Positions 1 through 64,000 of a DNA stretch of 64,000 nucleotides are shown here, piece after piece. Both the position numbers and the translations under genes were made by a program. The notes beneath the pieces are model-generated. The model was not told the origin of the DNA, did not search any database, and saw only the letters and a program-made list of their open reading frames with translations. The DNA comes from Lutimonas zeaxanthinifaciens (GTDB lineage: Bacteria > Bacteroidota > Bacteroidia > Flavobacteriales > Flavobacteriaceae), in contig NZ_CP129964.1 of the NCBI RefSeq assembly GCF_030503675.1, positions 1 to 64,000 on the forward strand, written 5' to 3'. Within the stretch, counting starts at the first letter, position 1. The number at the start of each line of letters is the position of its first letter.

Positions 1-453
1 TGCGTTAGTGAAAAAAGAAACTTTTTTGGATGTATTCAAGGTTATTTTACCAATATCCTGAGTAAGCCTTTTGTTTTTATGAATAAGTTCAACTGCCTTT
101 TCTTCAGAATTTGAAATATTATAATTTTTAACCCAGTCATTTCCGGTTCCTTTTGGAATAGCAGCCAGAGTTACTTCTTTTGGATCCACAAAGGTTTGTT
201 TCATGATCCCGTTGATCATATGATGAATTGTTCCATCCCCTCCAATACAAACAAAATTCAAATACCCGTTTTTAATAGCTTGTCGAACCAATTTTTCTTC
301 GTGATGAGGATATTCAGTTAAAACAAGTTGATAGGAAAGATTGAATTTTTTAAAATAGTTTAGAATTCTTTTAATACTTCTATGGTTTATTCCTCCTCCG
401 GACGTGGGATTACAGATAAGATACCATTCCAACCTTGATGTTTTGGATTTCAT
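1..453 (-). CDS. Diacylglycerol/lipid kinase family protein, C-terminus cut by window edge
   Basis: The visible 151 residues form the N-terminal catalytic half of a YegS/DgkB-type lipid kinase, which transfers phosphate from ATP to diacylglycerol or a related lipid at the cytoplasmic membrane. I see an N-terminal CNPTSGGG-type nucleotide loop near residue 14, the hallmark GGDGT motif near residue 72 and the PKGTGND motif near residue 100. All three are diagnostic of the DAGK catalytic domain. The start is the ATG at 451-453, about 90 bases from the divergent rnr start. The C-terminal beta-sandwich domain lies outside the window, so full length and substrate cannot be judged. It could equally be a sphingosine-kinase-like or undecaprenol-related member of the superfamily. 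Confidence 0.85.
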   Translation of the reverse strand, partial: MKSKTSRLEWYLICNPTSGGGINHRSIKRILNYFKKFNLSYQLVLTEYPHHEEKLVRQAIKNGYLNFVCIGGDGTIHHMINGIMKQTFVDPKEVTLAAIPKGTGNDWVKNYNISNSEEKAVELIHKNKRLTQDIGKITLNTSKKVSFFTNA

Positions 454-545
454 TTTCGCAAATTACGATTTGTTTTTTATTCGTGATTTTTTAAATCTAA
501 ATCTGAATATAATACGTACTTTTAAAAAGTAGAAAAATCGAATTT

Positions 546-2690
546 ATGTCAAGAAGGAAAAGAAGAATATTGAAATCTAAAAGAAACAAAATCAATAATT
601 TAGATAGAAAAATATTAGATATATTTAATAAGAATTCAAACAGATCTCTCAATTACAAACAAATTGCGGCTAAACTTGAAATTACAGATGCAAATGGTAG
701 AAACCAGATCGTAAAGGAACTTCAAAGATTAAAAGGGCAAAACAGACTGGATGAAGTGGACCGGGGAAAATTTATTTTAGTTCCGCTCAGCCACTATCAT
801 GAAGGAATTGTAGAGGTAACTTCAAGGGGTAATGCCTATGTGATTTGCGAAGATCTGGAACATGATATTTACATCCCTTCAAGAAACTTAAATAAAGCAT
901 TACACAATGATTATGTAAAAGTTTATATCTATAAACGTCAGAAAAATAAGAAGCAGGAAGGTGATATTGTAGAAATCATAGAAAGAGAAAAATCTGAATT
1001 TGTAGGGGTCCTGCAGAAGAACAAAAATTTTGGGTTTGTCGTTCCTGATGACCCTAAGATGTATGTCGATATTTTTATATCTCCTGAGGAATTAAATGAT
1101 GCCAAGGATGGAGATAAGGTTCTGGCTACAATAACTGATTGGCCTAAAAATTCAAAAAATCCTTTTGGTCGAATTACACAGGTATTAGGTCGCCCCGGAG
1201 ATCATGATACTGAGATTCATTCTATTCTGCTTGAATATGGATTACCCTACTCTTTTCCTGAAGAAGTGGAAGCTTATGCATCAAAGATTCCTATTGAAAT
1301 TACTAAAGAAGAAATTGCTAAAAGAAGGGATATGCGTAAGGATCTTACCTTTACGATCGATCCTAAGGATGCAAAGGATTTTGATGATGCTTTGTCGTTT
1401 AAAGTCCTGAAAAATGGAAATTTTGAGATTGGTGTTCATATTGCAGATGTTTCTCATTATGTAAAGGAAAATACAGTTCTTGAAGACGAGGCCTATGACA
1501 GAGCTACTTCGGTCTATTTAGTAGATAGAGTAGTACCCATGCTTCCTGAAATATTATCGAATAATGTATGCTCTCTAAGGCCAAATGAAGAGAAATTGAC
1601 TTTTTCAGTGGTATTTGAAATGAATGATAAGGGACATGTTGTAAAGCCGTGGTTTGGAAGAACGGTAACCTTTTCTGACCAAAGATTTACCTATGAGGAA
1701 GCCCAGGAAATCATAGAAGGAAATACGGATGGAGTTAAATCTTCACTGGTTAAGGCAATTACAACTTTGGATGGTTTAGCTAAAAAAATAAGAAAAAGAA
1801 GAATGCAGAATGGTGCGATTTCATTTGATAAAACAGAAGTGAAATTTAACCTTGATGATAAAGCGAATCCGATTGGAGTTTATATTAAAGAATCCAAGGA
1901 TGCCAACAAACTTATTGAGGAATTTATGCTTTTAGCCAACAGAAGAGTAGCTGAATTTATTTCTAAAAAGAAGAAAACTTTTGTTTATCGGGTTCATGAC
2001 GAACCAAATATTGATAAACTGGCTTTATTACAGGGTATTATTACGAAATTTGGATACTCAATAAATACGAATACAAGGGAGTCTACCTCAGAATCATTAA
2101 ATAAATTACTTGAAGAAGTGCATGGGAAGGCAGAATCAAATATGATTGAAACCCTAACGATCAGATCGATGAGTAAAGCTATTTATACCACGGATAATAT
2201 TGGACATTATGGCCTGGCTTTTGATCATTATACACATTTTACCTCTCCAATAAGACGTTATCCGGATGTTATGGCACACCGTTTGCTTCAGTTATATTTA
2301 GACGGAAGGCCTTCAGTTAAAGCTGAAAAATACGAGGAGAAATGCAGTCATTCTTCAGAAAAGGAATTTTTAGCGAGTAAGGCTGAAAGAGACTCTATTA
2401 AGTATATGCAGATCAAATACATGCAGGATCATGAAGATCAGGAATTTGAAGGAGTTATATCCGGAGTTACTGAATGGGGTATCTATGTTGAAATCATTGA
2501 GAATAAATGTGAAGGAATGGTCAGAATAAAGGATATTCAAAGTGATTACTTTATTTTCGATGAAAAGCAATACGCTTTAATTGGGCAGGCTGATAAAAGA
2601 ATGTATCAATTAGGTGATCAGGTTACGGTAACTGTTAAAAATACTGATCTGGAACGAAAGCATTTAGATTTTAATCTCATTGAGGATTAG
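546..2690 (+). CDS. rnr: Ribonuclease R
   Basis: A 714-residue 3'-to-5' exoribonuclease of the RNB (RNase II/R) family that degrades structured RNA and takes part in rRNA and mRNA turnover. Order of domains: a basic N-terminal winged-helix region (about 1-75), two cold-shock/OB folds (about 80-220), the RNB catalytic domain (about 262-590) and a C-terminal S1 domain (about 630-712). The catalytic metal-binding cluster DPKDAKDFDDA lies at residues 272-282 and the substrate-channel motif with HYTHFTSPIRRYPD near 560-575. Length fits RNase R rather than the shorter RNase II. The ATG at 546 is preceded by an A/T-rich leader with no Shine-Dalgarno sequence, as usual for Bacteroidota. It is followed by a separate small surface-protein gene. 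Confidence 0.96.
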   Translation: MSRRKRRILKSKRNKINNLDRKILDIFNKNSNRSLNYKQIAAKLEITDANGRNQIVKELQRLKGQNRLDEVDRGKFILVPLSHYHEGIVEVTSRGNAYVICEDLEHDIYIPSRNLNKALHNDYVKVYIYKRQKNKKQEGDIVEIIEREKSEFVGVLQKNKNFGFVVPDDPKMYVDIFISPEELNDAKDGDKVLATITDWPKNSKNPFGRITQVLGRPGDHDTEIHSILLEYGLPYSFPEEVEAYASKIPIEITKEEIAKRRDMRKDLTFTIDPKDAKDFDDALSFKVLKNGNFEIGVHIADVSHYVKENTVLEDEAYDRATSVYLVDRVVPMLPEILSNNVCSLRPNEEKLTFSVVFEMNDKGHVVKPWFGRTVTFSDQRFTYEEAQEIIEGNTDGVKSSLVKAITTLDGLAKKIRKRRMQNGAISFDKTEVKFNLDDKANPIGVYIKESKDANKLIEEFMLLANRRVAEFISKKKKTFVYRVHDEPNIDKLALLQGIITKFGYSINTNTRESTSESLNKLLEEVHGKAESNMIETLTIRSMSKAIYTTDNIGHYGLAFDHYTHFTSPIRRYPDVMAHRLLQLYLDGRPSVKAEKYEEKCSHSSEKEFLASKAERDSIKYMQIKYMQDHEDQEFEGVISGVTEWGIYVEIIENKCEGMVRIKDIQSDYFIFDEKQYALIGQADKRMYQLGDQVTVTVKNTDLERKHLDFNLIED

Positions 2691-2784
2691 AAGTGTAACA
2701 TTAAGAAATTATGAAAGTCTAATAATTGGACCACATACCATTAAGGTTTTGGTTGGAAATCATATTACAAAACAAAAATTTATA

Positions 2785-3456
2785 ATGATGAAAAAAATAG
2801 TATTTACGTTGATGTTGATCAGTTCAGTTGCGATGGCCCAGGAAAAAGTAACAATGAATGTGGGAGATTTTCACAGTCTCAAGACTTACAGAGGTTTACA
2901 GGTTGAGATGATCAAGTCAAATGAGTCCAAAGTTGTTATTGAAGGCAACAGGTCATCTGAAGTCACTGTAAAAAATTCGAATGGTATACTGAGAATTTCC
3001 ATGAGTATATCCCATACATTTTCGGCTGATGAGGTAATGGTTTATCTATATTACAAGGATGAAGTTAATTTGATAGATGCCAATGAAGGATCTTATATTT
3101 TTTCAGATGAAGTCATAAAGCAGGATCATGTGACCCTAAAAGCTCAGGAAGCGGGTCGAATCAAACTGGAAGTAGAGACTAATAAAGTTGAGTCTAATGC
3201 GGTAACCGGAGGAGAGGTAAAGGTTAAAGGAACAACCACAGAATTGGATGTAAAAGCCAATACAGGGGGTATGTTCAGAGGCGAGCGCTTAAAGTCAGAA
3301 AATGCAGAAGTATCTGCAGGAACTGGTGGGGTAGCAGATGTTCATGCATTGAAAATTGTTAATGCTAAGGCAACCACAGGAGGTGTTGTAAGCATAAGTG
3401 GAGATCCTGAAGAAGTCAAGAAAAGTGAATCCTTGGGAGGATATGTTCGTCAATAG
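2785..3456 (+). CDS. GIN-domain (DUF2807) putative adhesin-like exported protein
   Basis: A 223-residue exported protein with an N-terminal signal peptide (MMKKIVFTLM followed by a hydrophobic stretch ending VAMAQ) and a repetitive beta-rich body. Repeated short units such as 'VKANTGGMF', 'VSAGTGGVA' and 'AKATTGGVV' mark the head GIN domain / DUF2807 beta-helix family common in Bacteroidota. The family is labelled putative auto-transporter adhesin, but its molecular role is unknown. The frame is open further upstream from a TTG inside the end of rnr. I chose the ATG at 2785 because it starts the signal peptide directly; a second ATG at 2788 is equally possible. Probably transcribed on its own. 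Confidence 0.8.
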   Translation: MMKKIVFTLMLISSVAMAQEKVTMNVGDFHSLKTYRGLQVEMIKSNESKVVIEGNRSSEVTVKNSNGILRISMSISHTFSADEVMVYLYYKDEVNLIDANEGSYIFSDEVIKQDHVTLKAQEAGRIKLEVETNKVESNAVTGGEVKVKGTTTELDVKANTGGMFRGERLKSENAEVSAGTGGVADVHALKIVNAKATTGGVVSISGDPEEVKKSESLGGYVRQ

Positions 3457-3480
3457 TCAATGATTTCAGAATTTAATTAT

Positions 3481-3488
3481 TAACTTTG
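3481..3488 (+). promoter_or_regulatory. -7 promoter element of tatA
   Basis: TAACTTTG matches the Bacteroidota -7 consensus TAnnTTTG exactly and lies 20 bases before the tatA ATG. I see no clear -33 TTG at the usual spacing. Confidence 0.55.
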
Positions 3489-3508
3489 TGGTCTAAATGT
3501 AAAGAACT

Positions 3509-3700
3509 ATGATGTTACAAGCAATTTTTTTAGGTTTTGTTGGTCCATGGCAATGGATAATCATCGGTTTAGCTATTTTATTGCTGTTTGGAGGTAAGAA
3601 ATTACCAGAGTTGATGAAAGGTCTTGGAACCGGTATTAAAGAATTCAAGAATGCCACCAATGAAGAAGAAGAAGCCAAAAAGGCAGAAGAAAAAAAATAA
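3509..3700 (+). CDS. tatA: Sec-independent protein translocase subunit TatA/TatE
   Basis: A 63-residue pore-forming subunit of the twin-arginine translocase, which exports folded proteins across the inner membrane. It shows one N-terminal membrane helix (about residues 11-29, WQWIIIGLAILLLF), the conserved 'FGGKKLPEL' hinge motif, an amphipathic helix (about 35-50) and an acidic/lysine tail (EEEEAKKAEEKK), all typical of TatA. Two ATG codons in tandem (3509, 3512) could start it. It stands alone, without tatC nearby, which is common in this phylum, and is closed by an intrinsic terminator. Confidence 0.93.
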   Translation: MMLQAIFLGFVGPWQWIIIGLAILLLFGGKKLPELMKGLGTGIKEFKNATNEEEEAKKAEEKK

Positions 3701-3726
3701 TCCTATTCATTTGGATATAGATAAGA

Positions 3727-3754
3727 AACCTCAACCAACAAGTTGAGGTTTTTT
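3727..3754 (+). terminator. Intrinsic terminator after tatA
   Basis: Perfect 9-bp stem AACCTCAAC (3727-3735) and GTTGAGGTT (3742-3750) around a 6-base loop, followed by a T run. It sits between tatA and the convergent SPFH gene. The A-rich left flank also allows weaker termination in the other direction. Confidence 0.85.
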
Positions 3755-3766
3755 ATTTAGGACTTA

Positions 3767-4675
3767 TTATTTTTTTGGATTCATCTCCTTAATTTTATTT
3801 GCTGCCAGAAGTGAAGCTGTCATGTCATTAAGCATGGAACTTGCAGCATTCGGATTGTTCGGGAGCAGAATGAGGTTCGAACTGCTGTCGGCCCCAATTG
3901 ACTGGAGGGTGTCATAATGCTGGGTGATCACGATTAAAGCTGATGCTTCCTGTGGATTGATGCCCGCTTTGTTCAGCGTATCAACACTTTCTTCCAGACC
4001 TTTTGCTATTTCTCTTCGCTGATCAGCAATTCCTTTACCCTGAAGCCTTTTACTTTCGGCTTCTGCTTTTGCCCTTTCAACAATAAGGATACGTTGTGCA
4101 TCACCTTCATGCTGAGCAGCTACTTTTTCCCTTTCAGCTGCATTAATTCGGTTCATAGCCTCCTTCACTGAAGCATCCGGGTCGATATCCGTGACCAAAG
4201 CTTTGATAATATCGTATCCATATTCAAGCATAGCTTCCTTAAGATCTCTTTTCACAGCAAAAGCGATATCATCCTTTTTTTCAAAGACATCATCAAGAAT
4301 CATTTTAGGAATTTCAGCTCTTACCAAATCAAAAATATAAGCTGTTAATTGTTCATGCGGATTTTGTAGCCTGTAATAAGCATCGTAGACTTTATCTCTT
4401 AAAATCTGGTATTGAACAGAAATCTTTAACTGAACGAACACATCATCATTTGTTTTTGTTTCAACCACGACATCCAGCTGTTGAATTCTCAAACTCAATC
4501 TGGCTGCGATCCTATCGATAAAAGGAATCTTAAATTGAAGCCCTGCAAATCGGATACTGTTGAATTTTCCAAATCGTTCCACGATAAAGGCAGTTTGCTG
4601 TTTTACCATGAACAATCCGAGGAAAAGAATCAAGAGTGTTATTACAATTATCGGTATGTAAGTAGTCATTTCCAT
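3767..4675 (-). CDS. SPFH/Band 7 (stomatin-like) membrane protein
   Basis: A 302-residue membrane-anchored SPFH protein related to stomatin, QmcA and plant hypersensitive-induced-reaction proteins. Such proteins oligomerise and organise membrane microdomains or membrane protease activity. It has an N-terminal membrane helix (about residues 5-24), a Band 7 domain (about 25-190, with FGKFNSIRFAGLQFKIPFID and QLDVVVETKTNDDV) and an Ala/Glu-rich coiled coil (about 190-235, NAAEREKVAAQHEG). No NfeD-like partner gene is adjacent. The start may be the ATG at 4675 or the in-frame ATG two codons later. Specific function is not deducible. Confidence 0.88.
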   Translation of the reverse strand: MEMTTYIPIIVITLLILFLGLFMVKQQTAFIVERFGKFNSIRFAGLQFKIPFIDRIAARLSLRIQQLDVVVETKTNDDVFVQLKISVQYQILRDKVYDAYYRLQNPHEQLTAYIFDLVRAEIPKMILDDVFEKKDDIAFAVKRDLKEAMLEYGYDIIKALVTDIDPDASVKEAMNRINAAEREKVAAQHEGDAQRILIVERAKAEAESKRLQGKGIADQRREIAKGLEESVDTLNKAGINPQEASALIVITQHYDTLQSIGADSSSNLILLPNNPNAASSMLNDMTASLLAANKIKEMNPKK

Positions 4676-4753
4676 ATGGTTTTGAATTTTAATTGAAAGT
4701 TACAAATAATAATTTCAATAGATGGCCCGAGGGTGATTAGAAAATATATTTAT

Positions 4754-4761
4754 TACTTTTG
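4754..4761 (+). promoter_or_regulatory. -7 promoter element of the 4786-5714 gene pair
   Basis: TACTTTTG matches the TAnnTTTG -7 consensus exactly, 24 bases before the ATG at 4786. No convincing -33 TTG is seen. Confidence 0.5.
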
Positions 4762-4785
4762 ACTTTCACATTCTAAAATTCAATT

Positions 4786-5160
4786 ATGAATCGTTTTTTT
4801 AAATACGCCGGAATTTCAATTTTATTAGTGTTTCTGGTTTATATCCTGTTTATTTATTTTGTCACTTTTAGCGAGGGATACCGGGCGGGAGAACTTATTA
4901 AAATATCAAAGCGAGGCCTTATATTCAAAACCTGGGAGGGACGTTTGAGCCAAGGAGTTTCTGAAGAGCAGCAATTCAATTTTTCGGTACAGAAAAGCGA
5001 TAAGGAAGTACTCGAGAAACTCAAGGAATTTCAAGGTAAACGAGTAAAACTTACTTACATCGAGAGATTTGGTACTTTTTTCTGGCTGGGAGATACGAAA
5101 TACTATGTCAAGGAAGTTGAAATTCTAAAAAAAGATTCTGAATTGATGGAAAGCCAGTAA
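4786..5160 (+). CDS. Small single-pass membrane protein, function unknown
   Basis: A 124-residue protein with one hydrophobic helix near the N-terminus (about residues 8-28) and a soluble rest with conserved-looking segments 'SEGYRAGELIKISKRG', 'FKTWEGRL' and 'YIERFGTFFWLGDTKYYV'. I recognise this as a small conserved Bacteroidota protein that is sometimes labelled 6-phosphogluconate dehydrogenase in databases. Nothing here supports that: it has no Rossmann fold motif and is far too short. Only 5 bases separate its stop from the thioesterase start, so the two genes are probably co-transcribed. Confidence 0.7.
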   Translation: MNRFFKYAGISILLVFLVYILFIYFVTFSEGYRAGELIKISKRGLIFKTWEGRLSQGVSEEQQFNFSVQKSDKEVLEKLKEFQGKRVKLTYIERFGTFFWLGDTKYYVKEVEILKKDSELMESQ

Positions 5161-5165
5161 GGAAA

Positions 5166-5714
5166 ATGAGCCATAAAATTTTTAAGACCACCAAAGAGTC
5201 GGAGATTGTGCTCACAGAGCTCATGTTGCCCTCCTATACCAATTTCAGTGGTAAAATACACGGTGGTTTTATTTTATCTCTGATGGATAAGACTGCATTT
5301 TCGGCCGCCTCAAAATTTAGTGGAGAATATTGCGTCACGGCTTCTGTTAACCGGGTAGATTTTTTGAATCCAATTGAAGTAGGGGAGTTGGTTACCTTAA
5401 AAGCCAAAGTAAATTATGTAGGAAGATCTTCTATGGTTGTTGGCATGAGGGTGGTTTCTCAGAACATTCAGACAGGAGAGGAAAAGCATTGCAATTCTTC
5501 TTATTTTTCGATGGTAGCCAGAGATAAATCAGGTAAAAGTATCCAGGTACCGGGTTTGATCTTATCAGATCAGGATGATCTCAGAAGGTTTATGAGGTCC
5601 ATTGAGCACATCAACAACAGAAAAATTCGGAAAACAGAATTCAGTAAAGAGAATTTTATTCCTAACGATTACACGAAACTTCTTGAGAATTACAATGTCA
5701 AAATCGATTTTTGA
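5166..5714 (+). CDS. Acyl-CoA thioesterase (hotdog fold, YciA/BACH type)
   Basis: A 182-residue hotdog-fold thioesterase that would hydrolyse acyl-CoA to free acid and CoA in the cytoplasm. The core shows 'NFSGKIHGGFILSLMDKTAFSAASKF' (residues about 25-50), where the Asn/Gly-His-Gly-Gly stretch and the Asp on the long helix are the family's active-site region, then 'DFLNPIEVGELVTLKAKVNYVGRSSM' (about 75-100), typical of the ACOT/BACH group. The approximately 40-residue C-terminal extension is lysine/asparagine rich. It is the second gene of a short two-gene unit. Acyl chain preference cannot be read from sequence. Confidence 0.88.
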   Translation: MSHKIFKTTKESEIVLTELMLPSYTNFSGKIHGGFILSLMDKTAFSAASKFSGEYCVTASVNRVDFLNPIEVGELVTLKAKVNYVGRSSMVVGMRVVSQNIQTGEEKHCNSSYFSMVARDKSGKSIQVPGLILSDQDDLRRFMRSIEHINNRKIRKTEFSKENFIPNDYTKLLENYNVKIDF

Positions 5715-5717
5715 GAA

Positions 5718-7250
5718 TTACCCTAGTCTTTCTGCAGCCCTTCTTATTCTGCTCACAGTTTCTTTTTGACCTATTAAAGACGCGATATCTGGTAAATGAG
5801 GCCCTTTTAAAGCTCCTACAAGGCTTAATCTCAATGGTTGCATAACTTTACCAAATCCGATCTCTTTTGACGTTATCCAGGCTTTTAATTCAGTTTCTAT
5901 ATGACTAGAGCTGAAATCTGTTAATTTTTTAAACATATCGCTTAGTTCTGACATTAGAGTTGAAGTTTCTTCTTTCCAATTCTTTTTTGCCGCTTTTTCA
6001 TCATAAGATTCAGGCGCAATGAAAAAGAAATTACCCAGATCCCAAAGGTCATTTACAAATGTTGCGCGTTCTTTAATTAAACCAACAACATTGGTGATAT
6101 ATTCCAGATCAAGTTCTTTATCAAAAGAGTTTCCCAAATGTTTTTCAAGGGTCGGGATAAAAAGATTCGCAATTTCCTGATCGCTTTTCCGGATAAGATA
6201 CTGATGCTGGAACCATTTGGTTTTTTCAGCATCAAATTTTGAACCTGATTTACCCACCTTTTTAATATCAAAAGCTTCAATCAGTTCCTTAAGACTGAAC
6301 AATTCCTGTTCCGTACCCGGATTCCAGCCCAAAAAGGCCAGCATATTTATAAAGGCTTCGGAAAAATAACCATCTTCACGATAGCCTATTGAAACTTCCC
6401 CGGTGTCATCATTTGTATAAGCCAAGGGAAATACCGGGAAACCGAGTTTATCCCCGTCACGCTTGCTCAATTTACCTTTTCCGGTAGGTTTTAAAATAAG
6501 AGGGAGATGAGCAAATTCCGGAGTTTTCCAGTCAAAGGCCCTGTAGAGTAGTACATGCAAGGCAAGTGAGGGTAACCATTCTTCACCTCTGATCACATGC
6601 GTTATATCCATCAGATGATCATCTACAATATTTGCAAGGTGATAAGTCGGCATTCCGTCAGATTTAAACAGGATCTTATCGTCAAGAATATTGGTATCGA
6701 TCTTCATTTCTCCCCGGATCATATCATTGAGAACAAGGGATTCATTTACAGGAGATTTAAAGCGGACCACGTATTTTTCGCCATTATCGATCTTCTCTCG
6801 TACTTCTTCAGAGGAAAGCGTAAGAGAATTACATAGTTTTTCTCTGTTGTGCCAGTTATAAATAAAGGTTTTTCCTTTTTCCTGATGATCTTTTCTGTGG
6901 AAGTCCAATTCTTCGCTAGTATCAAAGGCCAGATAGGCATTACCCGATTCAATTAGCTCGTCCGCATATTTCTTATAAAGATCCTTTCTTTCAGACTGTC
7001 TGTAAGGGCCATACCCTCCATCTTTACCCGGACCTTCATCAAATGGAATGTTAGACCAGTTTAAGGCTTCAATAATATATTTCTCGGCATTGGCCACATA
7101 CCTGTTCTGATCCGTATCCTCTATTCGTAAAATAAAAGTACCCTGATGCTTTTTTGCGAAAAGATAATTGAACAATGCAGTTCTCACACCTCCTATATGC
7201 AAAGGCCCTGTTGGACTTGGAGCAAACCTTACTCTGACTTTTTGATCCAT
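5718..7250 (-). CDS. gltX: Glutamyl-tRNA synthetase
   Basis: A 510-residue class I aminoacyl-tRNA synthetase that attaches glutamate to tRNA-Glu. The HIGH motif is present as PLHIGG (residues 16-21), followed by 'RIEDTDQNR', and the KMSKS loop as KLSKR (260-264). The C-terminal helical anticodon-binding region covers about 340-510. No Zn-binding cysteine cluster is evident. The ATG at 7248-7250 begins MDQKVRVRFAPSPTG, the family-typical start. Its 3' end meets the convergent thioesterase gene within 4 bases. Discriminating or non-discriminating behaviour cannot be decided. Confidence 0.97.
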   Translation of the reverse strand: MDQKVRVRFAPSPTGPLHIGGVRTALFNYLFAKKHQGTFILRIEDTDQNRYVANAEKYIIEALNWSNIPFDEGPGKDGGYGPYRQSERKDLYKKYADELIESGNAYLAFDTSEELDFHRKDHQEKGKTFIYNWHNREKLCNSLTLSSEEVREKIDNGEKYVVRFKSPVNESLVLNDMIRGEMKIDTNILDDKILFKSDGMPTYHLANIVDDHLMDITHVIRGEEWLPSLALHVLLYRAFDWKTPEFAHLPLILKPTGKGKLSKRDGDKLGFPVFPLAYTNDDTGEVSIGYREDGYFSEAFINMLAFLGWNPGTEQELFSLKELIEAFDIKKVGKSGSKFDAEKTKWFQHQYLIRKSDQEIANLFIPTLEKHLGNSFDKELDLEYITNVVGLIKERATFVNDLWDLGNFFFIAPESYDEKAAKKNWKEETSTLMSELSDMFKKLTDFSSSHIETELKAWITSKEIGFGKVMQPLRLSLVGALKGPHLPDIASLIGQKETVSRIRRAAERLG

Positions 7251-7268
7251 CTGTTTTTAATTTTGCCG

Positions 7269-7276
7269 CAAAGATA
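7269..7276 (-). promoter_or_regulatory. -7 promoter element of gltX
   Basis: On the minus strand this reads TATCTTTG, an exact TAnnTTTG match, 18 bases upstream of the gltX ATG. No -33 TTG at the standard distance. Confidence 0.5.
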
Positions 7277-7395
7277 ATGGGTTATTATCTTTTAAGGAAT
7301 TAAAGACTATAAATTTATAATTGTATTTTTAGCTGTGGATTTAGGAGACTATATCAGTTTACATGAATAGAATAAAATTAAACCTGCTTATTACG

Positions 7396-8085
7396 ATGAT
7401 TAAACTGAATTATTCAATAATTTTTTCTGTGTTTTTATTCTTTTCTTTACAGTTGTTAAATGCACAAGACTGGGCAAATTTGAATCGATTTAAAAAACAA
7501 AATGAAGCTTTAGGGATTCCTCTAAAAGGAGAGAAAAGAGTCGTTTTCATGGGTAATTCAATCACTGAAGGCTGGAAAAGCTCTGATCCTGAACTGTTTG
7601 ATAATAACGGCTTTATTAACCGTGGAATCGGGGGCCAGACAACCCCGCAAATGCTCGTGCGCTTTAGATCAGACGTGATAAACCTTCAGCCCAAAGTTGT
7701 TGTAATTCTTGCGGGAACCAATGATATAGCAGGAAACACTGGGCCAATGACTTTAGAGGAAATAAGAGATAATATTGCCTCTATGGCCGAGCTCGCCAAA
7801 TCAAATGGGATTTCTGTCATCATCTCCTCGGTTTTACCTGCCTATGATTACCCATGGAGGACCGGTTTAGAGCCGAATATAAAGATACCGGAACTGAATA
7901 GGATGCTTAAGGATTATGCTGGGGCCAAGGGAATGGTATATCTTGATTATTTTTCGGTTATGGCTGATGACCGAAACGGATTAGCAATTGATCTGGCTGA
8001 AGATGGTGTACACCCCACAAAGAAGGGTTATGGGATAATGAAACCCATGGTTCTTGAAGCTATAAATTTGGCTTTAAAAAACTAA
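7396..8085 (+). CDS. Secreted SGNH/GDSL-family hydrolase
   Basis: A 229-residue exported esterase/lipase-like protein with a signal peptide (MIKLNYSIIF and a hydrophobic core ending LNAQ). The SGNH blocks are visible. Block I is FMGNSITEGW with Ser near residue 55, and block II is the glycine in NRGIGGQTT. Block III is the asparagine in LAGTNDI, and block V is DGVHPTKKGY with the catalytic Asp-His near 210. It resembles the acylhydrolase/rhamnogalacturonan-acetylesterase-like group acting on polysaccharide or lipid esters; the substrate is unknown. An ATG 33 bases earlier (7363) would add 11 residues and give an unusually long n-region, so I prefer 7396. Confidence 0.88.
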   Translation: MIKLNYSIIFSVFLFFSLQLLNAQDWANLNRFKKQNEALGIPLKGEKRVVFMGNSITEGWKSSDPELFDNNGFINRGIGGQTTPQMLVRFRSDVINLQPKVVVILAGTNDIAGNTGPMTLEEIRDNIASMAELAKSNGISVIISSVLPAYDYPWRTGLEPNIKIPELNRMLKDYAGAKGMVYLDYFSVMADDRNGLAIDLAEDGVHPTKKGYGIMKPMVLEAINLALKN

Positions 8086-8086
8086 T

Positions 8087-8290
8087 CTATTTGTCGTAAT
8101 CAAGAAGATCCCCAGGCTGACATTCAAGCACTGCACAAATGGCTTCAAGCGTTGAAAAGCGTATTGCCTTTGCTTTCCCTTTTTTTAAAATGGACAAATT
8201 TGACATAGTAATACCCACTTTTTCAGAAAGTTCTGTAAGGCTCATTTTCCTTTTGGCCAGCATTACATCAAGATTAACGATTATAGCCAT
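8087..8290 (-). CDS. XRE-family helix-turn-helix regulator (YozG-like)
   Basis: A 67-residue DNA-binding protein that consists almost entirely of a Cro/C1-type HTH domain: 'MLAKRKMSLTELSEKVGIT' and 'LSILKKGKAKAIRFSTLEAI' cover the helices, ending 'LECQPGDLLDYDK'. It starts 3 bases after the stop of the DUF2975 gene, so the two are one operon. DUF2975 membrane proteins paired with this short HTH type recur in many bacteria; the job of the pair is not established. An inverted repeat over the operon's -33 box is a plausible operator for it. Confidence 0.9.
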   Translation of the reverse strand: MAIIVNLDVMLAKRKMSLTELSEKVGITMSNLSILKKGKAKAIRFSTLEAICAVLECQPGDLLDYDK

Positions 8291-8293
8291 TGT

Positions 8294-8923
8294 TTAAATT
8301 GTAAGTTCTTGTTCTTCTTTGATTTTTAATCCACTCATCAATATATGGGCAAGGGCCCAGATGAACAAGGCCACGAAAAGAAGGCCTTCGAAATTTGGAA
8401 TTTCATCCGTGATCACGATATTTTCAAAATGGACATTATCGCTCAGGTAATAATAGGCAAGACGCATATAGGCTGCAGTAAAAATCCAGATGCCAACCAG
8501 AATATACGCTATTTTCTGTAAGGAACGGATGTTGCTTTTTGTGAACACATCTCCTTTTTTGACATTAAGAACAAATTTTCTGAATTCCCAGACAAGGAAA
8601 AGAACGGTTAGGAGAATTATAAGTAATGTTATCCCTACTTTTTTTGTGATGTAATCAGGGGTGTTGATGAAATGAATTCTCGTGGTGGCATCAACGAGCT
8701 GAACTTTAAGGTGATCACCATTTAAATATAAATCTCCTTTTTCCATAAAATTGACTTTAGCCGGAAAACTGGTTCGCAACTGCATATCATCGCTAAAGAA
8801 ATCAGTGTATAACAAAATATTAAATACAATTGCGCCTAATGTTACGATCGATAACAATCCTAAAACGATGTTATTAAACCAATGGATTAGTCTTAAACTT
8901 AATGGAGGCTTTATAATTTTCAT
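8294..8923 (-). CDS. DUF2975 four-helix membrane protein
   Basis: A 209-residue integral membrane protein with four predicted helices (about 15-37, 88-110, 130-152 and 175-197) and a periplasmic loop after the first, the layout of DUF2975. The conserved 'VKKGDVFTKSNIRSLQKIAY' segment between helices 2 and 3 (about 117-136) is typical of the family. It is the first gene of an operon with the HTH regulator, and a full -33/-7 promoter lies upstream. I infer a membrane partner or sensor for the regulator, on the basis of the recurrent pairing only. Confidence 0.85.
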   Translation of the reverse strand: MKIIKPPLSLRLIHWFNNIVLGLLSIVTLGAIVFNILLYTDFFSDDMQLRTSFPAKVNFMEKGDLYLNGDHLKVQLVDATTRIHFINTPDYITKKVGITLLIILLTVLFLVWEFRKFVLNVKKGDVFTKSNIRSLQKIAYILVGIWIFTAAYMRLAYYYLSDNVHFENIVITDEIPNFEGLLFVALFIWALAHILMSGLKIKEEQELTI

Positions 8924-8942
8924 GATAGTTTATTTAGAATAA

Positions 8943-8972
8943 CAAAGTTAATAAAAAAATATTATTATACAA
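8943..8972 (-). promoter_or_regulatory. Promoter of the DUF2975-HTH operon
   Basis: On the minus strand the -7 box TAACTTTG (8943-8950) is preceded by a -33 TTG (complement of CAA at 8970-8972) with a 19-base spacer. This is a full match to the Bacteroidota primary-sigma promoter. The -33 lies inside the left arm of an inverted repeat. Confidence 0.7.
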
Positions 8973-9010
8973 CATATATTTATTGTTTATCAATAAATAT
9001 ATAATGTTGT
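8969..9010. repeat. Imperfect inverted repeat, candidate operator
   Basis: Left arm ACAACATATATTTATTG (8969-8985) and right arm CAATAAATATATAATGTTGT (8991-9010) are complementary apart from a 3-base insertion, around a 5-base centre. It lies between two divergent genes and covers the -33 box of the DUF2975-HTH operon, so it could be the HTH protein's binding site. The A/T richness makes chance symmetry possible. Confidence 0.5.
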
Positions 9011-9051
9011 TCAATATTTGAGGTAATTAAAATAATCAATGTGTTTTTTGG

Positions 9052-9059
9052 TATATTTG
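9052..9059 (+). promoter_or_regulatory. -7 promoter element of the outer-membrane barrel pair
   Basis: TATATTTG matches TAnnTTTG exactly and ends 23 bases before the ATG at 9083. The nearest upstream TTG (9018-9020) is too far away for a standard -33. Confidence 0.5.
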
Positions 9060-9082
9060 TTAGAAGCAACTAACCGAGATAC

Positions 9083-10231
9083 ATGATACAGCAAACTCTT
9101 TTGAACTCATACCTGTGGCTGTTATTTCTTATTTTTCTGTTTTTGAACCATACGGTCGTATCCCAGAGTTTCAAAGACATGTTCATAAGTAAAGAAGATG
9201 GGGCTATTGATATGAGTGAATTTCTTAATTCAAATACCGGATTTTTGCCTGTACCGATTATAATTACAGAGCCCGCAGTTGGCTTCGGAGGAGGCTTGGC
9301 CCTTGCTTATTTTCACAAAGGAAAAACCTTTAATAATGAAGGCCCAAAAGGGTTAAGTCCAACCGTTAGTTTTGCCGCAGGTGCATATACAAGCAATGGA
9401 ACCTGGTTTGTTGGAGGCGGTCATCAGGGTTCGTATTTGAACGACAGAATCAGATATTTGGGTGTTTTGGCATATGTTGCACCTAACCTTACTTTTTACG
9501 GTGCAGGATTTGATAATTTGAAAGAAGAATATAAGTTTAGTATGAAGGGATTTTTCACCCTTCAGGAACTACTCTATCGAATTAAAAAGGAGATTCCACT
9601 GTTTGTTGGTCTGAACTATCTTTATTTTAACAATGATATTAACTTTAAGACCGGAATTGATATACCTGAATTAGAGGAACTGGAAATAAATACGAGTACT
9701 GCAGGAATGAATGCTGTTTTTTTATATGACGGAAGAGATAACTCCTTAACCCCCAATAAGGGAGTTAAAACAGTGCTGGAAGTAGGTGCATACTCTGAAG
9801 CTTTGGGAGGAGACAGTGATTATGGGAACATGGATTCAAGAACCTACTATTATCATCCGGTTAGTGAAAGTGTATTTTCAGGATACCGACTCCACCTTGC
9901 TTCAAAATGGGGAGATGTTCCTTTTTACGAACTTCCGTTCATATCGTTAAGAGGGATTCCTGCCCTTCGTTATCAAAATGAAAACGTCTATACTTTAGAA
10001 ACAGAATGGCGCTGGAATTTTAAAAAACGATGGAGTATTGTTGGATTTATTGGAGCAGGTGAAGCCTTAAAGGATTACGGAGATATATTTCGGGACGTAA
10101 AGGTGGCGGGAGGTACAGGTTTTCGTTATTTTTTGGCGAAACAATATGGTTTACACGCAGGTATAGATATTGCCAGAGGGCCCGAGATATGGGCATGGAA
10201 TATAACGATTGGTAGTAATTGGTCACGCTAA
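9083..10231 (+). CDS. BamA/TamA-family outer-membrane beta-barrel protein (no POTRA)
   Basis: A 382-residue exported protein: signal peptide ending near VVSQ (residues about 10-28), then a beta-barrel of alternating aromatic/polar strands with the Omp85-like 'EPAVGFGGGLALAYFH' strand near residue 65 and a late 'GGTGFRYFLAKQYGLHAGIDIARG' segment near 345-370. Length allows only the 16-strand barrel and no POTRA repeats, as in surface-antigen D15-like solitary barrels. The FadL-like gene starts 10 bases after its stop, so the two are an operon. Cargo is unknown. Confidence 0.75.
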   Translation: MIQQTLLNSYLWLLFLIFLFLNHTVVSQSFKDMFISKEDGAIDMSEFLNSNTGFLPVPIIITEPAVGFGGGLALAYFHKGKTFNNEGPKGLSPTVSFAAGAYTSNGTWFVGGGHQGSYLNDRIRYLGVLAYVAPNLTFYGAGFDNLKEEYKFSMKGFFTLQELLYRIKKEIPLFVGLNYLYFNNDINFKTGIDIPELEELEINTSTAGMNAVFLYDGRDNSLTPNKGVKTVLEVGAYSEALGGDSDYGNMDSRTYYYHPVSESVFSGYRLHLASKWGDVPFYELPFISLRGIPALRYQNENVYTLETEWRWNFKKRWSIVGFIGAGEALKDYGDIFRDVKVAGGTGFRYFLAKQYGLHAGIDIARGPEIWAWNITIGSNWSR

Positions 10232-10241
10232 AACGGGAATT

Positions 10242-11690
10242 ATGATTGAAAAAAGGATCTTTTTATTAATTGGATTATTTATATCAATTCATCTTCAAGG
10301 ACAGGAAAACCATTACTGGTTTCATAATTTTGGAGCTACTTCCTCTTTAAAAGGCGGTATCGAAGTTGCCGGGATAAGGAATGTAGCCGCGGCATATTAT
10401 AATCCGGGCGCGATGGCCTTTATTGATGGCGAGTATTTTGAAGGTCAGGCTGATGTGGTTTCATTTGATGCACTCAATATTAAGAATGCAGGGGGGGAAA
10501 TGATCAATCTTGACTATTTTTCTGCTGATATTGCTCCCTCTTTAATCGGGTATTTAAAGCGATCCAAGAAGAATCCAAAATTTACTTATGTTTTTGGAGC
10601 TATGACCAGATATAATTCAAACCTTTCATTTTTAATTGAACACGAACAGGAAGGAAATTATTTGAAACCTGATAATGAGAGAGATATTTTTCAGGGTCAG
10701 TTGCGCTATGACAACAGAGTTAGAGAAAGCTGGGTCATGGGCGCTATGGCGTATAAGATTACTGAAAAGATTGGAGTAGGACTTGGAACTTATATTTTTG
10801 TGAGGTCACAGGATTATTTCAGCGGGTATTTTGCCAGCGCTTTCCCAAAGTCGGATTTGGAAAGCAGTTTCCCCGAGTTTTCTGCCCTTACATCGAATAC
10901 CGAGGAACAAAAATTCAATGCTCGTGTCATGGGCGTTATATTCCGACCTGCTGTAGATGTGGATCTGGATGAATTAAAACTGGGACTTAGTTTATCAACC
11001 CCTGCTATAAGCCTAGGATTGCTTAATAATTATGCCTATCGATCACAGGTCACTTATTTACCTGATGAAGATATTCGAATTAACAGTTCTGATTCTCATA
11101 ATAAGTTTAGCGGTGTATACAAAACGCCTTTTTCTGCTAATTTTGGTGCTGAATATGATTTTGGAAAATTACTACTAGCCTTTTCTTTGGAATGGTTTGC
11201 CAAGATAGAACCTTATGCCATGATCAAGGAAAATGACAGGAGCATTTCGCCTGAATTCCCAACGGCTCCTGATTCGGATTATGCCATTCCGGTAATGGCT
11301 CATAAAAGCGTTACGAATTTTGGTTTTTCAGTGAGGTATCAGATCAAGGACTGGATCAGCTATATTGGAAGCTTTCGAACGGACAAGAACTTTTTTGACA
11401 ATGAAGCCTTAGACAGGTATGAAGAATTCGTCCCAAGCTTTACCTACTGGGACCTGTTTCATATTACCTCAGGAATAAAAATGTCAAGTAAAAGACTGAA
11501 TTTAACCGTTGGTATTGACTATGCAAACGGTAGTTCAGAAGGTGAGAGACAGTTTGCAGACATGACTTCCGCATCACAATCGAATTTTCTAAAAGGAGAT
11601 ATCAAAAACAATACCTCCACCCAGTATCATAATTTTAGTTTTACACTGGGTGTGAATCTAAATATTGAAAAAGATCAAAGTAGGAATTAA
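10242..11690 (+). CDS. OmpP1/FadL-family outer-membrane transport protein
   Basis: A 482-residue outer-membrane barrel resembling FadL/TodX hydrophobic-compound channels. A signal peptide (MIEKRIFLLI to LQGQ) is followed by the hallmark start of the family, 'VAAAYYNPGAMAFIDGEYFE' (about residues 47-66), and a long run of beta strands to an amphipathic C-terminal strand. I start it at the ATG at 10242 rather than at an upstream GTG that overlaps the previous gene. Together with the BamA-like barrel it may move fatty acids or other hydrophobic substrates. Its last 4 bases overlap the convergent CDF gene. Confidence 0.8.
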   Translation: MIEKRIFLLIGLFISIHLQGQENHYWFHNFGATSSLKGGIEVAGIRNVAAAYYNPGAMAFIDGEYFEGQADVVSFDALNIKNAGGEMINLDYFSADIAPSLIGYLKRSKKNPKFTYVFGAMTRYNSNLSFLIEHEQEGNYLKPDNERDIFQGQLRYDNRVRESWVMGAMAYKITEKIGVGLGTYIFVRSQDYFSGYFASAFPKSDLESSFPEFSALTSNTEEQKFNARVMGVIFRPAVDVDLDELKLGLSLSTPAISLGLLNNYAYRSQVTYLPDEDIRINSSDSHNKFSGVYKTPFSANFGAEYDFGKLLLAFSLEWFAKIEPYAMIKENDRSISPEFPTAPDSDYAIPVMAHKSVTNFGFSVRYQIKDWISYIGSFRTDKNFFDNEALDRYEEFVPSFTYWDLFHITSGIKMSSKRLNLTVGIDYANGSSEGERQFADMTSASQSNFLKGDIKNNTSTQYHNFSFTLGVNLNIEKDQSRN

Positions 11691-12601
11691 GGCCTGAGTA
11701 CAATTTCTATTTCAGGGTTAGGCATTTCTTTTTCTAAATTTTCGAAAAGATTCAATCGAAAGCTTTCAATAAGTTCTACATTGACCTCAGGGCCCTGCGG
11801 TTTTGCGTAAATAAGCAATAAATGACTGCTGCCTGTCTTCGAAGCATGGAACTTGATTATTTTGATAGAATCGGGAATATAGGTTTGAATAGTGTTATCT
11901 ACTAATTTGAGGAGTTTGTCATCCTGAAGGCTTCCTCCTCCTAATTCAATAAATCCTTCTTTTATCACGCCAAATGGAATTCTCATAAGGAAGAAACACA
12001 TCAGAATAACAATAATTGCATCTCCGATATAAAGTAAAAATGAAAATTCAGATGATTCTGGAACAATGGTCGTAAGAACCAGGGCTATCCCTATGGCTAT
12101 TGTCATGTAGCCATCGATCATGCTTGCTTTGGTTTCTACACTTAAAATAGTGCTTTGATTCTTGATTTTTTTGTTTTTAAAGCGATAAAAAAACGCGGTA
12201 CCAAAACAGAGAATTAGCATGAGACCCATATAGATCAATATGGGTCCGGTTTTTAATTTTTCAAGTGATTTCCCCTCAATAAAATCCAGTATTTTGATAA
12301 TATTTTGAAAAAGGGCGGCAACTGTAAGGCCAAGAATTAGAACCCCTTTTGATAAAGTGAAGAAGGATTCATAGAAATAACGTCCATAAGGGAATACAAC
12401 GGTCCTTTTATGCTTACTTTTTATGATAAGAATGGCGCCAACAGTCGTCAAAGATGATATAAATGAAAAATTTCCGTCCAAAAGTAAAGCTTCAGAACCG
12501 GTTACGGAATATGCCACCCAACCAGCAATGGCCATTAATAAATTGACAAGGACCCCGATCTTAAGAGCTGATACTTCTACATTATCCGTATTTATAACCA
12601 T
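11687..12601 (-). CDS. Cation diffusion facilitator (CDF) family transporter
   Basis: A 304-residue inner-membrane protein with about six helices in the first 210 residues and a cytoplasmic C-terminal domain (about 215-304) like the CDF dimerisation domain. 'GSEALLLDGNFSFISSLTTV' (about 32-51) matches the helix-2 signature and 'VETKASMIDGYMT' (about 153-165) the helix-5 signature. The usual HxxxD/DxxxD metal-site residues are changed: the Asp in LLDGN and the Asp in MIDGY remain, but the partner His/Asp of each pair is not obvious. Metal choice, and even transport activity, is therefore uncertain. It is divergent from DUF4175. Confidence 0.75.
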   Translation of the reverse strand: MVINTDNVEVSALKIGVLVNLLMAIAGWVAYSVTGSEALLLDGNFSFISSLTTVGAILIIKSKHKRTVVFPYGRYFYESFFTLSKGVLILGLTVAALFQNIIKILDFIEGKSLEKLKTGPILIYMGLMLILCFGTAFFYRFKNKKIKNQSTILSVETKASMIDGYMTIAIGIALVLTTIVPESSEFSFLLYIGDAIIVILMCFFLMRIPFGVIKEGFIELGGGSLQDDKLLKLVDNTIQTYIPDSIKIIKFHASKTGSSHLLLIYAKPQGPEVNVELIESFRLNLFENLEKEMPNPEIEIVLRP

Positions 12602-12664
12602 ATTTTATTTTAACATTTTACTAAAATACAATTTAAAGATTAATTGTAATTTTAGAAATTAGAT

Positions 12665-15600
12665 TTGGAACATTTTCAGAACATACACGATAAGCTTAAA
12701 GCATTCATACGCAAGTATTACACCAATGAAATCATAAAGGGAGGCATATTTTTTCTTGCATTCGGTTTCTTATACTTGCTTTTAACCCTTGCAGTCGAAC
12801 ATTATTTCTGGTTGGAACCAATTGCCAGAACGGTTTTATTTTGGCTGTTTATTGGAATTGAATTTTACTTCCTGTTTCGTTTTATCCTAATTCCGGTTAT
12901 GAAACTCATCGGAATCAGAAAGGGGATATCCAACCAGGAAGCATCTAAAATTATTGGTGCGCATTTTTCGGAAGTGGAGGATAAGTTATTGAACATTATT
13001 CAACTGAATGCTTCAGATTCCAAAAATGAATTACTGTCAGCAAGCATTGAGCAAAAATCAAAAGAGTTAAGACCAATTAAATTTCGGAGGGCTATAGTTT
13101 TTAAAAATAATGTCTCATATTTAAAATATTTATTGATCCCTGTAATGATCTGGTTTATTGTATGGATCACCGGAAACAATTCTGTATTTACCAAAAGCCT
13201 GAACAGGGTAGTGCACCATCAGACTGCTTTTGAACCTCCGGCGCCGTTTCGGTTTATCATTCTGAATGACTCATTGGAAACGGTTCAGGATCAGTCCTAT
13301 GAATTGAAATACACAACAGAAGGAGAAATTGTTCCCGAGAATTCGAGAGTAATCATTGGAGATAATTCTTTTTATGCCTTACCCGATGAGGACGGAAATA
13401 TGATGTTTACATTTGAGATACCACAAAACGATATTGAGTTTCGTCTTCAAGGAGGGTCTGTCAGGTCCAGAACGTATAAATTGAAGGTTTTATCCGCCCC
13501 TAAGATTACTGAATTTATTATGGTACTCAAGTACCCTGATTATTTAAACAAGCCAACAGATACCATAAGAAACACCGGTAACGCCTCGATTCCGGTGGGT
13601 ACGAAAGTGAACTGGATCATTGGTTCTCAAAATGCTGAGACCATTGATCTTGAGGTAAAAGGATTCAAAAAGGAATTGGTACTGGAAGGGGTGAAGACAG
13701 GTAACAGCTTTTCTTTCTCCCGGGAGGTCTTACAAAGTTTAACCTATGAAGTAAGATCCTCAAATCAGGATTTAAAAGACTATGAGGTATTGAGCTATGA
13801 GCTTGGTGTGGTGAAAGACGAATTTCCAAAAATAAATGTACAATCTGATATTGATTCGGTTAGCAGGGGCCCCGTGCAGTTTAGAGGGCAACTGACAGAT
13901 GACTATGGAATTTCAAGAGTACAGATCGTTGCCAAAGATTTGCAAAATGGAAAATTAAGCCAGGGCCAGATAAATACTGGTAATTCGGACTTCGAGGAAT
14001 TCTTTTATGTGTTTCCACAAGGAATACTCCTGGAGGAAGGACATTCCTATGAATTGTATTTTGAAGTTTTTGATAACGATAGGATCAAGGGTCCAAAAAA
14101 AGTCAAATCAAGAAGTTTTACCTATCGTTACATGACGCAGGAAGAAGAAGAAGAAGAGATCCTCCAAGAACAGATTGAAGGGATCAATAAAATGGAAGAT
14201 TCGCGGGAGTCCGGGCAAAAGCTTGAAAAATCACTTGACGAATTTTCCAAAAAATTAAAGAATAAAGAAGAAACAGATTGGAACGATAAAAAGGAATTGA
14301 AGGATTTTCTTGAAAGGCAGAAGTCTTATGATCAAATGCTGGAGAAAAATGCCGAGAAAATGAAGGATAATCTTGAGGAAATTAATCCGGATGATGATGA
14401 ATCTTTAAAGGAAAAGCAGGAAGAGCTAAAGAATCGTTGGGAAGAGGTATCGGACTATAAAGAGAAAGAAGAGCTGATCAAGGAATTGGAAGAATTGGCA
14501 GAGAAGCTCGAAAAAGAGGATCTTCTGGAAAAAATTGATAAGCTAAAAGAGCAAAGTAAACAGGAAAAGAGGTCACTTGAAAGGATTTTGGAGCTGACCA
14601 AACAGTTTTATGTTGAGAAAAAATCGGCTCAGATCATGAACAAACTAAATGAACTCTCAGAGGAGCAGTTAGATTTGAGCACTGAAGAAAGGAATTCAAA
14701 GAAGGAACAGGAAAAGCTGAATGAAAAGTTTGATTCAATTCGAAGAGATTTTGAAGAGTTAAGGAAGCAAAACGAGGACCTAAAAAACCCTATGGATATT
14801 TTTGATAGTGAACCCGATGAGAAGTTGATTAATATGGATATGGAAAATGCTCAGGAGCTTTTGGAAAAAAGTGAGGGGGGAGATGAACAAGATCAAAAGA
14901 ATAATTTAAACAAAGCCAAGAATAAACAGAGACAGGCCTCCAGGCGGATGGAAGAGTTGAGTAAGAAAATGGAATCGGGCCTAATGGAAATGGAAATGCA
15001 GGGTGTACAGGAGAACATTGAGGACCTGCAGCAGATTCTGAAAAACCTGTTGCTTTTTTCAATGGATCAGGAAGATCTAATGCTTTCATTTGATCAGGTA
15101 GATGCACGCAGTGCGGATTTTCCTAAAAAATTAAAAGAACAGATCAAATTAAAGGAACACTTTGAGCACATCGATGATAGTCTTTATGCCTTGTCACTTA
15201 GGATGGTTGAATTGAGTTCAAAAATACAGGAGGATTTGAGTAATGTGCATTATAATCTGGATAAGTCCTTAGAAAATATTGCTGAAAACCGCATCCAGCA
15301 GGGTATGAGCAATCAGCAATATACTATGACCTCAGCCAATAATCTGGCAGATCTGTTAAGCGATATGCTGCAAAGTTTACAGAATCAGAAGCCTGGATCA
15401 GGCAAAGGAAAGGGAAAAGAAGGGGAAATGAATTTACCCGATATCATTAAACAACAGCAGGAGATTATGAAAAAGATGGAAGATGGAATGCAGGGTAAAG
15501 AAGGTCAGGGCCAAAAGGGAAAAGAGGCGATGAGCGGGGAGCAATTTCAACTTTTTCAAGAACAAAAAATGTTAAGAGAACAGTTGCAGGAACTTTTGGA

Positions 15601-15943
15601 TAGAGAAGGGAGCGGAAACAGGGAAGGGAAGAAGGCCCTTGACCAAATGGAAGAACTGGAAAAGATCCTGTTGGAAAGAGGAATCACAAAGGAGACGCTT
15701 GAAAGGATGCAGGAACTTGAGCATGAACTTTTAGAACTTGAAAATGCAGACCTAACCAGAAATAAGGATAAGAAGAGAGAGTCTGAAACGAACAGGTTAA
15801 ATGAATCAGAGCGGGAAATTAAGGCTCTTGAAGATTTGTACAAAAAGGGGTCCGAGGATGAGCAGTTAAAACGAAATAGACTTGAGTTGTCACCCGATTA
15901 CAAAGCGAAAGTGAAAAAGTATTTTGATCAGGAAATAAAATAG
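12665..15943 (+). CDS. DUF4175 family protein, membrane-anchored with very long coiled coil
   Basis: A 1092-residue protein. Two membrane helices lie near residues 22-42 and 52-80 and a third near 150-170. A beta-rich periplasmic-type region covers about 180-490. A huge Glu/Lys/Gln-rich coiled coil runs from about 490 to 1092, with a Gly/Lys low-complexity insert near 905-930. This matches DUF4175 proteins of Bacteroidota, whose function is unknown. The start is unusual: the in-frame TAG at 12653-12655 limits the frame and the only fitting start codon is TTG at 12665, since the first ATG would lose about 78 residues including two helices. ybeY begins 3 bases after its stop, so it is co-transcribed with ybeY and probably mnmG. 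Confidence 0.85.
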   Translation: MEHFQNIHDKLKAFIRKYYTNEIIKGGIFFLAFGFLYLLLTLAVEHYFWLEPIARTVLFWLFIGIEFYFLFRFILIPVMKLIGIRKGISNQEASKIIGAHFSEVEDKLLNIIQLNASDSKNELLSASIEQKSKELRPIKFRRAIVFKNNVSYLKYLLIPVMIWFIVWITGNNSVFTKSLNRVVHHQTAFEPPAPFRFIILNDSLETVQDQSYELKYTTEGEIVPENSRVIIGDNSFYALPDEDGNMMFTFEIPQNDIEFRLQGGSVRSRTYKLKVLSAPKITEFIMVLKYPDYLNKPTDTIRNTGNASIPVGTKVNWIIGSQNAETIDLEVKGFKKELVLEGVKTGNSFSFSREVLQSLTYEVRSSNQDLKDYEVLSYELGVVKDEFPKINVQSDIDSVSRGPVQFRGQLTDDYGISRVQIVAKDLQNGKLSQGQINTGNSDFEEFFYVFPQGILLEEGHSYELYFEVFDNDRIKGPKKVKSRSFTYRYMTQEEEEEEILQEQIEGINKMEDSRESGQKLEKSLDEFSKKLKNKEETDWNDKKELKDFLERQKSYDQMLEKNAEKMKDNLEEINPDDDESLKEKQEELKNRWEEVSDYKEKEELIKELEELAEKLEKEDLLEKIDKLKEQSKQEKRSLERILELTKQFYVEKKSAQIMNKLNELSEEQLDLSTEERNSKKEQEKLNEKFDSIRRDFEELRKQNEDLKNPMDIFDSEPDEKLINMDMENAQELLEKSEGGDEQDQKNNLNKAKNKQRQASRRMEELSKKMESGLMEMEMQGVQENIEDLQQILKNLLLFSMDQEDLMLSFDQVDARSADFPKKLKEQIKLKEHFEHIDDSLYALSLRMVELSSKIQEDLSNVHYNLDKSLENIAENRIQQGMSNQQYTMTSANNLADLLSDMLQSLQNQKPGSGKGKGKEGEMNLPDIIKQQQEIMKKMEDGMQGKEGQGQKGKEAMSGEQFQLFQEQKMLREQLQELLDREGSGNREGKKALDQMEELEKILLERGITKETLERMQELEHELLELENADLTRNKDKKRESETNRLNESEREIKALEDLYKKGSEDEQLKRNRLELSPDYKAKVKKYFDQEIK

Positions 15944-15946
15944 AGA

Positions 15947-16360
15947 ATGATAGAATATAATTTTGTAGGAAGGTTTCAGTTGGATGAATGTGATAATATT
16001 TCGAACTGGATCCAGTATGTATTAGATGAAGAGGGAAAGGATTTAGGAGAAATCAATTACATTTTTTGCGATGATGATTATCTTTTGGAAATTAACCGTA
16101 AAGAGTTGAAGCACAATACTTTAACGGACATTATTAGTTTTGATTTTACCTTGGGCACTGTTGTGTCCGGCGACATATATATCTCTTTTGAAAGAGTTAA
16201 GGACAATGCCGTACAAATTGGAGTGGACTTCAGGGATGAATTACACCGGGTGATGGTTCATGGAGTGCTCCATTATTGTGGATATGGCGATAAGAGCGCT
16301 GAAGAAAAGAGGGAAATGAGGAAGAAAGAGGATTATTACTTATCTTTGCGCACTTTTTAA
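15947..16360 (+). CDS. ybeY: Endoribonuclease YbeY (rRNA maturation factor)
   Basis: A 137-residue UPF0054 metalloprotein needed for 16S rRNA 3'-end processing and ribosome quality control. The family core 'NRKELKHNTLTDIISFDF' (about 46-63) and the metal-binding region 'VMVHGVLHYCGYGDKS' (about 100-115) are present. The canonical site is HGxLHLxGYDH; here the first two histidines are kept but the third position is Asp (HGVLHYCGYGD). From memory, Bacteroidota YbeY often has this change. It lies 3 bases after DUF4175 and 35 before mnmG, and a parS site lies in the gap. Confidence 0.92.
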   Translation: MIEYNFVGRFQLDECDNISNWIQYVLDEEGKDLGEINYIFCDDDYLLEINRKELKHNTLTDIISFDFTLGTVVSGDIYISFERVKDNAVQIGVDFRDELHRVMVHGVLHYCGYGDKSAEEKREMRKKEDYYLSLRTF

Positions 16361-16373
16361 ATTGGAACGATGA

Positions 16374-16389
16374 TGTTCCACGTGAAACA
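16374..16389. other. parS: parS-type ParB binding site, exact consensus
   Basis: TGTTCCACGTGAAACA matches the bacterial parS consensus TGTTnCACGTGAAACA at every defined base. It lies between ybeY and mnmG, ending 6 bases before the mnmG ATG. parS sites nucleate ParB-CTP loading for chromosome segregation and cluster near oriC. Confidence 0.88.
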
Positions 16390-16395
16390 ATTGAG

Positions 16396-18270
16396 ATGAA
16401 TTTGTTTGAATCAACATATGATGTTATAGTTGTTGGAGGAGGCCACGCAGGAAGTGAGGCGGCGGCGGCTGCTGCAAATCTGGGAAGTAGGACTTTGTTG
16501 ATCACTATGAGTCTTCAGAACATTGCCCAAATGAGTTGTAATCCGGCAATGGGTGGAATTGCAAAAGGGCAGATTGTTCGGGAAATAGATGCACTTGGAG
16601 GTTTTAGCGGAATAGTAACTGATAAAACAGCCATACAGTTTAAAATGCTGAACAAGTCCAAGGGCCCGGCAATGTGGAGCCCAAGGGCCCAAAGTGACCG
16701 AATGAGGTTTGCGGAAGAATGGAGGTTGCATTTGGAACAAACAGAGAACCTTGATATGTTTCAGGACTCAGTTAATGGTTTGATTTTTGAAGGCGAACGT
16801 ATCGTTGGTGTACGAACTCAACTAGGCCTGAATATTTATTCGAGAACAGTTATTGTTACGGCTGGAACTTTTTTAAATGGGAGAATCCATATTGGAGAAA
16901 AAACATTTGGAGGCGGGCGAGCTGGTGAGGGTGCCTCCAAAGGTATAACTGAGGATTTGGTTGCCAAAGGATTTGAAGCGGGTAGAATGAAAACGGGAAC
17001 TCCTCCAAGAGTGGATGCCAGGTCCTTGGATTTTACCAGGATGATCGAACAGCCCGGAGATGAAGTTACCTCTAAATTTTCGTATCTGGATACCGAAAAG
17101 CTTAAGGAACAACGATCTTGTTACATGGCATATACTTCGCCTGAAGTGCATGAGTTGCTAAAAGAAGGTTTTGAAAATTCCCCGATGTATACTGGACGAA
17201 TCAAAGGGGTTGGGCCACGTTATTGTCCATCTATAGAAGATAAAATTGATCGATTTGCGAGTAAAGACAGGCATCAGATATTTGTTGAGCCTGAAGGGTG
17301 GAACACGACAGAAATTTACGTCAATGGATTTTCCACATCGCTCCCACATGAGGTACAATACAGAGCTTTAAAAAAGGTGGCGGGGTTTGAAAACGTCAAG
17401 TTTTTAAGGTTTGGGTACGCCATTGAATATGATTATTTTCCTCCAACCCAGTTAAAAAGAACTTTGGAAACGAAACTGGTTGAGAATTTATACTTTGCCG
17501 GGCAGATAAACGGAACTACAGGATATGAAGAGGCTGCGGCACAAGGATTGATGGCAGGTATAAATGCGGCGCTTAAATTAAGGGGAGATTCACCCTTTAT
17601 TCTGAAACGAGATGAGGCTTATATTGGTGTTCTTATTGATGATCTGATCACAAAAGGAACTGAGGAGCCATACAGGATGTTTACATCCAGAGCGGAATAC
17701 AGGACTTTGTTGCGACAAGATAATGCTGATTTGAGACTTACTCCACGTTCTTTTGAAATTGGGCTGGCGTCTAAGCAGCGAATGGATCGTGTTTTGGAGA
17801 AACAGTACAAGACGGATTTGTTTATTAAGTTTTTAAAAGAAACGAGTATCCTTCCTGAGGAGGTAAACCCAATACTTGAAGAAAAAGAAACCGCACCCAT
17901 TCGTCAGTCGATGAAGATGTTTAAAATTGCCTCAAGGCCTCAGCTGAATTTTGATGATGTAAAAAGGTTTCCGAAGGTAAATGATTTCATTGTAGAAAAT
18001 AACATTGATGAAGAGGTGCTTGAGCAGACAGAAATTCATGTTAAGTACTCAGGTTATATCGAAAAAGAAAAGAACTCTGCTGATAAACTGCAACGTTTGG
18101 AGAATATCAAGATTCCGGATAATTTTAACTATCAAAAAATTCAATCAATTTCATTTGAAGCTCGTGAAAAACTTTCAAAGATTCAGCCTTCAACAATTTC
18201 GCAGGCAAGTAGAATTTCAGGGGTTTCTCCAAGTGATGTTTCGGTTCTGCTCGTCTACATGGGGCGTTAA
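16396..18270 (+). CDS. mnmG: tRNA uridine-5-carboxymethylaminomethyl modification enzyme MnmG (GidA)
   Basis: A 624-residue FAD-dependent enzyme that works with MnmE to build the cmnm5 group on wobble uridine 34 of certain tRNAs. The FAD-binding GxGxxG region is 'VVGGGHAGSEAAAAAA' (about 11-26). GidA signatures follow: 'MSCNPAMGGIAKGQIVREID' (about 49-68), 'GPAMWSPRAQSDR' near 90 and 'GRIKGVGPRYCPSIEDK' near 267-283. 'GQINGTTGYEEAAAQGL' lies near 370 and the C-terminal helical MnmE-binding domain is at about 540-624. Full length for the family. It is traditionally close to the replication origin, which fits the two parS sites on either side. Confidence 0.97.
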   Translation: MNLFESTYDVIVVGGGHAGSEAAAAAANLGSRTLLITMSLQNIAQMSCNPAMGGIAKGQIVREIDALGGFSGIVTDKTAIQFKMLNKSKGPAMWSPRAQSDRMRFAEEWRLHLEQTENLDMFQDSVNGLIFEGERIVGVRTQLGLNIYSRTVIVTAGTFLNGRIHIGEKTFGGGRAGEGASKGITEDLVAKGFEAGRMKTGTPPRVDARSLDFTRMIEQPGDEVTSKFSYLDTEKLKEQRSCYMAYTSPEVHELLKEGFENSPMYTGRIKGVGPRYCPSIEDKIDRFASKDRHQIFVEPEGWNTTEIYVNGFSTSLPHEVQYRALKKVAGFENVKFLRFGYAIEYDYFPPTQLKRTLETKLVENLYFAGQINGTTGYEEAAAQGLMAGINAALKLRGDSPFILKRDEAYIGVLIDDLITKGTEEPYRMFTSRAEYRTLLRQDNADLRLTPRSFEIGLASKQRMDRVLEKQYKTDLFIKFLKETSILPEEVNPILEEKETAPIRQSMKMFKIASRPQLNFDDVKRFPKVNDFIVENNIDEEVLEQTEIHVKYSGYIEKEKNSADKLQRLENIKIPDNFNYQKIQSISFEAREKLSKIQPSTISQASRISGVSPSDVSVLLVYMGR

Positions 18271-18294
18271 TCTAATTACAAATAGAATTTAATA

Positions 18295-19194
18295 ATGAGC
18301 AACGTAAACTCAAGCCTTGAACCTTACTCAAGTAAAGAGAGGTTGAAACCTTTTTTGAAGTGTATCGATTACACTGTTTCACGTGAAACGTTTGAGCTTT
18401 TTATGGATCCTGAAACGGAATTGCTGGTGACATTTCCAAGGCCCTCTGAAAAAGACCTCCCTGCTTATTATGAAAGTGATGCATATATTTCTCATACAGA
18501 CTCTACAAAGTCATTGATGGATAAGGTATATCAAATGATCAAATCTTATTCAATGAAAAGAAAACTTAAATTGATTAATTCAAGCTCATCCCAAAAAGGA
18601 AAAATACTTGATGTTGGATGTGGAACTGGAGATTTTTTAGAAGTATGCCAAGCTGATGAGTGGAAGGTAACCGGAATCGAACCGAGCTTGAAGGCAACGG
18701 CCCTTGCTGAAAAAAAAATAGCTCCTAAAGGAAGGTTATTTAACGATATAAGTGAAATCACAAAAGAAGAATACGATTCTTTTGATGTCATAACAATGTG
18801 GCACGTATTAGAACATGTACCGAATCTTTTGGAATACATAGACTTGCTTAAGAAATTACTAAAGAAAGACGGTTGTTTGATCATAGCTGTGCCGAACTAT
18901 AAAAGTTATGACGCTGAATTTTATAAAGAGTTTTGGGCGGCTTATGACGTACCTCGTCATTTATGGCATTTTAGTCAAAAATCCATCCGTAGAATATTTT
19001 CCGCAAAAAACTTTGAAGTCCTTAAAACAGATCCTTTGATTTTTGATTCTTTTTATGTCAGCCTTCTATCAGAAAAATATAAATACGGAAGTTCGAATAT
19101 GATCCGTGCTTTTAAAACAGGTCTGATGTCAAATCTGAAAGCTCGAGGTACCGGAAACTACTCTTCGCTTATTTATTTGATTAAAAACACCTAA
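18295..19194 (+). CDS. Class I SAM-dependent methyltransferase (parS embedded in gene)
   Basis: A 299-residue methyltransferase. An N-terminal segment includes 'DYTVSRETFELFMD' (about 26-39). The SAM-binding motif I is ILDVGCGTGDFLEV (about 103-116), then motif 'WHVLEHVPNL' (about 167-176) and 'GCLIIAVPNY' (about 193-202). This fits the Methyltransf_11/23 group, often found with cell-surface sugar or quinone genes; the substrate is unknown. The codons for TVSRET coincide with a parS site (18375-18390), so DNA-level selection likely constrains this part of the protein. It follows mnmG by 24 bases and is probably co-transcribed. Confidence 0.88.
   Translation: MSNVNSSLEPYSSKERLKPFLKCIDYTVSRETFELFMDPETELLVTFPRPSEKDLPAYYESDAYISHTDSTKSLMDKVYQMIKSYSMKRKLKLINSSSSQKGKILDVGCGTGDFLEVCQADEWKVTGIEPSLKATALAEKKIAPKGRLFNDISEITKEEYDSFDVITMWHVLEHVPNLLEYIDLLKKLLKKDGCLIIAVPNYKSYDAEFYKEFWAAYDVPRHLWHFSQKSIRRIFSAKNFEVLKTDPLIFDSFYVSLLSEKYKYGSSNMIRAFKTGLMSNLKARGTGNYSSLIYLIKNT
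18375..18390. other. parS: Second parS-type ParB binding site, inside the methyltransferase gene
   Basis: TGTTTCACGTGAAACG matches the parS consensus TGTTnCACGTGAAACA at all but the final base. It lies 2.0 kb from the first site, within coding sequence. parS sites inside genes are common in other bacteria. Confidence 0.85.
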
Positions 19195-19373
19195 AAATCT
19201 ATTTTAAGGCGTTTTAAGGCATTTTATTATGACTAAGCTATAATTATATTCCTGATTCTCTGTAAAGCTCTTAAAAACTTCAGGACAAACCCACTTTGTA
19301 TAAGCGTTATTTATTTATAATACAAATGCAATAAGGATCATTTATTATTTAATTTGCGAATTACTTGCACTTT

Positions 19374-19406
19374 TTGATCTTTAATCAAATCATTATTTTA
19401 CATTTG
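19374..19406 (+). promoter_or_regulatory. Promoter of the OmpH-like gene
   Basis: -33 TTG (19374-19376), a 22-base spacer and -7 TACATTTG (19399-19406) match the Bacteroidota promoter fully. The ATG follows 26 bases later. Confidence 0.7.
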
Positions 19407-19432
19407 CCACACTAAATCAAAATTAAATTATA

Positions 19433-20029
19433 ATGAAAAAATTAGCGGTAGTATTTTCTTTAATGATGTTGATGGCGTCTTGCAACCAGGTTAAGATAGC
19501 TTATGTTGATGTAGAGGAAATATTGAAAGAGTATGATGGGGCCAAAAAAGCTGAAGAAGACATGAAGGCAAAATCTCAGGCCATTTCTCAACAGCTGGAT
19601 CAATTGGCACAACCTCTTCAAGAGAAAATTCAGGAGTATCAGAAAAACAAAGATAACTTATCAGCTTCTGCTCGGCAGAAGAAAGAATCCGAGTTAATGC
19701 AGGAACAACAGATGTTTCAGCAACAGCAGCAAATGGCTCAGCAGCAAGTACAGGCGGAAGGCCAAAGGATGTTCGAAGAAATGAATTCAGATATAGAGTC
19801 CTTTTTAGAGGATTATGGTAAGTCAAAGGGATACACGTACATTTTGGGATCCTCAATGCAGACGAAAAGCGTGTTATACGGTGAAGCCTCTCTGAATATT
19901 ACCGATGCGGTAATTGACGCCCTGAATGAAAGCTATGCATCCGACACCGCTGAGGATTCGGGATCTACTGAAGCTATGGAAATTCCTGAGGTTCCGGAAC
20001 CAGCCGAAGAACCTGCTCCGGTCAACTAA
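19433..20029 (+). CDS. OmpH/Skp-family periplasmic chaperone-like lipoprotein
   Basis: A 198-residue protein of the OmpH (Skp) family, periplasmic holdases for outer-membrane proteins. A signal peptide ends in a lipobox (LMASC, Cys about 17), so it is probably lipid-anchored. This is followed by the Skp-like 'KIAYVDVEEILKEYDGAKKAEED' and a Gln-rich coiled coil (about 45-110) with a C-terminal 'YGKSKGYTYILGS' segment typical of OmpH. The last 35 residues are a Pro/Glu/Ala-rich tail. It stands alone between its own promoter and terminator, not next to bamA or lpxD as the classic ompH. Confidence 0.88.
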   Translation: MKKLAVVFSLMMLMASCNQVKIAYVDVEEILKEYDGAKKAEEDMKAKSQAISQQLDQLAQPLQEKIQEYQKNKDNLSASARQKKESELMQEQQMFQQQQQMAQQQVQAEGQRMFEEMNSDIESFLEDYGKSKGYTYILGSSMQTKSVLYGEASLNITDAVIDALNESYASDTAEDSGSTEAMEIPEVPEPAEEPAPVN

Positions 20030-20050
20030 AAGTTTTAATACTAAAAATAG

Positions 20051-20076
20051 AAGCTCTGCCATGCAGGGCTTTTTTT
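20051..20076 (+). terminator. Intrinsic terminator after the OmpH-like gene
   Basis: Stem AAGCTCTGC (20051-20059) with GCAGGGCTT (20063-20071), 9 pairs including one G-T, 3-base loop, then a T run. Strong rho-independent form. Confidence 0.88.
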
Positions 20077-20142
20077 ATACCCAAGGTTTTGAGAAATATT
20101 TTAAAATTCCCTTTGCCATATAATTTTATTGAGTTTTCTGCG

Positions 20143-20163
20143 TTATTAACACACTGTTGATAA
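20143..20163. repeat. Short inverted repeat upstream of the OmpA-family gene
   Basis: TTATTAACA (20143-20151) and TGTTGATAA (20155-20163) face each other across 3 bases with one mismatch. Each half resembles a degenerate DnaA box (TTATnCACA) but neither matches. It lies about 115 bases before the OmpA-family ATG and may be an operator. The rest of this gap (20077-20278) shows no other clear element. Confidence 0.35.
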
Positions 20164-20278
20164 GTTAACGGTTTTGGGCCAGCGGATTAAAATCAAATTA
20201 GCCAAAACGTCCATTCCAAAGATCAACATAAGCGTTAACAATAATAACCAGAATTACAAACAAATTAATTTAGTACTT

Positions 20279-23248
20279 ATGAAAAGGGGATTCATATTAT
20301 TTTTTGTTTTAGCATGTTTTTTGAAAGTTAGTGGTCAATCGACCGGTAAGTATCAAATTAAGTTTCTTGAAGTGAATAAGAAAAACTCTGACTATGGTGT
20401 TGCCATATTAGATGAGAATAAATTGATATTTACTTCAGCGGATCATAAAGTAACTACTGCTAGAAAAAACTATAACCCAAGAAAAGATCTATATTCAGGA
20501 GATATAGATTTTGATGGTGAGATTAAAAATGTAGAACGAGTTAGCAAAGAGATCAACAAGAGAGTTAATCAAACAGGAGTAACGTATACCAAAGATCGCA
20601 AAACAGTTTACTTCAGCAGAAACAAATATAAAAGGAAACTGAAAAAACAAAAGCTCGAAAAAAACCAGCGATTGATTTTGTACAAAGCCGATGTTGCTGC
20701 TGACGGGTCTTGGAAGAAAATAAAAAAATTGCCTTTTAACAAAAAGAAAACTTCTTCAGGCTATCCTGTATTGAGCGCTGATGACAGCAAATTGTATTTT
20801 GTTTCAGATCGGTTACCTTCTAAGGGTAAGTCCGATATCTTTGTCGTTGATATATTAAAGGAAGGAAACTATAGCAAGCCCCGAAACTTAGGATCCTTTG
20901 TGAACACTAAAGGAAACGAAACCACCCCATTTATTACAGAAGACAATATTCTTTACTTCTCATCCGATGGTCACGAGGGTGAAGGAAAATTAGATGTGTT
21001 TGCTGTTGAAGTGTTTGAAAATGCTACCTCAGAACCTTATCATCTGGCTTCTCCAATTAATAGTATAAACGATGATTTTGCTTACATCGTAAACAAAGAT
21101 AACAACCAGGGATTTTTTACTTCGAACAGATTGCAGGGTGACGGTTTTAATGACCTTTACTCGTTTACTTTAAAAGAAGATGTAAGACCTGCTGACTGCT
21201 TTATTACCGTAGATGGTAAAGTGCGGGACAAAGAATCCTATAAAGCTCTTGCAGGTGCCACTGTAGATCTGTATTCTATTGACGGTAAGCTACTTGAGTC
21301 TGTCGATACCTATAGTGACGGTACCTATCAGTTTACAGTATCATGTGCGAAAGAGTACCAGTTAATCGCTTCAAACCCGAATTATCTTGATGATAAAAAA
21401 CGTATCGAAATATTAGAAGAAAATTATCATTCTGCATTACACACCAATATGAATTTGAGCAGAATCGAAAAGAATAAGCCAGCTTTTGACAAGTTGTCTC
21501 CAATTTATTATGAGTTTGATGCTTATTCAATTACTCCTGAAGCTGCTGAGGAAATGGATAGAATTGCTGAGATTATGATGGAAAACGAGAATCTCATTAT
21601 AGAAGCTTCTTCATTCACTGATTCACAAGGTACTGATGCTTATAATATGGCGCTTTCAAAAAGACGTGCAAAAGCAGCAGTTGAATACCTTAAATCTAAA
21701 GGAATCGAAGAAAGCAGAATTCGATCTAAAGGATACGGTGAGGATAAATTGATGAATCAATGTGTTAACGGTATTGATTGTACAGATGAGTCTCATCAGA
21801 TGAACCGAAGGACAGAATTCAATTTTGTTAAAATTCCGGCGGATGTCAAGAAAAAGAAGCCGGCATCAACTAAGACAAAAGTGGCTGTTCAGAATAAGAA
21901 ATCGGTTCGTCCAATTGAAGTAAGGGCTGAGAATATTCAGAGTATAGAAGCTGAATCCAAAGTGGAGGTAAGTGAGATTTCAGTAAAACCTATACTAAAA
22001 GAGGTTGAAGTAGCCGCTGCCATTCCCGAAAAGGAAACAGCAACACCAGAGAAGACACAACCGGCACTGGAAAAATCTACTCCTATTAAAAGTGTAAAAT
22101 CAGAATCACTGGTTGTTTCAGAAACCGACAATACAATAGTGGCTCCTGAAATTGATGAGAAAAGAATCGCTGTTATAGAGCCTGTTGCTACACCAGAAAA
22201 AGAAGAAAATATTGAGGTAGTAGAAAAAGAATCTGTTTCCAATGCAGAACCAATAGTAGATGCCGTTTCTACAGCTGCAACCGAAGAAAAAATTGAAAAT
22301 GAAAAACCTATTGATCATACAGAAAACCAAAGTGGGAAAATTGACAAGGAAACGCTAGCAGTTTCCGCTGAAAAAGAAAAAGAACAAACGGATGAGAATG
22401 CAATTAAGGAGGCGGTAGTTATCAATTACAATTCATCAATTGTGGCAACAAATCCTGAAAGCAATAAGGTGCTGAATTATATTGGTACTGAAAAAATTAA
22501 AATGATTGAGCAGCTTTCGGATCTTGAAAAGAAATATGATGAAGCTATTCCAAAGTACCCTAAACTTTCAGATTCATTAAAGGTTCAGAAAGATAAAATA
22601 ACCGAGATCATTGCCCATGCAGAGAATCTTGACGAGACGGGATGGTCTGATATTATATCTTACAAAAACAATGTTTTGCATTTTAAAAAGAAGTACAGGG
22701 ACCTGATGGTTCAAAATAGCAGAAACAGAGTTTCAGGTACTTCCTCAAGAATAGACAGACAATTGGCTCGTGCTCCGGAAAAGACAGAAGCAAATACAGT
22801 TGCACAAGTTGAAAAACCTAAGGCCAAAGTTGCTGAAATGGAAGAGAATTTGAGTGTTGATGACATACAGATTACGGCAATGAAGAAAAATGGTAAAGGA
22901 AAGTATCAAAAAACCAACAGTGCGAACAAAACGGATTTGATCAAAGTATCCTTTAAGTTACGCAGCAATGACAAGGTTGATTCGGGTAGAAAAGAAGCGC
23001 ACCTGGTGCTTCAGAACCCGGAAGGAAAGGTTGAAGAAGCTAAAGGAATTTTTACCCTTAAAAATACTGAGAAACAATCGAAGTATACTGATCATGCCAT
23101 TATCAACTATAATAATCACGATGTTGATGTAACCATGTTCATACAGAGAAAAGGTGAGAATTTTGAAAAAGGGGTTTATCCGATTAAGGTTTTCCTCGAA
23201 GGGGAATTAATGGCCGTAACCAAATTAGACCTTCAAAACCCTTATTAG
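20279..23248 (+). CDS. OmpA-family protein with beta-propeller, CarboxypepD-like and long C-terminal extension
   Basis: A 989-residue exported envelope protein. Order: signal peptide (MKRGFILFFV to VSGQ), and PD40/WD40-like propeller repeats (about 25-290, e.g. 'YFVSDRLPSKGKSDIFVVDI' and 'LYFSSDGHEGEGKLDVFAVE'). A CarboxypepD-regulatory-like/CNA-B fold follows (about 305-390), then the OmpA peptidoglycan-binding domain (about 405-520, with 'ASSFTDSQGTDAYNMALSKR' and 'SKGYGEDKLMNQC'). The end is about 465 residues of Val/Glu/Lys-rich low complexity with a coiled coil and a final beta-rich domain. The first part resembles PorE-like and other T9SS/gliding OmpA proteins; the long tail after OmpA is unusual. 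The start is the ATG at 20279, which opens the signal peptide. Confidence 0.82.
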   Translation: MKRGFILFFVLACFLKVSGQSTGKYQIKFLEVNKKNSDYGVAILDENKLIFTSADHKVTTARKNYNPRKDLYSGDIDFDGEIKNVERVSKEINKRVNQTGVTYTKDRKTVYFSRNKYKRKLKKQKLEKNQRLILYKADVAADGSWKKIKKLPFNKKKTSSGYPVLSADDSKLYFVSDRLPSKGKSDIFVVDILKEGNYSKPRNLGSFVNTKGNETTPFITEDNILYFSSDGHEGEGKLDVFAVEVFENATSEPYHLASPINSINDDFAYIVNKDNNQGFFTSNRLQGDGFNDLYSFTLKEDVRPADCFITVDGKVRDKESYKALAGATVDLYSIDGKLLESVDTYSDGTYQFTVSCAKEYQLIASNPNYLDDKKRIEILEENYHSALHTNMNLSRIEKNKPAFDKLSPIYYEFDAYSITPEAAEEMDRIAEIMMENENLIIEASSFTDSQGTDAYNMALSKRRAKAAVEYLKSKGIEESRIRSKGYGEDKLMNQCVNGIDCTDESHQMNRRTEFNFVKIPADVKKKKPASTKTKVAVQNKKSVRPIEVRAENIQSIEAESKVEVSEISVKPILKEVEVAAAIPEKETATPEKTQPALEKSTPIKSVKSESLVVSETDNTIVAPEIDEKRIAVIEPVATPEKEENIEVVEKESVSNAEPIVDAVSTAATEEKIENEKPIDHTENQSGKIDKETLAVSAEKEKEQTDENAIKEAVVINYNSSIVATNPESNKVLNYIGTEKIKMIEQLSDLEKKYDEAIPKYPKLSDSLKVQKDKITEIIAHAENLDETGWSDIISYKNNVLHFKKKYRDLMVQNSRNRVSGTSSRIDRQLARAPEKTEANTVAQVEKPKAKVAEMEENLSVDDIQITAMKKNGKGKYQKTNSANKTDLIKVSFKLRSNDKVDSGRKEAHLVLQNPEGKVEEAKGIFTLKNTEKQSKYTDHAIINYNNHDVDVTMFIQRKGENFEKGVYPIKVFLEGELMAVTKLDLQNPY

Positions 23249-23303
23249 AAGAAGATATTATTAACAGGATATCGGTTAAATAAAATCGTTTGCAAATAAG
23301 AGT

Positions 23304-23336
23304 AATGGCCTTGGAATTATCCAGGGCCATTTTTAA
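23304..23336 (+). terminator. Intrinsic terminator after the OmpA-family gene
   Basis: Stem AATGGCCTTGG (23304-23314) with CCAGGGCCATT (23321-23331), 11 pairs with one G-T, loop of 6, followed by T residues. Confidence 0.85.
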
Positions 23337-23404
23337 TGCAATATGATTAAGAATTAAATGTAGGCCTTAATAAGATTAGATAACAGGTTTTTAAAGGATT
23401 TAAA

Positions 23405-23412
23405 TATCTTTG
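23405..23412 (+). promoter_or_regulatory. -7 promoter element of porZ
   Basis: TATCTTTG is an exact TAnnTTTG match. It overlaps an in-frame TTG that could have been read as the porZ start, which argues for the ATG at 23428 and a short leader. Confidence 0.5.
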
Positions 23413-23427
23413 AGAAAAATTCTGAAA

Positions 23428-25767
23428 ATGCCGGTTTTTTTTAAAAAACACCTTCTAGATTTTCTTTTTCTGTTTGTTGCTGTTCAAAGCCTATCGGGTC
23501 AAATTGATTTTAGCAATAACTGGGAAGATTATTTTTCCTATAATAACGTCAAGGACTTTTTTATAAGCGAAGAAAACATTTATGCAATAGCCGATAATGC
23601 TGCGTTTATTTATATCAATCGAAATGATGAAATCCAAAAGATTTCTTCTGTTCATGGTTTATCCGGAAAAGAAACTACAAGCCTTTATTTTAGTCGGGAA
23701 ACAAACAGATTTGTGATAGGGTACCAAAGTGGGCTTATCGAAATCATTGATGAAAATGGTAAAATCACGGTTGCCAATGATATTGAAAGACTTGATATTA
23801 CGGGTCAAAAACAGATCAATCACATTAGTGAGTACAACGGTAAACTGTACCTTTCAACTCCGTTCGGAATTGTAGTTTATGATATTGTCAATCTCAATTT
23901 TGGTGACACCTACTATATTGATGAAAACTCTAACCCTGTTTATGTCAACGAAACCCTTGTCTATGATGAAACGATTTATGCAGTTTCAGAAAAGGGAATT
24001 TATACTGCGGATGCAAAGGATCCGAATCTAATTGACTTTAACAACTGGCTGCAACCAGAAGGGGATCTTTTAGGAAACTTCAGGTCAATAGCTGTTTTAG
24101 AAGGCCAGATTTTTACCTGCAGATCGAGTCTTTTATATCAATTTACAGGAATCGATGAATTACTGCAAAGAAGAAATTACAACAGAACAATTTTAAATTT
24201 GCGTTCTTCTCAGAATCAAATGGCTGTTAACTTAAAAACATCAGCACTAGTTTTGGATAAGGATCTTACCTTGCTCTATGAGGCCAAACAAACCGATCGT
24301 TATGAGTTCGATCTAAACAGCTCGTATGCAAAGGATAATGAGGTGTATCTGGCCACCAAAAACTATGGGGTTTTAAAGAAGGGTTTTGTGGATTTATCTT
24401 ACCAAGAAATACATCCTGAAGGGCCTTCATCAAACAAGGTCTTTTCGATCGAGGCAATGAACAATAATCTGTGGGTCGTTTACGGAGGATACAACCTGTC
24501 TTTTGATCCTCTTAATAAAAAACTAGGATTTTCTCATTATAACGGGTCGTCTCTGGAGGCATCAGCCTGGGTAAATGTGGACTACAATGAAGCGTTTCCC
24601 GCTCAGGATCTTGTACATATAACAATTGATCCGGAGGCGGAGAACAAGGCCTATTTAAGCTCATGGGGAAGCGGAATGATGGTTGTTGAGGATGATGAGC
24701 CTAAGGTCATTTGGGATGACACCAATAGTGGTTTAGAAGACCTTTATCAAAACGGAGGGCCTGAATCAAGCATCAGGGTCAATGGAGCATCTTTTGATAA
24801 TAGAGGAAATTTCTGGATCGCTAACGCATGGGTCCCTGAAAAGCTGAAAAAATTAGACACGAGAGGAAACTGGAGCGGCTTTGATTTAAGCTCAATTATA
24901 ACGGATCAAAGGGCTCTTGGATTAACGGAACTGATCATCGATAAATCCGGAAGTATCTGGATAGGTTCAAGGCGCAATGGCGCTTTGGTTTATAACGAGT
25001 CAGGAGACCGAAAAAGAGCTTTGGTGACAGAATCAACAAAAGGTTCCCTTCCCGATTTAAATGTCAGGACTTTGGCGGTTGACAGAAACAACAGGATCTG
25101 GATCGGAACCCAGAAGGGGCTTGTGGTATTTTCGGATGCATCGGGTCTTTTTGAGGCTGACATTTATGATGCCCAACCTGTCATCATTGACGACAATGGT
25201 ATTCCAAAACGTTTATTAGGCGATCAGCCGGTGAACAGCATAGCCATTGACGGAGCCGAGAACAAGTGGTTTGGAACTGATACGGGAGGGGTTCTGGGTA
25301 CAAACCCTTCAGGTAGCGAAACTTTGTATAATTTCAATAAGGATAATTCCCCTTTGCCCTCTAACAGTGTCCTAAAAATAAAGGTTGATGATACCAATGG
25401 AAAGGTATTTTTCGCTACCGATAAAGGAATAGTTGCCTTCAACAGCGGAGTGGCCCCGTTCGGAGAATCCTTGAAAGAAGTATATGCCTTTCCAAATCCT
25501 GTAAAAAAAGAACATGAATTCGTCACCATCGATGGAAGAAACGGAACTCATCTACCCAAAGGGACGAACGTCAAAATTCTTGATATCGCAGGGAGACTGG
25601 TTTATGAAACCAATGTTGATATTGGCCAGGAAATAAAGGGGGGAAAAGTGATATGGAACAAAACAAACCTTAGAGGAAGAAGGGTTGCCTCCGGAGTGTA
25701 TATTGTGCTGCTTACAAGTCCCGATAAATCTGAAACAGCATCTACCAAAATTGCCCTTATAAATTAG
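23428..25767 (+). CDS. porZ: Type IX secretion system protein PorZ-like
   Basis: A 779-residue secreted protein made of two beta-propellers and a C-terminal sorting domain. A signal peptide (MPVFFKKHLL to LSGQ) is followed by the PorZ N-terminal propeller beginning 'IDFSNNWEDYFSYNNVKDFF'. Then come two-component-regulator-type propeller blades ('GSIWIGSRRNGALVYNESGD', 'NRIWIGTQKGLVVF', 'NKWFGTDTGGVLGTN'). The last about 80 residues carry a type A T9SS C-terminal signal ('AYAFPNPVKKEHEF' through 'VASGVYIVLLTS'). PorZ is a surface component of the type IX attachment/sortase complex. Position directly upstream of recO is the usual synteny in this group. Confidence 0.85.
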   Translation: MPVFFKKHLLDFLFLFVAVQSLSGQIDFSNNWEDYFSYNNVKDFFISEENIYAIADNAAFIYINRNDEIQKISSVHGLSGKETTSLYFSRETNRFVIGYQSGLIEIIDENGKITVANDIERLDITGQKQINHISEYNGKLYLSTPFGIVVYDIVNLNFGDTYYIDENSNPVYVNETLVYDETIYAVSEKGIYTADAKDPNLIDFNNWLQPEGDLLGNFRSIAVLEGQIFTCRSSLLYQFTGIDELLQRRNYNRTILNLRSSQNQMAVNLKTSALVLDKDLTLLYEAKQTDRYEFDLNSSYAKDNEVYLATKNYGVLKKGFVDLSYQEIHPEGPSSNKVFSIEAMNNNLWVVYGGYNLSFDPLNKKLGFSHYNGSSLEASAWVNVDYNEAFPAQDLVHITIDPEAENKAYLSSWGSGMMVVEDDEPKVIWDDTNSGLEDLYQNGGPESSIRVNGASFDNRGNFWIANAWVPEKLKKLDTRGNWSGFDLSSIITDQRALGLTELIIDKSGSIWIGSRRNGALVYNESGDRKRALVTESTKGSLPDLNVRTLAVDRNNRIWIGTQKGLVVFSDASGLFEADIYDAQPVIIDDNGIPKRLLGDQPVNSIAIDGAENKWFGTDTGGVLGTNPSGSETLYNFNKDNSPLPSNSVLKIKVDDTNGKVFFATDKGIVAFNSGVAPFGESLKEVYAFPNPVKKEHEFVTIDGRNGTHLPKGTNVKILDIAGRLVYETNVDIGQEIKGGKVIWNKTNLRGRRVASGVYIVLLTSPDKSETASTKIALIN

Positions 25768-25788
25768 GCTTTACAACAAACTAAAAAT

Positions 25789-26514
25789 ATGCAGATTAAA
25801 ACCAAGGCGATAGTTCTTACTTCCATCAAATATGGGGAGGCTGACCTTATCGTAAAATGTTTGACAGAAGAAGGAGTAAAATCCTACCTGATCCGCAGTA
25901 TTTTCAGGAGCAAAAGCAAAAAGCTTCAAATAGGCTATTTTCAGCCACTGAGTCAACTGGATGTTACTGCCTATCACAATAACAAAGGAAATTTGAACAA
26001 GATGTCTGAAGCCAGGGTATCTTATCTGTATGGCAGTATTGGCCCTAATGTCTTTAAACAGTCCATCGCTCTGTTTTTAGCCGAATGTCTCGCATATGCG
26101 CTCAGAGAGGAAGAGAGAAATCCGGGACTTTTTGAATATATTGAAACCTCGCTTAAATGGCTGGATCAACATGATTCCTATGCCAACTTTCATTTGATTT
26201 TTCTTTGGTACCTGTCTAAGTTCCTGGGTTTTTTTCCTGACCTGGAGGGATACAAAAAGAATTATTTTGATCTTGATGAGGGTACTTTCACGGAGCGAAG
26301 GCCTCTCGGTAATTATGTAGATGGGGATAAATTAATTTTATTTAAATCAATTATCGGCATAAAATTTGATGATATGCAAGGATTGAAATGGAGTTCAGAG
26401 TCAAGGCATGAAATACTGAAAATCTTATTAAACTACTATGAACTTCATTTGCCAGGATTTAAAAAACCACGATCGCTAAAAGTACTAAAAGAAGTCTTTA
26501 ATGAAGTTTCTTAA
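25789..26514 (+). CDS. recO: DNA repair protein RecO
   Basis: A 241-residue recombination mediator of the RecFOR pathway that helps load RecA on gapped single-stranded DNA. The N-terminal OB fold starts 'MQIKTKAIVLTSIKYGEADLI' (residues 1-21), followed by 'KSYLIRSIFRSKSKKL' and the central helical domain with 'LFLAECLAYALREEERN' near 100. No zinc-finger cysteines are visible, as in other Bacteroidota RecO. It starts 21 bases after porZ, and its last 14 bases overlap the TonB-receptor start, implying coupled expression. Confidence 0.93.
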   Translation: MQIKTKAIVLTSIKYGEADLIVKCLTEEGVKSYLIRSIFRSKSKKLQIGYFQPLSQLDVTAYHNNKGNLNKMSEARVSYLYGSIGPNVFKQSIALFLAECLAYALREEERNPGLFEYIETSLKWLDQHDSYANFHLIFLWYLSKFLGFFPDLEGYKKNYFDLDEGTFTERRPLGNYVDGDKLILFKSIIGIKFDDMQGLKWSSESRHEILKILLNYYELHLPGFKKPRSLKVLKEVFNEVS

Positions 26515-28954
26515 TGCAGTATTAATTGTCCTGATTGGACATTTTTCTTATGCGCAAAAATGTGTAATTGTAGATAAGGACTCTGAATTTCCTATTTCCA
26601 ATGTACAGATCACCAATGAAGCACGGACGATATCCGTGGTTTCAGATCGTAACGGTATAGCTGACTTGAGTGATTTTGAGGAAATGGAACTCCTCATATT
26701 TCATCATGTGAGTTACGTTGAACTAGAGTTATTAAAAAAGCATATTAGAAAAGATTTTACAACGGTATTTCTTCAATACAAATCAGAACTGTTAAAAGAA
26801 GTTTTTCTTTCTTCTGCCATGGGTGATGTTGAAAGGAACAGAATTGCGGAGGAGGTTGCTGTTTTCTCCAGTAAGGATATTCAAAGGGCAGTACCACAGA
26901 CCTCTGCCGATATGCTGGCTGAAATCCCGGGAGTGAAAGTTCAAAAAACTCAATTTGGAGGAGGAAGCCCTGTCCTGAGAGGGATGGAAGCAAACAGGAT
27001 CCTTCTGGTTGTGGATGGGGTTCGAATGAACAATGCGATTTATCGAAAGGGCCATCTTCAAAATTCAATTACAGTAAGTCCCAGCCAGCTGGATAAAACA
27101 GAAGTAATATTTGGACCATCTTCAGTGGTTTATGGATCTGATGCCCTGGGAGGAGTAATTCATTACTATACAAGAAAGCCGGAAGTTTCAGAAAGGAACA
27201 CTGTTAATCTGGATTTTCTTGGCAGATACAGTACAGTAAATGATGAAAAAACGGTTAATGCTTCTGTTGAATTACAGTTTGAGAAAATAGCCTCATTTAC
27301 AAGTATTTCACACAGCAGCTTCGGAGACCTTAGAATGGGAGAATACAGGCCTCATGGATTCAGCAACTGGGGTCTTCAATATGAATACTCAGATAATACA
27401 AAAACATTCTATAATCCGGAACCGGTTCTGAATTCAAATCCAAATGTCCAGCGAAATGTAGGGTTTGAACAAACTGACATTCTTCAAAAGCTTTTTCTTC
27501 CTTTTGAAAACGGAAGTGACCTCATGTTTAATCTGCAATTCAGTACATCATCAGATATAAACAGGTTTGATAAGCTCACAGAAAGAAAGGACGGAAAGCT
27601 AAGATTTGCTGAATGGTATTATGGTCCACAAGATCGATTTTTATTTTCGACTCAGTACCATATCTCACCGAACAAAAAATTTATGGATATAGGTGGATTT
27701 ACTTTGGCCTATCAGAATATTAAAGAATCAAGGATCAGTCGTAAATTCGACTCTTTTGATCGATCCTCACAGTTTGAGAGAGTTCAGGTATTTAGTCTTA
27801 ATGGTGATTTTACTAAAAAGATGGCTCCCGAAATCAACCGAGATTTTGGATACGGTTTTGAGGTGGCTTACAATGACGTTAGATCGACTTCTAGAGGAGA
27901 TGTACTTCAGGTTGAGGGGAATGAAATTATTGGTGTTGAAGAAAATTTTGTGGTCCAGACCCGATATCCGGACGGAGGAAGCAGCTACCTGAGTTCGGCT
28001 GTTTACGCCAGTTACAGACAGGACCTGGGAAAGAAATCCACATTGAATACCGGGTTAAGAGTTACAAATACCATTTTAAATGCAAAATGGGTGGATACGA
28101 CCTATATCAAATTACCTGAAAGCGATATTCAATCTATGAATACGGCGGTAACTTTAACAGCAGGTTATGCTTATAAACCCAATCCCAACTGGCAGATTAA
28201 CGGAGTGTTTTCTTCAGGGTTTAGATCACCCAATATTGATGATATAGGTAAAGTAAGAGAAAAAAGAGGCGATGTAACCGTGCCCAACGCAGACTTACAA
28301 CCTGAATTTGCCTATAATTTTGAGGCAGGATTAATTAAATATTTTGATGAAAAGAAAACCTTTCTGGGCCTTACGGGTTATTATACCTTGCTAAATAATT
28401 ATATCGTAAGAGCTCCCTTCGTATTAAACGGAAGCTCTCAGATCATTTACGATGGAGAACTTTCAAATGTCGTTGCAAATGTAAATAAAGGGAATGCCTA
28501 TTTGATAGGAGGAACCCTGACCTTTAAAGGACAACTTACGAATACCTGGAATACCAGAACGACGATAACTTATACCGAAGGCAATACCTATGACACAAAA
28601 GAACCGCTTTCTTCAATTCCTCCATTGTTTGGCAGAGTTGAGTTTAATTATGTAAGAAACCGTGTCGAAACAGGAGTAAATATGGTATTTAACGGGATCA
28701 AAAAAGCGGAGGATTACAACCTGTCTGAGGGAATTGATAATATTGAGCAAACGCCCTTCTTGATCGATCAGGATACCTACTACGGAAGCCCGCCGTGGTA
28801 CACGCTGAATTATTACATGAGGTTCAAGACCTCGAAGTATGTGGATCTGCTAATTAACGTAGACAATATTATGGATCATCATTATAAAGAATTCGCTTCG
28901 GCGATAAGTGCCCCGGGACGAAACTTTTCTTTCACAGTTATCGGAAATTTTTAG
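26501..28954 (+). CDS. TonB-dependent outer-membrane receptor, heme/transferrin-receptor type
   Basis: An 817-residue TonB-dependent receptor. A signal peptide (MKFLNAVLIV to SYAQ) precedes a short CarboxypepD-like N-terminal domain (about 20-95). The plug domain (about 115-225) has 'EIPGVKVQKTQFGGGSPVLR' and 'GMEANRILLVVDGVRMNNAI', and is followed by the barrel. The plug wording and the barrel segment 'SSGFRSPNIDDIGKVRE' (about 570-586) resemble the hemoglobin/heme receptor branch found widely in Flavobacteriia. The ligand is inferred only from this resemblance; siderophores are possible. It ends in an amphipathic strand with a terminal Phe. The overlap with recO suggests the porZ-recO-receptor genes are read together. 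Confidence 0.85.
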   Translation: MKFLNAVLIVLIGHFSYAQKCVIVDKDSEFPISNVQITNEARTISVVSDRNGIADLSDFEEMELLIFHHVSYVELELLKKHIRKDFTTVFLQYKSELLKEVFLSSAMGDVERNRIAEEVAVFSSKDIQRAVPQTSADMLAEIPGVKVQKTQFGGGSPVLRGMEANRILLVVDGVRMNNAIYRKGHLQNSITVSPSQLDKTEVIFGPSSVVYGSDALGGVIHYYTRKPEVSERNTVNLDFLGRYSTVNDEKTVNASVELQFEKIASFTSISHSSFGDLRMGEYRPHGFSNWGLQYEYSDNTKTFYNPEPVLNSNPNVQRNVGFEQTDILQKLFLPFENGSDLMFNLQFSTSSDINRFDKLTERKDGKLRFAEWYYGPQDRFLFSTQYHISPNKKFMDIGGFTLAYQNIKESRISRKFDSFDRSSQFERVQVFSLNGDFTKKMAPEINRDFGYGFEVAYNDVRSTSRGDVLQVEGNEIIGVEENFVVQTRYPDGGSSYLSSAVYASYRQDLGKKSTLNTGLRVTNTILNAKWVDTTYIKLPESDIQSMNTAVTLTAGYAYKPNPNWQINGVFSSGFRSPNIDDIGKVREKRGDVTVPNADLQPEFAYNFEAGLIKYFDEKKTFLGLTGYYTLLNNYIVRAPFVLNGSSQIIYDGELSNVVANVNKGNAYLIGGTLTFKGQLTNTWNTRTTITYTEGNTYDTKEPLSSIPPLFGRVEFNYVRNRVETGVNMVFNGIKKAEDYNLSEGIDNIEQTPFLIDQDTYYGSPPWYTLNYYMRFKTSKYVDLLINVDNIMDHHYKEFASAISAPGRNFSFTVIGNF

Positions 28955-28964
28955 AGCATTTCTA

Positions 28965-28984
28965 TGATTTCATCGAGGAAATCA
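28965..28984. terminator. Weak hairpin between convergent genes
   Basis: TGATTTC (28965-28971) pairs with GAAATCA (28978-28984) around a 6-base loop, followed on the plus strand by CTTTTA. Short and A/T rich, so only a weak terminator candidate. Confidence 0.3.
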
Positions 28985-28987
28985 CTT

Positions 28988-29590
28988 TTACTCATAAACA
29001 CGAATAATCTCTCCGTTACCTTTTCCTTCAAGGCTCCTTGCGTAGGCATTTACTACTTTATACATGGGAACAGGATTATGGCCCGGAAAGAAATCTTTAT
29101 ATTTTACATAGGCATCTTGCACGACACCAGAAGCCACAACATTGATTCGTAGTTCGTTTTCGATTTCTAGAGCCACAGCTTTTACAAAGCTGTGAAGCGC
29201 TCCGTTTACCATTGCCGCGCTGCTGGTTTTGATCACAGGGTCATCTGCCAGAATTCCGGTGGTTAGAGTGATTGAACCTTTGGACCTTAAATAGTGCTGA
29301 GCGATCCTGACAAGGTTTACCTGGCCCATTAATTTACTTTTGATCCCGATATAGAAGTCTTCTTCAGACAGATCCTTAAAATCGTCCCATTTTGCTTCTC
29401 CCGCCACACAAATTATGGAATCTAGTGAAGGAATAGATTCCAGAACCTCTTTAATCGATTCTATATCTGTTAAATCGAGTAAAAAATCTCCATTATTTCT
29501 TCCTGCCACAAGCACCTCGTGTCTTTCCTCGAAATGCTCGACCAGTCTTGTTCCGATGGTTCCATTTCCTCCGATAATCAGGATTTTCAT
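28988..29590 (-). CDS. Atypical short-chain dehydrogenase/reductase (Lin1944-like)
   Basis: A 200-residue Rossmann-fold protein. The nucleotide loop is GGNGTIGTRL (residues 7-16) and the 'AGR' after beta-2 suggests NADP(H) binding. The C-terminal 'ELRINVVASGVV' (about 146-157) is a classical SDR element. The catalytic YxxxK is missing: the equivalent stretch reads 'TSSAAMVNGALHSFVKA' with no Tyr. This matches, from memory, the Lin1944-like SDR subgroup of unknown function that lacks normal active-site residues. A real catalytic role is therefore uncertain. It is followed by no obvious partner gene. Confidence 0.82.
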   Translation of the reverse strand: MKILIIGGNGTIGTRLVEHFEERHEVLVAGRNNGDFLLDLTDIESIKEVLESIPSLDSIICVAGEAKWDDFKDLSEEDFYIGIKSKLMGQVNLVRIAQHYLRSKGSITLTTGILADDPVIKTSSAAMVNGALHSFVKAVALEIENELRINVVASGVVQDAYVKYKDFFPGHNPVPMYKVVNAYARSLEGKGNGEIIRVYE

Positions 29591-29629
29591 ATGTTTTGTT
29601 TTTAATGAATTGAAATCGTAAAAATAGGC

Positions 29630-31036
29630 TCAGTTAATTGCTTGTTTAATAAACTGTTCTTTCCCACTTAAAGGTATGTACCACACGTTTTTATCCAGAT
29701 CTACTGCTCCCTGCATTTCTTCAGTTACAACCTGATCCACAATGGAAGCTCCCGTTTCTGCCATATTTTCAAAGGTGTCAAGACCATTATCGGGAAAATT
29801 TTGTCTTGTTCTATGAATGTTAAATTTATTGGAAAACTTCTGATCAAAAGCTTTTTCAATACCCTCTTTACCTATGATAAAGCCCAGCAGGCCACCCCAT
29901 GTGGCTGTTGGATTATCTGAATCCCATCCGCACAATGCTCCTATTTTGATGGTTTCAACAAGATCGCCCTCCCCATAAAAAAGACTAACAATGCTTGCCG
30001 CAAAGTTGATTCCTGCGGCAAAACATCCGTTACAATACAGATTTCTTGAAGTCAGGTCATATCCATCTTTTTCCTCCACCTGGTATCTTTGATATAGTGC
30101 GTCTCTGGCTTCTTCCCAAGTGGATCCTTCCTGATATTTAGACTGAACAAAGTCAAACATTTTTGCCGAATAAGAATTTTCCGGCAGCCTTTTCCTTGCC
30201 TCATTTGCCATCCAATTGATTTGATCTTTAATTTCGAGTTCCGGATCCGTGGCAGAGGCCAAAGAGTACATGATCACGTAAAATTCAGAAATCCAGGCAG
30301 CATCTTCACGAGCCGTTACTCGTATCGGAAGCGCTGACATTCTGAGTGCGACATCAGGCCGTGCAGGAGCAAACAGGCCAAATATTTCCGTTGTTAATTG
30401 CGCGTCGATCATCATGTAATTCTCATTATTTTCAGGAGAACTTGTTTCGGGTGGTAAAACCCCTTCTTTCATCAGGTCGAAAGCTGTTTGATTGGAAACC
30501 CAAAGAAAGTTTTCTTCTTCAGCTTTTATATGTTTTAACCATCCGTCTCGTATTTGTTCAGCATTTAGTACCGGAGCTTTATTTGAGTGAATCAGGTGCT
30601 GGTACATATATTCAATATCTGTATCGTCATCTGCTCCCCATACGCTATCCTCACCAATAAGGATAAAATCTATGGTGGGAGATAATTGACTTGGAATTCC
30701 TTCCCCCCAAATGCTAGGCTGGTCTGGTTGTCCCCAATCTTTACGGGTGTAGAAGTTACCGGTTTTTATATCGCCTATATTACCAATTTTATCCATTTCG
30801 GTGATCAAACCCGTCCAGTTCGCAATGCACTGGCCCAACCAGAAACCATAAAGCCGATCTTTGTAATCTTCTCTTGAAATAACCAGATCACCGGGTTTAG
30901 GATCGTAATCTGATTCGGAGATATGGCCTTCTTTTGTCTTCACTTCCTTTTCCGCTGAATTCTCTTTGTTGCCTGAATTACAGGAGTTCAGAAAAAGAAA
31001 ACCCATTACAATTAAAAGAGATAAAATTTGTTTCAT
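29630..31036 (-). CDS. ADP-ribosylglycohydrolase-family lipoprotein
   Basis: A 468-residue exported lipoprotein: a signal peptide ends in the lipobox 'LFLNSC' (Cys about 19), and the body is an ADP-ribosylglycohydrolase (ARH/DraG) fold. The metal-binding blocks are recognisable: 'EDYKDRLYGFWLGQCIAN' (about 55-72) for the opening helix, 'WGADDDTDIEYMY' (about 132-144), and the late 'CGWDSDNPTATWGGLLGFII' (about 375-394), where the family has GxDxDTxxAxxG. The usual Thr after the last Asp is Asn (DSDN). Envelope location is unlike cytoplasmic DraG, so it may act on an extracytoplasmic glycoside or nucleotide; the substrate is unknown. Confidence 0.82.
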   Translation of the reverse strand: MKQILSLLIVMGFLFLNSCNSGNKENSAEKEVKTKEGHISESDYDPKPGDLVISREDYKDRLYGFWLGQCIANWTGLITEMDKIGNIGDIKTGNFYTRKDWGQPDQPSIWGEGIPSQLSPTIDFILIGEDSVWGADDDTDIEYMYQHLIHSNKAPVLNAEQIRDGWLKHIKAEEENFLWVSNQTAFDLMKEGVLPPETSSPENNENYMMIDAQLTTEIFGLFAPARPDVALRMSALPIRVTAREDAAWISEFYVIMYSLASATDPELEIKDQINWMANEARKRLPENSYSAKMFDFVQSKYQEGSTWEEARDALYQRYQVEEKDGYDLTSRNLYCNGCFAAGINFAASIVSLFYGEGDLVETIKIGALCGWDSDNPTATWGGLLGFIIGKEGIEKAFDQKFSNKFNIHRTRQNFPDNGLDTFENMAETGASIVDQVVTEEMQGAVDLDKNVWYIPLSGKEQFIKQAIN

Positions 31037-31057
31037 TACACAAGATTTTTTCTATTC

Positions 31058-31065
31058 CAAATGTA
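31058..31065 (-). promoter_or_regulatory. -7 promoter element of the ADP-ribosylglycohydrolase gene
   Basis: Reads TACATTTG on the minus strand, an exact TAnnTTTG match, 21 bases before the ATG. Confidence 0.5.
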
Positions 31066-31137
31066 TGGGTTTTTAAGCTTAATCCCATCTTTCAAAATAC
31101 CAAAAGAGGATGATTTCCAAAGGTCAACACCCTTTGA

Positions 31138-32502
31138 TTATTTAGGTTTGATATTCTGATTTACTCTAAAAAGGTTGTCTGGATCATATTTGCCTTTGAT
31201 TTCGACCAGGCGCTCATAGTTTTGGCCATAGCTGTCTTTGACCCTGTCATGTCCTTCATCCATCATAAAGTTTGTATAGGCTCCTCCTGATGAATAGGGA
31301 TGTAAGGCCTCCTGATAACTCTTTGCCCAGGCTGTTAGTTCCTCTGCTTTAGCCGGGTCTGGATCAACTCCAACAAAAACTCCGGCATACTTTGCATGTC
31401 GGTATGCCCATGGGGTATCCTCTGGCCCAGGTCTGCTGGCAGCTCCACTTATAGGATACAAGTGCATTTGTGACAATGGTGTTGGTATACTTGAGCCATA
31501 TTTTTTGTGCTCTGCACGAGCCTCAGGGCCAAGATCAGTAAAAAAGTCCGCCCTCCAATACCACTGCATTCCGGATGGCATGAGTCCGTCAAACAAAGTT
31601 TGAACAGAAGGATATGGCATTTCTCCCACATGATTGAAAATCGGGTTTTTATCGATCACGGGTTGGAAGAGTTCCTCAAATTTGTCCGGGTCCCCAACGT
31701 AGCACCATACAATTCCACAGAATTGTTTCATGTGCAACTCTTCAGGGAACGGAGGCCCCGGTATTATCATCGTGGCAATAAAACCATTCAATTCTTCCGG
31801 AACATCATGAATAAAGTTATGGTACCACTCCATTATTTCCTCGGTCTTTTCGATGGGCCATAAGGTTGGTCCTCCAATAACAGTTTTAACGGGGTGCGCC
31901 TGAAATTTGAAGGAGGTCACAATGCCAAAATTTCCGCCACCTCCTCTGATGGCCCAGTATAGGTCCGAATTCTGAGATTCATTGACCGTAACAAAAGAGC
32001 CGTCAGCAAGAACCATATCGGCTTCCAGCAAGTTGTCGATAGTGAGCCCAAATTTTCTAGAAAGGTGACCTACACCTCCACCAAGAGTAAGGCCTCCTAC
32101 ACCTGTTGTGGAGATAATTCCTGCCGGAACTGCAAGTCCAAAAGGATGAGTCGCATGATCAACTTCTCCCCAGAGGTTTCCGCCCCCAACACGAACCGTA
32201 TTATTCTTTGTATCGACACGAACGAATTTTATTCCTGATAAGTCGATCACAAGGCCATCATCGCAAATGCCTAGTCCACCACCGTTGTGGCCACCACCTC
32301 TTATCGCTATAAGCAAGTTATTTTCTCTTCCATAGTTCACACAGGAAATGACATCTGCAACGTCTACGCATTTTACGATCATTCCGGGTTTTTTGTCTAT
32401 CATTGCGTTATAGACTTTGCGCGATTCTTCATAACCTGTATCCTGAGGGAGAATAACCTCTCCTCGAATACTGTTCTTAAATAATTCAAAATTAGATTCC
32501 AT
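31138..32502 (-). CDS. FAD-linked oxidase, berberine-bridge-enzyme-like
   Basis: A 454-residue cytoplasmic flavoprotein of the PCMH/FAD_binding_4 plus BBE superfamily, related to 6-hydroxynicotine oxidase and glucooligosaccharide oxidase. The FAD loop 'AIRGGGHNGGGLG' (about 67-79) contains the His that carries the 8alpha-histidyl FAD bond. The second site used for a 6-S-cysteinyl bond reads 'STTGVGGLTLGGGVGHLSRK' and has no Cys, so a single covalent link is expected. The BBE C-terminus is seen as 'NYERLVEIKGKYDPDNLFRV' (about 428-447). No signal peptide. The substrate cannot be told; it belongs to a minus-strand metabolic stretch. Confidence 0.88.
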   Translation of the reverse strand: MESNFELFKNSIRGEVILPQDTGYEESRKVYNAMIDKKPGMIVKCVDVADVISCVNYGRENNLLIAIRGGGHNGGGLGICDDGLVIDLSGIKFVRVDTKNNTVRVGGGNLWGEVDHATHPFGLAVPAGIISTTGVGGLTLGGGVGHLSRKFGLTIDNLLEADMVLADGSFVTVNESQNSDLYWAIRGGGGNFGIVTSFKFQAHPVKTVIGGPTLWPIEKTEEIMEWYHNFIHDVPEELNGFIATMIIPGPPFPEELHMKQFCGIVWCYVGDPDKFEELFQPVIDKNPIFNHVGEMPYPSVQTLFDGLMPSGMQWYWRADFFTDLGPEARAEHKKYGSSIPTPLSQMHLYPISGAASRPGPEDTPWAYRHAKYAGVFVGVDPDPAKAEELTAWAKSYQEALHPYSSGGAYTNFMMDEGHDRVKDSYGQNYERLVEIKGKYDPDNLFRVNQNIKPK

Positions 32503-32633
32503 AGGTTTGATAGTTAAATTAGTATTGGTGTTTTGATAGCTATAATCTCCTAAAGTTACTATTTATATACGAAAATCGATGCCATATTTTGATCAAATTA
32601 TGATTTAATCAACTCATTTCATGTAACTTATTA

Positions 32634-33383
32634 CTAAAATAACCAGGGAAACAGCGCTTTTCTCTCTGCTGGATAGTCAGAAAATTGAGATTTATACCAT
32701 TGGTGATGTTTAGTGGCTCTGGGTATGAGGTTGGCACAGGTCCAGACCAGAAAAGTCAAGGCAGGAAGGTTCCATGCCATGATTGCAAACCCGCCCCATT
32801 GAAGAAGTTCCCCAAAAAGATTAGGGCAGGATACATACTTAAAGAGAAATCCCTTTGGAATCTTGTAGCCTGTTTCCTTGGGTTTTCTAAGATGGATTAA
32901 TTTATGATCGCTGATCTGATTAATTATGAATCCTGTCAGAAAAAAAGTGATGCCCAGATAGAACTTCCAATCAGAAAAGGCTGTTTCTGAGTAGGTTTCA
33001 AAACGAGCAAGATAATAACCGTTTAATCCGGCATTGATCAGGTTAAAAAAGATAGCTGAGGCAACTATAATGAAAGGCATTTTTTTACCTTTTGTTCTTA
33101 TCCGCATTGGAAAGATGAATGTCCTGTTAAAATAGTGAACTAACCATAGGATTGAGAGCATTGAAGCGAAGGAACTTTGATCTGAACTGAGATAAAAATA
33201 GAGAATGATCAAAAAAGAAGGAACTTCCATAAGAACCCAACCTGCCTTATTGGAAATTTGAGGTCCCCAACCCGATTTGGTATGTCTCCCGTAAGGAGCG
33301 GTTACAAATTGGAGGAGAATAAACGTAGCTACACCCACAGCTATCCATATCCAGCAAATTGTATATAAGGTAGCTAAAGTCAT
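32634..33383 (-). CDS. Steroid 5-alpha-reductase-family (SRD5A C-terminal) membrane protein
   Basis: A 249-residue polytopic membrane protein of about six helices. The second half carries the 3-oxo-5-alpha-steroid 4-dehydrogenase signature: 'TGYKIPKGFLFKYVSCPNLF' (about 171-190), 'GELLQWGGFAIM' and the final 'RATKHHQWYKSQFSDYP' (about 223-239). Known members reduce a carbon-carbon double bond in steroids, polyprenols or enoyl-CoA using NADPH. The N-terminal 'APYGRHTKSGWGP' is also typical. Its ATG overlaps the stop of the upstream 3beta-HSD-like gene by 4 bases, showing translational coupling, so both enzymes probably act on the same lipid. Confidence 0.85.
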   Translation of the reverse strand: MTLATLYTICWIWIAVGVATFILLQFVTAPYGRHTKSGWGPQISNKAGWVLMEVPSFLIILYFYLSSDQSSFASMLSILWLVHYFNRTFIFPMRIRTKGKKMPFIIVASAIFFNLINAGLNGYYLARFETYSETAFSDWKFYLGITFFLTGFIINQISDHKLIHLRKPKETGYKIPKGFLFKYVSCPNLFGELLQWGGFAIMAWNLPALTFLVWTCANLIPRATKHHQWYKSQFSDYPAERKALFPWLF

Positions 33384-34381
33384 TTGATGTTATTTTCTTG
33401 AAACCAGGTAATTAGAGCTTCCACACTTTCTTTGACTGGTCTGCTGGAATGCCCCAATTCTTTCTGAGCTTTAATACAATTCATATTCTTTGGAGCATTT
33501 TTCAAAGTCATTAGGCTTTCTTTGTTAACCGGCCATCTAAGTGGAAACAATTTATCATAAAAATTGATCACAGGCAATAGCTTTAAAAGAAGGTTTACAG
33601 AAAGAACAGGGATTGTTTTTTTTGGGTTGGCTATTTTAGACAATTCCCTGAGGGTTATATAATGACCGCCTGTCAAATAAACAGAGCCTTTGGTTGCTTT
33701 AGTAAGGCTATTCTCAATTGTTTTGCAAAGATCTCTTACATCTACCATATTATACCCACCACTGGTAATGAAGGGGAGTTCACCCCGATGCATATCGAGT
33801 ATGGTACGGCCAAACCTCGAAATTTGAGGATCTTCGGGCCCAAGAATGGCTGTTGGCCTGAGGATATAAGCATCAAGCTTTTTTTGATCAACATAGTCAA
33901 GCACCAATTCTTCGGCTCTGGCCTTGGTCCAGGCATAATAAAAAGACTTATCCTCTCTATAAGGCCTGCTTTCGTCAAAAATTTCGCGCCCTGTTACATC
34001 TTCAGTTGCCGTTGAGGAACTAATGTACGCGAATCGGATATCTGAGTTTAAACAACAATTTAAAAGATTTCTGGTACCCTCTACGTTTACGCGGTAGATC
34101 AAATCGTGATTTCCTTCTCCAACCGATATGGCGCTGGCACAATGGACCAGATAATTGCAGTCCTGTATCAACTTCGACAAGCTGTCAAGGCTTAATAGAT
34201 CTCCCTGAACCCAATCCAGTTGAGGATGCGACCAGGGTGTTGTGCCTTTCCTAATCAGTGCTTTTACCCTGAAATTTCTATCGAGGAGGTGTTTTATCAG
34301 GTTTGTTCCTAAATGCCCTGTTGACCCCGTAACAGCAACTGTTTTGTGGGGTAATTTATTCATTTTTGTTTTCGTCTCCAT
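33380..34381 (-). CDS. NAD-dependent epimerase/3-beta-hydroxysteroid dehydrogenase-like
   Basis: A 333-residue extended-SDR enzyme with the Rossmann loop 'VTGSTGHLGTNLIKHLLD' (about 17-34) and the catalytic Tyr/Lys in 'SFYYAWTKARAEELVLDYVD' (about 145-164, Y-x3-K). 'AYILRPTAILGPEDPQISRF' (about 171-190) is the substrate-side signature shared with dihydroflavonol reductases and 3beta-HSDs. It would oxidise or reduce a hydroxyl group on an isoprenoid, steroid or other lipid. It ends in a 4-base overlap with the steroid 5-alpha-reductase-like gene, which supports a lipid ring or polyprenol substrate; exact chemistry is inference. Confidence 0.85.
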   Translation of the reverse strand: METKTKMNKLPHKTVAVTGSTGHLGTNLIKHLLDRNFRVKALIRKGTTPWSHPQLDWVQGDLLSLDSLSKLIQDCNYLVHCASAISVGEGNHDLIYRVNVEGTRNLLNCCLNSDIRFAYISSSTATEDVTGREIFDESRPYREDKSFYYAWTKARAEELVLDYVDQKKLDAYILRPTAILGPEDPQISRFGRTILDMHRGELPFITSGGYNMVDVRDLCKTIENSLTKATKGSVYLTGGHYITLRELSKIANPKKTIPVLSVNLLLKLLPVINFYDKLFPLRWPVNKESLMTLKNAPKNMNCIKAQKELGHSSRPVKESVEALITWFQENNIK

Positions 34382-34461
34382 TTCAAAATGGTACTACCTT
34401 GCTCTTTAAAATTTTCAATGAATTGTTTAATCGGATATAAGGTCAAAGGTTCGTCTCAAAT

Positions 34462-35067
34462 TCAGAATTCAAATGTTTTACAAGGAAAATTATCATCGTC
34501 GAACATGACCTGAGCATGTCCGCTTGGGGCATCGTAGGGAGCTTTCTCGAGTAGAGAAGGATTACCTGGATAAGATCCATCTTTAAATGCTAGTTCTTTG
34601 AAAACTCCACCGTCCCGCACAAGAACTAAGGACCACCCATTTGTTTTAGTTGGTTCAACAAATATAGGCGCTCGTGTTACTGTAAATTTTGTGATGATCT
34701 CGCCATATTTGTCCAAAAGCAGAAAGGTACACCCTCCGGAACCACAGAAATATGACCCCATAAAACGCACAAAAATCTCTTCATTGCCATCGTCATTGAG
34801 ATCTGTTTTATAAAATTGAAACTTCCTGTCACTAGGCTGCAGGAATTCTTGCTCATCTTTTAGGTATTCGAGCGAAAGAAAATTTTTTAAATTATTGGCA
34901 GTTTGCTCGTCGGTCGATTGGCGAACGTAAGTTGATTGTATCTGATTCTTTTTATCAGTTTTTACAATTGAATCGATAGTTTCCGGGTTAGATTGAACTT
35001 TTTGTTTCGATTCATTTTTACAAGAAAAAATCGCTAGGATTAATAAAAGAAAAAAAATATTTTTCAT
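34462..35067 (-). CDS. Hypothetical lipoprotein with EF-hand-like/Cys motif
   Basis: A 201-residue lipoprotein: a signal peptide ends in 'AIFSCKNES' (Cys about 16). A Ser/Thr/Gln-rich linker (about 20-60) is followed by a globular domain with an FG-GAP/EF-hand-like acidic loop 'KTDLNDDGNEEIFV' (about 88-101) and a Cys pair in 'SYFCGSGGCTFLLLDK' (about 105-120). I do not recognise a named family with certainty, although the combination recurs in proteobacterial and Bacteroidota exported proteins. lpxD lies 13 bases upstream of its stop-side neighbour, so shared transcription is possible. Confidence 0.7.
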   Translation of the reverse strand: MKNIFFLLLILAIFSCKNESKQKVQSNPETIDSIVKTDKKNQIQSTYVRQSTDEQTANNLKNFLSLEYLKDEQEFLQPSDRKFQFYKTDLNDDGNEEIFVRFMGSYFCGSGGCTFLLLDKYGEIITKFTVTRAPIFVEPTKTNGWSLVLVRDGGVFKELAFKDGSYPGNPSLLEKAPYDAPSGHAQVMFDDDNFPCKTFEF

Positions 35068-35080
35068 AATTGTGGTTTTC

Positions 35081-36091
35081 TTATCTGTTTTTAACGAGCC
35101 GCCTTAAAATCGCCCATTGTTTTAAGGTTTCCTTTGCTTCTACTGCAGGAAAGCCCAAAATGGTTTGCCCGTCAGGGATATCATTAATGATTCCTGATTT
35201 GCCCCCAATTGTAACTCCATTTCCAATAGTAACATGATCTTTCACGGCTACTTGACCGGCCATCACTACGCCGTCTCCCAGGGTGACCGAACCTGAAATT
35301 CCACAACTTCCTGCGATCAGGCAGGCCCGTCCAATGACACAATTATGACCTATTTGTACCAAGTTGTCTATTTTGGTTGCATCACCTATGGTTGTTGAGC
35401 TGAATTTTCCCCTGTCAATGCAGGTTGAGGATCCTATCTCCACCTGGTTTCCAATAATGACATTGCCGATATGCGTTATCTTCACGATCCCCTTGCCATC
35501 AGGGCTTGGCCTATAACCAAAACCGTCGGATCCGATACTAACATTGGCCTGAAGGATCGAATAATGACCGATGATACATCTTTCGGCAATTACTGTACCT
35601 GATTTTACGATGGTATGGCTACCTATCTCAACATCATCAAGGATGGTAACATTTGGATAGATCTGAGAATTATTCCCTATCCGAACACCAGGTCCTATAT
35701 ATGAATTGGCCCCGACAACCACTCCTTCTCCAAGTTTAGCCGTACTATCAACCACAGCAGACGGATGAATTCCGGAATTTAATTGAACAGGTGGTGGTGT
35801 AAACAGATCCAGCAATTGTGCCATGGCCAGATCAGCATTCTCAACCTCGATAAATGCCCTGTTCGCCCCGGGCTCTTTAAGGCCCAAAGATTTATTTACA
35901 ATAGCCGCAGAGGCCTTTGAGTTTTCCCACAGGGAGATGTATTTTTTATGTCCTATAAAAGTAATGGCCTGCTTTTCTGCAGACTCGATCTGTTCAGGCT
36001 CGATGATTTCCTCACTTGTATGTCCGATAAGGGTCCCGTTCAAAAGCTCTGAAAGCTCCTCAATTTTATAGCTCTTTACTGTTTTTTCCAT
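35081..36091 (-). CDS. lpxD: UDP-3-O-acylglucosamine N-acyltransferase LpxD
   Basis: A 336-residue trimeric left-handed beta-helix acyltransferase that adds the N-linked 3-hydroxyacyl chain in lipid A synthesis. An N-terminal LpxD domain (about 1-95, with 'ITFIGHKKYISLWENSKASA') is followed by hexapeptide repeats (about 105-310) and a C-terminal helix. 'IGSDGFGYRPSPDGKGIVKI' (about 187-206) and the following 'THIGNVIIGNQVEIGSSTCI' contain the catalytic His region. It is not in the usual lpxD-lpxC-fabZ-lpxA cluster, so it may be the second LpxD-like copy many Flavobacteriia carry. Confidence 0.9.
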   Translation of the reverse strand: MEKTVKSYKIEELSELLNGTLIGHTSEEIIEPEQIESAEKQAITFIGHKKYISLWENSKASAAIVNKSLGLKEPGANRAFIEVENADLAMAQLLDLFTPPPVQLNSGIHPSAVVDSTAKLGEGVVVGANSYIGPGVRIGNNSQIYPNVTILDDVEIGSHTIVKSGTVIAERCIIGHYSILQANVSIGSDGFGYRPSPDGKGIVKITHIGNVIIGNQVEIGSSTCIDRGKFSSTTIGDATKIDNLVQIGHNCVIGRACLIAGSCGISGSVTLGDGVVMAGQVAVKDHVTIGNGVTIGGKSGIINDIPDGQTILGFPAVEAKETLKQWAILRRLVKNR

Positions 36092-36127
36092 AGTTGAAAG
36101 ATACGCATTTCTTATGACAGGTTTTTT

Positions 36128-36640
36128 TTAGGAAATGCACGATTCATATAAATTATTTATTGAATAAGGGGTCTCCTTACTTCCTACTTTTAAAAATCCG
36201 AGGCTGGTATAATACTGGCATAAATGTTTGTTTGATGCGTCGCAATCGAGCCTCAGTTTTCCTACTCCTTTGGCCTTGAGCTTATCAATAATTTTCTGCA
36301 TTATATTTATTCCAATTCCATGCCCTGCATATTCCGGAAGGACAACAAGAGAATGAATATACCGCACATCTTTTTCTTTACCTTTTTGATCCCAGTAAAG
36401 GACATCTTCCGTTAGGAGCCTGAACATCCCTATTTTATGACCGGATTCATTATAAACAAAATAAAATTCGTTTTTATTAAGCCCTTCTTCCACCCATTTA
36501 ATTTTGTCTCTTGGGGGATCCTGCCAGTAACTCCATTGACTGACTTTTTTTCTCTCCAGAGTTTGACTCGCGATTTTAAAAAACGACAGGATCAGTTTCA
36601 GATCCATTTCATTTGCCTTTTGAAATCGCATTTTCATCAT
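36128..36640 (-). CDS. GNAT-family N-acetyltransferase
   Basis: A 170-residue acetyltransferase. The acetyl-CoA pyrophosphate loop is seen in 'VVLPEYAGHGIGINIMQKII' (about 98-117; motif A, Q/R-x-x-G-x-G/A type) and motif B in 'KLRLDCDASNKHLCQYYTSL' (about 127-146) ending 'GFLKVGSKE'. The N-terminal part 'QWSYWQDPPRDKIKWVEEGL' resembles GNATs that act on small molecules. Substrate unknown. The start may be the ATG at 36640 or 36637. It precedes lpxD by 36 bases on the same strand and could share its transcript. Confidence 0.85.
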   Translation of the reverse strand: MMKMRFQKANEMDLKLILSFFKIASQTLERKKVSQWSYWQDPPRDKIKWVEEGLNKNEFYFVYNESGHKIGMFRLLTEDVLYWDQKGKEKDVRYIHSLVVLPEYAGHGIGINIMQKIIDKLKAKGVGKLRLDCDASNKHLCQYYTSLGFLKVGSKETPYSINNLYESCIS

Positions 36641-36687
36641 TTGTGCTTCATTTTTTTAACCAAGTATTTTGGAATTTTGAAAAAAGC

Positions 36688-37893
36688 TCAATTGAGAACA
36701 CATTTTATGCCTTCTCGGTCCATTTCCACAATACACGCATTGCAACGATTGCACCCGCTTTTATCAATTTCCCCCTGTTTCAGCTTGTGAAGAAATTCAG
36801 GATCATGAATCAAGGGCCTTGCCAGAGCTATAAAATTGAACCCATTTGAGACGACTTCTTCGATGCCTTTTTTGGAATCAATACCTCCAAGATAAATCAG
36901 GTCCAGATTGACTTCCTCACGAACTTTTATGGCTTTTTCCAAAAAGAAATTCTCCTTGAAGCGATATTTCTTTACGAGAAGAGGGCCAAACAGTGCCATG
37001 GTTAATTTTTCCGCAACGGAAGAGGCATTTTTGATCATTCCCTTTAGAGGAACACTGCCTCTTAAAAGATAAAACGGAGACTTACTTGTAAAACCGCCAC
37101 TCAACTCAATAGCAGCACATCCTATTTCTTCGAGTTTCTTTGAAACAAAGATACAGTCCTTTAATGAAAAACCTCCCTTGATCCCATCGTCCAGATTTAG
37201 TTTTACCAGTACCGGAAAATCGGGCCCGACAGATTTGATCACTTTATCAACCACGTAAAGAGGATATCGGCTCCTGTTCTTTATTGATCCGCCGTATTGA
37301 TCCTTTCTTTTGTTGGTAAGCGGGCTTAAGAATTGACTCAGTAAATAGCCATGCCCAAGATGAATTTCAACAGCGTCAAAACCAATTTTTTGTAATTCTC
37401 TTGCCGAAGTTTCAAAGTCGTTGGCAACACGGTCAAGATCATTCAGAGTCATAGCCTCCGAATAAATTAAACCAGAAAGGAAGCCGTAAGCATTGAAAAT
37501 TTTGCTGGGGGCCAGAACCTTTTTTGAGGTCTTGTTTTTAGTGAAATAACCGCAATGGGTCAATTGCATGGATACCCTGCCTCCTTCGTCATGCACCCTT
37601 ACAGCTAGTTCTTTCAACACCTTCAAACTAGCCTCATTTATATACATCTGATCTTTAAAAGTCCTTCCATCTGAAGAAACGGCCCCATAGGCAACGGTCG
37701 TCATCCCGACCCCGCCTTTGGCCATTGAAACGTGGTGGTCTATTAGTTTCTGATTGGGAATACCATGATCTGCCATTCCCTCATAGGTAGCGGCTTTAAA
37801 AAAGCGTGATTTCAGACTAAGACCCGAATTGCCCAATTTCGTAGGAGCAAAAGCTGTTTCAAAAGAGATGGATGAAGGATTTTCTTTAGACAT
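36688..37893 (-). CDS. NADH:flavin oxidoreductase, Old Yellow Enzyme family
   Basis: A 401-residue FMN-dependent TIM-barrel enzyme. Typical OYE features: 'KSRFFKAATYEGMADHGIPN' (about 28-47), 'GGRVSMQLTHCGYF' (about 103-116), 'GFDAVEIHLGHGYLLSQFLS' (about 172-191, the FMN/substrate His-x2-His region), 'LTNKRKDQYGGSIKNRSRYP' and the late 'GFNFIALARPLIHDP' (about 356-370). The end has three cysteines in 'GCNRCNACIVEMDREGIKCV', like the cluster region of 2,4-dienoyl-CoA reductase relatives, but the protein stops there and lacks their FAD/NAD domains. It would reduce activated double bonds; natural substrate unknown. Confidence 0.88.
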   Translation of the reverse strand: MSKENPSSISFETAFAPTKLGNSGLSLKSRFFKAATYEGMADHGIPNQKLIDHHVSMAKGGVGMTTVAYGAVSSDGRTFKDQMYINEASLKVLKELAVRVHDEGGRVSMQLTHCGYFTKNKTSKKVLAPSKIFNAYGFLSGLIYSEAMTLNDLDRVANDFETSARELQKIGFDAVEIHLGHGYLLSQFLSPLTNKRKDQYGGSIKNRSRYPLYVVDKVIKSVGPDFPVLVKLNLDDGIKGGFSLKDCIFVSKKLEEIGCAAIELSGGFTSKSPFYLLRGSVPLKGMIKNASSVAEKLTMALFGPLLVKKYRFKENFFLEKAIKVREEVNLDLIYLGGIDSKKGIEEVVSNGFNFIALARPLIHDPEFLHKLKQGEIDKSGCNRCNACIVEMDREGIKCVLN

Positions 37894-37951
37894 TTTCAGT
37901 TCTTGATATGCTAAATTAAATGAAGTATATCTAGAATCAAAAAATCAAATC

Positions 37952-39460
37952 CTAATTTACACCAAAGAAACCATCACTGAGTTCCTTTTCAGGACCATTT
38001 TGTTCTTTTTTTAATTGGACAAGTAGGCTACCGTCAGTTTCCTCGGCATCAAAACCTCCCATATTTAGATATTTATAAAGAGGAATTCTCTTTGTGCCCA
38101 AAATGTGATCCTTAAAGAATTCGGCTTGGTCTGTTTCGCTGGCTTCAGATAGAAGGGACTCCAATTCATCAAGATCATAGCCCTCATTGGTTCCCCCATA
38201 CTTCTTATACAGATGACGCATGATGTTGTCAAGGCTATTTTTGTTTGAGGTAGAAGAACGAATAATCATGTCCTGCGCTATTCCAGCAAACATACCCCCA
38301 CTGTATATAAGGCCCCAATGATCGTGTTTTAAATCGCCTTGAGTCAAGGAATAGACTCCCACGCCTTTATCTTTGTCATAGCGTTGATAAAATAAGTCAT
38401 TTAAGGTTTTCAAATAAGCATTTTTATCCAAAAACCCAATATGATATAAAGCTTTTAGGGTATAATAATTAGTTACACCTTCCTTAAACCATTCACAGTC
38501 ATTTCCTGCAGGAGTAAATGATTTTCCGTTCCATAGATGGAAAAATTCATGAGCAAAAATGAATCTTCCGATCATTTCAGACATCATGTCTCCATTTTCT
38601 TTGAGTAGAATACTTATGTGGTTACCAATTACCTCTCCATCTGTATTCGAAGAGGAATTCAAGATTACGATCGATTTGTCAAAAGCGTCTTCCGGTGATG
38701 GATTCGGAACTCCTCCCATAAGATTGATATAATAATCCATTATACCTTCGGCCATGCTTGTAAATTTATCTTTTTGTACTATAATTTCTGCTCCTCCAAA
38801 TGCGAATATCAACTCAAAGTTTTCTCTTTGTATTCGATATTCTTCATGAGTACCTGCGAAGAACATACTGTCTGACAGTGTTGTTAAATTATTCACGGAG
38901 TATACTAATGGCTGAGATAAGGAATTTGTCCAGGGGGAAGAAACCTTCCATTTTTTTGGAATATCAAATTCGACCGTTATATCTTTTTTTTGTTGACCAT
39001 TCATAATAAAGATGCTTCTGCCTGTGTAGAAAACACCCCAGTCTCTTGCATAGGCAGCTCCGTCTATACCACCACTCCATTTGAAATCTTCATGGTCCAG
39101 ATTTATTCTGTATTTCAGCTTGATCCTACTACCCGGATCTGCGTGAATTTTCCAGTTTGATCCGGCCAGGGTATCAATTTTAATCGGTTCTCCTTTCATT
39201 GACCAGGCTTCGAGATCATTCACAAAATGGGCCCAGCGAGATGGAAACTGGTTCGCACCGATCGGGCTCATGTACAGTTTATCATCTTCAAGGGTTATCT
39301 CGCACTCAACAATTGCCTTTTTCTTGCTATTGGCATCGATATGTATTCGGTAATTATCAGATGGAGATCCATCAGTTTCATAACCGAAGGCGGTAAAAAA
39401 AGTAAATAAAAAGACAAGTAAACAGGAGTTTACGCTCCTAAAATTAAATTTTGCAGACAT
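37952..39460 (-). CDS. Exported M61-family (glycyl aminopeptidase-like) metallopeptidase
   Basis: A 502-residue zinc peptidase with a signal peptide (hydrophobic residues about 11-26 ending AFGYE). An N-terminal beta domain (about 30-220) includes the M61-like 'DWGVFYTGRSIF'. The catalytic core has HEFFH at residues 304-308 and the third ligand Glu327 in 'EWFKEGVTNYYT'. The usual C-terminal PDZ domain of M61 seems reduced or missing: the sequence ends about 80 residues after the helical domain. The in-frame TTG at 39476-39478 overlaps a promoter-like stretch, so I start at the ATG at 39458-39460. It probably cleaves peptides in the periplasm. Confidence 0.85.
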   Translation of the reverse strand: MSAKFNFRSVNSCLLVFLFTFFTAFGYETDGSPSDNYRIHIDANSKKKAIVECEITLEDDKLYMSPIGANQFPSRWAHFVNDLEAWSMKGEPIKIDTLAGSNWKIHADPGSRIKLKYRINLDHEDFKWSGGIDGAAYARDWGVFYTGRSIFIMNGQQKKDITVEFDIPKKWKVSSPWTNSLSQPLVYSVNNLTTLSDSMFFAGTHEEYRIQRENFELIFAFGGAEIIVQKDKFTSMAEGIMDYYINLMGGVPNPSPEDAFDKSIVILNSSSNTDGEVIGNHISILLKENGDMMSEMIGRFIFAHEFFHLWNGKSFTPAGNDCEWFKEGVTNYYTLKALYHIGFLDKNAYLKTLNDLFYQRYDKDKGVGVYSLTQGDLKHDHWGLIYSGGMFAGIAQDMIIRSSTSNKNSLDNIMRHLYKKYGGTNEGYDLDELESLLSEASETDQAEFFKDHILGTKRIPLYKYLNMGGFDAEETDGSLLVQLKKEQNGPEKELSDGFFGVN

Positions 39461-39518
39461 AGTAAATGATTTATTCAAAGTAATAGGACGTACACTTTGA
39501 ATAATTCGTTACACTATT

Positions 39519-40697
39519 TTATTTGAAGGCTGCAATTCCCGTAATGTCCATCCCTGTGATAAGTAAATGGATATCATGAGTTCCTTCATAGGTGATAACA
39601 GATTCCAGGTTCATCATATGTCTCATAATTGAATAATCACCTGTTATTCCCATGGCTCCCAATACCTGCCTGGCTTCTCTAGCAATATTCAAGGCCATTT
39701 CCACATTATTTCTTTTCGCCATCGAAATCTGAGCGGAAGTTGCTTTTCCTTCATTTCTAAGTACTCCCAGCCTCCACGTCAGCAATTGAGCCTTTGTTAT
39801 TTCTGTAATCATCTCGGCCAGTTTTTTTTGTTGAAGTTGAAAGGCGGCAATGGGCTTTCCAAACTGAACTCGCTCCTTTGCATAGCGTAGCGCCGTGTCA
39901 TAACAGTCCATGGCACATCCGATCACCCCCCATGCAATACCATATCTGGCAGAATCAAGACAACCCAAAGGAGCTCCCAACCCGCTCTTGTTTGGCAGGA
40001 GATTTTCTTTAGGAACTTTTACATTTTCAAAAATCAGCTCTCCAGTGGCAGAAGCTCGTAATGACCATTTACTATGCGTTTCGGGTGTCGAAAACCCTTC
40101 CATTCCTCTTTCTACGATCAATCCGTGAATCCTTCCTTCTTCATTTTTTGCCCAAACAACGGCAATGTCAGCAAAAGGGGAATTTGAAATCCACAATTTT
40201 GCACCATTCAACAGGTAATGATCACCCATATCTTTGAATTTTGTCTCCATTCCTCCGGGGTTTGATCCGTGATTTGGCTCTGTCAAACCAAAGCAGCCGA
40301 TCATTTCACCAGAGGCGAGCTTTGGAAGGTATTTGGACCTTTGTGCCTCATCCCCGTATTTCCAGATCGGATACATCACCAAAGAGGATTGTACTGACGC
40401 TGTTGACCTAATGCCGGAATCACCTCGTTCAATTTCCTGCATGATCAAACCATATGAGATCTGATCAAGACCCGCTCCTCCATATTCTTCAGGAATATAG
40501 GGTCCGAAAGCTCCGATCTCCGCCAATCCACTTAATAACTGGTCTGGAAATTTCGCTTTTTGCGCAGCTTCTTCAATAATCGGAGATACTTCTCTTTTTA
40601 CCCAGTCTCTGCAAGCGTCTCTTACAAGTTTATGTTCCTCTGAAAGTAAGTCATCCAAAAGGAAATAATCAGGAGCCTGAAATTGATCTACAGCCAT
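39519..40697 (-). CDS. Acyl-CoA dehydrogenase, glutaryl-CoA dehydrogenase-like
   Basis: A 392-residue FAD enzyme that oxidises acyl-CoA to enoyl-CoA, passing electrons to ETF. Signatures: 'GCFGLTEPNHGSNPGGMETK' (about 134-153), 'LLNGAKLWISNSPFADIAVV' (about 161-180), 'QFGKPIAAFQLQQKKLAEMI' (about 272-291) and the catalytic Glu in 'ESVITYEGTHDIHLLITGMD' (about 366-385, Glu of YEGT). The pattern is closest to glutaryl-CoA dehydrogenase, acting in lysine or tryptophan breakdown, but the chain-length call is by resemblance only. It has its own full promoter, divergent from rnpA. Confidence 0.92.
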   Translation of the reverse strand: MAVDQFQAPDYFLLDDLLSEEHKLVRDACRDWVKREVSPIIEEAAQKAKFPDQLLSGLAEIGAFGPYIPEEYGGAGLDQISYGLIMQEIERGDSGIRSTASVQSSLVMYPIWKYGDEAQRSKYLPKLASGEMIGCFGLTEPNHGSNPGGMETKFKDMGDHYLLNGAKLWISNSPFADIAVVWAKNEEGRIHGLIVERGMEGFSTPETHSKWSLRASATGELIFENVKVPKENLLPNKSGLGAPLGCLDSARYGIAWGVIGCAMDCYDTALRYAKERVQFGKPIAAFQLQQKKLAEMITEITKAQLLTWRLGVLRNEGKATSAQISMAKRNNVEMALNIAREARQVLGAMGITGDYSIMRHMMNLESVITYEGTHDIHLLITGMDITGIAAFK

Positions 40698-40722
40698 AGT
40701 AATTTAATTTTTGTTAATAAAG

Positions 40723-40754
40723 CAAAGTTACAATTATTGGAATGATAAAAACAA
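40723..40754 (-). promoter_or_regulatory. Promoter of the acyl-CoA dehydrogenase gene
   Basis: On the minus strand: -33 TTG (complement of CAA at 40752-40754), 21-base spacer, -7 TAACTTTG (40723-40730). Full match to the Bacteroidota promoter, 25 bases before the ATG. Confidence 0.7.
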
Positions 40755-40791
40755 GGACAATAAACTTTTAAATGCATAAAAAATAATTATT

Positions 40792-40799
40792 TATATTTG
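40792..40799 (+). promoter_or_regulatory. -7 promoter element directly before rnpA
   Basis: TATATTTG matches TAnnTTTG exactly and ends only 5 bases before the rnpA ATG. The expected transcription start falls at or within a few bases of the ATG, suggesting a leaderless or nearly leaderless mRNA. Confidence 0.55.
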
Positions 40800-40804
40800 T
40801 GCCG

Positions 40805-41191
40805 ATGCGGGAAACTTTTAGAAAGGACGAAAGGCTTAAAAAGAAAAATTTAATTTCAGAATTATTTGCCTCAGGTAGATCTGCTACAGTGTTTCCAATA
40901 AAAATGATCTATCTTGAATACGATCATTTATCACCCTTCAAAATCCAGGCCGGAGTATCAGTTTCTAAAAGGAACTTTAAGAATGCAGTTCAAAGAAATA
41001 GAATTAAACGACTGATGCGAGAAGCGTACAGAAAAAATAAATCAATTATATACAATGATGCTGATACTAAAAAGCACATAATCATGTTTATATATCAGGC
41101 AAAGGAGGAAATTTCCTTTGATCTGATGGATAGAAAAATGAATCAGCTGATTCGTAAATTTTTGACAAAACAAAAACCTCAGAGTGTATGA
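40805..41191 (+). CDS. rnpA: Ribonuclease P protein component
   Basis: A 128-residue basic protein subunit of RNase P, which matures the 5' ends of tRNAs. The family core is 'GVSVSKRNFKNAVQRNRIKR' (about 52-71) with 'LMREAYRKNK' after it, the RNR motif that contacts the RNA subunit. The N-terminus 'FRKDERLKKKNLISELFASG' is also typical. The upstream in-frame GTG overlaps the -7 promoter box, so the ATG at 40805 is the start. Its stop overlaps the S41 peptidase ATG by 4 bases, a pairing I recall as common in Flavobacteriia. Confidence 0.93.
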   Translation: MRETFRKDERLKKKNLISELFASGRSATVFPIKMIYLEYDHLSPFKIQAGVSVSKRNFKNAVQRNRIKRLMREAYRKNKSIIYNDADTKKHIIMFIYQAKEEISFDLMDRKMNQLIRKFLTKQKPQSV

Positions 41192-42831
41192 AAAGATTGA
41201 AAAAAGCGTTAGTAGTAGGAGGATTAATCGTAATGAGCACCTTTTTGTTTGCCTTCAAATCTGATTTTTTTGAAGTAGCCAAACAGATGGAAATATATAC
41301 AACCTTGTTTAAGGAACTTAACCTTTATTATATTGATGAAATCAATCCGGCAGCTTTGACCGAGAAGGCCATCAATGAAATGCTAGAGGATCTGGATCCT
41401 TACACTAAATACTACGATGAGCAAGGAGTTGAAGAGGTGAAGATCAATTCTTCCGGTGAATACAGCGGTATAGGTGCTGAATCAAGATATTATGACAATA
41501 AACTTGTTATTGCTGAAGTTTATGAGGGTTATTCTGCCGAAGAAGAAGGTATAAAAGTTGGTGATGAAATCATTAAGATTGATGATATCTATGTTGCCGA
41601 CTATAACAGTGATCAGATTACTACCCTGTTAAAAGGTACCGCAGGAACTTTGGTAAAACTGGTCGTTCAAAGAAATGATGAGAAGCTGAACTTTAATGTG
41701 AAACGAGAGAAGATCATCGTTGATCCCGTTCCTCATTTTCAAATGATCACGGATGATATCGGATACATAGCATTCGACCGATTCAATAACAAAGCTTCTT
41801 CTTCGGTTAAATCTGCTTTTGTGGACCTGAAAGAACAAGGGATGACCAAACTTATTTTGGATGTACGTGGGAATCCCGGAGGACTTTTAAATGAAGCTAT
41901 AGAAATTACAAACTTCTTTGTTCCAAAAAATGAAGTTGTGGTAAGTACTAAAGCGAAACTGAAAAAATGGAGTGAAGTTTATAAAACAAAATATGAGCCT
42001 ATAGATCTGGAAATTCCAATTGTAGTTCTTATTAATGAAAGATCAGCTTCGGCTTCTGAAATTGTTGCAGGATCATTGCAGGACCTTGATCGGGCGGTCA
42101 TTTTAGGGGAACGGTCATTTGGAAAAGGGCTGGTTCAGCGTTACAGGAACCTGACCTATGGGACAAAGTTAAAACTGACCATTTCAAAATACTATACACC
42201 AAGCGGCAGAAATATTCAAGAGCTTGACTATACGCACCGGGATGGAGAAGATGTTCCAAAATTCTCGGAGGAAAAAAGAAACGCATTCAAAACGAAAAAC
42301 GGACGAACCGTGTATGACGGAGGAGGAATCTCACCTGATGTATGGGTGAAAAAAGAAGAGCTTTCAGCATCTACAAAGGCCTTATTGAGGTCTGACGCCA
42401 TTTTCAATTTTGCATCTTCCTATTATTATGATCACGAAAGTATTGCAAGTCCTGATTCCTTCGTTTTTAAGGACTCGGAATATGAAGCCTTTATTGACTT
42501 TTTAAAGGAAGGAGAAACCAATTTTAAAACCAATTCTGAAAAGAAGTTCGAAAGAGCGTTTGAATTATCTGAAAAAGAGAATCTTTCAAATGGAATAGAG
42601 AAGCCTTACATGGCCTTGTCAAAAGCTTTGGAGGATCAGAAAGTACAGGAATTAAACACGAACAAAGAACGGATTAAAGAAATGCTGAGTGATGAAATCA
42701 TCAACCGCTATTACTTTAAAAAAGGAGAATATCAAAACCATATAGAATTCAGCCCTTATATCAAAGAAGCCGTTTCTGTTTTACAAGATCAGGATCGCTA
42801 CAGAAGTATTTTAATGAATGAAAAAAATTAA
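41188..42831 (+). CDS. S41-family carboxyl-terminal processing peptidase
   Basis: A 547-residue membrane-anchored serine protease of the CtpA/Tsp type. One N-terminal hydrophobic segment (about 8-25) precedes a 'LDPYTKYYDEQGVEEVKINS' region. A PDZ domain (about 85-165) contains 'VYEGYSAEEEGIKVGDEIIK'. In the S41 core 'LDVRGNPGGLLNEAIEITNF' (about 225-244) comes first, then the catalytic Ser in 'NERSASASEIVAGSLQDLDR' (about 281-300) and the Lys in 'GERSFGKGLVQRY' (about 307-319). It trims or degrades periplasmic proteins. It overlaps rnpA by 4 bases and the next gene by 14. Confidence 0.93.
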   Translation: MKRLKKALVVGGLIVMSTFLFAFKSDFFEVAKQMEIYTTLFKELNLYYIDEINPAALTEKAINEMLEDLDPYTKYYDEQGVEEVKINSSGEYSGIGAESRYYDNKLVIAEVYEGYSAEEEGIKVGDEIIKIDDIYVADYNSDQITTLLKGTAGTLVKLVVQRNDEKLNFNVKREKIIVDPVPHFQMITDDIGYIAFDRFNNKASSSVKSAFVDLKEQGMTKLILDVRGNPGGLLNEAIEITNFFVPKNEVVVSTKAKLKKWSEVYKTKYEPIDLEIPIVVLINERSASASEIVAGSLQDLDRAVILGERSFGKGLVQRYRNLTYGTKLKLTISKYYTPSGRNIQELDYTHRDGEDVPKFSEEKRNAFKTKNGRTVYDGGGISPDVWVKKEELSASTKALLRSDAIFNFASSYYYDHESIASPDSFVFKDSEYEAFIDFLKEGETNFKTNSEKKFERAFELSEKENLSNGIEKPYMALSKALEDQKVQELNTNKERIKEMLSDEIINRYYFKKGEYQNHIEFSPYIKEAVSVLQDQDRYRSILMNEKN

Positions 42832-44491
42832 AAGGACGAGAGCCCAGATTTCGACAAATGCAATTGAGCGTATTTATATTACCATGCGCCATTTGTTTAT
42901 CAGAGGATTTTATAAACCAATGGGGGTGTCGGGAAATACCCTGATCAATGAACTTTTAATTCTACAGCCTGAAATTTATGGATCTATTGCAGATGAGGCA
43001 ACCGAACTTGACGGATTGCTCTATATCATTGATAGGCTACCTGAGGGAATAGCCGAATGCAGGTTTATTAGCCTGACAGCAGATGAAGGACTGGGGGAGT
43101 CTCATTTTAAAAAAATAGTTCCTGCCAAAAGAAGAAGAAACTGTTATCGTATCGATCGGGATCAGATGAATATTGAAATTACCCGGGGAAGATCTGATAT
43201 ATATGACATTCTGACCCACCTTACCTTTATGTTTGTTGAAGCGAATAAAATTGCCAAAAAGGTATTGATCAATGATGACGGGCATACTATAAGAGAATGG
43301 AAGCATCTGGAAGAGGTTGTATTGACCAATAAAAAGATAGATAATAACCAGAGAGAAGTGCTTCTGGCCCATTTGTCAACATTTTTAGGCAGAAGTTATG
43401 AAGAATTGCAGAAGGCTGATTCAAATTTTGGAAATAAGCAGTCTCCGAACCGCTTTTTCCAGGTTATTTACTGGATGGGGAAACTTGCGCTGGATGAGAT
43501 CATAGAAGATAAAAAACACGAAATCACCTTCAGTCCTATTCTCAGAGAACGAATCGGGCACCATATTTCGGGAGAGAGCTGGGCCATCAATATTAAAAAT
43601 GAACTTGAAAAAAGAGGTTTGATTGACAGGCCAATTCATATCATTAGTGCCAATATGCACAGCGTAATGAACTCTATTTATGCCCCGATGTTTTTAAGTG
43701 AAGAAGCTAAAACGCATTCTGGAACAGCTCTTTTTGAACTTATTGGGAATGAGCAAAACAATAACCTTAGGAAGATTATCAAGAAAGGAGCGGGCAAGAA
43801 GGGTTTAACGTTTATCAAGGACAGTACAGGAGCAAATATTGATGTTCAAATTATAGATACCGAAAAGATTGACCTGTCCAAAACCAGTTTCAAAATAAAT
43901 AATTCCAAAGGAGAAAGACCGGTCATTATTGTTATGGATTACGCTTTTGGAGAACAGGCCTATGAAACTTTGGACGAACTATTAAAACCTTACGAACTGT
44001 CTTCAGGTGAAAAAAGACATTTAAACGTAGAATCAGTTTCCGTTATGGGAAAGGCAGGTATCCTGGAGGGGGGCAAAGGGGACATTATGATCCCAAGCTC
44101 CCACATTTTTGAAGGAACTGCCGATAATTATCCATTTACAAATGAACTCAGCGCTAATGACCTAAAGGATGAAGAGCTTAATGTTTTTGAAGGAGCCATG
44201 ATCACGGTTCTTGGAACTTCACTTCAGAACAGGGATATACTCGAGTTCTTCTACAATTCAACGTGGAGGGTCATTGGTCTTGAAATGGAAGGAGCTCACT
44301 ATCAAAAGGCTGTTCAATCGGCCTCGAAGATCAGGGGAAATATAAAAAAGGACATTAAAGTGAGGTATGCTTATTATGCCTCTGATAATCCTTTGGAAAC
44401 AGGAAGCACACTTGCTTCTGGAGGTTTGGGAACTTCGGGAGTAAGGCCTACTTACCTTATTACGCAAAAAATACTGGAGCAGATCTTCTAA
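42818..44491 (+). CDS. Conserved Bacteroidota protein (DUF6909-like) with phosphorylase-like C-terminus
   Basis: A 557-residue soluble protein, start overlapping the end of the S41 gene by 14 bases. The first about 340 residues are largely helical with no motif I can name. The rest contains 'ERPVIIVMDYAFGEQAYETL' (about 367-386), 'VSVMGKAGILEGGKGDIMIP' (about 407-426) and 'GLEMEGAHYQKAVQSA' (about 487-502). In nucleoside phosphorylases, AMP nucleosidases and MTA/SAH nucleosidases, an 'xxEMEGAxxx' segment and the preceding glycine-rich region bind the ribose. I believe this family is catalogued as DUF6909. A nucleotide or nucleoside-cleaving role is inference. purD follows. Confidence 0.75.
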   Translation: MKKIKRTRAQISTNAIERIYITMRHLFIRGFYKPMGVSGNTLINELLILQPEIYGSIADEATELDGLLYIIDRLPEGIAECRFISLTADEGLGESHFKKIVPAKRRRNCYRIDRDQMNIEITRGRSDIYDILTHLTFMFVEANKIAKKVLINDDGHTIREWKHLEEVVLTNKKIDNNQREVLLAHLSTFLGRSYEELQKADSNFGNKQSPNRFFQVIYWMGKLALDEIIEDKKHEITFSPILRERIGHHISGESWAINIKNELEKRGLIDRPIHIISANMHSVMNSIYAPMFLSEEAKTHSGTALFELIGNEQNNNLRKIIKKGAGKKGLTFIKDSTGANIDVQIIDTEKIDLSKTSFKINNSKGERPVIIVMDYAFGEQAYETLDELLKPYELSSGEKRHLNVESVSVMGKAGILEGGKGDIMIPSSHIFEGTADNYPFTNELSANDLKDEELNVFEGAMITVLGTSLQNRDILEFFYNSTWRVIGLEMEGAHYQKAVQSASKIRGNIKKDIKVRYAYYASDNPLETGSTLASGGLGTSGVRPTYLITQKILEQIF

Positions 44492-44554
44492 ATTTTTTTG
44501 CGGGTTGAAGAATATGAGTTCTAAGTTCAGACCCCTAAATAAATTTTTTTAAAG

Positions 44555-44562
44555 TACTTTTG
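44555..44562 (+). promoter_or_regulatory. -7 promoter element of purD
   Basis: TACTTTTG matches TAnnTTTG exactly, 20 bases before the purD ATG. No -33 TTG at normal spacing. Confidence 0.5.
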
Positions 44563-44582
44563 CAGGCATAAAATCTGAATAC

Positions 44583-45854
44583 ATGAATATACTAGTTTTA
44601 GGTTCTGGTGGAAGAGAATGTACAATTGCATGGAAGCTCGCTCAAAGTGCTCAATGCGGGAATCTGTTTGTGGCCCCCGGAAACGCGGGAACCATCAAAT
44701 ACGCTAAGAATATTGACCTTAACCCAAACGATTTTGTGGCCGTAAAAAACGCGGTGATTGAAAATAATGTTCAAATGGTGGTCGTAGGCCCTGAAGATCC
44801 TTTGGTAAATGGTATTCATGATTTTTTTCTCGATGATGAGCATTTAAAGCTTGTACCGGTAATAGGCCCCCAAAAATATGCGGCACAACTCGAAGGGAGT
44901 AAAGAATTTGCAAAAGAGTTCATGTACAGACATGATATTCCTACAGCTCAGTATCAAAGTTTTACTGTGGATTCTTTGAAAGAGGGCCAGGAATTTCTGG
45001 AAACTTTACAACCTCCCTACGTACTTAAAGCTGATGGACTGGCAGCAGGTAAAGGAGTTTTGATTCTCGACGATTTGAATGAAGCGAAATCAGAACTTGA
45101 GGAGATGTTAGGGCATAAAAAGTTTGGAGCGGCCAGTTCGAAAGTGGTAATTGAAGAATTTTTAGACGGTATTGAAATGAGCTCATTTGTGCTCACGGAC
45201 AGTGAAAATTATGTTATTCTGCCTAATGCAAAAGACTATAAAAGAATTGGAGAAGGTGATGTCGGTTTGAACACCGGTGGTATGGGAGCTGTTTCTCCCG
45301 TCCCTTTTGCAGACGAGGAGTTTTTGTCTAAAGTTGAGAACCGAGTGATCAAGCCTACGATTGAAGGTTTAAAAAAAGACAATATTCCATACGTTGGATT
45401 CATCTTTATCGGACTTATACGAGTCAATAACGAACCCTACGTTATTGAATATAACGTTAGAATGGGTGATCCTGAAACCGAGGTTGTTATTCCGCGAATT
45501 CAGTCTGATCTTGTAGAACTGTTCAGAGCAACAACCGAGAAAAGATTGGACGAATTTGACCTGAATATTGACGGCAGATCTGCAACTACGGTTATGCTGG
45601 TTTCTGGCGGCTATCCCGAAGCATATGAAAAAGGGAAGGAAATAAAGGGGCTTGAAGAAATTGACAATTCCATAGTATTTCATGCCGGGACAAAACTTTC
45701 TGAGGATAAAGTGATTACGAGCGGAGGGCGTGTATTGGCAGTTACTTCTTACGGGGCTGATTTTAGATCGGCGCTGAAACAGTCTTACGATAATATTGAC
45801 AAAATTCATTTTGATAAAATGAATTACAGAAAGGATATTGGGTTCGATCTTTAG
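44583..45854 (+). CDS. purD: Phosphoribosylamine-glycine ligase
   Basis: A 423-residue ATP-grasp enzyme that joins glycine to 5-phosphoribosylamine, the second step of purine synthesis. N-terminal 'MNILVLGSGGRECTIAWKLA' (1-20) is the GARS signature, 'GPEDPLVNGIHDFF' follows (about 61-74), and 'YVLKADGLAAGKGVLIL' (about 145-161) is the ATP-grasp nucleotide loop. 'NTGGMGAVSPVPF' (about 227-239) and 'EYNVRMGDPETEVVIPRI' (about 293-310) carry the metal-binding Glu/Asn. Full length. It is the only purine gene here, so it is not part of a pur operon. Confidence 0.95.
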   Translation: MNILVLGSGGRECTIAWKLAQSAQCGNLFVAPGNAGTIKYAKNIDLNPNDFVAVKNAVIENNVQMVVVGPEDPLVNGIHDFFLDDEHLKLVPVIGPQKYAAQLEGSKEFAKEFMYRHDIPTAQYQSFTVDSLKEGQEFLETLQPPYVLKADGLAAGKGVLILDDLNEAKSELEEMLGHKKFGAASSKVVIEEFLDGIEMSSFVLTDSENYVILPNAKDYKRIGEGDVGLNTGGMGAVSPVPFADEEFLSKVENRVIKPTIEGLKKDNIPYVGFIFIGLIRVNNEPYVIEYNVRMGDPETEVVIPRIQSDLVELFRATTEKRLDEFDLNIDGRSATTVMLVSGGYPEAYEKGKEIKGLEEIDNSIVFHAGTKLSEDKVITSGGRVLAVTSYGADFRSALKQSYDNIDKIHFDKMNYRKDIGFDL

Positions 45855-45890
45855 TGTTTCAGTTTTGATCTTGATCCTTAAGCATGTATC

Positions 45891-46994
45891 TTGGGTCAAA
45901 GTATAGTATTGAATCAATCAATTGAAAATAAGAAAATTCTTGTTGCCCCTTTAAACTGGGGCCTGGGACATGCTGTGCGATGTATTCCGATTATCCAGGC
46001 ATTGAAAAATGATGGATTTATTCCTGTTGTTGCAAGTGACGGGGATTCCCTTTCATATTTGCGACAAATTTTTCCAAACCTTTCTAGTTATGAGCTTCCC
46101 TCAACAAGTGTGGAGTATACTTCAAAAGGAAGCCTTTTAAAATATAAATTGCTTCAACAGGCACCGGTTTTTTTGAAGACGGTATATAAAGAAAGAAAAT
46201 GTGTTCAGGAGATTCACTGTATTGAACAGCTGAGCGGGATTATTTCAGACAACCGCTTTGGAATACGCCTGGAGGGCATTCCAAGTATTTATATCACACA
46301 TCAGTTGCAGGTTCTCAGCGGATCTACAAGCAGATTAACCACGCGAATTCACGAGAATATTATTTCGAGGTTTGACGAATGCTGGGTACCGGATTTTCAA
46401 ATAAATGGATTAGCGGGCCTGTTGTCAAGGCCAAAGGCTAAAATGGAGAAGGTTCGATTTATAGGCCCCTTAAGCAGTTTCAAAAAGGAGAAAAAAGAAA
46501 AGAAAATTGATATTCTGGTTATTCTAAGTGGCCCGGAGCCTCAAAGAAGCCTGTTGGAATCCAAAATTAAAGAAGAACTGTCAGGTTTTAACGGCGTATG
46601 TCTTATCGTAAGGGGTTTGATAGAAAAGAAACAGGTTTATTCCAAACATAAAAATATCACGCTTGTCAATTTCATGCTTAGATCGGAACTTAAAAGTTCA
46701 ATTGCTGAAAGCCATCTCGTTATATCGCGTTCGGGTTACACAAGTATCATGGATTATTACATGATGGAAAGCAAAGCTTTCTTTGTACCAACTCCCGGTC
46801 AGAACGAACAAGAATATCTGGCAGAAAATCTAAAGGAACAGGGTGTTGCAGATTATTCCAGGCAGTCGGAATTCAGTTTGGATAAGGTTAAAAACTCAGA
46901 AACATTTAAGGGGTTTAAGCATAAAAAAACATCAAACCCTGACTTTGACAAGTCCCTGTTTGATGTTTTTAAAAAAACTTTTACATCTAAATAA
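45891..46994 (+). CDS. MurG-like (GT28-type) glycosyltransferase
   Basis: A GT-B glycosyltransferase-like protein of about 360 residues. The donor-acceptor loop 'ILVAPLNWGLGHAVRCIPII' (about 16-35) resembles the MurG/UDP-glycosyltransferase start, and the C-terminal half has 'HLVISRSGYTSIMDYYMMES' (about 277-296) and 'VPTPGQNEQEYLAENLKEQG' (about 302-321), the nucleotide-sugar-binding region of GT28-type enzymes. No ATG is available near the start. TTG at 45891 gives the listed frame, and TTG at 45909, just after a promoter-like TATCTTGG, is at least as likely. The last codons contain a terminator hairpin, and the gene overlaps the convergent MORN gene by 8 bases. Confidence 0.78.
   Translation: MGQSIVLNQSIENKKILVAPLNWGLGHAVRCIPIIQALKNDGFIPVVASDGDSLSYLRQIFPNLSSYELPSTSVEYTSKGSLLKYKLLQQAPVFLKTVYKERKCVQEIHCIEQLSGIISDNRFGIRLEGIPSIYITHQLQVLSGSTSRLTTRIHENIISRFDECWVPDFQINGLAGLLSRPKAKMEKVRFIGPLSSFKKEKKEKKIDILVILSGPEPQRSLLESKIKEELSGFNGVCLIVRGLIEKKQVYSKHKNITLVNFMLRSELKSSIAESHLVISRSGYTSIMDYYMMESKAFFVPTPGQNEQEYLAENLKEQGVADYSRQSEFSLDKVKNSETFKGFKHKKTSNPDFDKSLFDVFKKTFTSK
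46925..46975. terminator. Bidirectional terminator hairpin inside the end of the glycosyltransferase gene
   Basis: AAAAACATCAAAC (46925-46937) pairs perfectly with GTTTGATGTTTTT (46958-46970). Inside, GACTT (46941-46945) pairs with AAGTC (46950-46954) around a 4-base loop. A runs on the left become a 7-T run for the minus-strand MORN gene, so it serves that gene best. It lies within the convergent gene's coding sequence. Confidence 0.8.
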
Positions 46995-47337
46995 ATGACA
47001 AGTCAGCTGCATCAACTTCTTTGACATCAACAACTTTATTCGATTTGTAGGTCACTTCTTTTACTGATTCCTCACCTACCATATACCATTTACCTTCTTT
47101 GACTCCCTTATTATATAGGGCAACAACTTTGATCTTTCCCTCTTCATTATATCGAATCCATTTGTCGTGAAGTTTATCGTCTTTAAAATAACCAACTTCT
47201 TTTACCATTCCGTTATCGTGATAATAGGTAGCCTTTACCAGATCATCCTGCTTTTCAAAGGTTGGTTCAACGCTTTGAGCCGTTGCAGTAATTGTCATCA
47301 AAACACATATAACGAGGCCTGCCAGAAACTTTTTCAT
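46987..47337 (-). CDS. Secreted MORN/YwqK-like repeat protein
   Basis: A 116-residue exported protein with a signal peptide (MKKFLAGLVI to TATAQ) and at least three short 'YxxGxxKxxxYxxxxxxG' units: 'ATYYHDNGMVKEVGYFKDDK', 'WIRYNEEGKIKVVALYNKG' and 'EGKWYMVGEESVKEVTYKS'. Such MORN_2 repeats occur in proteins named YwqK antitoxin-like or, by error, nicotinic acid mononucleotide adenyltransferase; neither name is supported here. The ATG at 47335-47337 is chosen over an upstream TTG. It follows the phoR-like gene but has its own promoter, with a Pho-box-like repeat, so it may belong to the phosphate response. Confidence 0.8.
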   Translation of the reverse strand: MKKFLAGLVICVLMTITATAQSVEPTFEKQDDLVKATYYHDNGMVKEVGYFKDDKLHDKWIRYNEEGKIKVVALYNKGVKEGKWYMVGEESVKEVTYKSNKVVDVKEVDAADLSFI

Positions 47338-47372
47338 ACTATTCAATATTTGAATTTAATGGTATAAAATTA

Positions 47373-47380
47373 CAAAATTA
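47373..47380 (-). promoter_or_regulatory. -7 promoter element of the MORN-repeat gene
   Basis: Reads TAATTTTG on the minus strand, exact TAnnTTTG. A complement-strand TTG at 47404-47406, 23 bases upstream, lies inside the Pho-box-like repeat. Confidence 0.55.
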
Positions 47381-47399
47381 ACACAAAATAAACAATAAG

Positions 47400-47417
47400 T
47401 TTACAATAACTTAACAT
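47400..47417. promoter_or_regulatory. Pho-box-like direct repeat upstream of the MORN-repeat gene
   Basis: TTTACAA-TAAC-TTAACAT: two 7-base half-sites 11 bases apart with a 4-base spacer. It differs at only 2 of 18 positions from the repeat at 49276-49293. Located about 20 bases upstream of the gene's -7 box. PhoB binding is inferred, not shown. Confidence 0.5.
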
Positions 47418-47470
47418 TGGAATGCTGCTAATTATTGTTTTTTAAGGAGACTTCTTTAAAAAATATTGAG

Positions 47471-48502
47471 TTAAACGGCTTTGTTTAAGGTAAATGAAAA
47501 GGTTGAACCATGTCCGGGTTCGCTCTGTACAAAAACCTCTTGGTCATGGGCCTCCATTATGTGCTTAACAATAGCAAGGCCAAGGCCTGACCCTCCCTGT
47601 TCCCTTGATCGGCTTTTGTCTACGCGATAAAACCTTTCGAACAATCTTGGTAGATTTTCTTTTTGTATGCCTACACCATCATCTTCAAAATGAATGATCA
47701 TCTGATGAACGGAATGGGGCTCAATACTTACCAGCGTGCTTCCACCCAATTTACCATATTTAATAGAATTTGAAATCAAATTAATGGCCACCTGTTCTAT
47801 TTTTTCCTTATCGGCCCTCACCATAATCGGAAATGCATAGGGTTCCTTAAAATCGATTCGGATATTTTTTTTGCCGGCTTTCAGTTCGAATAATTCAAAA
47901 ACATCTGCAAGGGTCTTCACGATGTTGAAATCATCCTGTTCAAGTTTCATTCCCGATTCCAAACGGGCAATCATGTCAAGGTCCTTAACAATATAACCCA
48001 GTCTTTCGATACTTTTATTCGTTCTTTCGAGATACTTTTTCCTCAACTCGGGATCTTCAACAGAATCGTCCAGAACAGTGAGTAAATAACCTTGAGCTGT
48101 AAACAAGGGTGTTTTCAATTCATGAGAAACATCTCCCAAAAAATCCTTTCTAAAGTCATCTCGGTCATGTAACTGTTCGATCTCCTGATGTTTGGTTTCA
48201 GCGAATTTTTTAATTTTTTGAATAAAGCGTTCAAAATCCAATTCGCTGCTTCGGTTTTTAAGAACCGGCTCATTGTCAAAAAGATTGGATTCGTAGACAC
48301 GCTGCAATTGTAAATAGATAAATTTTTTCATCTGAGATATAAAAAGCATATATATCAAAATGAGATAAACTATCACCGCAAGTACGATTTCAAATGTGCC
48401 TGGATTAATAAAAAACCAAAAGAGAATTCCTATAAAGAGAAGAATAAAAACAGCGATCAGCCCTGTCCTTAGAGCCTGCTTTTGTAAAAGCGATAATTTC
48501 AT
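47471..48502 (-). CDS. phoR: PhoR-like sensor histidine kinase
   Basis: A 343-residue two-component sensor kinase. Two adjacent membrane helices (about 14-32 and 36-55) with almost no periplasmic loop precede a linker, as in PhoR, which senses through the Pst/PhoU complex. The HisKA phosphorylation site is His in 'GDVSHELKTPLFTAQGYLLT' (about 123-142). The HATPase core shows N box 'AINLISNSIKYGKLGG', G1 'FEDDGVGIQKENL' and G2 'GSGLGLAIVKHIM'. No PAS domain is evident. Start is the ATG at 48500-48502, not an upstream TTG. It follows the phoB-like gene by 24 bases in the same operon. Confidence 0.85.
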   Translation of the reverse strand: MKLSLLQKQALRTGLIAVFILLFIGILFWFFINPGTFEIVLAVIVYLILIYMLFISQMKKFIYLQLQRVYESNLFDNEPVLKNRSSELDFERFIQKIKKFAETKHQEIEQLHDRDDFRKDFLGDVSHELKTPLFTAQGYLLTVLDDSVEDPELRKKYLERTNKSIERLGYIVKDLDMIARLESGMKLEQDDFNIVKTLADVFELFELKAGKKNIRIDFKEPYAFPIMVRADKEKIEQVAINLISNSIKYGKLGGSTLVSIEPHSVHQMIIHFEDDGVGIQKENLPRLFERFYRVDKSRSREQGGSGLGLAIVKHIMEAHDQEVFVQSEPGHGSTFSFTLNKAV

Positions 48503-48526
48503 TCCCAAATATACGGGAACTGTGGC

Positions 48527-49213
48527 TTAAACTACAAATTTATAACCAACTCCTTTTATGGTTCGTATGAAGTCGTCACCAATTTTTTCACGAAGTTTTC
48601 TGATATGAACATCTATTGTTCTCCCACCTACGATTACATCCTGACCCCATACCGTTTTCAGGATGATCTCCCTGTTAAATACTTTATTCGGAACGCTGGC
48701 TAATAAACAGAGCAATTCAAACTCTTTTCTGGGAAGCGTAATTTGCTTTCCGTCTATTTCTACAAAGTATTGATCTTTATTAATTGTAATTCCATCAAAT
48801 CGAAGAACGTTCTCTTGCTTTTCCTCCTTCGAGCTCAAACGCCTAAGCAAACCTCTGACCTTACTCACAAGAACTTTTGGTTTAACGGGTTTTGTAATAT
48901 AATCGTCGGCCCCTGCTTCGAATCCTGCAACCTGAGAGTAGTCTTCGCCGCGTGCAGTAAAAAAAGCGATAATTACATTTTCCAGACCTTCAATATTTCT
49001 TATTTTTTCACAGGCTTCAATACCATCCATTTCGGGCATCATTATGTCCAATAGAATCAAATGAGGTCTAATTACCTTGGCATTGATAACCGCTTCACTT
49101 CCATTACTGGATTTAAAAACCTGATAGCCCTCTTTTTGAAGATGAAAACCCACGATTTCCAAAATATCGGGTTCATCGTCAACCAACAAAATCTTAATCG
49201 ATCCATTATCCAT
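48527..49213 (-). CDS. phoB: PhoB-like winged-helix response regulator
   Basis: A 228-residue OmpR/PhoB-family response regulator. The receiver domain (about 7-122) has the acidic pair in 'LLVDDEPDILEI' (about 10-21), the phosphoacceptor Asp in 'HLILLDIMMPEMDGIEACEK' (about 51-70) and the Lys in 'YITKPVKPKVLVSKV'. The winged-helix DNA-binding domain (about 135-228) ends 'GGRTIDVHIRKLREKIGDDF' and 'RTIKGVGYKFVV'. Pairing with a PhoR-type kinase, and the Pho-box-like repeats around it, support the PhoB call over other OmpR-type regulators. It is divergent from the lipoprotein/TonB-receptor operon. Confidence 0.87.
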   Translation of the reverse strand: MDNGSIKILLVDDEPDILEIVGFHLQKEGYQVFKSSNGSEAVINAKVIRPHLILLDIMMPEMDGIEACEKIRNIEGLENVIIAFFTARGEDYSQVAGFEAGADDYITKPVKPKVLVSKVRGLLRRLSSKEEKQENVLRFDGITINKDQYFVEIDGKQITLPRKEFELLCLLASVPNKVFNREIILKTVWGQDVIVGGRTIDVHIRKLREKIGDDFIRTIKGVGYKFVV

Positions 49214-49241
49214 ACAACTTTTCTTTAGATAAAATCAAATA

Positions 49242-49249
49242 CAAAAATA
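49242..49249 (-). promoter_or_regulatory. -7 promoter element of the phoB-phoR operon
   Basis: Reads TATTTTTG on the minus strand, exact TAnnTTTG, 28 bases before the ATG. No standard -33, which fits an activator-dependent promoter. Confidence 0.45.
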
Positions 49250-49275
49250 GGCAAATTTGACCCTTTTCCATGTAG

Positions 49276-49293
49276 TTAACAATAACTTAATAT
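49276..49293. promoter_or_regulatory. Pho-box-like direct repeat 1 in the phoB/lipoprotein intergenic region
   Basis: TTAACAA-TAAC-TTAATAT, two 7-base half-sites at 11-base period. A further half-site-like GTAACAC follows at 49295-49301. Positioned between the divergent promoters, 26 bases upstream of the phoB -7 box. Confidence 0.55.
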
Positions 49294-49338
49294 AGTAACA
49301 CTGTGTATTTGATTTATTGATTGAGTTTTAAAAAGCAC

Positions 49339-49372
49339 TTAACATTTCTGTAACATATGATCTTCAAATTTG
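49339..49372 (+). promoter_or_regulatory. Pho-box-like direct repeat 2 with -7-like box, lipoprotein promoter
   Basis: TTAACAT-TTCT-GTAACAT (49339-49356) is a 7+4+7 direct repeat with 11-base period, as in PhoB boxes. Eight bases downstream lies CAAATTTG (49365-49372), one base off the -7 consensus. This replaces the -33 element, the layout of a class II PhoB-activated promoter. Confidence 0.6.
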
Positions 49373-49414
49373 CAACAGAAATTTTAAATCAATTATTCTA
49401 ACAAAGACTAAAAA

Positions 49415-50803
49415 ATGAAAAAATTAATTCTTTCAACACTATTTGTAACATTTGCCTTTATAAGCAGCTGCAGCGATGAAGCGAGAGATACATCTACTTG
49501 CTTTAATGGTATTCAAGATGGTACCGAAACAAGGGTTGATTGCGGGGGGCCTGATTGTGCCCCATGTCCAACATGTGACGATGGTATTCAAAACGGAGGA
49601 GAAACGGGAATTGACTGCGGGGGGCCTGATTGTGCTCCGTGTGAGGGCTTGATTGTAAAGTCCGGAATGTTAACCGCAAACGAAAAATGGACTTCAAACA
49701 ATATTTATCAATTATCGGGAAAAGTTGTAGTAGATGACGGGGTTACCCTGGAAATTGAACCGGGAACCATTATCAAAGGGCAGCAAGGAATAGGATCTTT
49801 GGCTTCTGCCTTGATCGTTGCCAGAGGAGGTAAAATTATGGCTATGGGAACCGCAGAGAACCCTATTGTCTTTACCTCAGTTCAAGATAATATATCTATA
49901 GGCCAAAAGGCTGGTACCAACTTAAGTGAACTCGACCAGGGTCTTTGGGGTGGAGTATTGATCCTCGGGTACGCCCCTGGGTCATTTAAAGGCGACGTTA
50001 AAGAGGTTCAGATCGAAGGTATTCCAGCTGGTGATACCTACGGATTGTACGGAGGAGAAGATCCGGAAGACGATTCAGGGGTTTTCCAATATGTCTCTAT
50101 CAGACATGGAGGCGCTTTGATCGGAGAAGGAAATGAAATCAATGGTTTGACCTTAGGTGGTGTCGGAACAGGTACGGTAATCAACAATGTTGAAGTTGTA
50201 GCCAATGTAGATGACGGAATAGAGTACTTCGGTGGAACTGTAAATACTGAAAATATGCTGGTATGGGCTCAGGGAGATGACGGTTTGGACATCGATCAGG
50301 GATATCAAGGGACAATTAGTAACTCGGTGGTGATTTTAGGAAACTCTTCGGACCATGGTTTGGAAATCGATGGGCCTGAAGGTTCTTCCCCGGGAGAATT
50401 TACATTGAACAATATTACTTTAATTGGAAATTCAGATACCCCAGGTGGAGAATATGCGGATTACAGAAGCCTTGCAATGGGTGCTTCAAACAATATCTAC
50501 GCTTATGGTTTTAAAGATGCTGCGGATGTGGAGTTAGACAATAATGGTGTTTCTCAGAAATTTTTGGATGGAAAGTTGACCTTTTCCAATTGGGAGATAG
50601 TTGGTTTTGACAACTCAATCTTTGTAGAAAAGGTTGCCAAAGATGACAATGATGAACCTATTGAAGAAAAAATCATTGTTAATCCTGACTTTACTGAAAG
50701 GGCAGCCGAATGGACAACTCAGGTTGAGCTGGGAGCCAACACGGTTGGAGCGAACTTTGGAGATTTTAATTGGACCTATGCAAAGGGGAAAGGTGCTTTC
50801 TAG
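49415..50803 (+). CDS. Surface-exposed beta-helix lipoprotein partnered with a TonB receptor
   Basis: A 462-residue lipoprotein. The signal peptide ends 'FISSCSDEA' (Cys about 19); acidic residues right after Cys-Ser resemble the lipoprotein export signal that sends Bacteroidota lipoproteins to the cell surface. Two tandem units 'NGIQDGTETRVDCGGPDCAP' and 'DGIQNGGETGIDCGGPDCAP' (about 29-75) form Cys-rich repeats. The rest is a right-handed beta-helix with 'NVDDGIEYFGG' and 'GDDGLDIDQGY' blades, ending 'FNWTYAKGKGAF'. Relatives are often mislabelled multidrug transporter. It is the first gene of an operon with the SusC-sized receptor and sits behind a Pho-box-like promoter. Role inferred: binding a phosphorus-containing ligand at the surface. 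Confidence 0.82.
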   Translation: MKKLILSTLFVTFAFISSCSDEARDTSTCFNGIQDGTETRVDCGGPDCAPCPTCDDGIQNGGETGIDCGGPDCAPCEGLIVKSGMLTANEKWTSNNIYQLSGKVVVDDGVTLEIEPGTIIKGQQGIGSLASALIVARGGKIMAMGTAENPIVFTSVQDNISIGQKAGTNLSELDQGLWGGVLILGYAPGSFKGDVKEVQIEGIPAGDTYGLYGGEDPEDDSGVFQYVSIRHGGALIGEGNEINGLTLGGVGTGTVINNVEVVANVDDGIEYFGGTVNTENMLVWAQGDDGLDIDQGYQGTISNSVVILGNSSDHGLEIDGPEGSSPGEFTLNNITLIGNSDTPGGEYADYRSLAMGASNNIYAYGFKDAADVELDNNGVSQKFLDGKLTFSNWEIVGFDNSIFVEKVAKDDNDEPIEEKIIVNPDFTERAAEWTTQVELGANTVGANFGDFNWTYAKGKGAF

Positions 50804-50833
50804 AGCATTTAAAAAAACAATAATTGAAAAGTC

Positions 50834-50864
50834 AATTGCTCACCCTGTTTGAAGGTGAGCAATT
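50834..50864 (+). other. Strong intercistronic hairpin between the lipoprotein and TonB-receptor genes
   Basis: AATTGCTCACC (50834-50844) pairs perfectly with GGTGAGCAATT (50854-50864), 11 pairs, 9-base loop. No T run follows, so it is not an ordinary terminator; RNA stabilisation or processing is more likely. Confidence 0.65.
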
Positions 50865-50910
50865 CGTCTGTAAAAAGGAAACAAAACAAACGAAACAGTA
50901 CGAATCAAAT

Positions 50911-53733
50911 ATGAAAAGAGTAATTTTAATATTATCGGCGGTGTTGCTTTGGACATCAGGGTTGATGGCCCAAACAGGAGAATTGTCCGGTAAGGTAATG
51001 GATAAGGAGTATAATGATATACTACCTTTTGCAAACATCATTGTTAAGGAGACGGGAACGGGAACGACGACAGATTTTGAAGGAGCTTATTCCCTAAAAC
51101 TGGAGCCTGGAGTTTATACCGTAGTTTTTTCTTTCATTGGTTATGAAACAGCTGAAATCTCTCAAGTAGTGATCAAGGCAAATGAGATGACTGAAGTTAA
51201 TGCCAGCATTGGACCATTGAGCAATGAGTTGGAAGAAGTTGTCGTAAAAGCCACCACACAGGAGAATACAGAGGCTTCTTTATTAAACGTTCAAAAGAAA
51301 TCCATCAACCTTTTGGATGGAATTTCTGCACAAACATTTAGTAAGATTGGGGCAAGTAATTCAGCCAAAGCAGTTAAAAGCGTTCCCGGCGTTTCAGTTC
51401 AAGGAGGTAAATACGTCTATGTCAGGGGCCTTGGAGACCGTTACACCAAATCCATTTTAAACGGGGTAGATATACCGGGATTAGATCCGGATCGTAACAC
51501 GATACAAATGGACATTTTTCCTACGAATATTTTGGATAACATTCAAGTAGTAAAATCGTTTACTGCAGATTATCCTGCCGATTTTACAGGGGGAACTGTG
51601 AATATCATTACAAAAGACTTTCCAAATAAGGAAGAGTACAGTATCTCAATAGGAGCCGAGTACAACCCGAGTATGCACTTTAACAAAGATTATCTGGGTT
51701 CAGCAAAAAGTAATTCAGAATTACTTGGATTTGATGGAGGCCTGCGTTCAAACCCGATCCCTCCGGACGTGAACATACCACCTCCTTCTGCCCAGAACCC
51801 AGCCACTTCATACTGGACCTCACAGTTTAACCCAGAAATGGCGGCAAAGAGGGAGACTAGTTTTATGAATACAAATCTGGGTTTAACCGCGGGTAACTTG
51901 TATGACGTAGGAAAAGGGGGTAACAAATTGGGTTATCAGTTCGCCGGTTCCTATCGAAACGATTATATCTATTATGAAGATTATAAAAACGGGAACTGGA
52001 GAAAATTTGCCGATAAATCGATCAATGAAATGGATCCGGATAAATTGCAAAACGGTGACCTAGCCAAAAACAATATTCTTTGGAACGTATTGGCCGGGCT
52101 TACTTATAAGACAGATAAAAGTAAATATAAACTCTCAGGCCTCCATATTCAGAATGGAGTGTCAACTGCTGGTTATTTGAGACAGGAAATCTTGTTTTCT
52201 GACGCTGTGACCATCTTCAAGGATAACCTGGAGTATACTCAGAGCCAGATAACGAACATTTTGTTAAATGGTAAGCACTCCAATGAAGACGGAACCTGGA
52301 ACATTGAATGGAAGCTTTCTCCAACACTTTCTAAAATTAATGACAAAGACATACGTGTGGCACCCTTTGAATTTGATTCAGACACAGGAGATTATTTTTT
52401 AAGTCCGAGTTCTGCAGGAAGCCCTTTGCGAATTTGGAGGGACCTTGAGGAGGTGAATCTGGTAGGTAAACTAGACCTTACCAAACGCCATGATCTTTTT
52501 GGAAGAAGCGCCCGATTACTTTTTGGCGGTCAGTATACCTACAAGCAGCGTGATTTTACCATTCAGCAATACCAAATAAGGTATCAGGGAGGAACTGGTG
52601 TTGAGTTTGAGGGAGATGCTGACGAGATTCTGAACCCGAAGAATATCTGGACTGTTAGCACGAGACGAGGAACTTTCGCAGAAGGAAATTTTGAGCCTAC
52701 CAATACATTTGATGCGAATATGAATGTTGCCGCGGCTTATGTTTCTGAAGAATTTCAGATCACAGAAAAGTTAAAGTCGATCATCGGTCTTCGATTTGAA
52801 AAATTTGACTTGTACTACACGGGTACCAACAATCAGGGAGACGTTGTATTGGACAATGAAAAAATTCTTGACAAGGCAGATTTATTCCCTTCGGCAAACT
52901 TCATTTACGCTGTAAATGACGAATCAAATTTGAGATTGGCCTATGGCCGAACCACTGCGAGGCCTTCTTTCAAAGAAGCATCGATTACACAGATTTTTGA
53001 CCCGATCTCAAGCACTACTTTCAATGGAAATATTGATCTTCAGCCTACCTATGTCGATAATCTTGACTTAAGATGGGAAAGATTTGGAGAGCAGGCACAG
53101 ATGTTTGCCGTTAGTTTGTTTTATAAAAATTTCAAAGATCCGATAGAGTTGTCGTACTTCCTTTCTGCTTCTGACCAGTTCATCCCGGTAAATACCGATA
53201 AGGCACAAGTATATGGGGCTGAATTTGAAATGCGAAAAAACTTTGGATTTATTGGTGGCGACAGCTGGGAGGACTTTAGCTTTAATCTGAACTTCTCGAT
53301 AATTGAATCTCAGCTTGAAATGTCTGATGCTGAGTATGAAAGAAGACTGTTAAGCGCTCGTGATGGAGAAACCATTAATGATACAAGAGAGATGCAAGGG
53401 CAATCTCCTTACCTGGTCAACTTTGGATTGAACTATGCAAATGATGATAATGGATGGCAAACAAGCCTATTTTATAATGTACAAGGTAAAACTTTGCAGG
53501 TGGTGGGTACAGGTGACGTTCCTGACGCATATACTATGCCATTCAACAGCCTGGATTTTATCTTGAATAAGAGCTTTGGGGAAGACTTTAGTTCTAACAT
53601 AAGCTTTTCGGTTAAAAACCTTCTTGACAGCCAGCGTGAGGTTAGATACCAGTCTTTTGGAGCAGAGGACCAGATCTTCTCTAGCTTCAGTCCTGGAATG
53701 GGAATTTCATTAGGATATTCTTACAGATTTTAG
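50911..53733 (+). CDS. TonB-dependent outer-membrane receptor, CarboxypepD/SusC-like, candidate phosphate-regulated
   Basis: A 940-residue outer-membrane transporter. Signal peptide MKRVILILSA to LMAQ, then a CarboxypepD_reg domain (about 22-105, 'GELSGKVMDKEYNDILPFAN' and 'VVFSFIGYETAEI'). A plug domain (about 125-235) includes 'VKSVPGVSVQGGKYVYVRGL' and 'DRYTKSILNGVDIPGLDPDR', and the barrel ends with an aromatic strand (GYSYRF). The tandem 'VYVRGLGDRYTKSILNGVDI' plug sequence is typical of the receptors that pair with beta-helix lipoproteins. I start at the ATG at 50911, after an intercistronic hairpin. It is the second gene of the candidate Pho operon, and phosphate-ester or phosphate-complex uptake is inferred. 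Confidence 0.88.
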   Translation: MKRVILILSAVLLWTSGLMAQTGELSGKVMDKEYNDILPFANIIVKETGTGTTTDFEGAYSLKLEPGVYTVVFSFIGYETAEISQVVIKANEMTEVNASIGPLSNELEEVVVKATTQENTEASLLNVQKKSINLLDGISAQTFSKIGASNSAKAVKSVPGVSVQGGKYVYVRGLGDRYTKSILNGVDIPGLDPDRNTIQMDIFPTNILDNIQVVKSFTADYPADFTGGTVNIITKDFPNKEEYSISIGAEYNPSMHFNKDYLGSAKSNSELLGFDGGLRSNPIPPDVNIPPPSAQNPATSYWTSQFNPEMAAKRETSFMNTNLGLTAGNLYDVGKGGNKLGYQFAGSYRNDYIYYEDYKNGNWRKFADKSINEMDPDKLQNGDLAKNNILWNVLAGLTYKTDKSKYKLSGLHIQNGVSTAGYLRQEILFSDAVTIFKDNLEYTQSQITNILLNGKHSNEDGTWNIEWKLSPTLSKINDKDIRVAPFEFDSDTGDYFLSPSSAGSPLRIWRDLEEVNLVGKLDLTKRHDLFGRSARLLFGGQYTYKQRDFTIQQYQIRYQGGTGVEFEGDADEILNPKNIWTVSTRRGTFAEGNFEPTNTFDANMNVAAAYVSEEFQITEKLKSIIGLRFEKFDLYYTGTNNQGDVVLDNEKILDKADLFPSANFIYAVNDESNLRLAYGRTTARPSFKEASITQIFDPISSTTFNGNIDLQPTYVDNLDLRWERFGEQAQMFAVSLFYKNFKDPIELSYFLSASDQFIPVNTDKAQVYGAEFEMRKNFGFIGGDSWEDFSFNLNFSIIESQLEMSDAEYERRLLSARDGETINDTREMQGQSPYLVNFGLNYANDDNGWQTSLFYNVQGKTLQVVGTGDVPDAYTMPFNSLDFILNKSFGEDFSSNISFSVKNLLDSQREVRYQSFGAEDQIFSSFSPGMGISLGYSYRF

Positions 53734-53752
53734 AATAACTCTTAATAAGTTA

Positions 53753-53786
53753 AAAAACCCTTGTAATTAATATTGCAAGGGTTTTT
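53753..53786. terminator. Terminator between the TonB-receptor and ABC-F genes
   Basis: AAAAACCCTTGTAAT (53753-53767) pairs with ATTGCAAGGGTTTTT (53772-53786), 15 pairs with one G-T, 4-base loop, and A/T tracts on both sides. Serves both convergent genes. Confidence 0.88.
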
Positions 53787-53817
53787 CATTTTCTAATTCT
53801 TTAAATTAAGCCTTGAG

Positions 53818-55677
53818 CTATAGTTCCATTTTCATGGAAAGCTCAAACCAGCGTTCTTCTTTTTCTTCCAGAGACTGGATAATTTCCTGAAGTTTCAGGG
53901 ATGATTCCTGAATTTGATCCGGGTCGATCTCATTGTTGGAAAACATGCCTTCTATTTCCTTCTTTTTTCGCTCTAAATTAGAAATATCCTTTTCCAGCCT
54001 GCTAAACTCCTTTTTTTCTGTATACGATAACTGGCCGGCCTTTGGTTCAGCTTTTCGGCTATCCTGTTTTTTAATTTTTTCACCACCTTCAGATGGCTTT
54101 GAATCCTCATAAATTCTGTAATCTGAGTAGTTGCCGGGAAAATCGGTAATTGTACTGTTCCCTTCAAACACAAATAAATGATCCACGATACGATCCATAA
54201 AATAACGATCGTGAGAGATGACCACCAAATTACCAGGGAAGTCAAGCAAAAAATTTTCAAGGACCTGTAAGGTTAAAATGTCCAGATCATTAGTGGGTTC
54301 ATCTAAAATTAGAAAGTTTGGGTTTTGAATCAAAACGGTGCAAAGAAACAAGCGTTTTAGCTCTCCACCTGACAACTTCTCAACATAATCATATTGCTTC
54401 TTCCTATCGAACAGGAAGCGCTCCAGCAGTTGGCCCGCACTTATGGTACGACCCTTGGCAAGAGGTATATAATCACCAAATTCTCTAATGACTTCAATGA
54501 CCTTCTGACCGGGATTGATACGAATTCCGGACTGGGAATAATATCCGAACTTTATGGTATCTCCAATTACAATTTTACCTGAATCCGGTTTCAACGATCC
54601 GGTGATCATATTGACAAAAGTAGATTTACCTGTTCCGTTCTTACCTATAATGCCGATTCGTTCTCCTCGTTTAAAAACATAGTCAAATTTGTCAATCAAG
54701 AGCTTGTCATCGAAACTTTTCGAAATATGATGTAACTCCACCACTTTGCTGCCGAGTCGTTCCATTTGAATTTCCAGCTGTACCTGATGATCTTTTCTTC
54801 TTTGATGAGCAATCTTTTTTATTTCATGGAAGTCATCGATTCTTGATTTTGACTTGGTAGTTCTTGCTTTAGGCTGCCTTCTCATCCATTCCAGCTCCTT
54901 TTTAAAAAGATTCTTAGCCTTACTGATCGTACTTTGTTCAGCAGTGATGCGTTCTTCTTTTTTCTCAAGAAAGTAGGAATAATTGCCCTTATAGCGATAG
55001 AGAGATCCTTGATCCAATTCCAGGATCTCATTGCAGACCCGATCAAGAAAATATCGGTCATGCGTTACCATAAACAAGGTTGTATTCGTTTTTTTTAGAT
55101 ACTGTTCCAACCACTCGATCATCTCCAGGTCCAGGTGGTTGGTGGGCTCATCCAAAATCAGGAGTTCTGGTTGGTCAAGCAGTATGATCGCCAGCGCAAG
55201 GCGCTTTTTTTGCCCTCCCGACAAGGAGGAAACCTTTTTATCCAGGTCTTCCAGCTTTAACTTAAAAAGAATTTGTTTGTATTGCGTTTCAAAATCCCAG
55301 GCATTATTTTGCTCCATAAGATCAAAAGCTTTTTGGTAAGCTTGTTCATCCTCAGGATTTTTTAAGGCTTTTTCGTATTCTTGGATTATTTTCAGAACCG
55401 TATTGTCAGCATTGAATATAGACTCTTCCACTGACAGTTGCTCATTCAAATTTTCTTTTTGAGAAAGATATCCTACTTTCAGGCCGTTTCGGAGAATAAT
55501 TTGTCCTTTATCCGGACTATCCTCTCCTGAAATAATTTTAAGAAGGGTAGTTTTACCCGTACCGTTTTTTGCTACAAATCCTATTTTTTGATCCTTGTTG
55601 ATCCCAAATGACAGATCCTCAAACAGAATACGATCACCAAAGGATTTGGAAATTTGCTCAACGGAGAGATAATTCAC
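53818..55677 (-). CDS. ABC-F family ATP-binding protein
   Basis: A 619-residue cytoplasmic protein with two ABC ATPase domains and no membrane part. Walker A loops are 'GFVAKNGTGKTTLL' (about 34-47) and 'GIIGKNGTGKSTFV' (about 342-355), with signatures 'LSGGQKKRLALAIILL' (about 154-169) and 'LSGGELKRLFLC' (about 435-446). A linker (about 240-310) and a C-terminal coiled coil (about 540-619, 'KKEFSRLEKDISNLERKKKE') follow, as in Uup/EttA-type proteins that act at the ribosome. The only usable start is the GTG at 55675-55677. Whether it is a translation factor or a resistance-type ABC-F cannot be decided. Confidence 0.92.
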   Translation of the reverse strand: MNYLSVEQISKSFGDRILFEDLSFGINKDQKIGFVAKNGTGKTTLLKIISGEDSPDKGQIILRNGLKVGYLSQKENLNEQLSVEESIFNADNTVLKIIQEYEKALKNPEDEQAYQKAFDLMEQNNAWDFETQYKQILFKLKLEDLDKKVSSLSGGQKKRLALAIILLDQPELLILDEPTNHLDLEMIEWLEQYLKKTNTTLFMVTHDRYFLDRVCNEILELDQGSLYRYKGNYSYFLEKKEERITAEQSTISKAKNLFKKELEWMRRQPKARTTKSKSRIDDFHEIKKIAHQRRKDHQVQLEIQMERLGSKVVELHHISKSFDDKLLIDKFDYVFKRGERIGIIGKNGTGKSTFVNMITGSLKPDSGKIVIGDTIKFGYYSQSGIRINPGQKVIEVIREFGDYIPLAKGRTISAGQLLERFLFDRKKQYDYVEKLSGGELKRLFLCTVLIQNPNFLILDEPTNDLDILTLQVLENFLLDFPGNLVVISHDRYFMDRIVDHLFVFEGNSTITDFPGNYSDYRIYEDSKPSEGGEKIKKQDSRKAEPKAGQLSYTEKKEFSRLEKDISNLERKKKEIEGMFSNNEIDPDQIQESSLKLQEIIQSLEEKEERWFELSMKMEL

Positions 55678-55743
55678 TTAATTTATATTTTGACGGTTTC
55701 TTAAAAAGCATTGAATAAACATAGCCAGGTTAAGCTGGAGGAA

Positions 55744-56292
55744 CTATCCTTTAAACTGGGAAACAAAATCTTTCTGATATTGATTCCATTGTTCCTGAGT
55801 GCTTATGGTCTCATGATCGTCATTGTAAAACAATTTAAGGTACAATTCCAGCTGACCAGGGGTTTTATAACCGGGAACTGGCAGAAGGGTTTCACCTTTT
55901 TCATTAAAAAACACGATTGTGGGATATGCAGTTATTTTCAAAGCTCCTGCCAATTGATGTTGTGCGTTTCTGCCTCTTCTTGAAGGATCGAAGTCCGGGT
56001 TTTCAAAGGTGTAGCCCTGGAAATTGATCTTTTTATTTCCTTCTGCATTGAATTTTACAGCATAATAATTTTGATTGACATACTTAACAACATCAGGGTT
56101 CTGGAAGGTATTTTTATCGAGCATTTTACAAGGCCCGCACCAGGTTGTATACACATCCATCATGATCTTTTTTGGATTCACAGCCTGTGCCTCGACAGCC
56201 TCTTCAAGGCTCATCCAGTTGATTTTCGCTTTTTGAGCCTGTACGGAACTACTCAAGACAAACACAGCTATTACAAAAACTATCTTCTTCAT
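55744..56292 (-). CDS. Exported thioredoxin-fold protein
   Basis: A 182-residue periplasmic thioredoxin-like protein with a signal peptide (MKKIVFVIAV to SSVQAQ) and the redox site 'MDVYTTWCGPCKMLDKNTFQ' (about 45-64, CGPC). 'YPTIVFFNEKGETLLPVPGY' (about 127-146) carries the cis-proline. The CGPC pair points to a reductase rather than an oxidase, perhaps for cytochrome maturation or extracytoplasmic cysteines. The start is the ATG at 56290-56292, not an upstream TTG. Confidence 0.9.
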   Translation of the reverse strand: MKKIVFVIAVFVLSSSVQAQKAKINWMSLEEAVEAQAVNPKKIMMDVYTTWCGPCKMLDKNTFQNPDVVKYVNQNYYAVKFNAEGNKKINFQGYTFENPDFDPSRRGRNAQHQLAGALKITAYPTIVFFNEKGETLLPVPGYKTPGQLELYLKLFYNDDHETISTQEQWNQYQKDFVSQFKG

Positions 56293-56332
56293 TTTTTTCA
56301 AATTTTCATCGCTTTAGTAGCTATGATCACTG

Positions 56333-56340
56333 CAAAATTA
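56333..56340 (-). promoter_or_regulatory. -7 promoter element of the thioredoxin-like gene
   Basis: Reads TAATTTTG on the minus strand, exact TAnnTTTG, about 40 bases before the ATG. Confidence 0.4.
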
Positions 56341-56400
56341 CATAATCAAAACTAAAAAGTTTGTTAAAACATGTATTATGCAAACTACATTGAATTCAAA

Positions 56401-58167
56401 TTATTTTACGCCATGCATTAATTTTTTGAGTACCGGATTCAATAAAATTGAAACAAATCCAACTCCAATGGGTACAATGGTAAAGATCAGGAAGAAGGTA
56501 CTTAAGGAATATTGCTCGGAAATTTTATCGATCATTCCACCCATGGTCCCTGCTGCCTTTTGACCAATTGCTATGGCAAGATACCAGATCCCAAACATAA
56601 AACCGATCATTCTTGGAGGGACCAGTTTGCTGAGGTAGGACAACCCCACAGGTGATAGGCATAATTCTCCCATGGTATGCAATAAATAGGCAAGTACCAA
56701 AAAGATCATACTGACGGAAGCAGTTTTGGCTCCCTGAGGAATATTTGCCGTACCGAATGCCAGTATTGCAAATCCTAAACCAAGGAGTATCAATCCCAGG
56801 CCGTATTTAACTGCTGCACTTGGATTGTATTTGCTTTCCCACCACCTTGAAAATAAGGGAGCAAGACTGATGATAAAGAACGAATTCAGTATTCCGAACC
56901 AACTGGCATCGATCTGATTCCCCTCCTGAGAAAATTTATCGGTTAATCGATAAATCACAAGTCCCCATACACCAATAAAAGCAATGGCTAAAATAATGTT
57001 TGAAAAAGGGATTTTGATATAGGTCTTTTTAAATAACAGAAATAATACCCAGGTGATTATGATCAACGGAACAGTGGTTAGAAGTCCATCAACTATTTTG
57101 AATATGATGGCAGAAGTTCCTATAAGATCTCTGTTTGTGTAATCTCTTGCAAATAAGGTCATGGAACCCAGGGATTGTTCAAAAGCGGCAAAAAAGAATA
57201 CGGTGAACAGGCCAAAAATTGCTACCGCTATAATCCGGTCTCTTACAATGGGTAAATATCTGGAAACCCGTGTTACCAAAAGCACCAGGAACAGTAACAG
57301 AGCTCCTAATACAACCACATTGGAACCACTTAATCCTCCGAGTTCGAAGGGGAGTAAATTAATTCCTTCAATCAGTTCAAGAGGATGATTAAATAAATAA
57401 AGAAGACCTCCAACGGATGATAATAAGATCAAAACCAGATCAAATTTTGTAAAAGGATTCAATTTTTCCTCAGTATCTTTTTCCTCAGCGCTTATGGATG
57501 ATTTAGTTTCAATCTCCCTAACTTTACTTGGAGATTCACCTATAGACCCAAACAAGTCTTTTGCGAGCCAGAACTGAAGCATCCCCAGAAACATAAATAT
57601 TCCTGCCAGACCGAATCCCCAGGACCAGCCAAAATTTTCTGCAAGATAACCGCATAGCATCATGCCGAAAAATGCTCCTGAGTTAACTCCCATATAAAAA
57701 ATGGTATAAGCCCCGTCTTTTTTTGATTCTTTCCCCTTGTACATTGAAGAAATTATAGAAGTGATATTTGGCTTAAAAAAACCTGTACCAATGACTAACA
57801 ACCCAAGGCCCAAATAGAGCGACCATGGTGTTTCAATGGCCATACAGGCATGTCCCAGGGTCATGATAAAACAACCGATGACCACGGCCCATTTATATCC
57901 TGTGTATTTATCGGCAATGAACCCACCAACAATTGGTGTGAGATATAGCAAAGAAGCATAAGTCCCAATAAGAGCGAGCGCATTTTCTCTGGGCCATTCC
58001 CAACCCGGATTATCACTGATCAGGGGTGCGGTCAAAAATAAAACCAGAAGAATTCTCATTCCATAGAAGGAAAAACGCTCCCACATCTCAGTAAAAAATA
58101 AAATAAATAGTCCTGCAGGATGCCCTAAGACCGTATGCTTAAAAAGTTTTTCTATATCGGTATTCAT
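56401..58167 (-). CDS. POT-family proton-coupled peptide transporter (long form)
   Basis: A 588-residue inner-membrane di/tripeptide:proton symporter of the POT/PTR2 (major facilitator) family. Helix 1 carries 'FTEMWERFSFYGMRILLVLF' (about 25-44), the ExxERFxYG motif, and 'NSGAFFGMMLCGYLAENFGW' (about 161-180) is a second family block. Between helices 6 and 7 lies a hydrophilic stretch (about 212-245). About 14 helices. It follows the shorter POT gene on the same strand, separated by a terminator, so its expression probably depends on read-through or an unseen promoter. Confidence 0.92.
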   Translation of the reverse strand: MNTDIEKLFKHTVLGHPAGLFILFFTEMWERFSFYGMRILLVLFLTAPLISDNPGWEWPRENALALIGTYASLLYLTPIVGGFIADKYTGYKWAVVIGCFIMTLGHACMAIETPWSLYLGLGLLVIGTGFFKPNITSIISSMYKGKESKKDGAYTIFYMGVNSGAFFGMMLCGYLAENFGWSWGFGLAGIFMFLGMLQFWLAKDLFGSIGESPSKVREIETKSSISAEEKDTEEKLNPFTKFDLVLILLSSVGGLLYLFNHPLELIEGINLLPFELGGLSGSNVVVLGALLLFLVLLVTRVSRYLPIVRDRIIAVAIFGLFTVFFFAAFEQSLGSMTLFARDYTNRDLIGTSAIIFKIVDGLLTTVPLIIITWVLFLLFKKTYIKIPFSNIILAIAFIGVWGLVIYRLTDKFSQEGNQIDASWFGILNSFFIISLAPLFSRWWESKYNPSAAVKYGLGLILLGLGFAILAFGTANIPQGAKTASVSMIFLVLAYLLHTMGELCLSPVGLSYLSKLVPPRMIGFMFGIWYLAIAIGQKAAGTMGGMIDKISEQYSLSTFFLIFTIVPIGVGFVSILLNPVLKKLMHGVK

Positions 58168-58186
58168 AAATAAAATGTTTGAATAT

Positions 58187-58225
58187 TAAAAAAACCCCTT
58201 AAAAGAATTGTTTTCTTAAAAGGGG
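58187..58225 (-). terminator. Terminator between the two POT genes
   Basis: CCCCTT (58195-58200) pairs with AAGGGG (58220-58225), and AAGAA (58203-58207) with TTCTT (58213-58217) across an AA/AA internal loop. On the minus strand a 7-T run follows. It lies directly after the upstream POT gene and 20 bases before the next. Confidence 0.75.
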
Positions 58226-58233
58226 TATTATGA

Positions 58234-59619
58234 TCAGTTATTTGCTGTGGCTACTTTTTCTTCTTCCGTAATTTCATGCTCGTCATCTTCAGCTCCATGC
58301 GTGAGTATTTCAAGTTTTTTTCGGAAGACCAGGACCAGGCCTCCAAAAAGTATACAGAATGATGCAATTCCGGTAAAAACAGTGAATTCTCCGAGTCCTT
58401 CGGCTGATTCACCGAGTAATCCTGCCAGTTTGTTTCCAAACCCGGTCATGGCAAAATAGATTCCCATCATCAGGGATCCATATTTAAGAGGTGCCAGTTT
58501 TGTAATATAAGAAAGTGCTACGGGAGAAATACAAAGTTCGCCTACCGTATGGAACAAATAAGCCAGTACAAGCCAGTACATGGCCGAAGATCCGGCGCTT
58601 TCAAATTGTGATGCCGCAGCTGACATGAAAAAGAAACCCGTTCCCATGATGATCAAACCGATGATCATTTTAAACAACGAAGTTGAAAGGTTACCTTGTA
58701 GCTTTTTCTTGGCCCAGTAGGCTGCCACTGTTGTACCCAGAAATATGATAAACATTGCATTTAAAGACTGAAACCATGATGCTGGAACTTCCCATCCCAT
58801 CAACATCCGGTTTGTTTTTTCTTTTGCGTAGATGTTCATCAGTCCTCCCGCCTGTTCAAAGGCGCCCCAAAAAATGATTACCAGTAAAAAAGAGATCATA
58901 AGAACCACAATCCTGTCTTTTTCAATTTTGGTAAGTGGTTTTTTCATGGCTTCCTTTTCTGCCTTATTTTCAGAAACTCCAAGGAAGTTACCAACATTTC
59001 TCAAATATTTCTGCCCGACCAGATATTGAAGTAAGCCCAATGCCATCCCTATTCCTGCCAGTCCGAAACCATAATGCCATCCGTGTACTTCCCCTACATA
59101 ACCTACGATCAAACTGGATAAAAAAGCTCCGATATTGATTCCGATATAAAAAATAGTAAATCCTTTGTCGCGTCGAATGTCTCCTTGCTTATAAAGTCCG
59201 CCAACCATGGTCGAAATGTTTGGTTTCAACATGCCCACTCCGGCCACGATTAGACCAAGGCCTGTATAAAATGCCCAGTATTCTTCAATAGCCAGTATGC
59301 TGTGACCTGCTACCAGCAGGATCCCTCCGTAGAGCACTGATTTTTTCTGTCCGATAAACTTATCAGCAATCCATCCACCAGGGATTGAAGCCACATAAAC
59401 CAGCATGGTATACCATCCGTATAAGGCCAGGGCCTCGCCGTTTGACCAGCCTAAACCCGGGTTGGCATCCGTTGTTGCCTGCACGAGATACAATACGAGA
59501 ATTGCTCTCATTCCATAGTAAGAGAAGCGCTCCCACATTTCAGTAAAAAACAAAATATAAAGGCCGACAGGGTGTCCAAATAACTCTTTTTGTTCAGGCG
59601 ATTTTGCTAATGATGTCAT
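58234..59619 (-). CDS. POT-family proton-coupled peptide transporter (short form)
   Basis: A 461-residue POT/PTR2 symporter for di- and tripeptides. 'FTEMWERFSYYGMRAILVLY' (about 25-44) is the ExxERFxYYG motif, and 'NIGAFLSSLIVGYVGEVHGW' (about 160-179) is the helix-5 region. About 12 helices, with a charged loop (about 215-230) and an acidic C-terminal tail. It begins 15 bases after the DPP-IV-type peptidase gene, so peptidase and transporter are one operon: the peptidase releases dipeptides that this carrier imports. Confidence 0.92.
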   Translation of the reverse strand: MTSLAKSPEQKELFGHPVGLYILFFTEMWERFSYYGMRAILVLYLVQATTDANPGLGWSNGEALALYGWYTMLVYVASIPGGWIADKFIGQKKSVLYGGILLVAGHSILAIEEYWAFYTGLGLIVAGVGMLKPNISTMVGGLYKQGDIRRDKGFTIFYIGINIGAFLSSLIVGYVGEVHGWHYGFGLAGIGMALGLLQYLVGQKYLRNVGNFLGVSENKAEKEAMKKPLTKIEKDRIVVLMISFLLVIIFWGAFEQAGGLMNIYAKEKTNRMLMGWEVPASWFQSLNAMFIIFLGTTVAAYWAKKKLQGNLSTSLFKMIIGLIIMGTGFFFMSAAASQFESAGSSAMYWLVLAYLFHTVGELCISPVALSYITKLAPLKYGSLMMGIYFAMTGFGNKLAGLLGESAEGLGEFTVFTGIASFCILFGGLVLVFRKKLEILTHGAEDDEHEITEEEKVATANN

Positions 59620-59634
59620 AAAAGGAAATTTAAG

Positions 59635-61845
59635 TTAGTCGATGATATTTTGCTTTTCCTGAGAAGGCTCTCCCAGCGAACGATCGATAAATGTAGTCAT
59701 TTTTTTGAAAAGATGAAGTCTTGTGTTTTTGCCTTTATAAATGCCATGTGCTCTGTCTGGATAGACAAAATATTCAAATTCTTTATTGGCTTCTACCAAT
59801 GCATTTGCCATTTGCATGGCGTTCTGTACATGAACATTATCATCTCCTGTACCATGGATTAACAAGTAATCTCCCTTTAGCATTTCGGCAAAATTAACAG
59901 GAGAATTCTCATCATATCCGGAAGCATTTTCCTGCGGCGTTTGCATATATCTTTCCGTATATACTGTGTCATAATACCTCCAGTTGGTTACTGGTGCAAC
60001 CGCAATGGCCATTTTGAATACATCGGCCCCTTTTGTTATTGCCAAAGAACTCATGAACCCTCCATAACTCCAGCCCCAGATACCAATTCGGTCTTCATCT
60101 ATGTAAGCTCTTTTTCCCAGCTCTATAGCAGATTCAATCTGATCCTCTATTTCATACTTTCCTAATTCTTTGTAAGTAACTTTTTTGAAGTCTCTTCCTT
60201 TGAAACCTGTTCCACGACCATCAACGCAAACCACGATAAAATCTTTTTGAGTAAGCATCATATGCCAGTAGTCATGTCTCCAGGCATTGTTCCATCGGTT
60301 TGCAACACTTTGTGAACCCGGCCCGGAATACTGAAACATCAACAGCGGATATTTTTTATTGGGATCAAAATCAACCGGCTTGATCATCCACATGTTGAAT
60401 TCTCCGTTTTTTGTTTTTAAGGTGCTGAATTCCTTTACCGGTAAATTGTATTCTGTCAATCGTTCAGCAAGATTCAGGTTATTTTTTATTTCCTTGATTT
60501 CATCTCCGGTCTTTGCATCAAAAAGCGTATAAGTCGTAGGGTTGGTTGCACTGGAATAGGTGTTGACAAAATAATTTAAACTGTTACTAAACGCAGCCGA
60601 ATTTATCCCTATATACTTGTTTAGTTTCTTTTTTTTCTTGCCGTTAAGGTTGATGGAATAGATACTTCTGTTTATGGATCCCTCCTCTGTTGACTGATAG
60701 AATACCTTGTTGGATCTTTTATCAAATCCATAATAACTTGTGACTTCCCAGTTTCCTGAGGTAATCTGGTTCTTAAGCTCGCCCTTACTGTTATAGTGAT
60801 AGAGATGGTTGAATCCGTCTCTTTCGCTTTCCCAAATAAAGCTGTTGTCCTCAAGAAACGAGAGCTTGTAATTTTCATCAACATATGCCTCATCCTTTTC
60901 GTTCAAAAGCAGTGATAGTTTTTTGCTCTGAGCGTCAAAGGAGATTAGATCCAGACTGTTCTGATGTCGGTTTAGGGTTGTGATAACAAGCTTGTCAGGG
61001 TCCTGGGTCCATTGAATCCGTGGAATATAGTAGTTCTCAAAACCATTCAGGTCAATTTTAGACAAGTTATCGGAATTTATATCGAAAAGATGAAGTTCCA
61101 GTTTTGAGTTTTTTTCTCCCGCTTTTGGGTATTTAAAGACTTGCTGAGAAGGATAAAGATCCTTGCCGTAAACATCCATGGAAAATTCAGGAACTTCAGT
61201 TTCATCGAATCTGATAAAGACGATCTTACTGGAATCAGAGTTCCATTCAAAAGCCCTGACGATCGAAAATTCTTCTTCATAAACCCAGTCAGTAACACCG
61301 TTGATTATTTTATTGATTTCCCCGTCAGTGGTTACCTGTTTGATTTTTTTAGTACTTAGGTCTTTAACATACAGATTATTCATATATACATAGGCCACAT
61401 ACTTTCCGTTGGGCGAAAAAGTTGGTTCCTGAATGTTTTGATCGGCGATCAGTTCCAGAGATTTGCTTTTCAGATCATACACGTAGTATTTTCCTTTTTC
61501 TGAACGTCGGTAAATCCTCTCAAGGTTAACCCCGATGATCAACTTTGATTCGTCATCGCTAAAAATATAGTCCTCAAAGTATTTAAGCCCCTGGCTCTCA
61601 AGATCCTTTCCCAAGACCACAGTTTCAACTTTTTCTAATGTTTTGTAATCATATTTATCTAGATAAGTTCCATATGAATTATGATTGAGAATGGTGTAAA
61701 AGTCACCATTTTTCATAGAATGAAAAGATTCCAGGGATTCTGTTCCAAAGGTGTTTTTGACCCAGATATCCTCGAGCGTTATTTCTTTATTTTGTGCATG
61801 TAAGGATTGAGTCAGAATTAGAAGGAATACAAGTAAAATTCTCAT
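59635..61845 (-). CDS. S9-family dipeptidyl peptidase IV-like serine peptidase
   Basis: A 736-residue exported prolyl-oligopeptidase-family enzyme that removes dipeptides, typically Xaa-Pro, from peptide N-termini. A signal peptide (MRILLVFLLI to LHAQ) precedes an N-terminal beta-propeller (about 30-480), which has the DPP-IV double-Glu-like region 'DWVYEEEFSIVRAF' (about 187-200). The alpha/beta hydrolase domain has Ser593 in 'GIWGWSYGGFMS', Asp near 669 in 'HGTGDDNVH' and His700 in 'PDRAHGIY'. An upstream start would add 29 residues of non-signal sequence, so the ATG at 61843-61845 is preferred. It is the first gene of the peptidase-POT operon. Confidence 0.93.
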   Translation of the reverse strand: MRILLVFLLILTQSLHAQNKEITLEDIWVKNTFGTESLESFHSMKNGDFYTILNHNSYGTYLDKYDYKTLEKVETVVLGKDLESQGLKYFEDYIFSDDESKLIIGVNLERIYRRSEKGKYYVYDLKSKSLELIADQNIQEPTFSPNGKYVAYVYMNNLYVKDLSTKKIKQVTTDGEINKIINGVTDWVYEEEFSIVRAFEWNSDSSKIVFIRFDETEVPEFSMDVYGKDLYPSQQVFKYPKAGEKNSKLELHLFDINSDNLSKIDLNGFENYYIPRIQWTQDPDKLVITTLNRHQNSLDLISFDAQSKKLSLLLNEKDEAYVDENYKLSFLEDNSFIWESERDGFNHLYHYNSKGELKNQITSGNWEVTSYYGFDKRSNKVFYQSTEEGSINRSIYSINLNGKKKKKLNKYIGINSAAFSNSLNYFVNTYSSATNPTTYTLFDAKTGDEIKEIKNNLNLAERLTEYNLPVKEFSTLKTKNGEFNMWMIKPVDFDPNKKYPLLMFQYSGPGSQSVANRWNNAWRHDYWHMMLTQKDFIVVCVDGRGTGFKGRDFKKVTYKELGKYEIEDQIESAIELGKRAYIDEDRIGIWGWSYGGFMSSLAITKGADVFKMAIAVAPVTNWRYYDTVYTERYMQTPQENASGYDENSPVNFAEMLKGDYLLIHGTGDDNVHVQNAMQMANALVEANKEFEYFVYPDRAHGIYKGKNTRLHLFKKMTTFIDRSLGEPSQEKQNIID

Positions 61846-62082
61846 GTGAAGATTTTTGAAATAATTGCCAAGTTTACTAAAAATATATGACTTGAATTCT
61901 GATTTTTGGCATAATCTGAAGATCATTGACAATAATTTCAGAGAAATTATAATGAGAGTTTTTCAAAACAAATTTTAATATTCAAGAAACTTTGAAAAAA
62001 TAACATTCCTCTGTTGTGTTTCATTCATTTTCTTAGGAAAATCCTTAAAATATATCCACAGATTTTTTCCTTACCTATTGTT

Positions 62083-62090
62083 TATATTTG
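62083..62090 (+). promoter_or_regulatory. -7 promoter element of the HMG-CoA reductase gene
   Basis: TATATTTG matches TAnnTTTG exactly, 21 bases before the ATG at 62112. No -33 TTG at standard spacing. The rest of the gap from 61846 shows no other clear element. Confidence 0.5.
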
Positions 62091-62111
62091 TACGGTCTTA
62101 ACAAAACAATT

Positions 62112-63389
62112 ATGTCAAAACTGGTCAAAGGATTTTCAAAGTTTAGTAAAGTAGAAAAAATAAACTGGCTTGCTGAAAATTTTTTCCTTGATAAAGATTC
62201 AGGAATCAGAACATTAGAGCAATATGTAAACAAGGACTCTAAATTACAACAACTGCATGATGAGTTTATTGAAAATACAATCAGTAACTTTTATGTACCC
62301 TATGCCATTGCCCCTAATTTCCTGATAAATGGCAAGCCCTATGCGATTCCAATGGCGATCGAGGAAAGTTCCGTGGTTGCGGCAGCCGCTTTGACAGCAA
62401 AATTCTGGAGTGATCGAGGAGGGTTTAAGGCTGAAGTTATTTCGACTCGAAAAGTTGGTCAGGTTCATTTTATTTACAAGGGAAGTCCTGAAGCTCTTGA
62501 ATCATACTTTCAAGCCGTAAAAGACGATTTGATAAAAGCAACGGACCATATCACTGAGAATATGAGAAAAAGAGGAGGTGGAATAGTGGCGATTGAGCTT
62601 AGAGATAAAAGGGAATCCCTCGACGATTATTATCAGCTTCATGTGATTTTTGAAACAGGTGATTCAATGGGTGCCAATTTTATAAACTCCTGTCTTGAGG
62701 CTATAGCTTCTTCTTTTGAAAAGGAAGGGATACAAATTGTGATGAGTATTTTATCGAATTATGTTCCCGAATGCCTTGTGAGGGCAGAGGTGAGTTGTAA
62801 GGTACAAGACTTTTTTCCGGAAAACCCAAGGCTTTATGCTGAAAAATTTGTTCAGGCCGTTGATATTGCGAGGATAGAGCCTTTTCGGGCCGTAACCCAT
62901 AATAAAGGAATTATGAATGGGATAGATGCCGTGGTACTGGCAACCGGGAACGATTTCAGAGCTGTGGCGGCCGGAGCTCATGCCTATGCTTCCAGAGATG
63001 GACAATACAGAAGTCTTACAGATGCGAGAATCATAGAAGAGGATTTTATTTTTTCTATTGAACTTCCGCTGTCACTTGGAACTGTTGGTGGTCTAACGAA
63101 ATTACATCCTCTGGCGAAACTTTCGATGGAGATATTGCAAAACCCAACAGCGAAGGACCTCATGCAGATTGTTGCTGTTGCAGGGCTTGCACAGAATTTT
63201 GCAGCCCTTAGGGCCCTAACAACTACGGGTATTCAGCAGGGTCACATGAAGATGCATTTGCTGAATATTTTAAATCAGCTGGAGGCAAATGTGCACGAAA
63301 AGGAAGTGATTACCAAAGCCTTCACTGGAAAAACGGTTTCTCACAGCGCCGTTGCAGAATATCTTCACAGCCTGAGAACAGATCAATAA
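62112..63389 (+). CDS. Hydroxymethylglutaryl-CoA reductase, class II
   Basis: A 425-residue HMG-CoA reductase that converts HMG-CoA and mevalonate, here most likely for isoprenoid synthesis by the mevalonate route used in Flavobacteriia. Catalytic residues are visible: Glu in 'PMAIEESSVVAAAALTAKFW' (about 77-96), the 'FETGDSMGANFINSCLEA' nucleotide loop (about 182-199), Lys in 'VTHNKGIMNGIDAVVLATGN' (about 258-277), Asp in 'GNDFRAVAAGAHAY', and the late His in 'QGHMKMHLLNIL' (about 375-386). Length and lack of membrane helices give class II. NADH or NADPH use cannot be settled. The TTG frame start upstream overlaps the -7 box, so ATG 62112 is used. Confidence 0.93.
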   Translation: MSKLVKGFSKFSKVEKINWLAENFFLDKDSGIRTLEQYVNKDSKLQQLHDEFIENTISNFYVPYAIAPNFLINGKPYAIPMAIEESSVVAAAALTAKFWSDRGGFKAEVISTRKVGQVHFIYKGSPEALESYFQAVKDDLIKATDHITENMRKRGGGIVAIELRDKRESLDDYYQLHVIFETGDSMGANFINSCLEAIASSFEKEGIQIVMSILSNYVPECLVRAEVSCKVQDFFPENPRLYAEKFVQAVDIARIEPFRAVTHNKGIMNGIDAVVLATGNDFRAVAAGAHAYASRDGQYRSLTDARIIEEDFIFSIELPLSLGTVGGLTKLHPLAKLSMEILQNPTAKDLMQIVAVAGLAQNFAALRALTTTGIQQGHMKMHLLNILNQLEANVHEKEVITKAFTGKTVSHSAVAEYLHSLRTDQ

Positions 63390-63434
63390 ATAGGGTCTGG
63401 TTATAAAAAAATAAATTATTTCTATTTGATTCTT

Positions 63435-63466
63435 TTGACAACAGGCCTATCTAATGCGTATCTTTG
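63435..63466 (+). promoter_or_regulatory. Promoter of the superoxide dismutase gene
   Basis: -33 TTG (63435-63437), 21-base spacer, -7 TATCTTTG (63459-63466). Complete Bacteroidota-type promoter, 33 bases before the ATG. Confidence 0.7.
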
Positions 63467-63499
63467 AATAAAAATTAAATAACTTCAAAAAATAATATT

Positions 63500-64000
63500 A
63501 TGTCATTTCAATTACCAACATTACCATATGCATATGACGCTTTAGAGCCTCATATTGACGCCATGACAATGGAGATCCACCATTCAAAACATCATAATGG
63601 ATATACCAACAATCTAAACAATGCCATAAACGGAACGGACCTGGAAGGGAAATCCATCGAGGAGATTCTGGAGAACCTCGATATGTCAAACGCTGCCGTT
63701 AGAAATAACGGAGGAGGCTTTTACAATCACGACCTGTTTTGGAAAGTAATGTCTCCTAACGGAGGAGGTGCTGCTACCGGAGCTGTTGCTGATGCGATTA
63801 ATGAAGCTTTTGGCTCCTTTGATTCTTTTGTTGAAGCTTTTTCAAAAGCTGCAGCTACCCGTTTTGGATCGGGATGGGCCTGGTTATGCGTGCATGAAGG
63901 AGGTAAGGTAGAGGTTTGTTCAACAGCAAATCAGGATAATCCAGTGATGCCTGAAATGGGTTGTTCAGGAACTCCGATTTTAGCTCTTGATGTATGGGAA
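63500..64000 (+). CDS. Fe/Mn superoxide dismutase, C-terminus cut by window edge
   Basis: The visible 167 residues begin [20 protein letters not shown] and include the first metal ligand His in '[17 protein letters not shown]' (about 25-41), the second in '[13 protein letters not shown]' (about 68-80, His of YNHD) and the third ligand Asp at the window end (LDVWE). This is the Fe/Mn SOD family, which dismutes superoxide in the cytoplasm. The metal cannot be told: the GGGFYNH stretch is not the usual GGHxNH of Mn enzymes. The final His ligand and C-terminal helix are outside the window. Confidence 0.95.

Follow-up and report, generated by a model that had tools for sequence, protein, structure and literature searches.

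In the marine Flavobacteriaceae bacterium Lutimonas zeaxanthinifaciens, two overlapping genes encode an extended-SDR oxidoreductase, here termed HSD, and a membrane reductase of the SRD5A type, an arrangement that recurs across Bacteroidota. It is rather likely that the two proteins form an NADPH-driven unit for the two-step reduction of the steroid A ring.

The locus in Lutimonas zeaxanthinifaciens

The window, that is, the whole stretch of 64,000 nucleotides that was analysed, covers positions 1-64,000 of NZ_CP129964.1 (assembly GCF_030503675.1), the single contig of a genome of 3,534,456 bases. The HSD and SRD5A open reading frames are both intact and both lie on the minus strand (Table 1); an alternative HSD start is available at Met7 (34363). 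The preliminary description had reported that the two genes overlap by four bases and had taken them to be translationally coupled; the overlap is present as an ATGA, and the coupling is what this overlap suggests.

Table 1. Features of the HSD-SRD5A locus, in window coordinates
Feature	Coordinates	Strand	Remarks
Extended-SDR oxidoreductase (HSD), proposed 3-keto/3-hydroxysteroid oxidoreductase	34381..33380	-	333 aa; upstream gene
SRD5A-type membrane reductase (PF02544), proposed steroid 5-alpha-reductase	33383..32634	-	249 aa; downstream gene
ATGA overlap	33380-33383	-	HSD stop TGA and SRD5A start ATG
Old Yellow Enzyme (OYE), proposed third partner, 5-beta-reductase-like	37893..36688	-	401 aa
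BBE-type FAD-linked oxidase	31138-32502	-	downstream of SRD5A
LpxD-like acyltransferase	35081-36091	-	named by eye; between OYE and HSD

OYE and HSD are separated by three genes on the same strand, encoding a lipoprotein (also named by eye), the LpxD-like acyltransferase and a GNAT protein. Apart from the pair and OYE, no transporter or catabolic cluster and no other steroid gene was recognised in the window. Because conservation of the BBE-type oxidase and the other neighbours extends little beyond the genus, with the oxidase near SRD5A in no more than a few loci, they were excluded from the unit. Alignment with relatives in the same genus gives the BBE-type oxidase 82-94% identity over most stretches (72% in one), above the 63-85% of SRD5A. 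The LpxD gene is absent at the corresponding place in genome G004 (locus L263).

The reductase and its dehydrogenase partner

SRD5A is a member of PF02544 (Steroid_dh), scoring 169.7 bits where the profile cut-off is 22.6, and it probably acts like a 5-alpha-reductase. A PDB search returned three matches, led by PbSRD5A (4.5e-58) and human SRD5A2 (4.7e-44). The AlphaFold2 model (pLDDT 90) reaches TM scores of 0.93 to PbSRD5A (7c83) and 0.89 to SRD5A2 (7bw1), with the third match of the fold search following at E 0.006. SRD5A2 Glu57 and Tyr91 have their equivalents in Glu53 and Tyr84, and this catalytic Glu and Tyr are present in all 119 window-type relatives; the eight NADPH residues of SRD5A2 (N160, D164, R171, N193, E197, R227, H231 and Y235), whose roles, like those of the catalytic residues, are taken from the accessible part of PMC7815742, are all retained in the window protein. 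A TECR-like enoyl-CoA reductase was considered and rejected, since the TECR-type protein ART-1 matches only residues 76-248, the C-terminal part, at 5e-14, against the far stronger PbSRD5A match, and differs at the D164, R227 and H231 positions. A second PF02544 protein in the same genome scores 40.6 bits and is about 20% identical to SRD5A. In the SRD5A tree the gut-type proteins form a group (100/99) that leaves window SRD5A outside, and TECR and SRD5A2, on long branches, obtain no confident placement.

In the QEY motif, Met52 takes the place of the Gln. Since the Q56A/L exchanges abolished the activity of human SRD5A2 (PMC7815742), this is regarded as a real departure from the motif, and, the Gln being missing, the protein is assigned to PF02544 only and not to the QEY-type class. 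Met stands at this position in 116 of the 119 window-type and in 5 of 5 gut-type SRD5As, and Gln in 3. As the gut-type relatives have Met too, Met-Glu-Tyr may be the form that this site takes in Bacteroidota and not a dead site. The Gln appears not to be a general feature. Plant DET2 likewise has Met-Glu at the motif.

HSD scores above the cut-offs of both PF01370 (103.3 bits) and PF01073 (89.9 bits, cut-off 22), the former being higher, and it carries the TGxxGxxG motif together with Thr18, Ser121, Tyr149 and Lys153 that mark the SDR superfamily, the last three residues being invariant in all 69 pair HSDs. No NCBIfam model matched at its curated cut-off. The closest known extended SDRs are HpnA (148.8, cut-off 367.65) and SdmB (141.1, cut-off 600), which are the best curated profiles, and NSDHL (6jkg, 7e-22); HSD nevertheless lies far below the curated cut-offs, and the pair HSDs form a clade of their own (96/98) in a tree of 36 proteins, comprising 27 of the 69 after thinning and nine references. 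With moderate support (91/74), this clade groups with gox2253, two HpnA-like paralogues from the same genome and NSDHL before the sugar enzymes, several branches being long and the deeper order unsure. A sugar epimerase was rejected as an identity for HSD on this moderately supported separation from sugar epimerases and dehydratases, and the placement in unrelated sugar or fatty-acid branches that the preliminary description had weighed against its own proposal is not what the tree gives. The fold search is led by gox2253 (Z 34.1), with many sugar enzymes at nearly the same level, down to 30.6, and does not separate substrates.

NAD enzymes usually have Asp at the position after the second beta strand. 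In HSD this position, residue 44, is Arg; the 69 pair HSDs have His, Arg, Tyr, Asn, Phe or Thr there and none has an acidic residue, which favours NADP(H) as the cofactor. HSD would then share its cofactor with the NADPH-dependent SRD5A, a match that argues for joint reduction by the two enzymes.

Recurrence of the pair and of the Old Yellow Enzyme

Within the genus, strong SRD5A matches occur in 10 of 22 genomes, that of the window included, strong HSD matches in exactly those 10, and the two genes adjoin in every one of them. Genomes from 84,980 species were scanned and yielded at least 590 SRD5A relatives, the best 80 of which were examined: an HSD gene (>100 bits) lies upstream of SRD5A and adjoins it in 49, across Bacteroidota, HSD is absent nearby in 29, two loci are cut off, and other gene families occur in at most 6 loci each. 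Lutimonas, Lutibacter and Xanthomarina are among the named matches listed. HSD also stands beside SRD5A in 17 of the 27 window-type Bacteroidales loci that were fetched. Among 69 non-redundant pairs, 30 could have the four-base in-frame overlap, including 9 of the 10 in the genus.

A set of 295 Bacteroidales genomes consisted of 28 with window-type SRD5A, 34 with gut-type SRD5A and 233 without SRD5A. With HSD matches counted from 200 bits upward, 19 of the 28 and none of the 34 or the 233 have one, which means that every strong-HSD genome (19/19) carries window-type SRD5A; just under the cut lie one genome with SRD5A (G638, 183.9 bits) and one without it (G647, 178.1). Here and below, co-occurrence tests carry no correction for kinship or incomplete genomes. 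That HSD and SRD5A are chance neighbours serving separate pathways would fit the 29 loci in which HSD is missing nearby, but adjacency in 49 of the same best 80 of at least 590 relatives, the rarity of every other family there and the complete co-occurrence among strong-HSD Bacteroidales make this reading extremely improbable, and it was rejected.

In the phylum sample, strong SRD5A matches are confined to 9 of 392 genomes, seven of them window-type, and HSD lies near the window-type gene in only two of these seven (G000 and G425). The pair had been described beforehand as rare and isolated in bacteria: the small number of carriers agrees with the former, but isolation does not hold, as the pair recurs across Bacteroidota and a gut relative appears in the accessible part of PMC10382948. 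Three loci from outside the window's class (L147, L149 and L150) have window-type SRD5A, without HSD, within a few kb of a uvrA-like gene (recognised by eye).

OYE directly follows SRD5A in the gut-type loci L143, L144 and L180-L182, and the gene order in L143 and L144 is SRD5A-OYE-classical SDR. The window OYE is BaiCD-like and belongs to the same subfamily as these enzymes, with 285-299 bits and 38-40% identity to them, whereas the best solved OYE reaches 124.5 bits. With a threshold of 380 bits, OYE is present in 12 of the 28 window-type, 33 of the 34 gut-type and 3 of the 233 SRD5A-lacking Bacteroidales genomes (the last being G583, G631 and G712), and Fisher's test of window-type against SRD5A-lacking genomes gives 7e-11, ignoring kinship. 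The enzyme occurs in 8 of the 10 SRD5A genomes of the genus and in 1 of the 12 others (Fisher 0.0015, kinship again ignored), and in 3 of the 392 phylum-sample genomes, all SRD5A carriers, with none in the 383 that lack SRD5A. Outside the genus, OYE above 400 bits was found in 19 of 64 window-type carriers, chosen by hand among long-flanked loci and Bacteroidales hits. This test shares at least 18 genomes with the one on the Bacteroidales set and so overlaps with it; OYE is present in 10 of these 18 and in 9 of the remaining 46. OYE probably helps the HSD-SRD5A pair as a third enzyme.

Several further arrangements were seen around OYE genes. A classical SDR of family F3 directly follows OYE in L250, L251, L252, L256 and L259 and is about 23-28% identical, where aligned, to the gut-type SDR; in L252 the OYE-SDR and HSD-SRD5A pairs lie within about 8 kb. 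The Bacteroidales loci L247, L248 and L249 show about 10 kb of synteny from HSD-SRD5A toward OYE, whose neighbour there is a protein that looks FAD-dependent. A second OYE subgroup, with about 260-305 bits to the steroid-linked model and no strong SRD5A, occurs in family f32 of the phylum sample (L230-L246).

Proposed reactions, alternatives and known systems

For the substrate, direction and stereochemistry of the pair and the role of OYE, we infer the following scheme. SRD5A would act on a 3-oxo-delta4 steroid, reducing its delta4 double bond to give a 5-alpha product, with hydride delivered to C5 and activation by Tyr84 and Glu53; HSD would interconvert 3-oxo and 3-hydroxy groups, with reduction as the most likely direction, to give a 3-hydroxy-5alpha steroid; and OYE would interconvert 5-beta and delta4 steroids, probably feeding the same pool. 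The steroid A-ring chemistry first proposed for this pair gains support from the fact that SRD5A is closest to steroid 5-alpha-reductases in both sequence and fold and from the co-occurrence of a steroid-linked OYE subfamily. The hopanoid-like substrate suggested at the same time has become unlikely, as has any home-made hopanoid or sterol, because the complete genome has no match to PF13243, the single profile used for squalene/oxidosqualene cyclases. For the same reason the substrate is most likely a steroid taken up from outside, probably an algal, animal or faecal sterol or a bile acid.

HSD might instead be an oxidising enzyme, a 3beta-HSD/delta5-4 isomerase, the pair taking a delta5-3beta-sterol through stenone and stanone to a 5-alpha-stanol and HSD performing both the first and the last steps. 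Such double duty is described for SpiR, which serves cholesterol reduction, and for 3beta-HSDH/I of gut bacteria in the accessible parts of PMC13079761 and PMC11722256, HSD does lie above the PF01073 cut-off, and stanones are named as intermediates of environmental stanol formation in PMC5217961. SpiR, however, binds NAD(H) and not NADPH (PMC13079761), and in window HSD Arg44 replaces the acidic residue; an oxidising role is accordingly judged unlikely, if worth keeping in view. A comparably small chance is given to a module whose main role is to convert 5-beta steroids, for instance bile acids that reach sea water or sediment, into flat 5-alpha isomers, with OYE running backwards to the delta4 compound. 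The sharing of an OYE subfamily with gut-type clusters, its strong co-occurrence with SRD5A and the 'indirect pathway' known from the gut (PMC10382948, PMC9645264, as far as accessible) speak for it, but OYE is missing in 16 of the 28 window-type Bacteroidales genomes and in 45 of the 64 carriers outside the genus.

SRD5A3-type relatives reduce polyprenols, and the substrate of the pair could be one of the cell's own isoprenoids other than a steroid, be it a polyprenol, a carotenoid or a quinone precursor, a reading that sits well with a genome that, by the PF13243 test, builds no steroid ring of its own. It is nonetheless improbable: SRD5A is closest to SRD5A2 and PbSRD5A, carriage that is patchy in both the genus (10/22) and the phylum sample (9/392) would be odd for a core lipid, and SRD5A is linked to the BaiCD-like OYE subfamily. 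Reduction of an imported steroid's A ring by HSD and SRD5A is preferred.

The 5-alpha-stanols of soils and sediments are held to derive from microbial sterol conversion (PMC5217961, accessible part). In the open-licence literature, no paper was found that names genes for their formation, and nothing was found there on an HSD-SRD5A pair in marine bacteria or on Lutimonas and sterols. It is tempting, if tentative, to suppose that the pair, with or without OYE, is a route by which free-living Bacteroidota convert environmental sterols or bile steroids to these stanols, which serve as 5-alpha biomarkers, through a Met-Glu-Tyr site. If so, HSD-SRD5A would be a marker gene pair for environmental 5-alpha-steroid formation, could help to explain which organisms make such steroids, and would have a role open to test in cultured Lutimonas, Lutibacter and Xanthomarina.

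The module is most likely a variant of the gut 5AR/5BR/3beta-HSDH module. In P. merdae, the cluster that contains 5AR also holds genes for a predicted 3beta-HSDH and for an NADH:flavin oxidoreductase, and disruption of the 5AR gene stopped the formation of alloLCA derivatives (PMC10382948, accessible part); the gene order of L143 and L144 suggests that they are P. merdae-type clusters. The gut Bacteroidota cluster and the window share an SRD5A-type 5-alpha-reductase, an OYE of about 400 aa from the same subfamily, a hydroxysteroid-dehydrogenase-like SDR and the phylum. They differ in that the gut SRD5A falls inside the gut-type clade, OYE directly follows SRD5A instead of lying upstream, three genes from HSD, and the dehydrogenase is a classical SDR placed after OYE instead of an extended SDR overlapping SRD5A; the gut cluster, moreover, comes from gut bacteria and the window from a marine Flavobacteriaceae. 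The window module was kept outside the gut cluster because it has neither the OYE adjacency nor the clade membership. The gut bile-acid 5AR module would thus belong to a wider environmental family with another dehydrogenase partner.

Compared by description in PMC13079761 and PMC11722256, as far as these are accessible, SpiR and 3beta-HSDH/I acting with a 5-beta-reductase resemble the pair in combining an SDR with a delta4 reductase for a two-enzyme reduction of the sterol A ring, but they reach 5-beta products through an OYE, whereas the delta4 reductase of the window is an SRD5A, from which 5-alpha products are expected. PbSRD5A and human SRD5A2 share with window SRD5A the fold, the Glu/Tyr and the NADPH residues, and the window protein differs from both in its Met at the QEY motif and in having a partner HSD gene.
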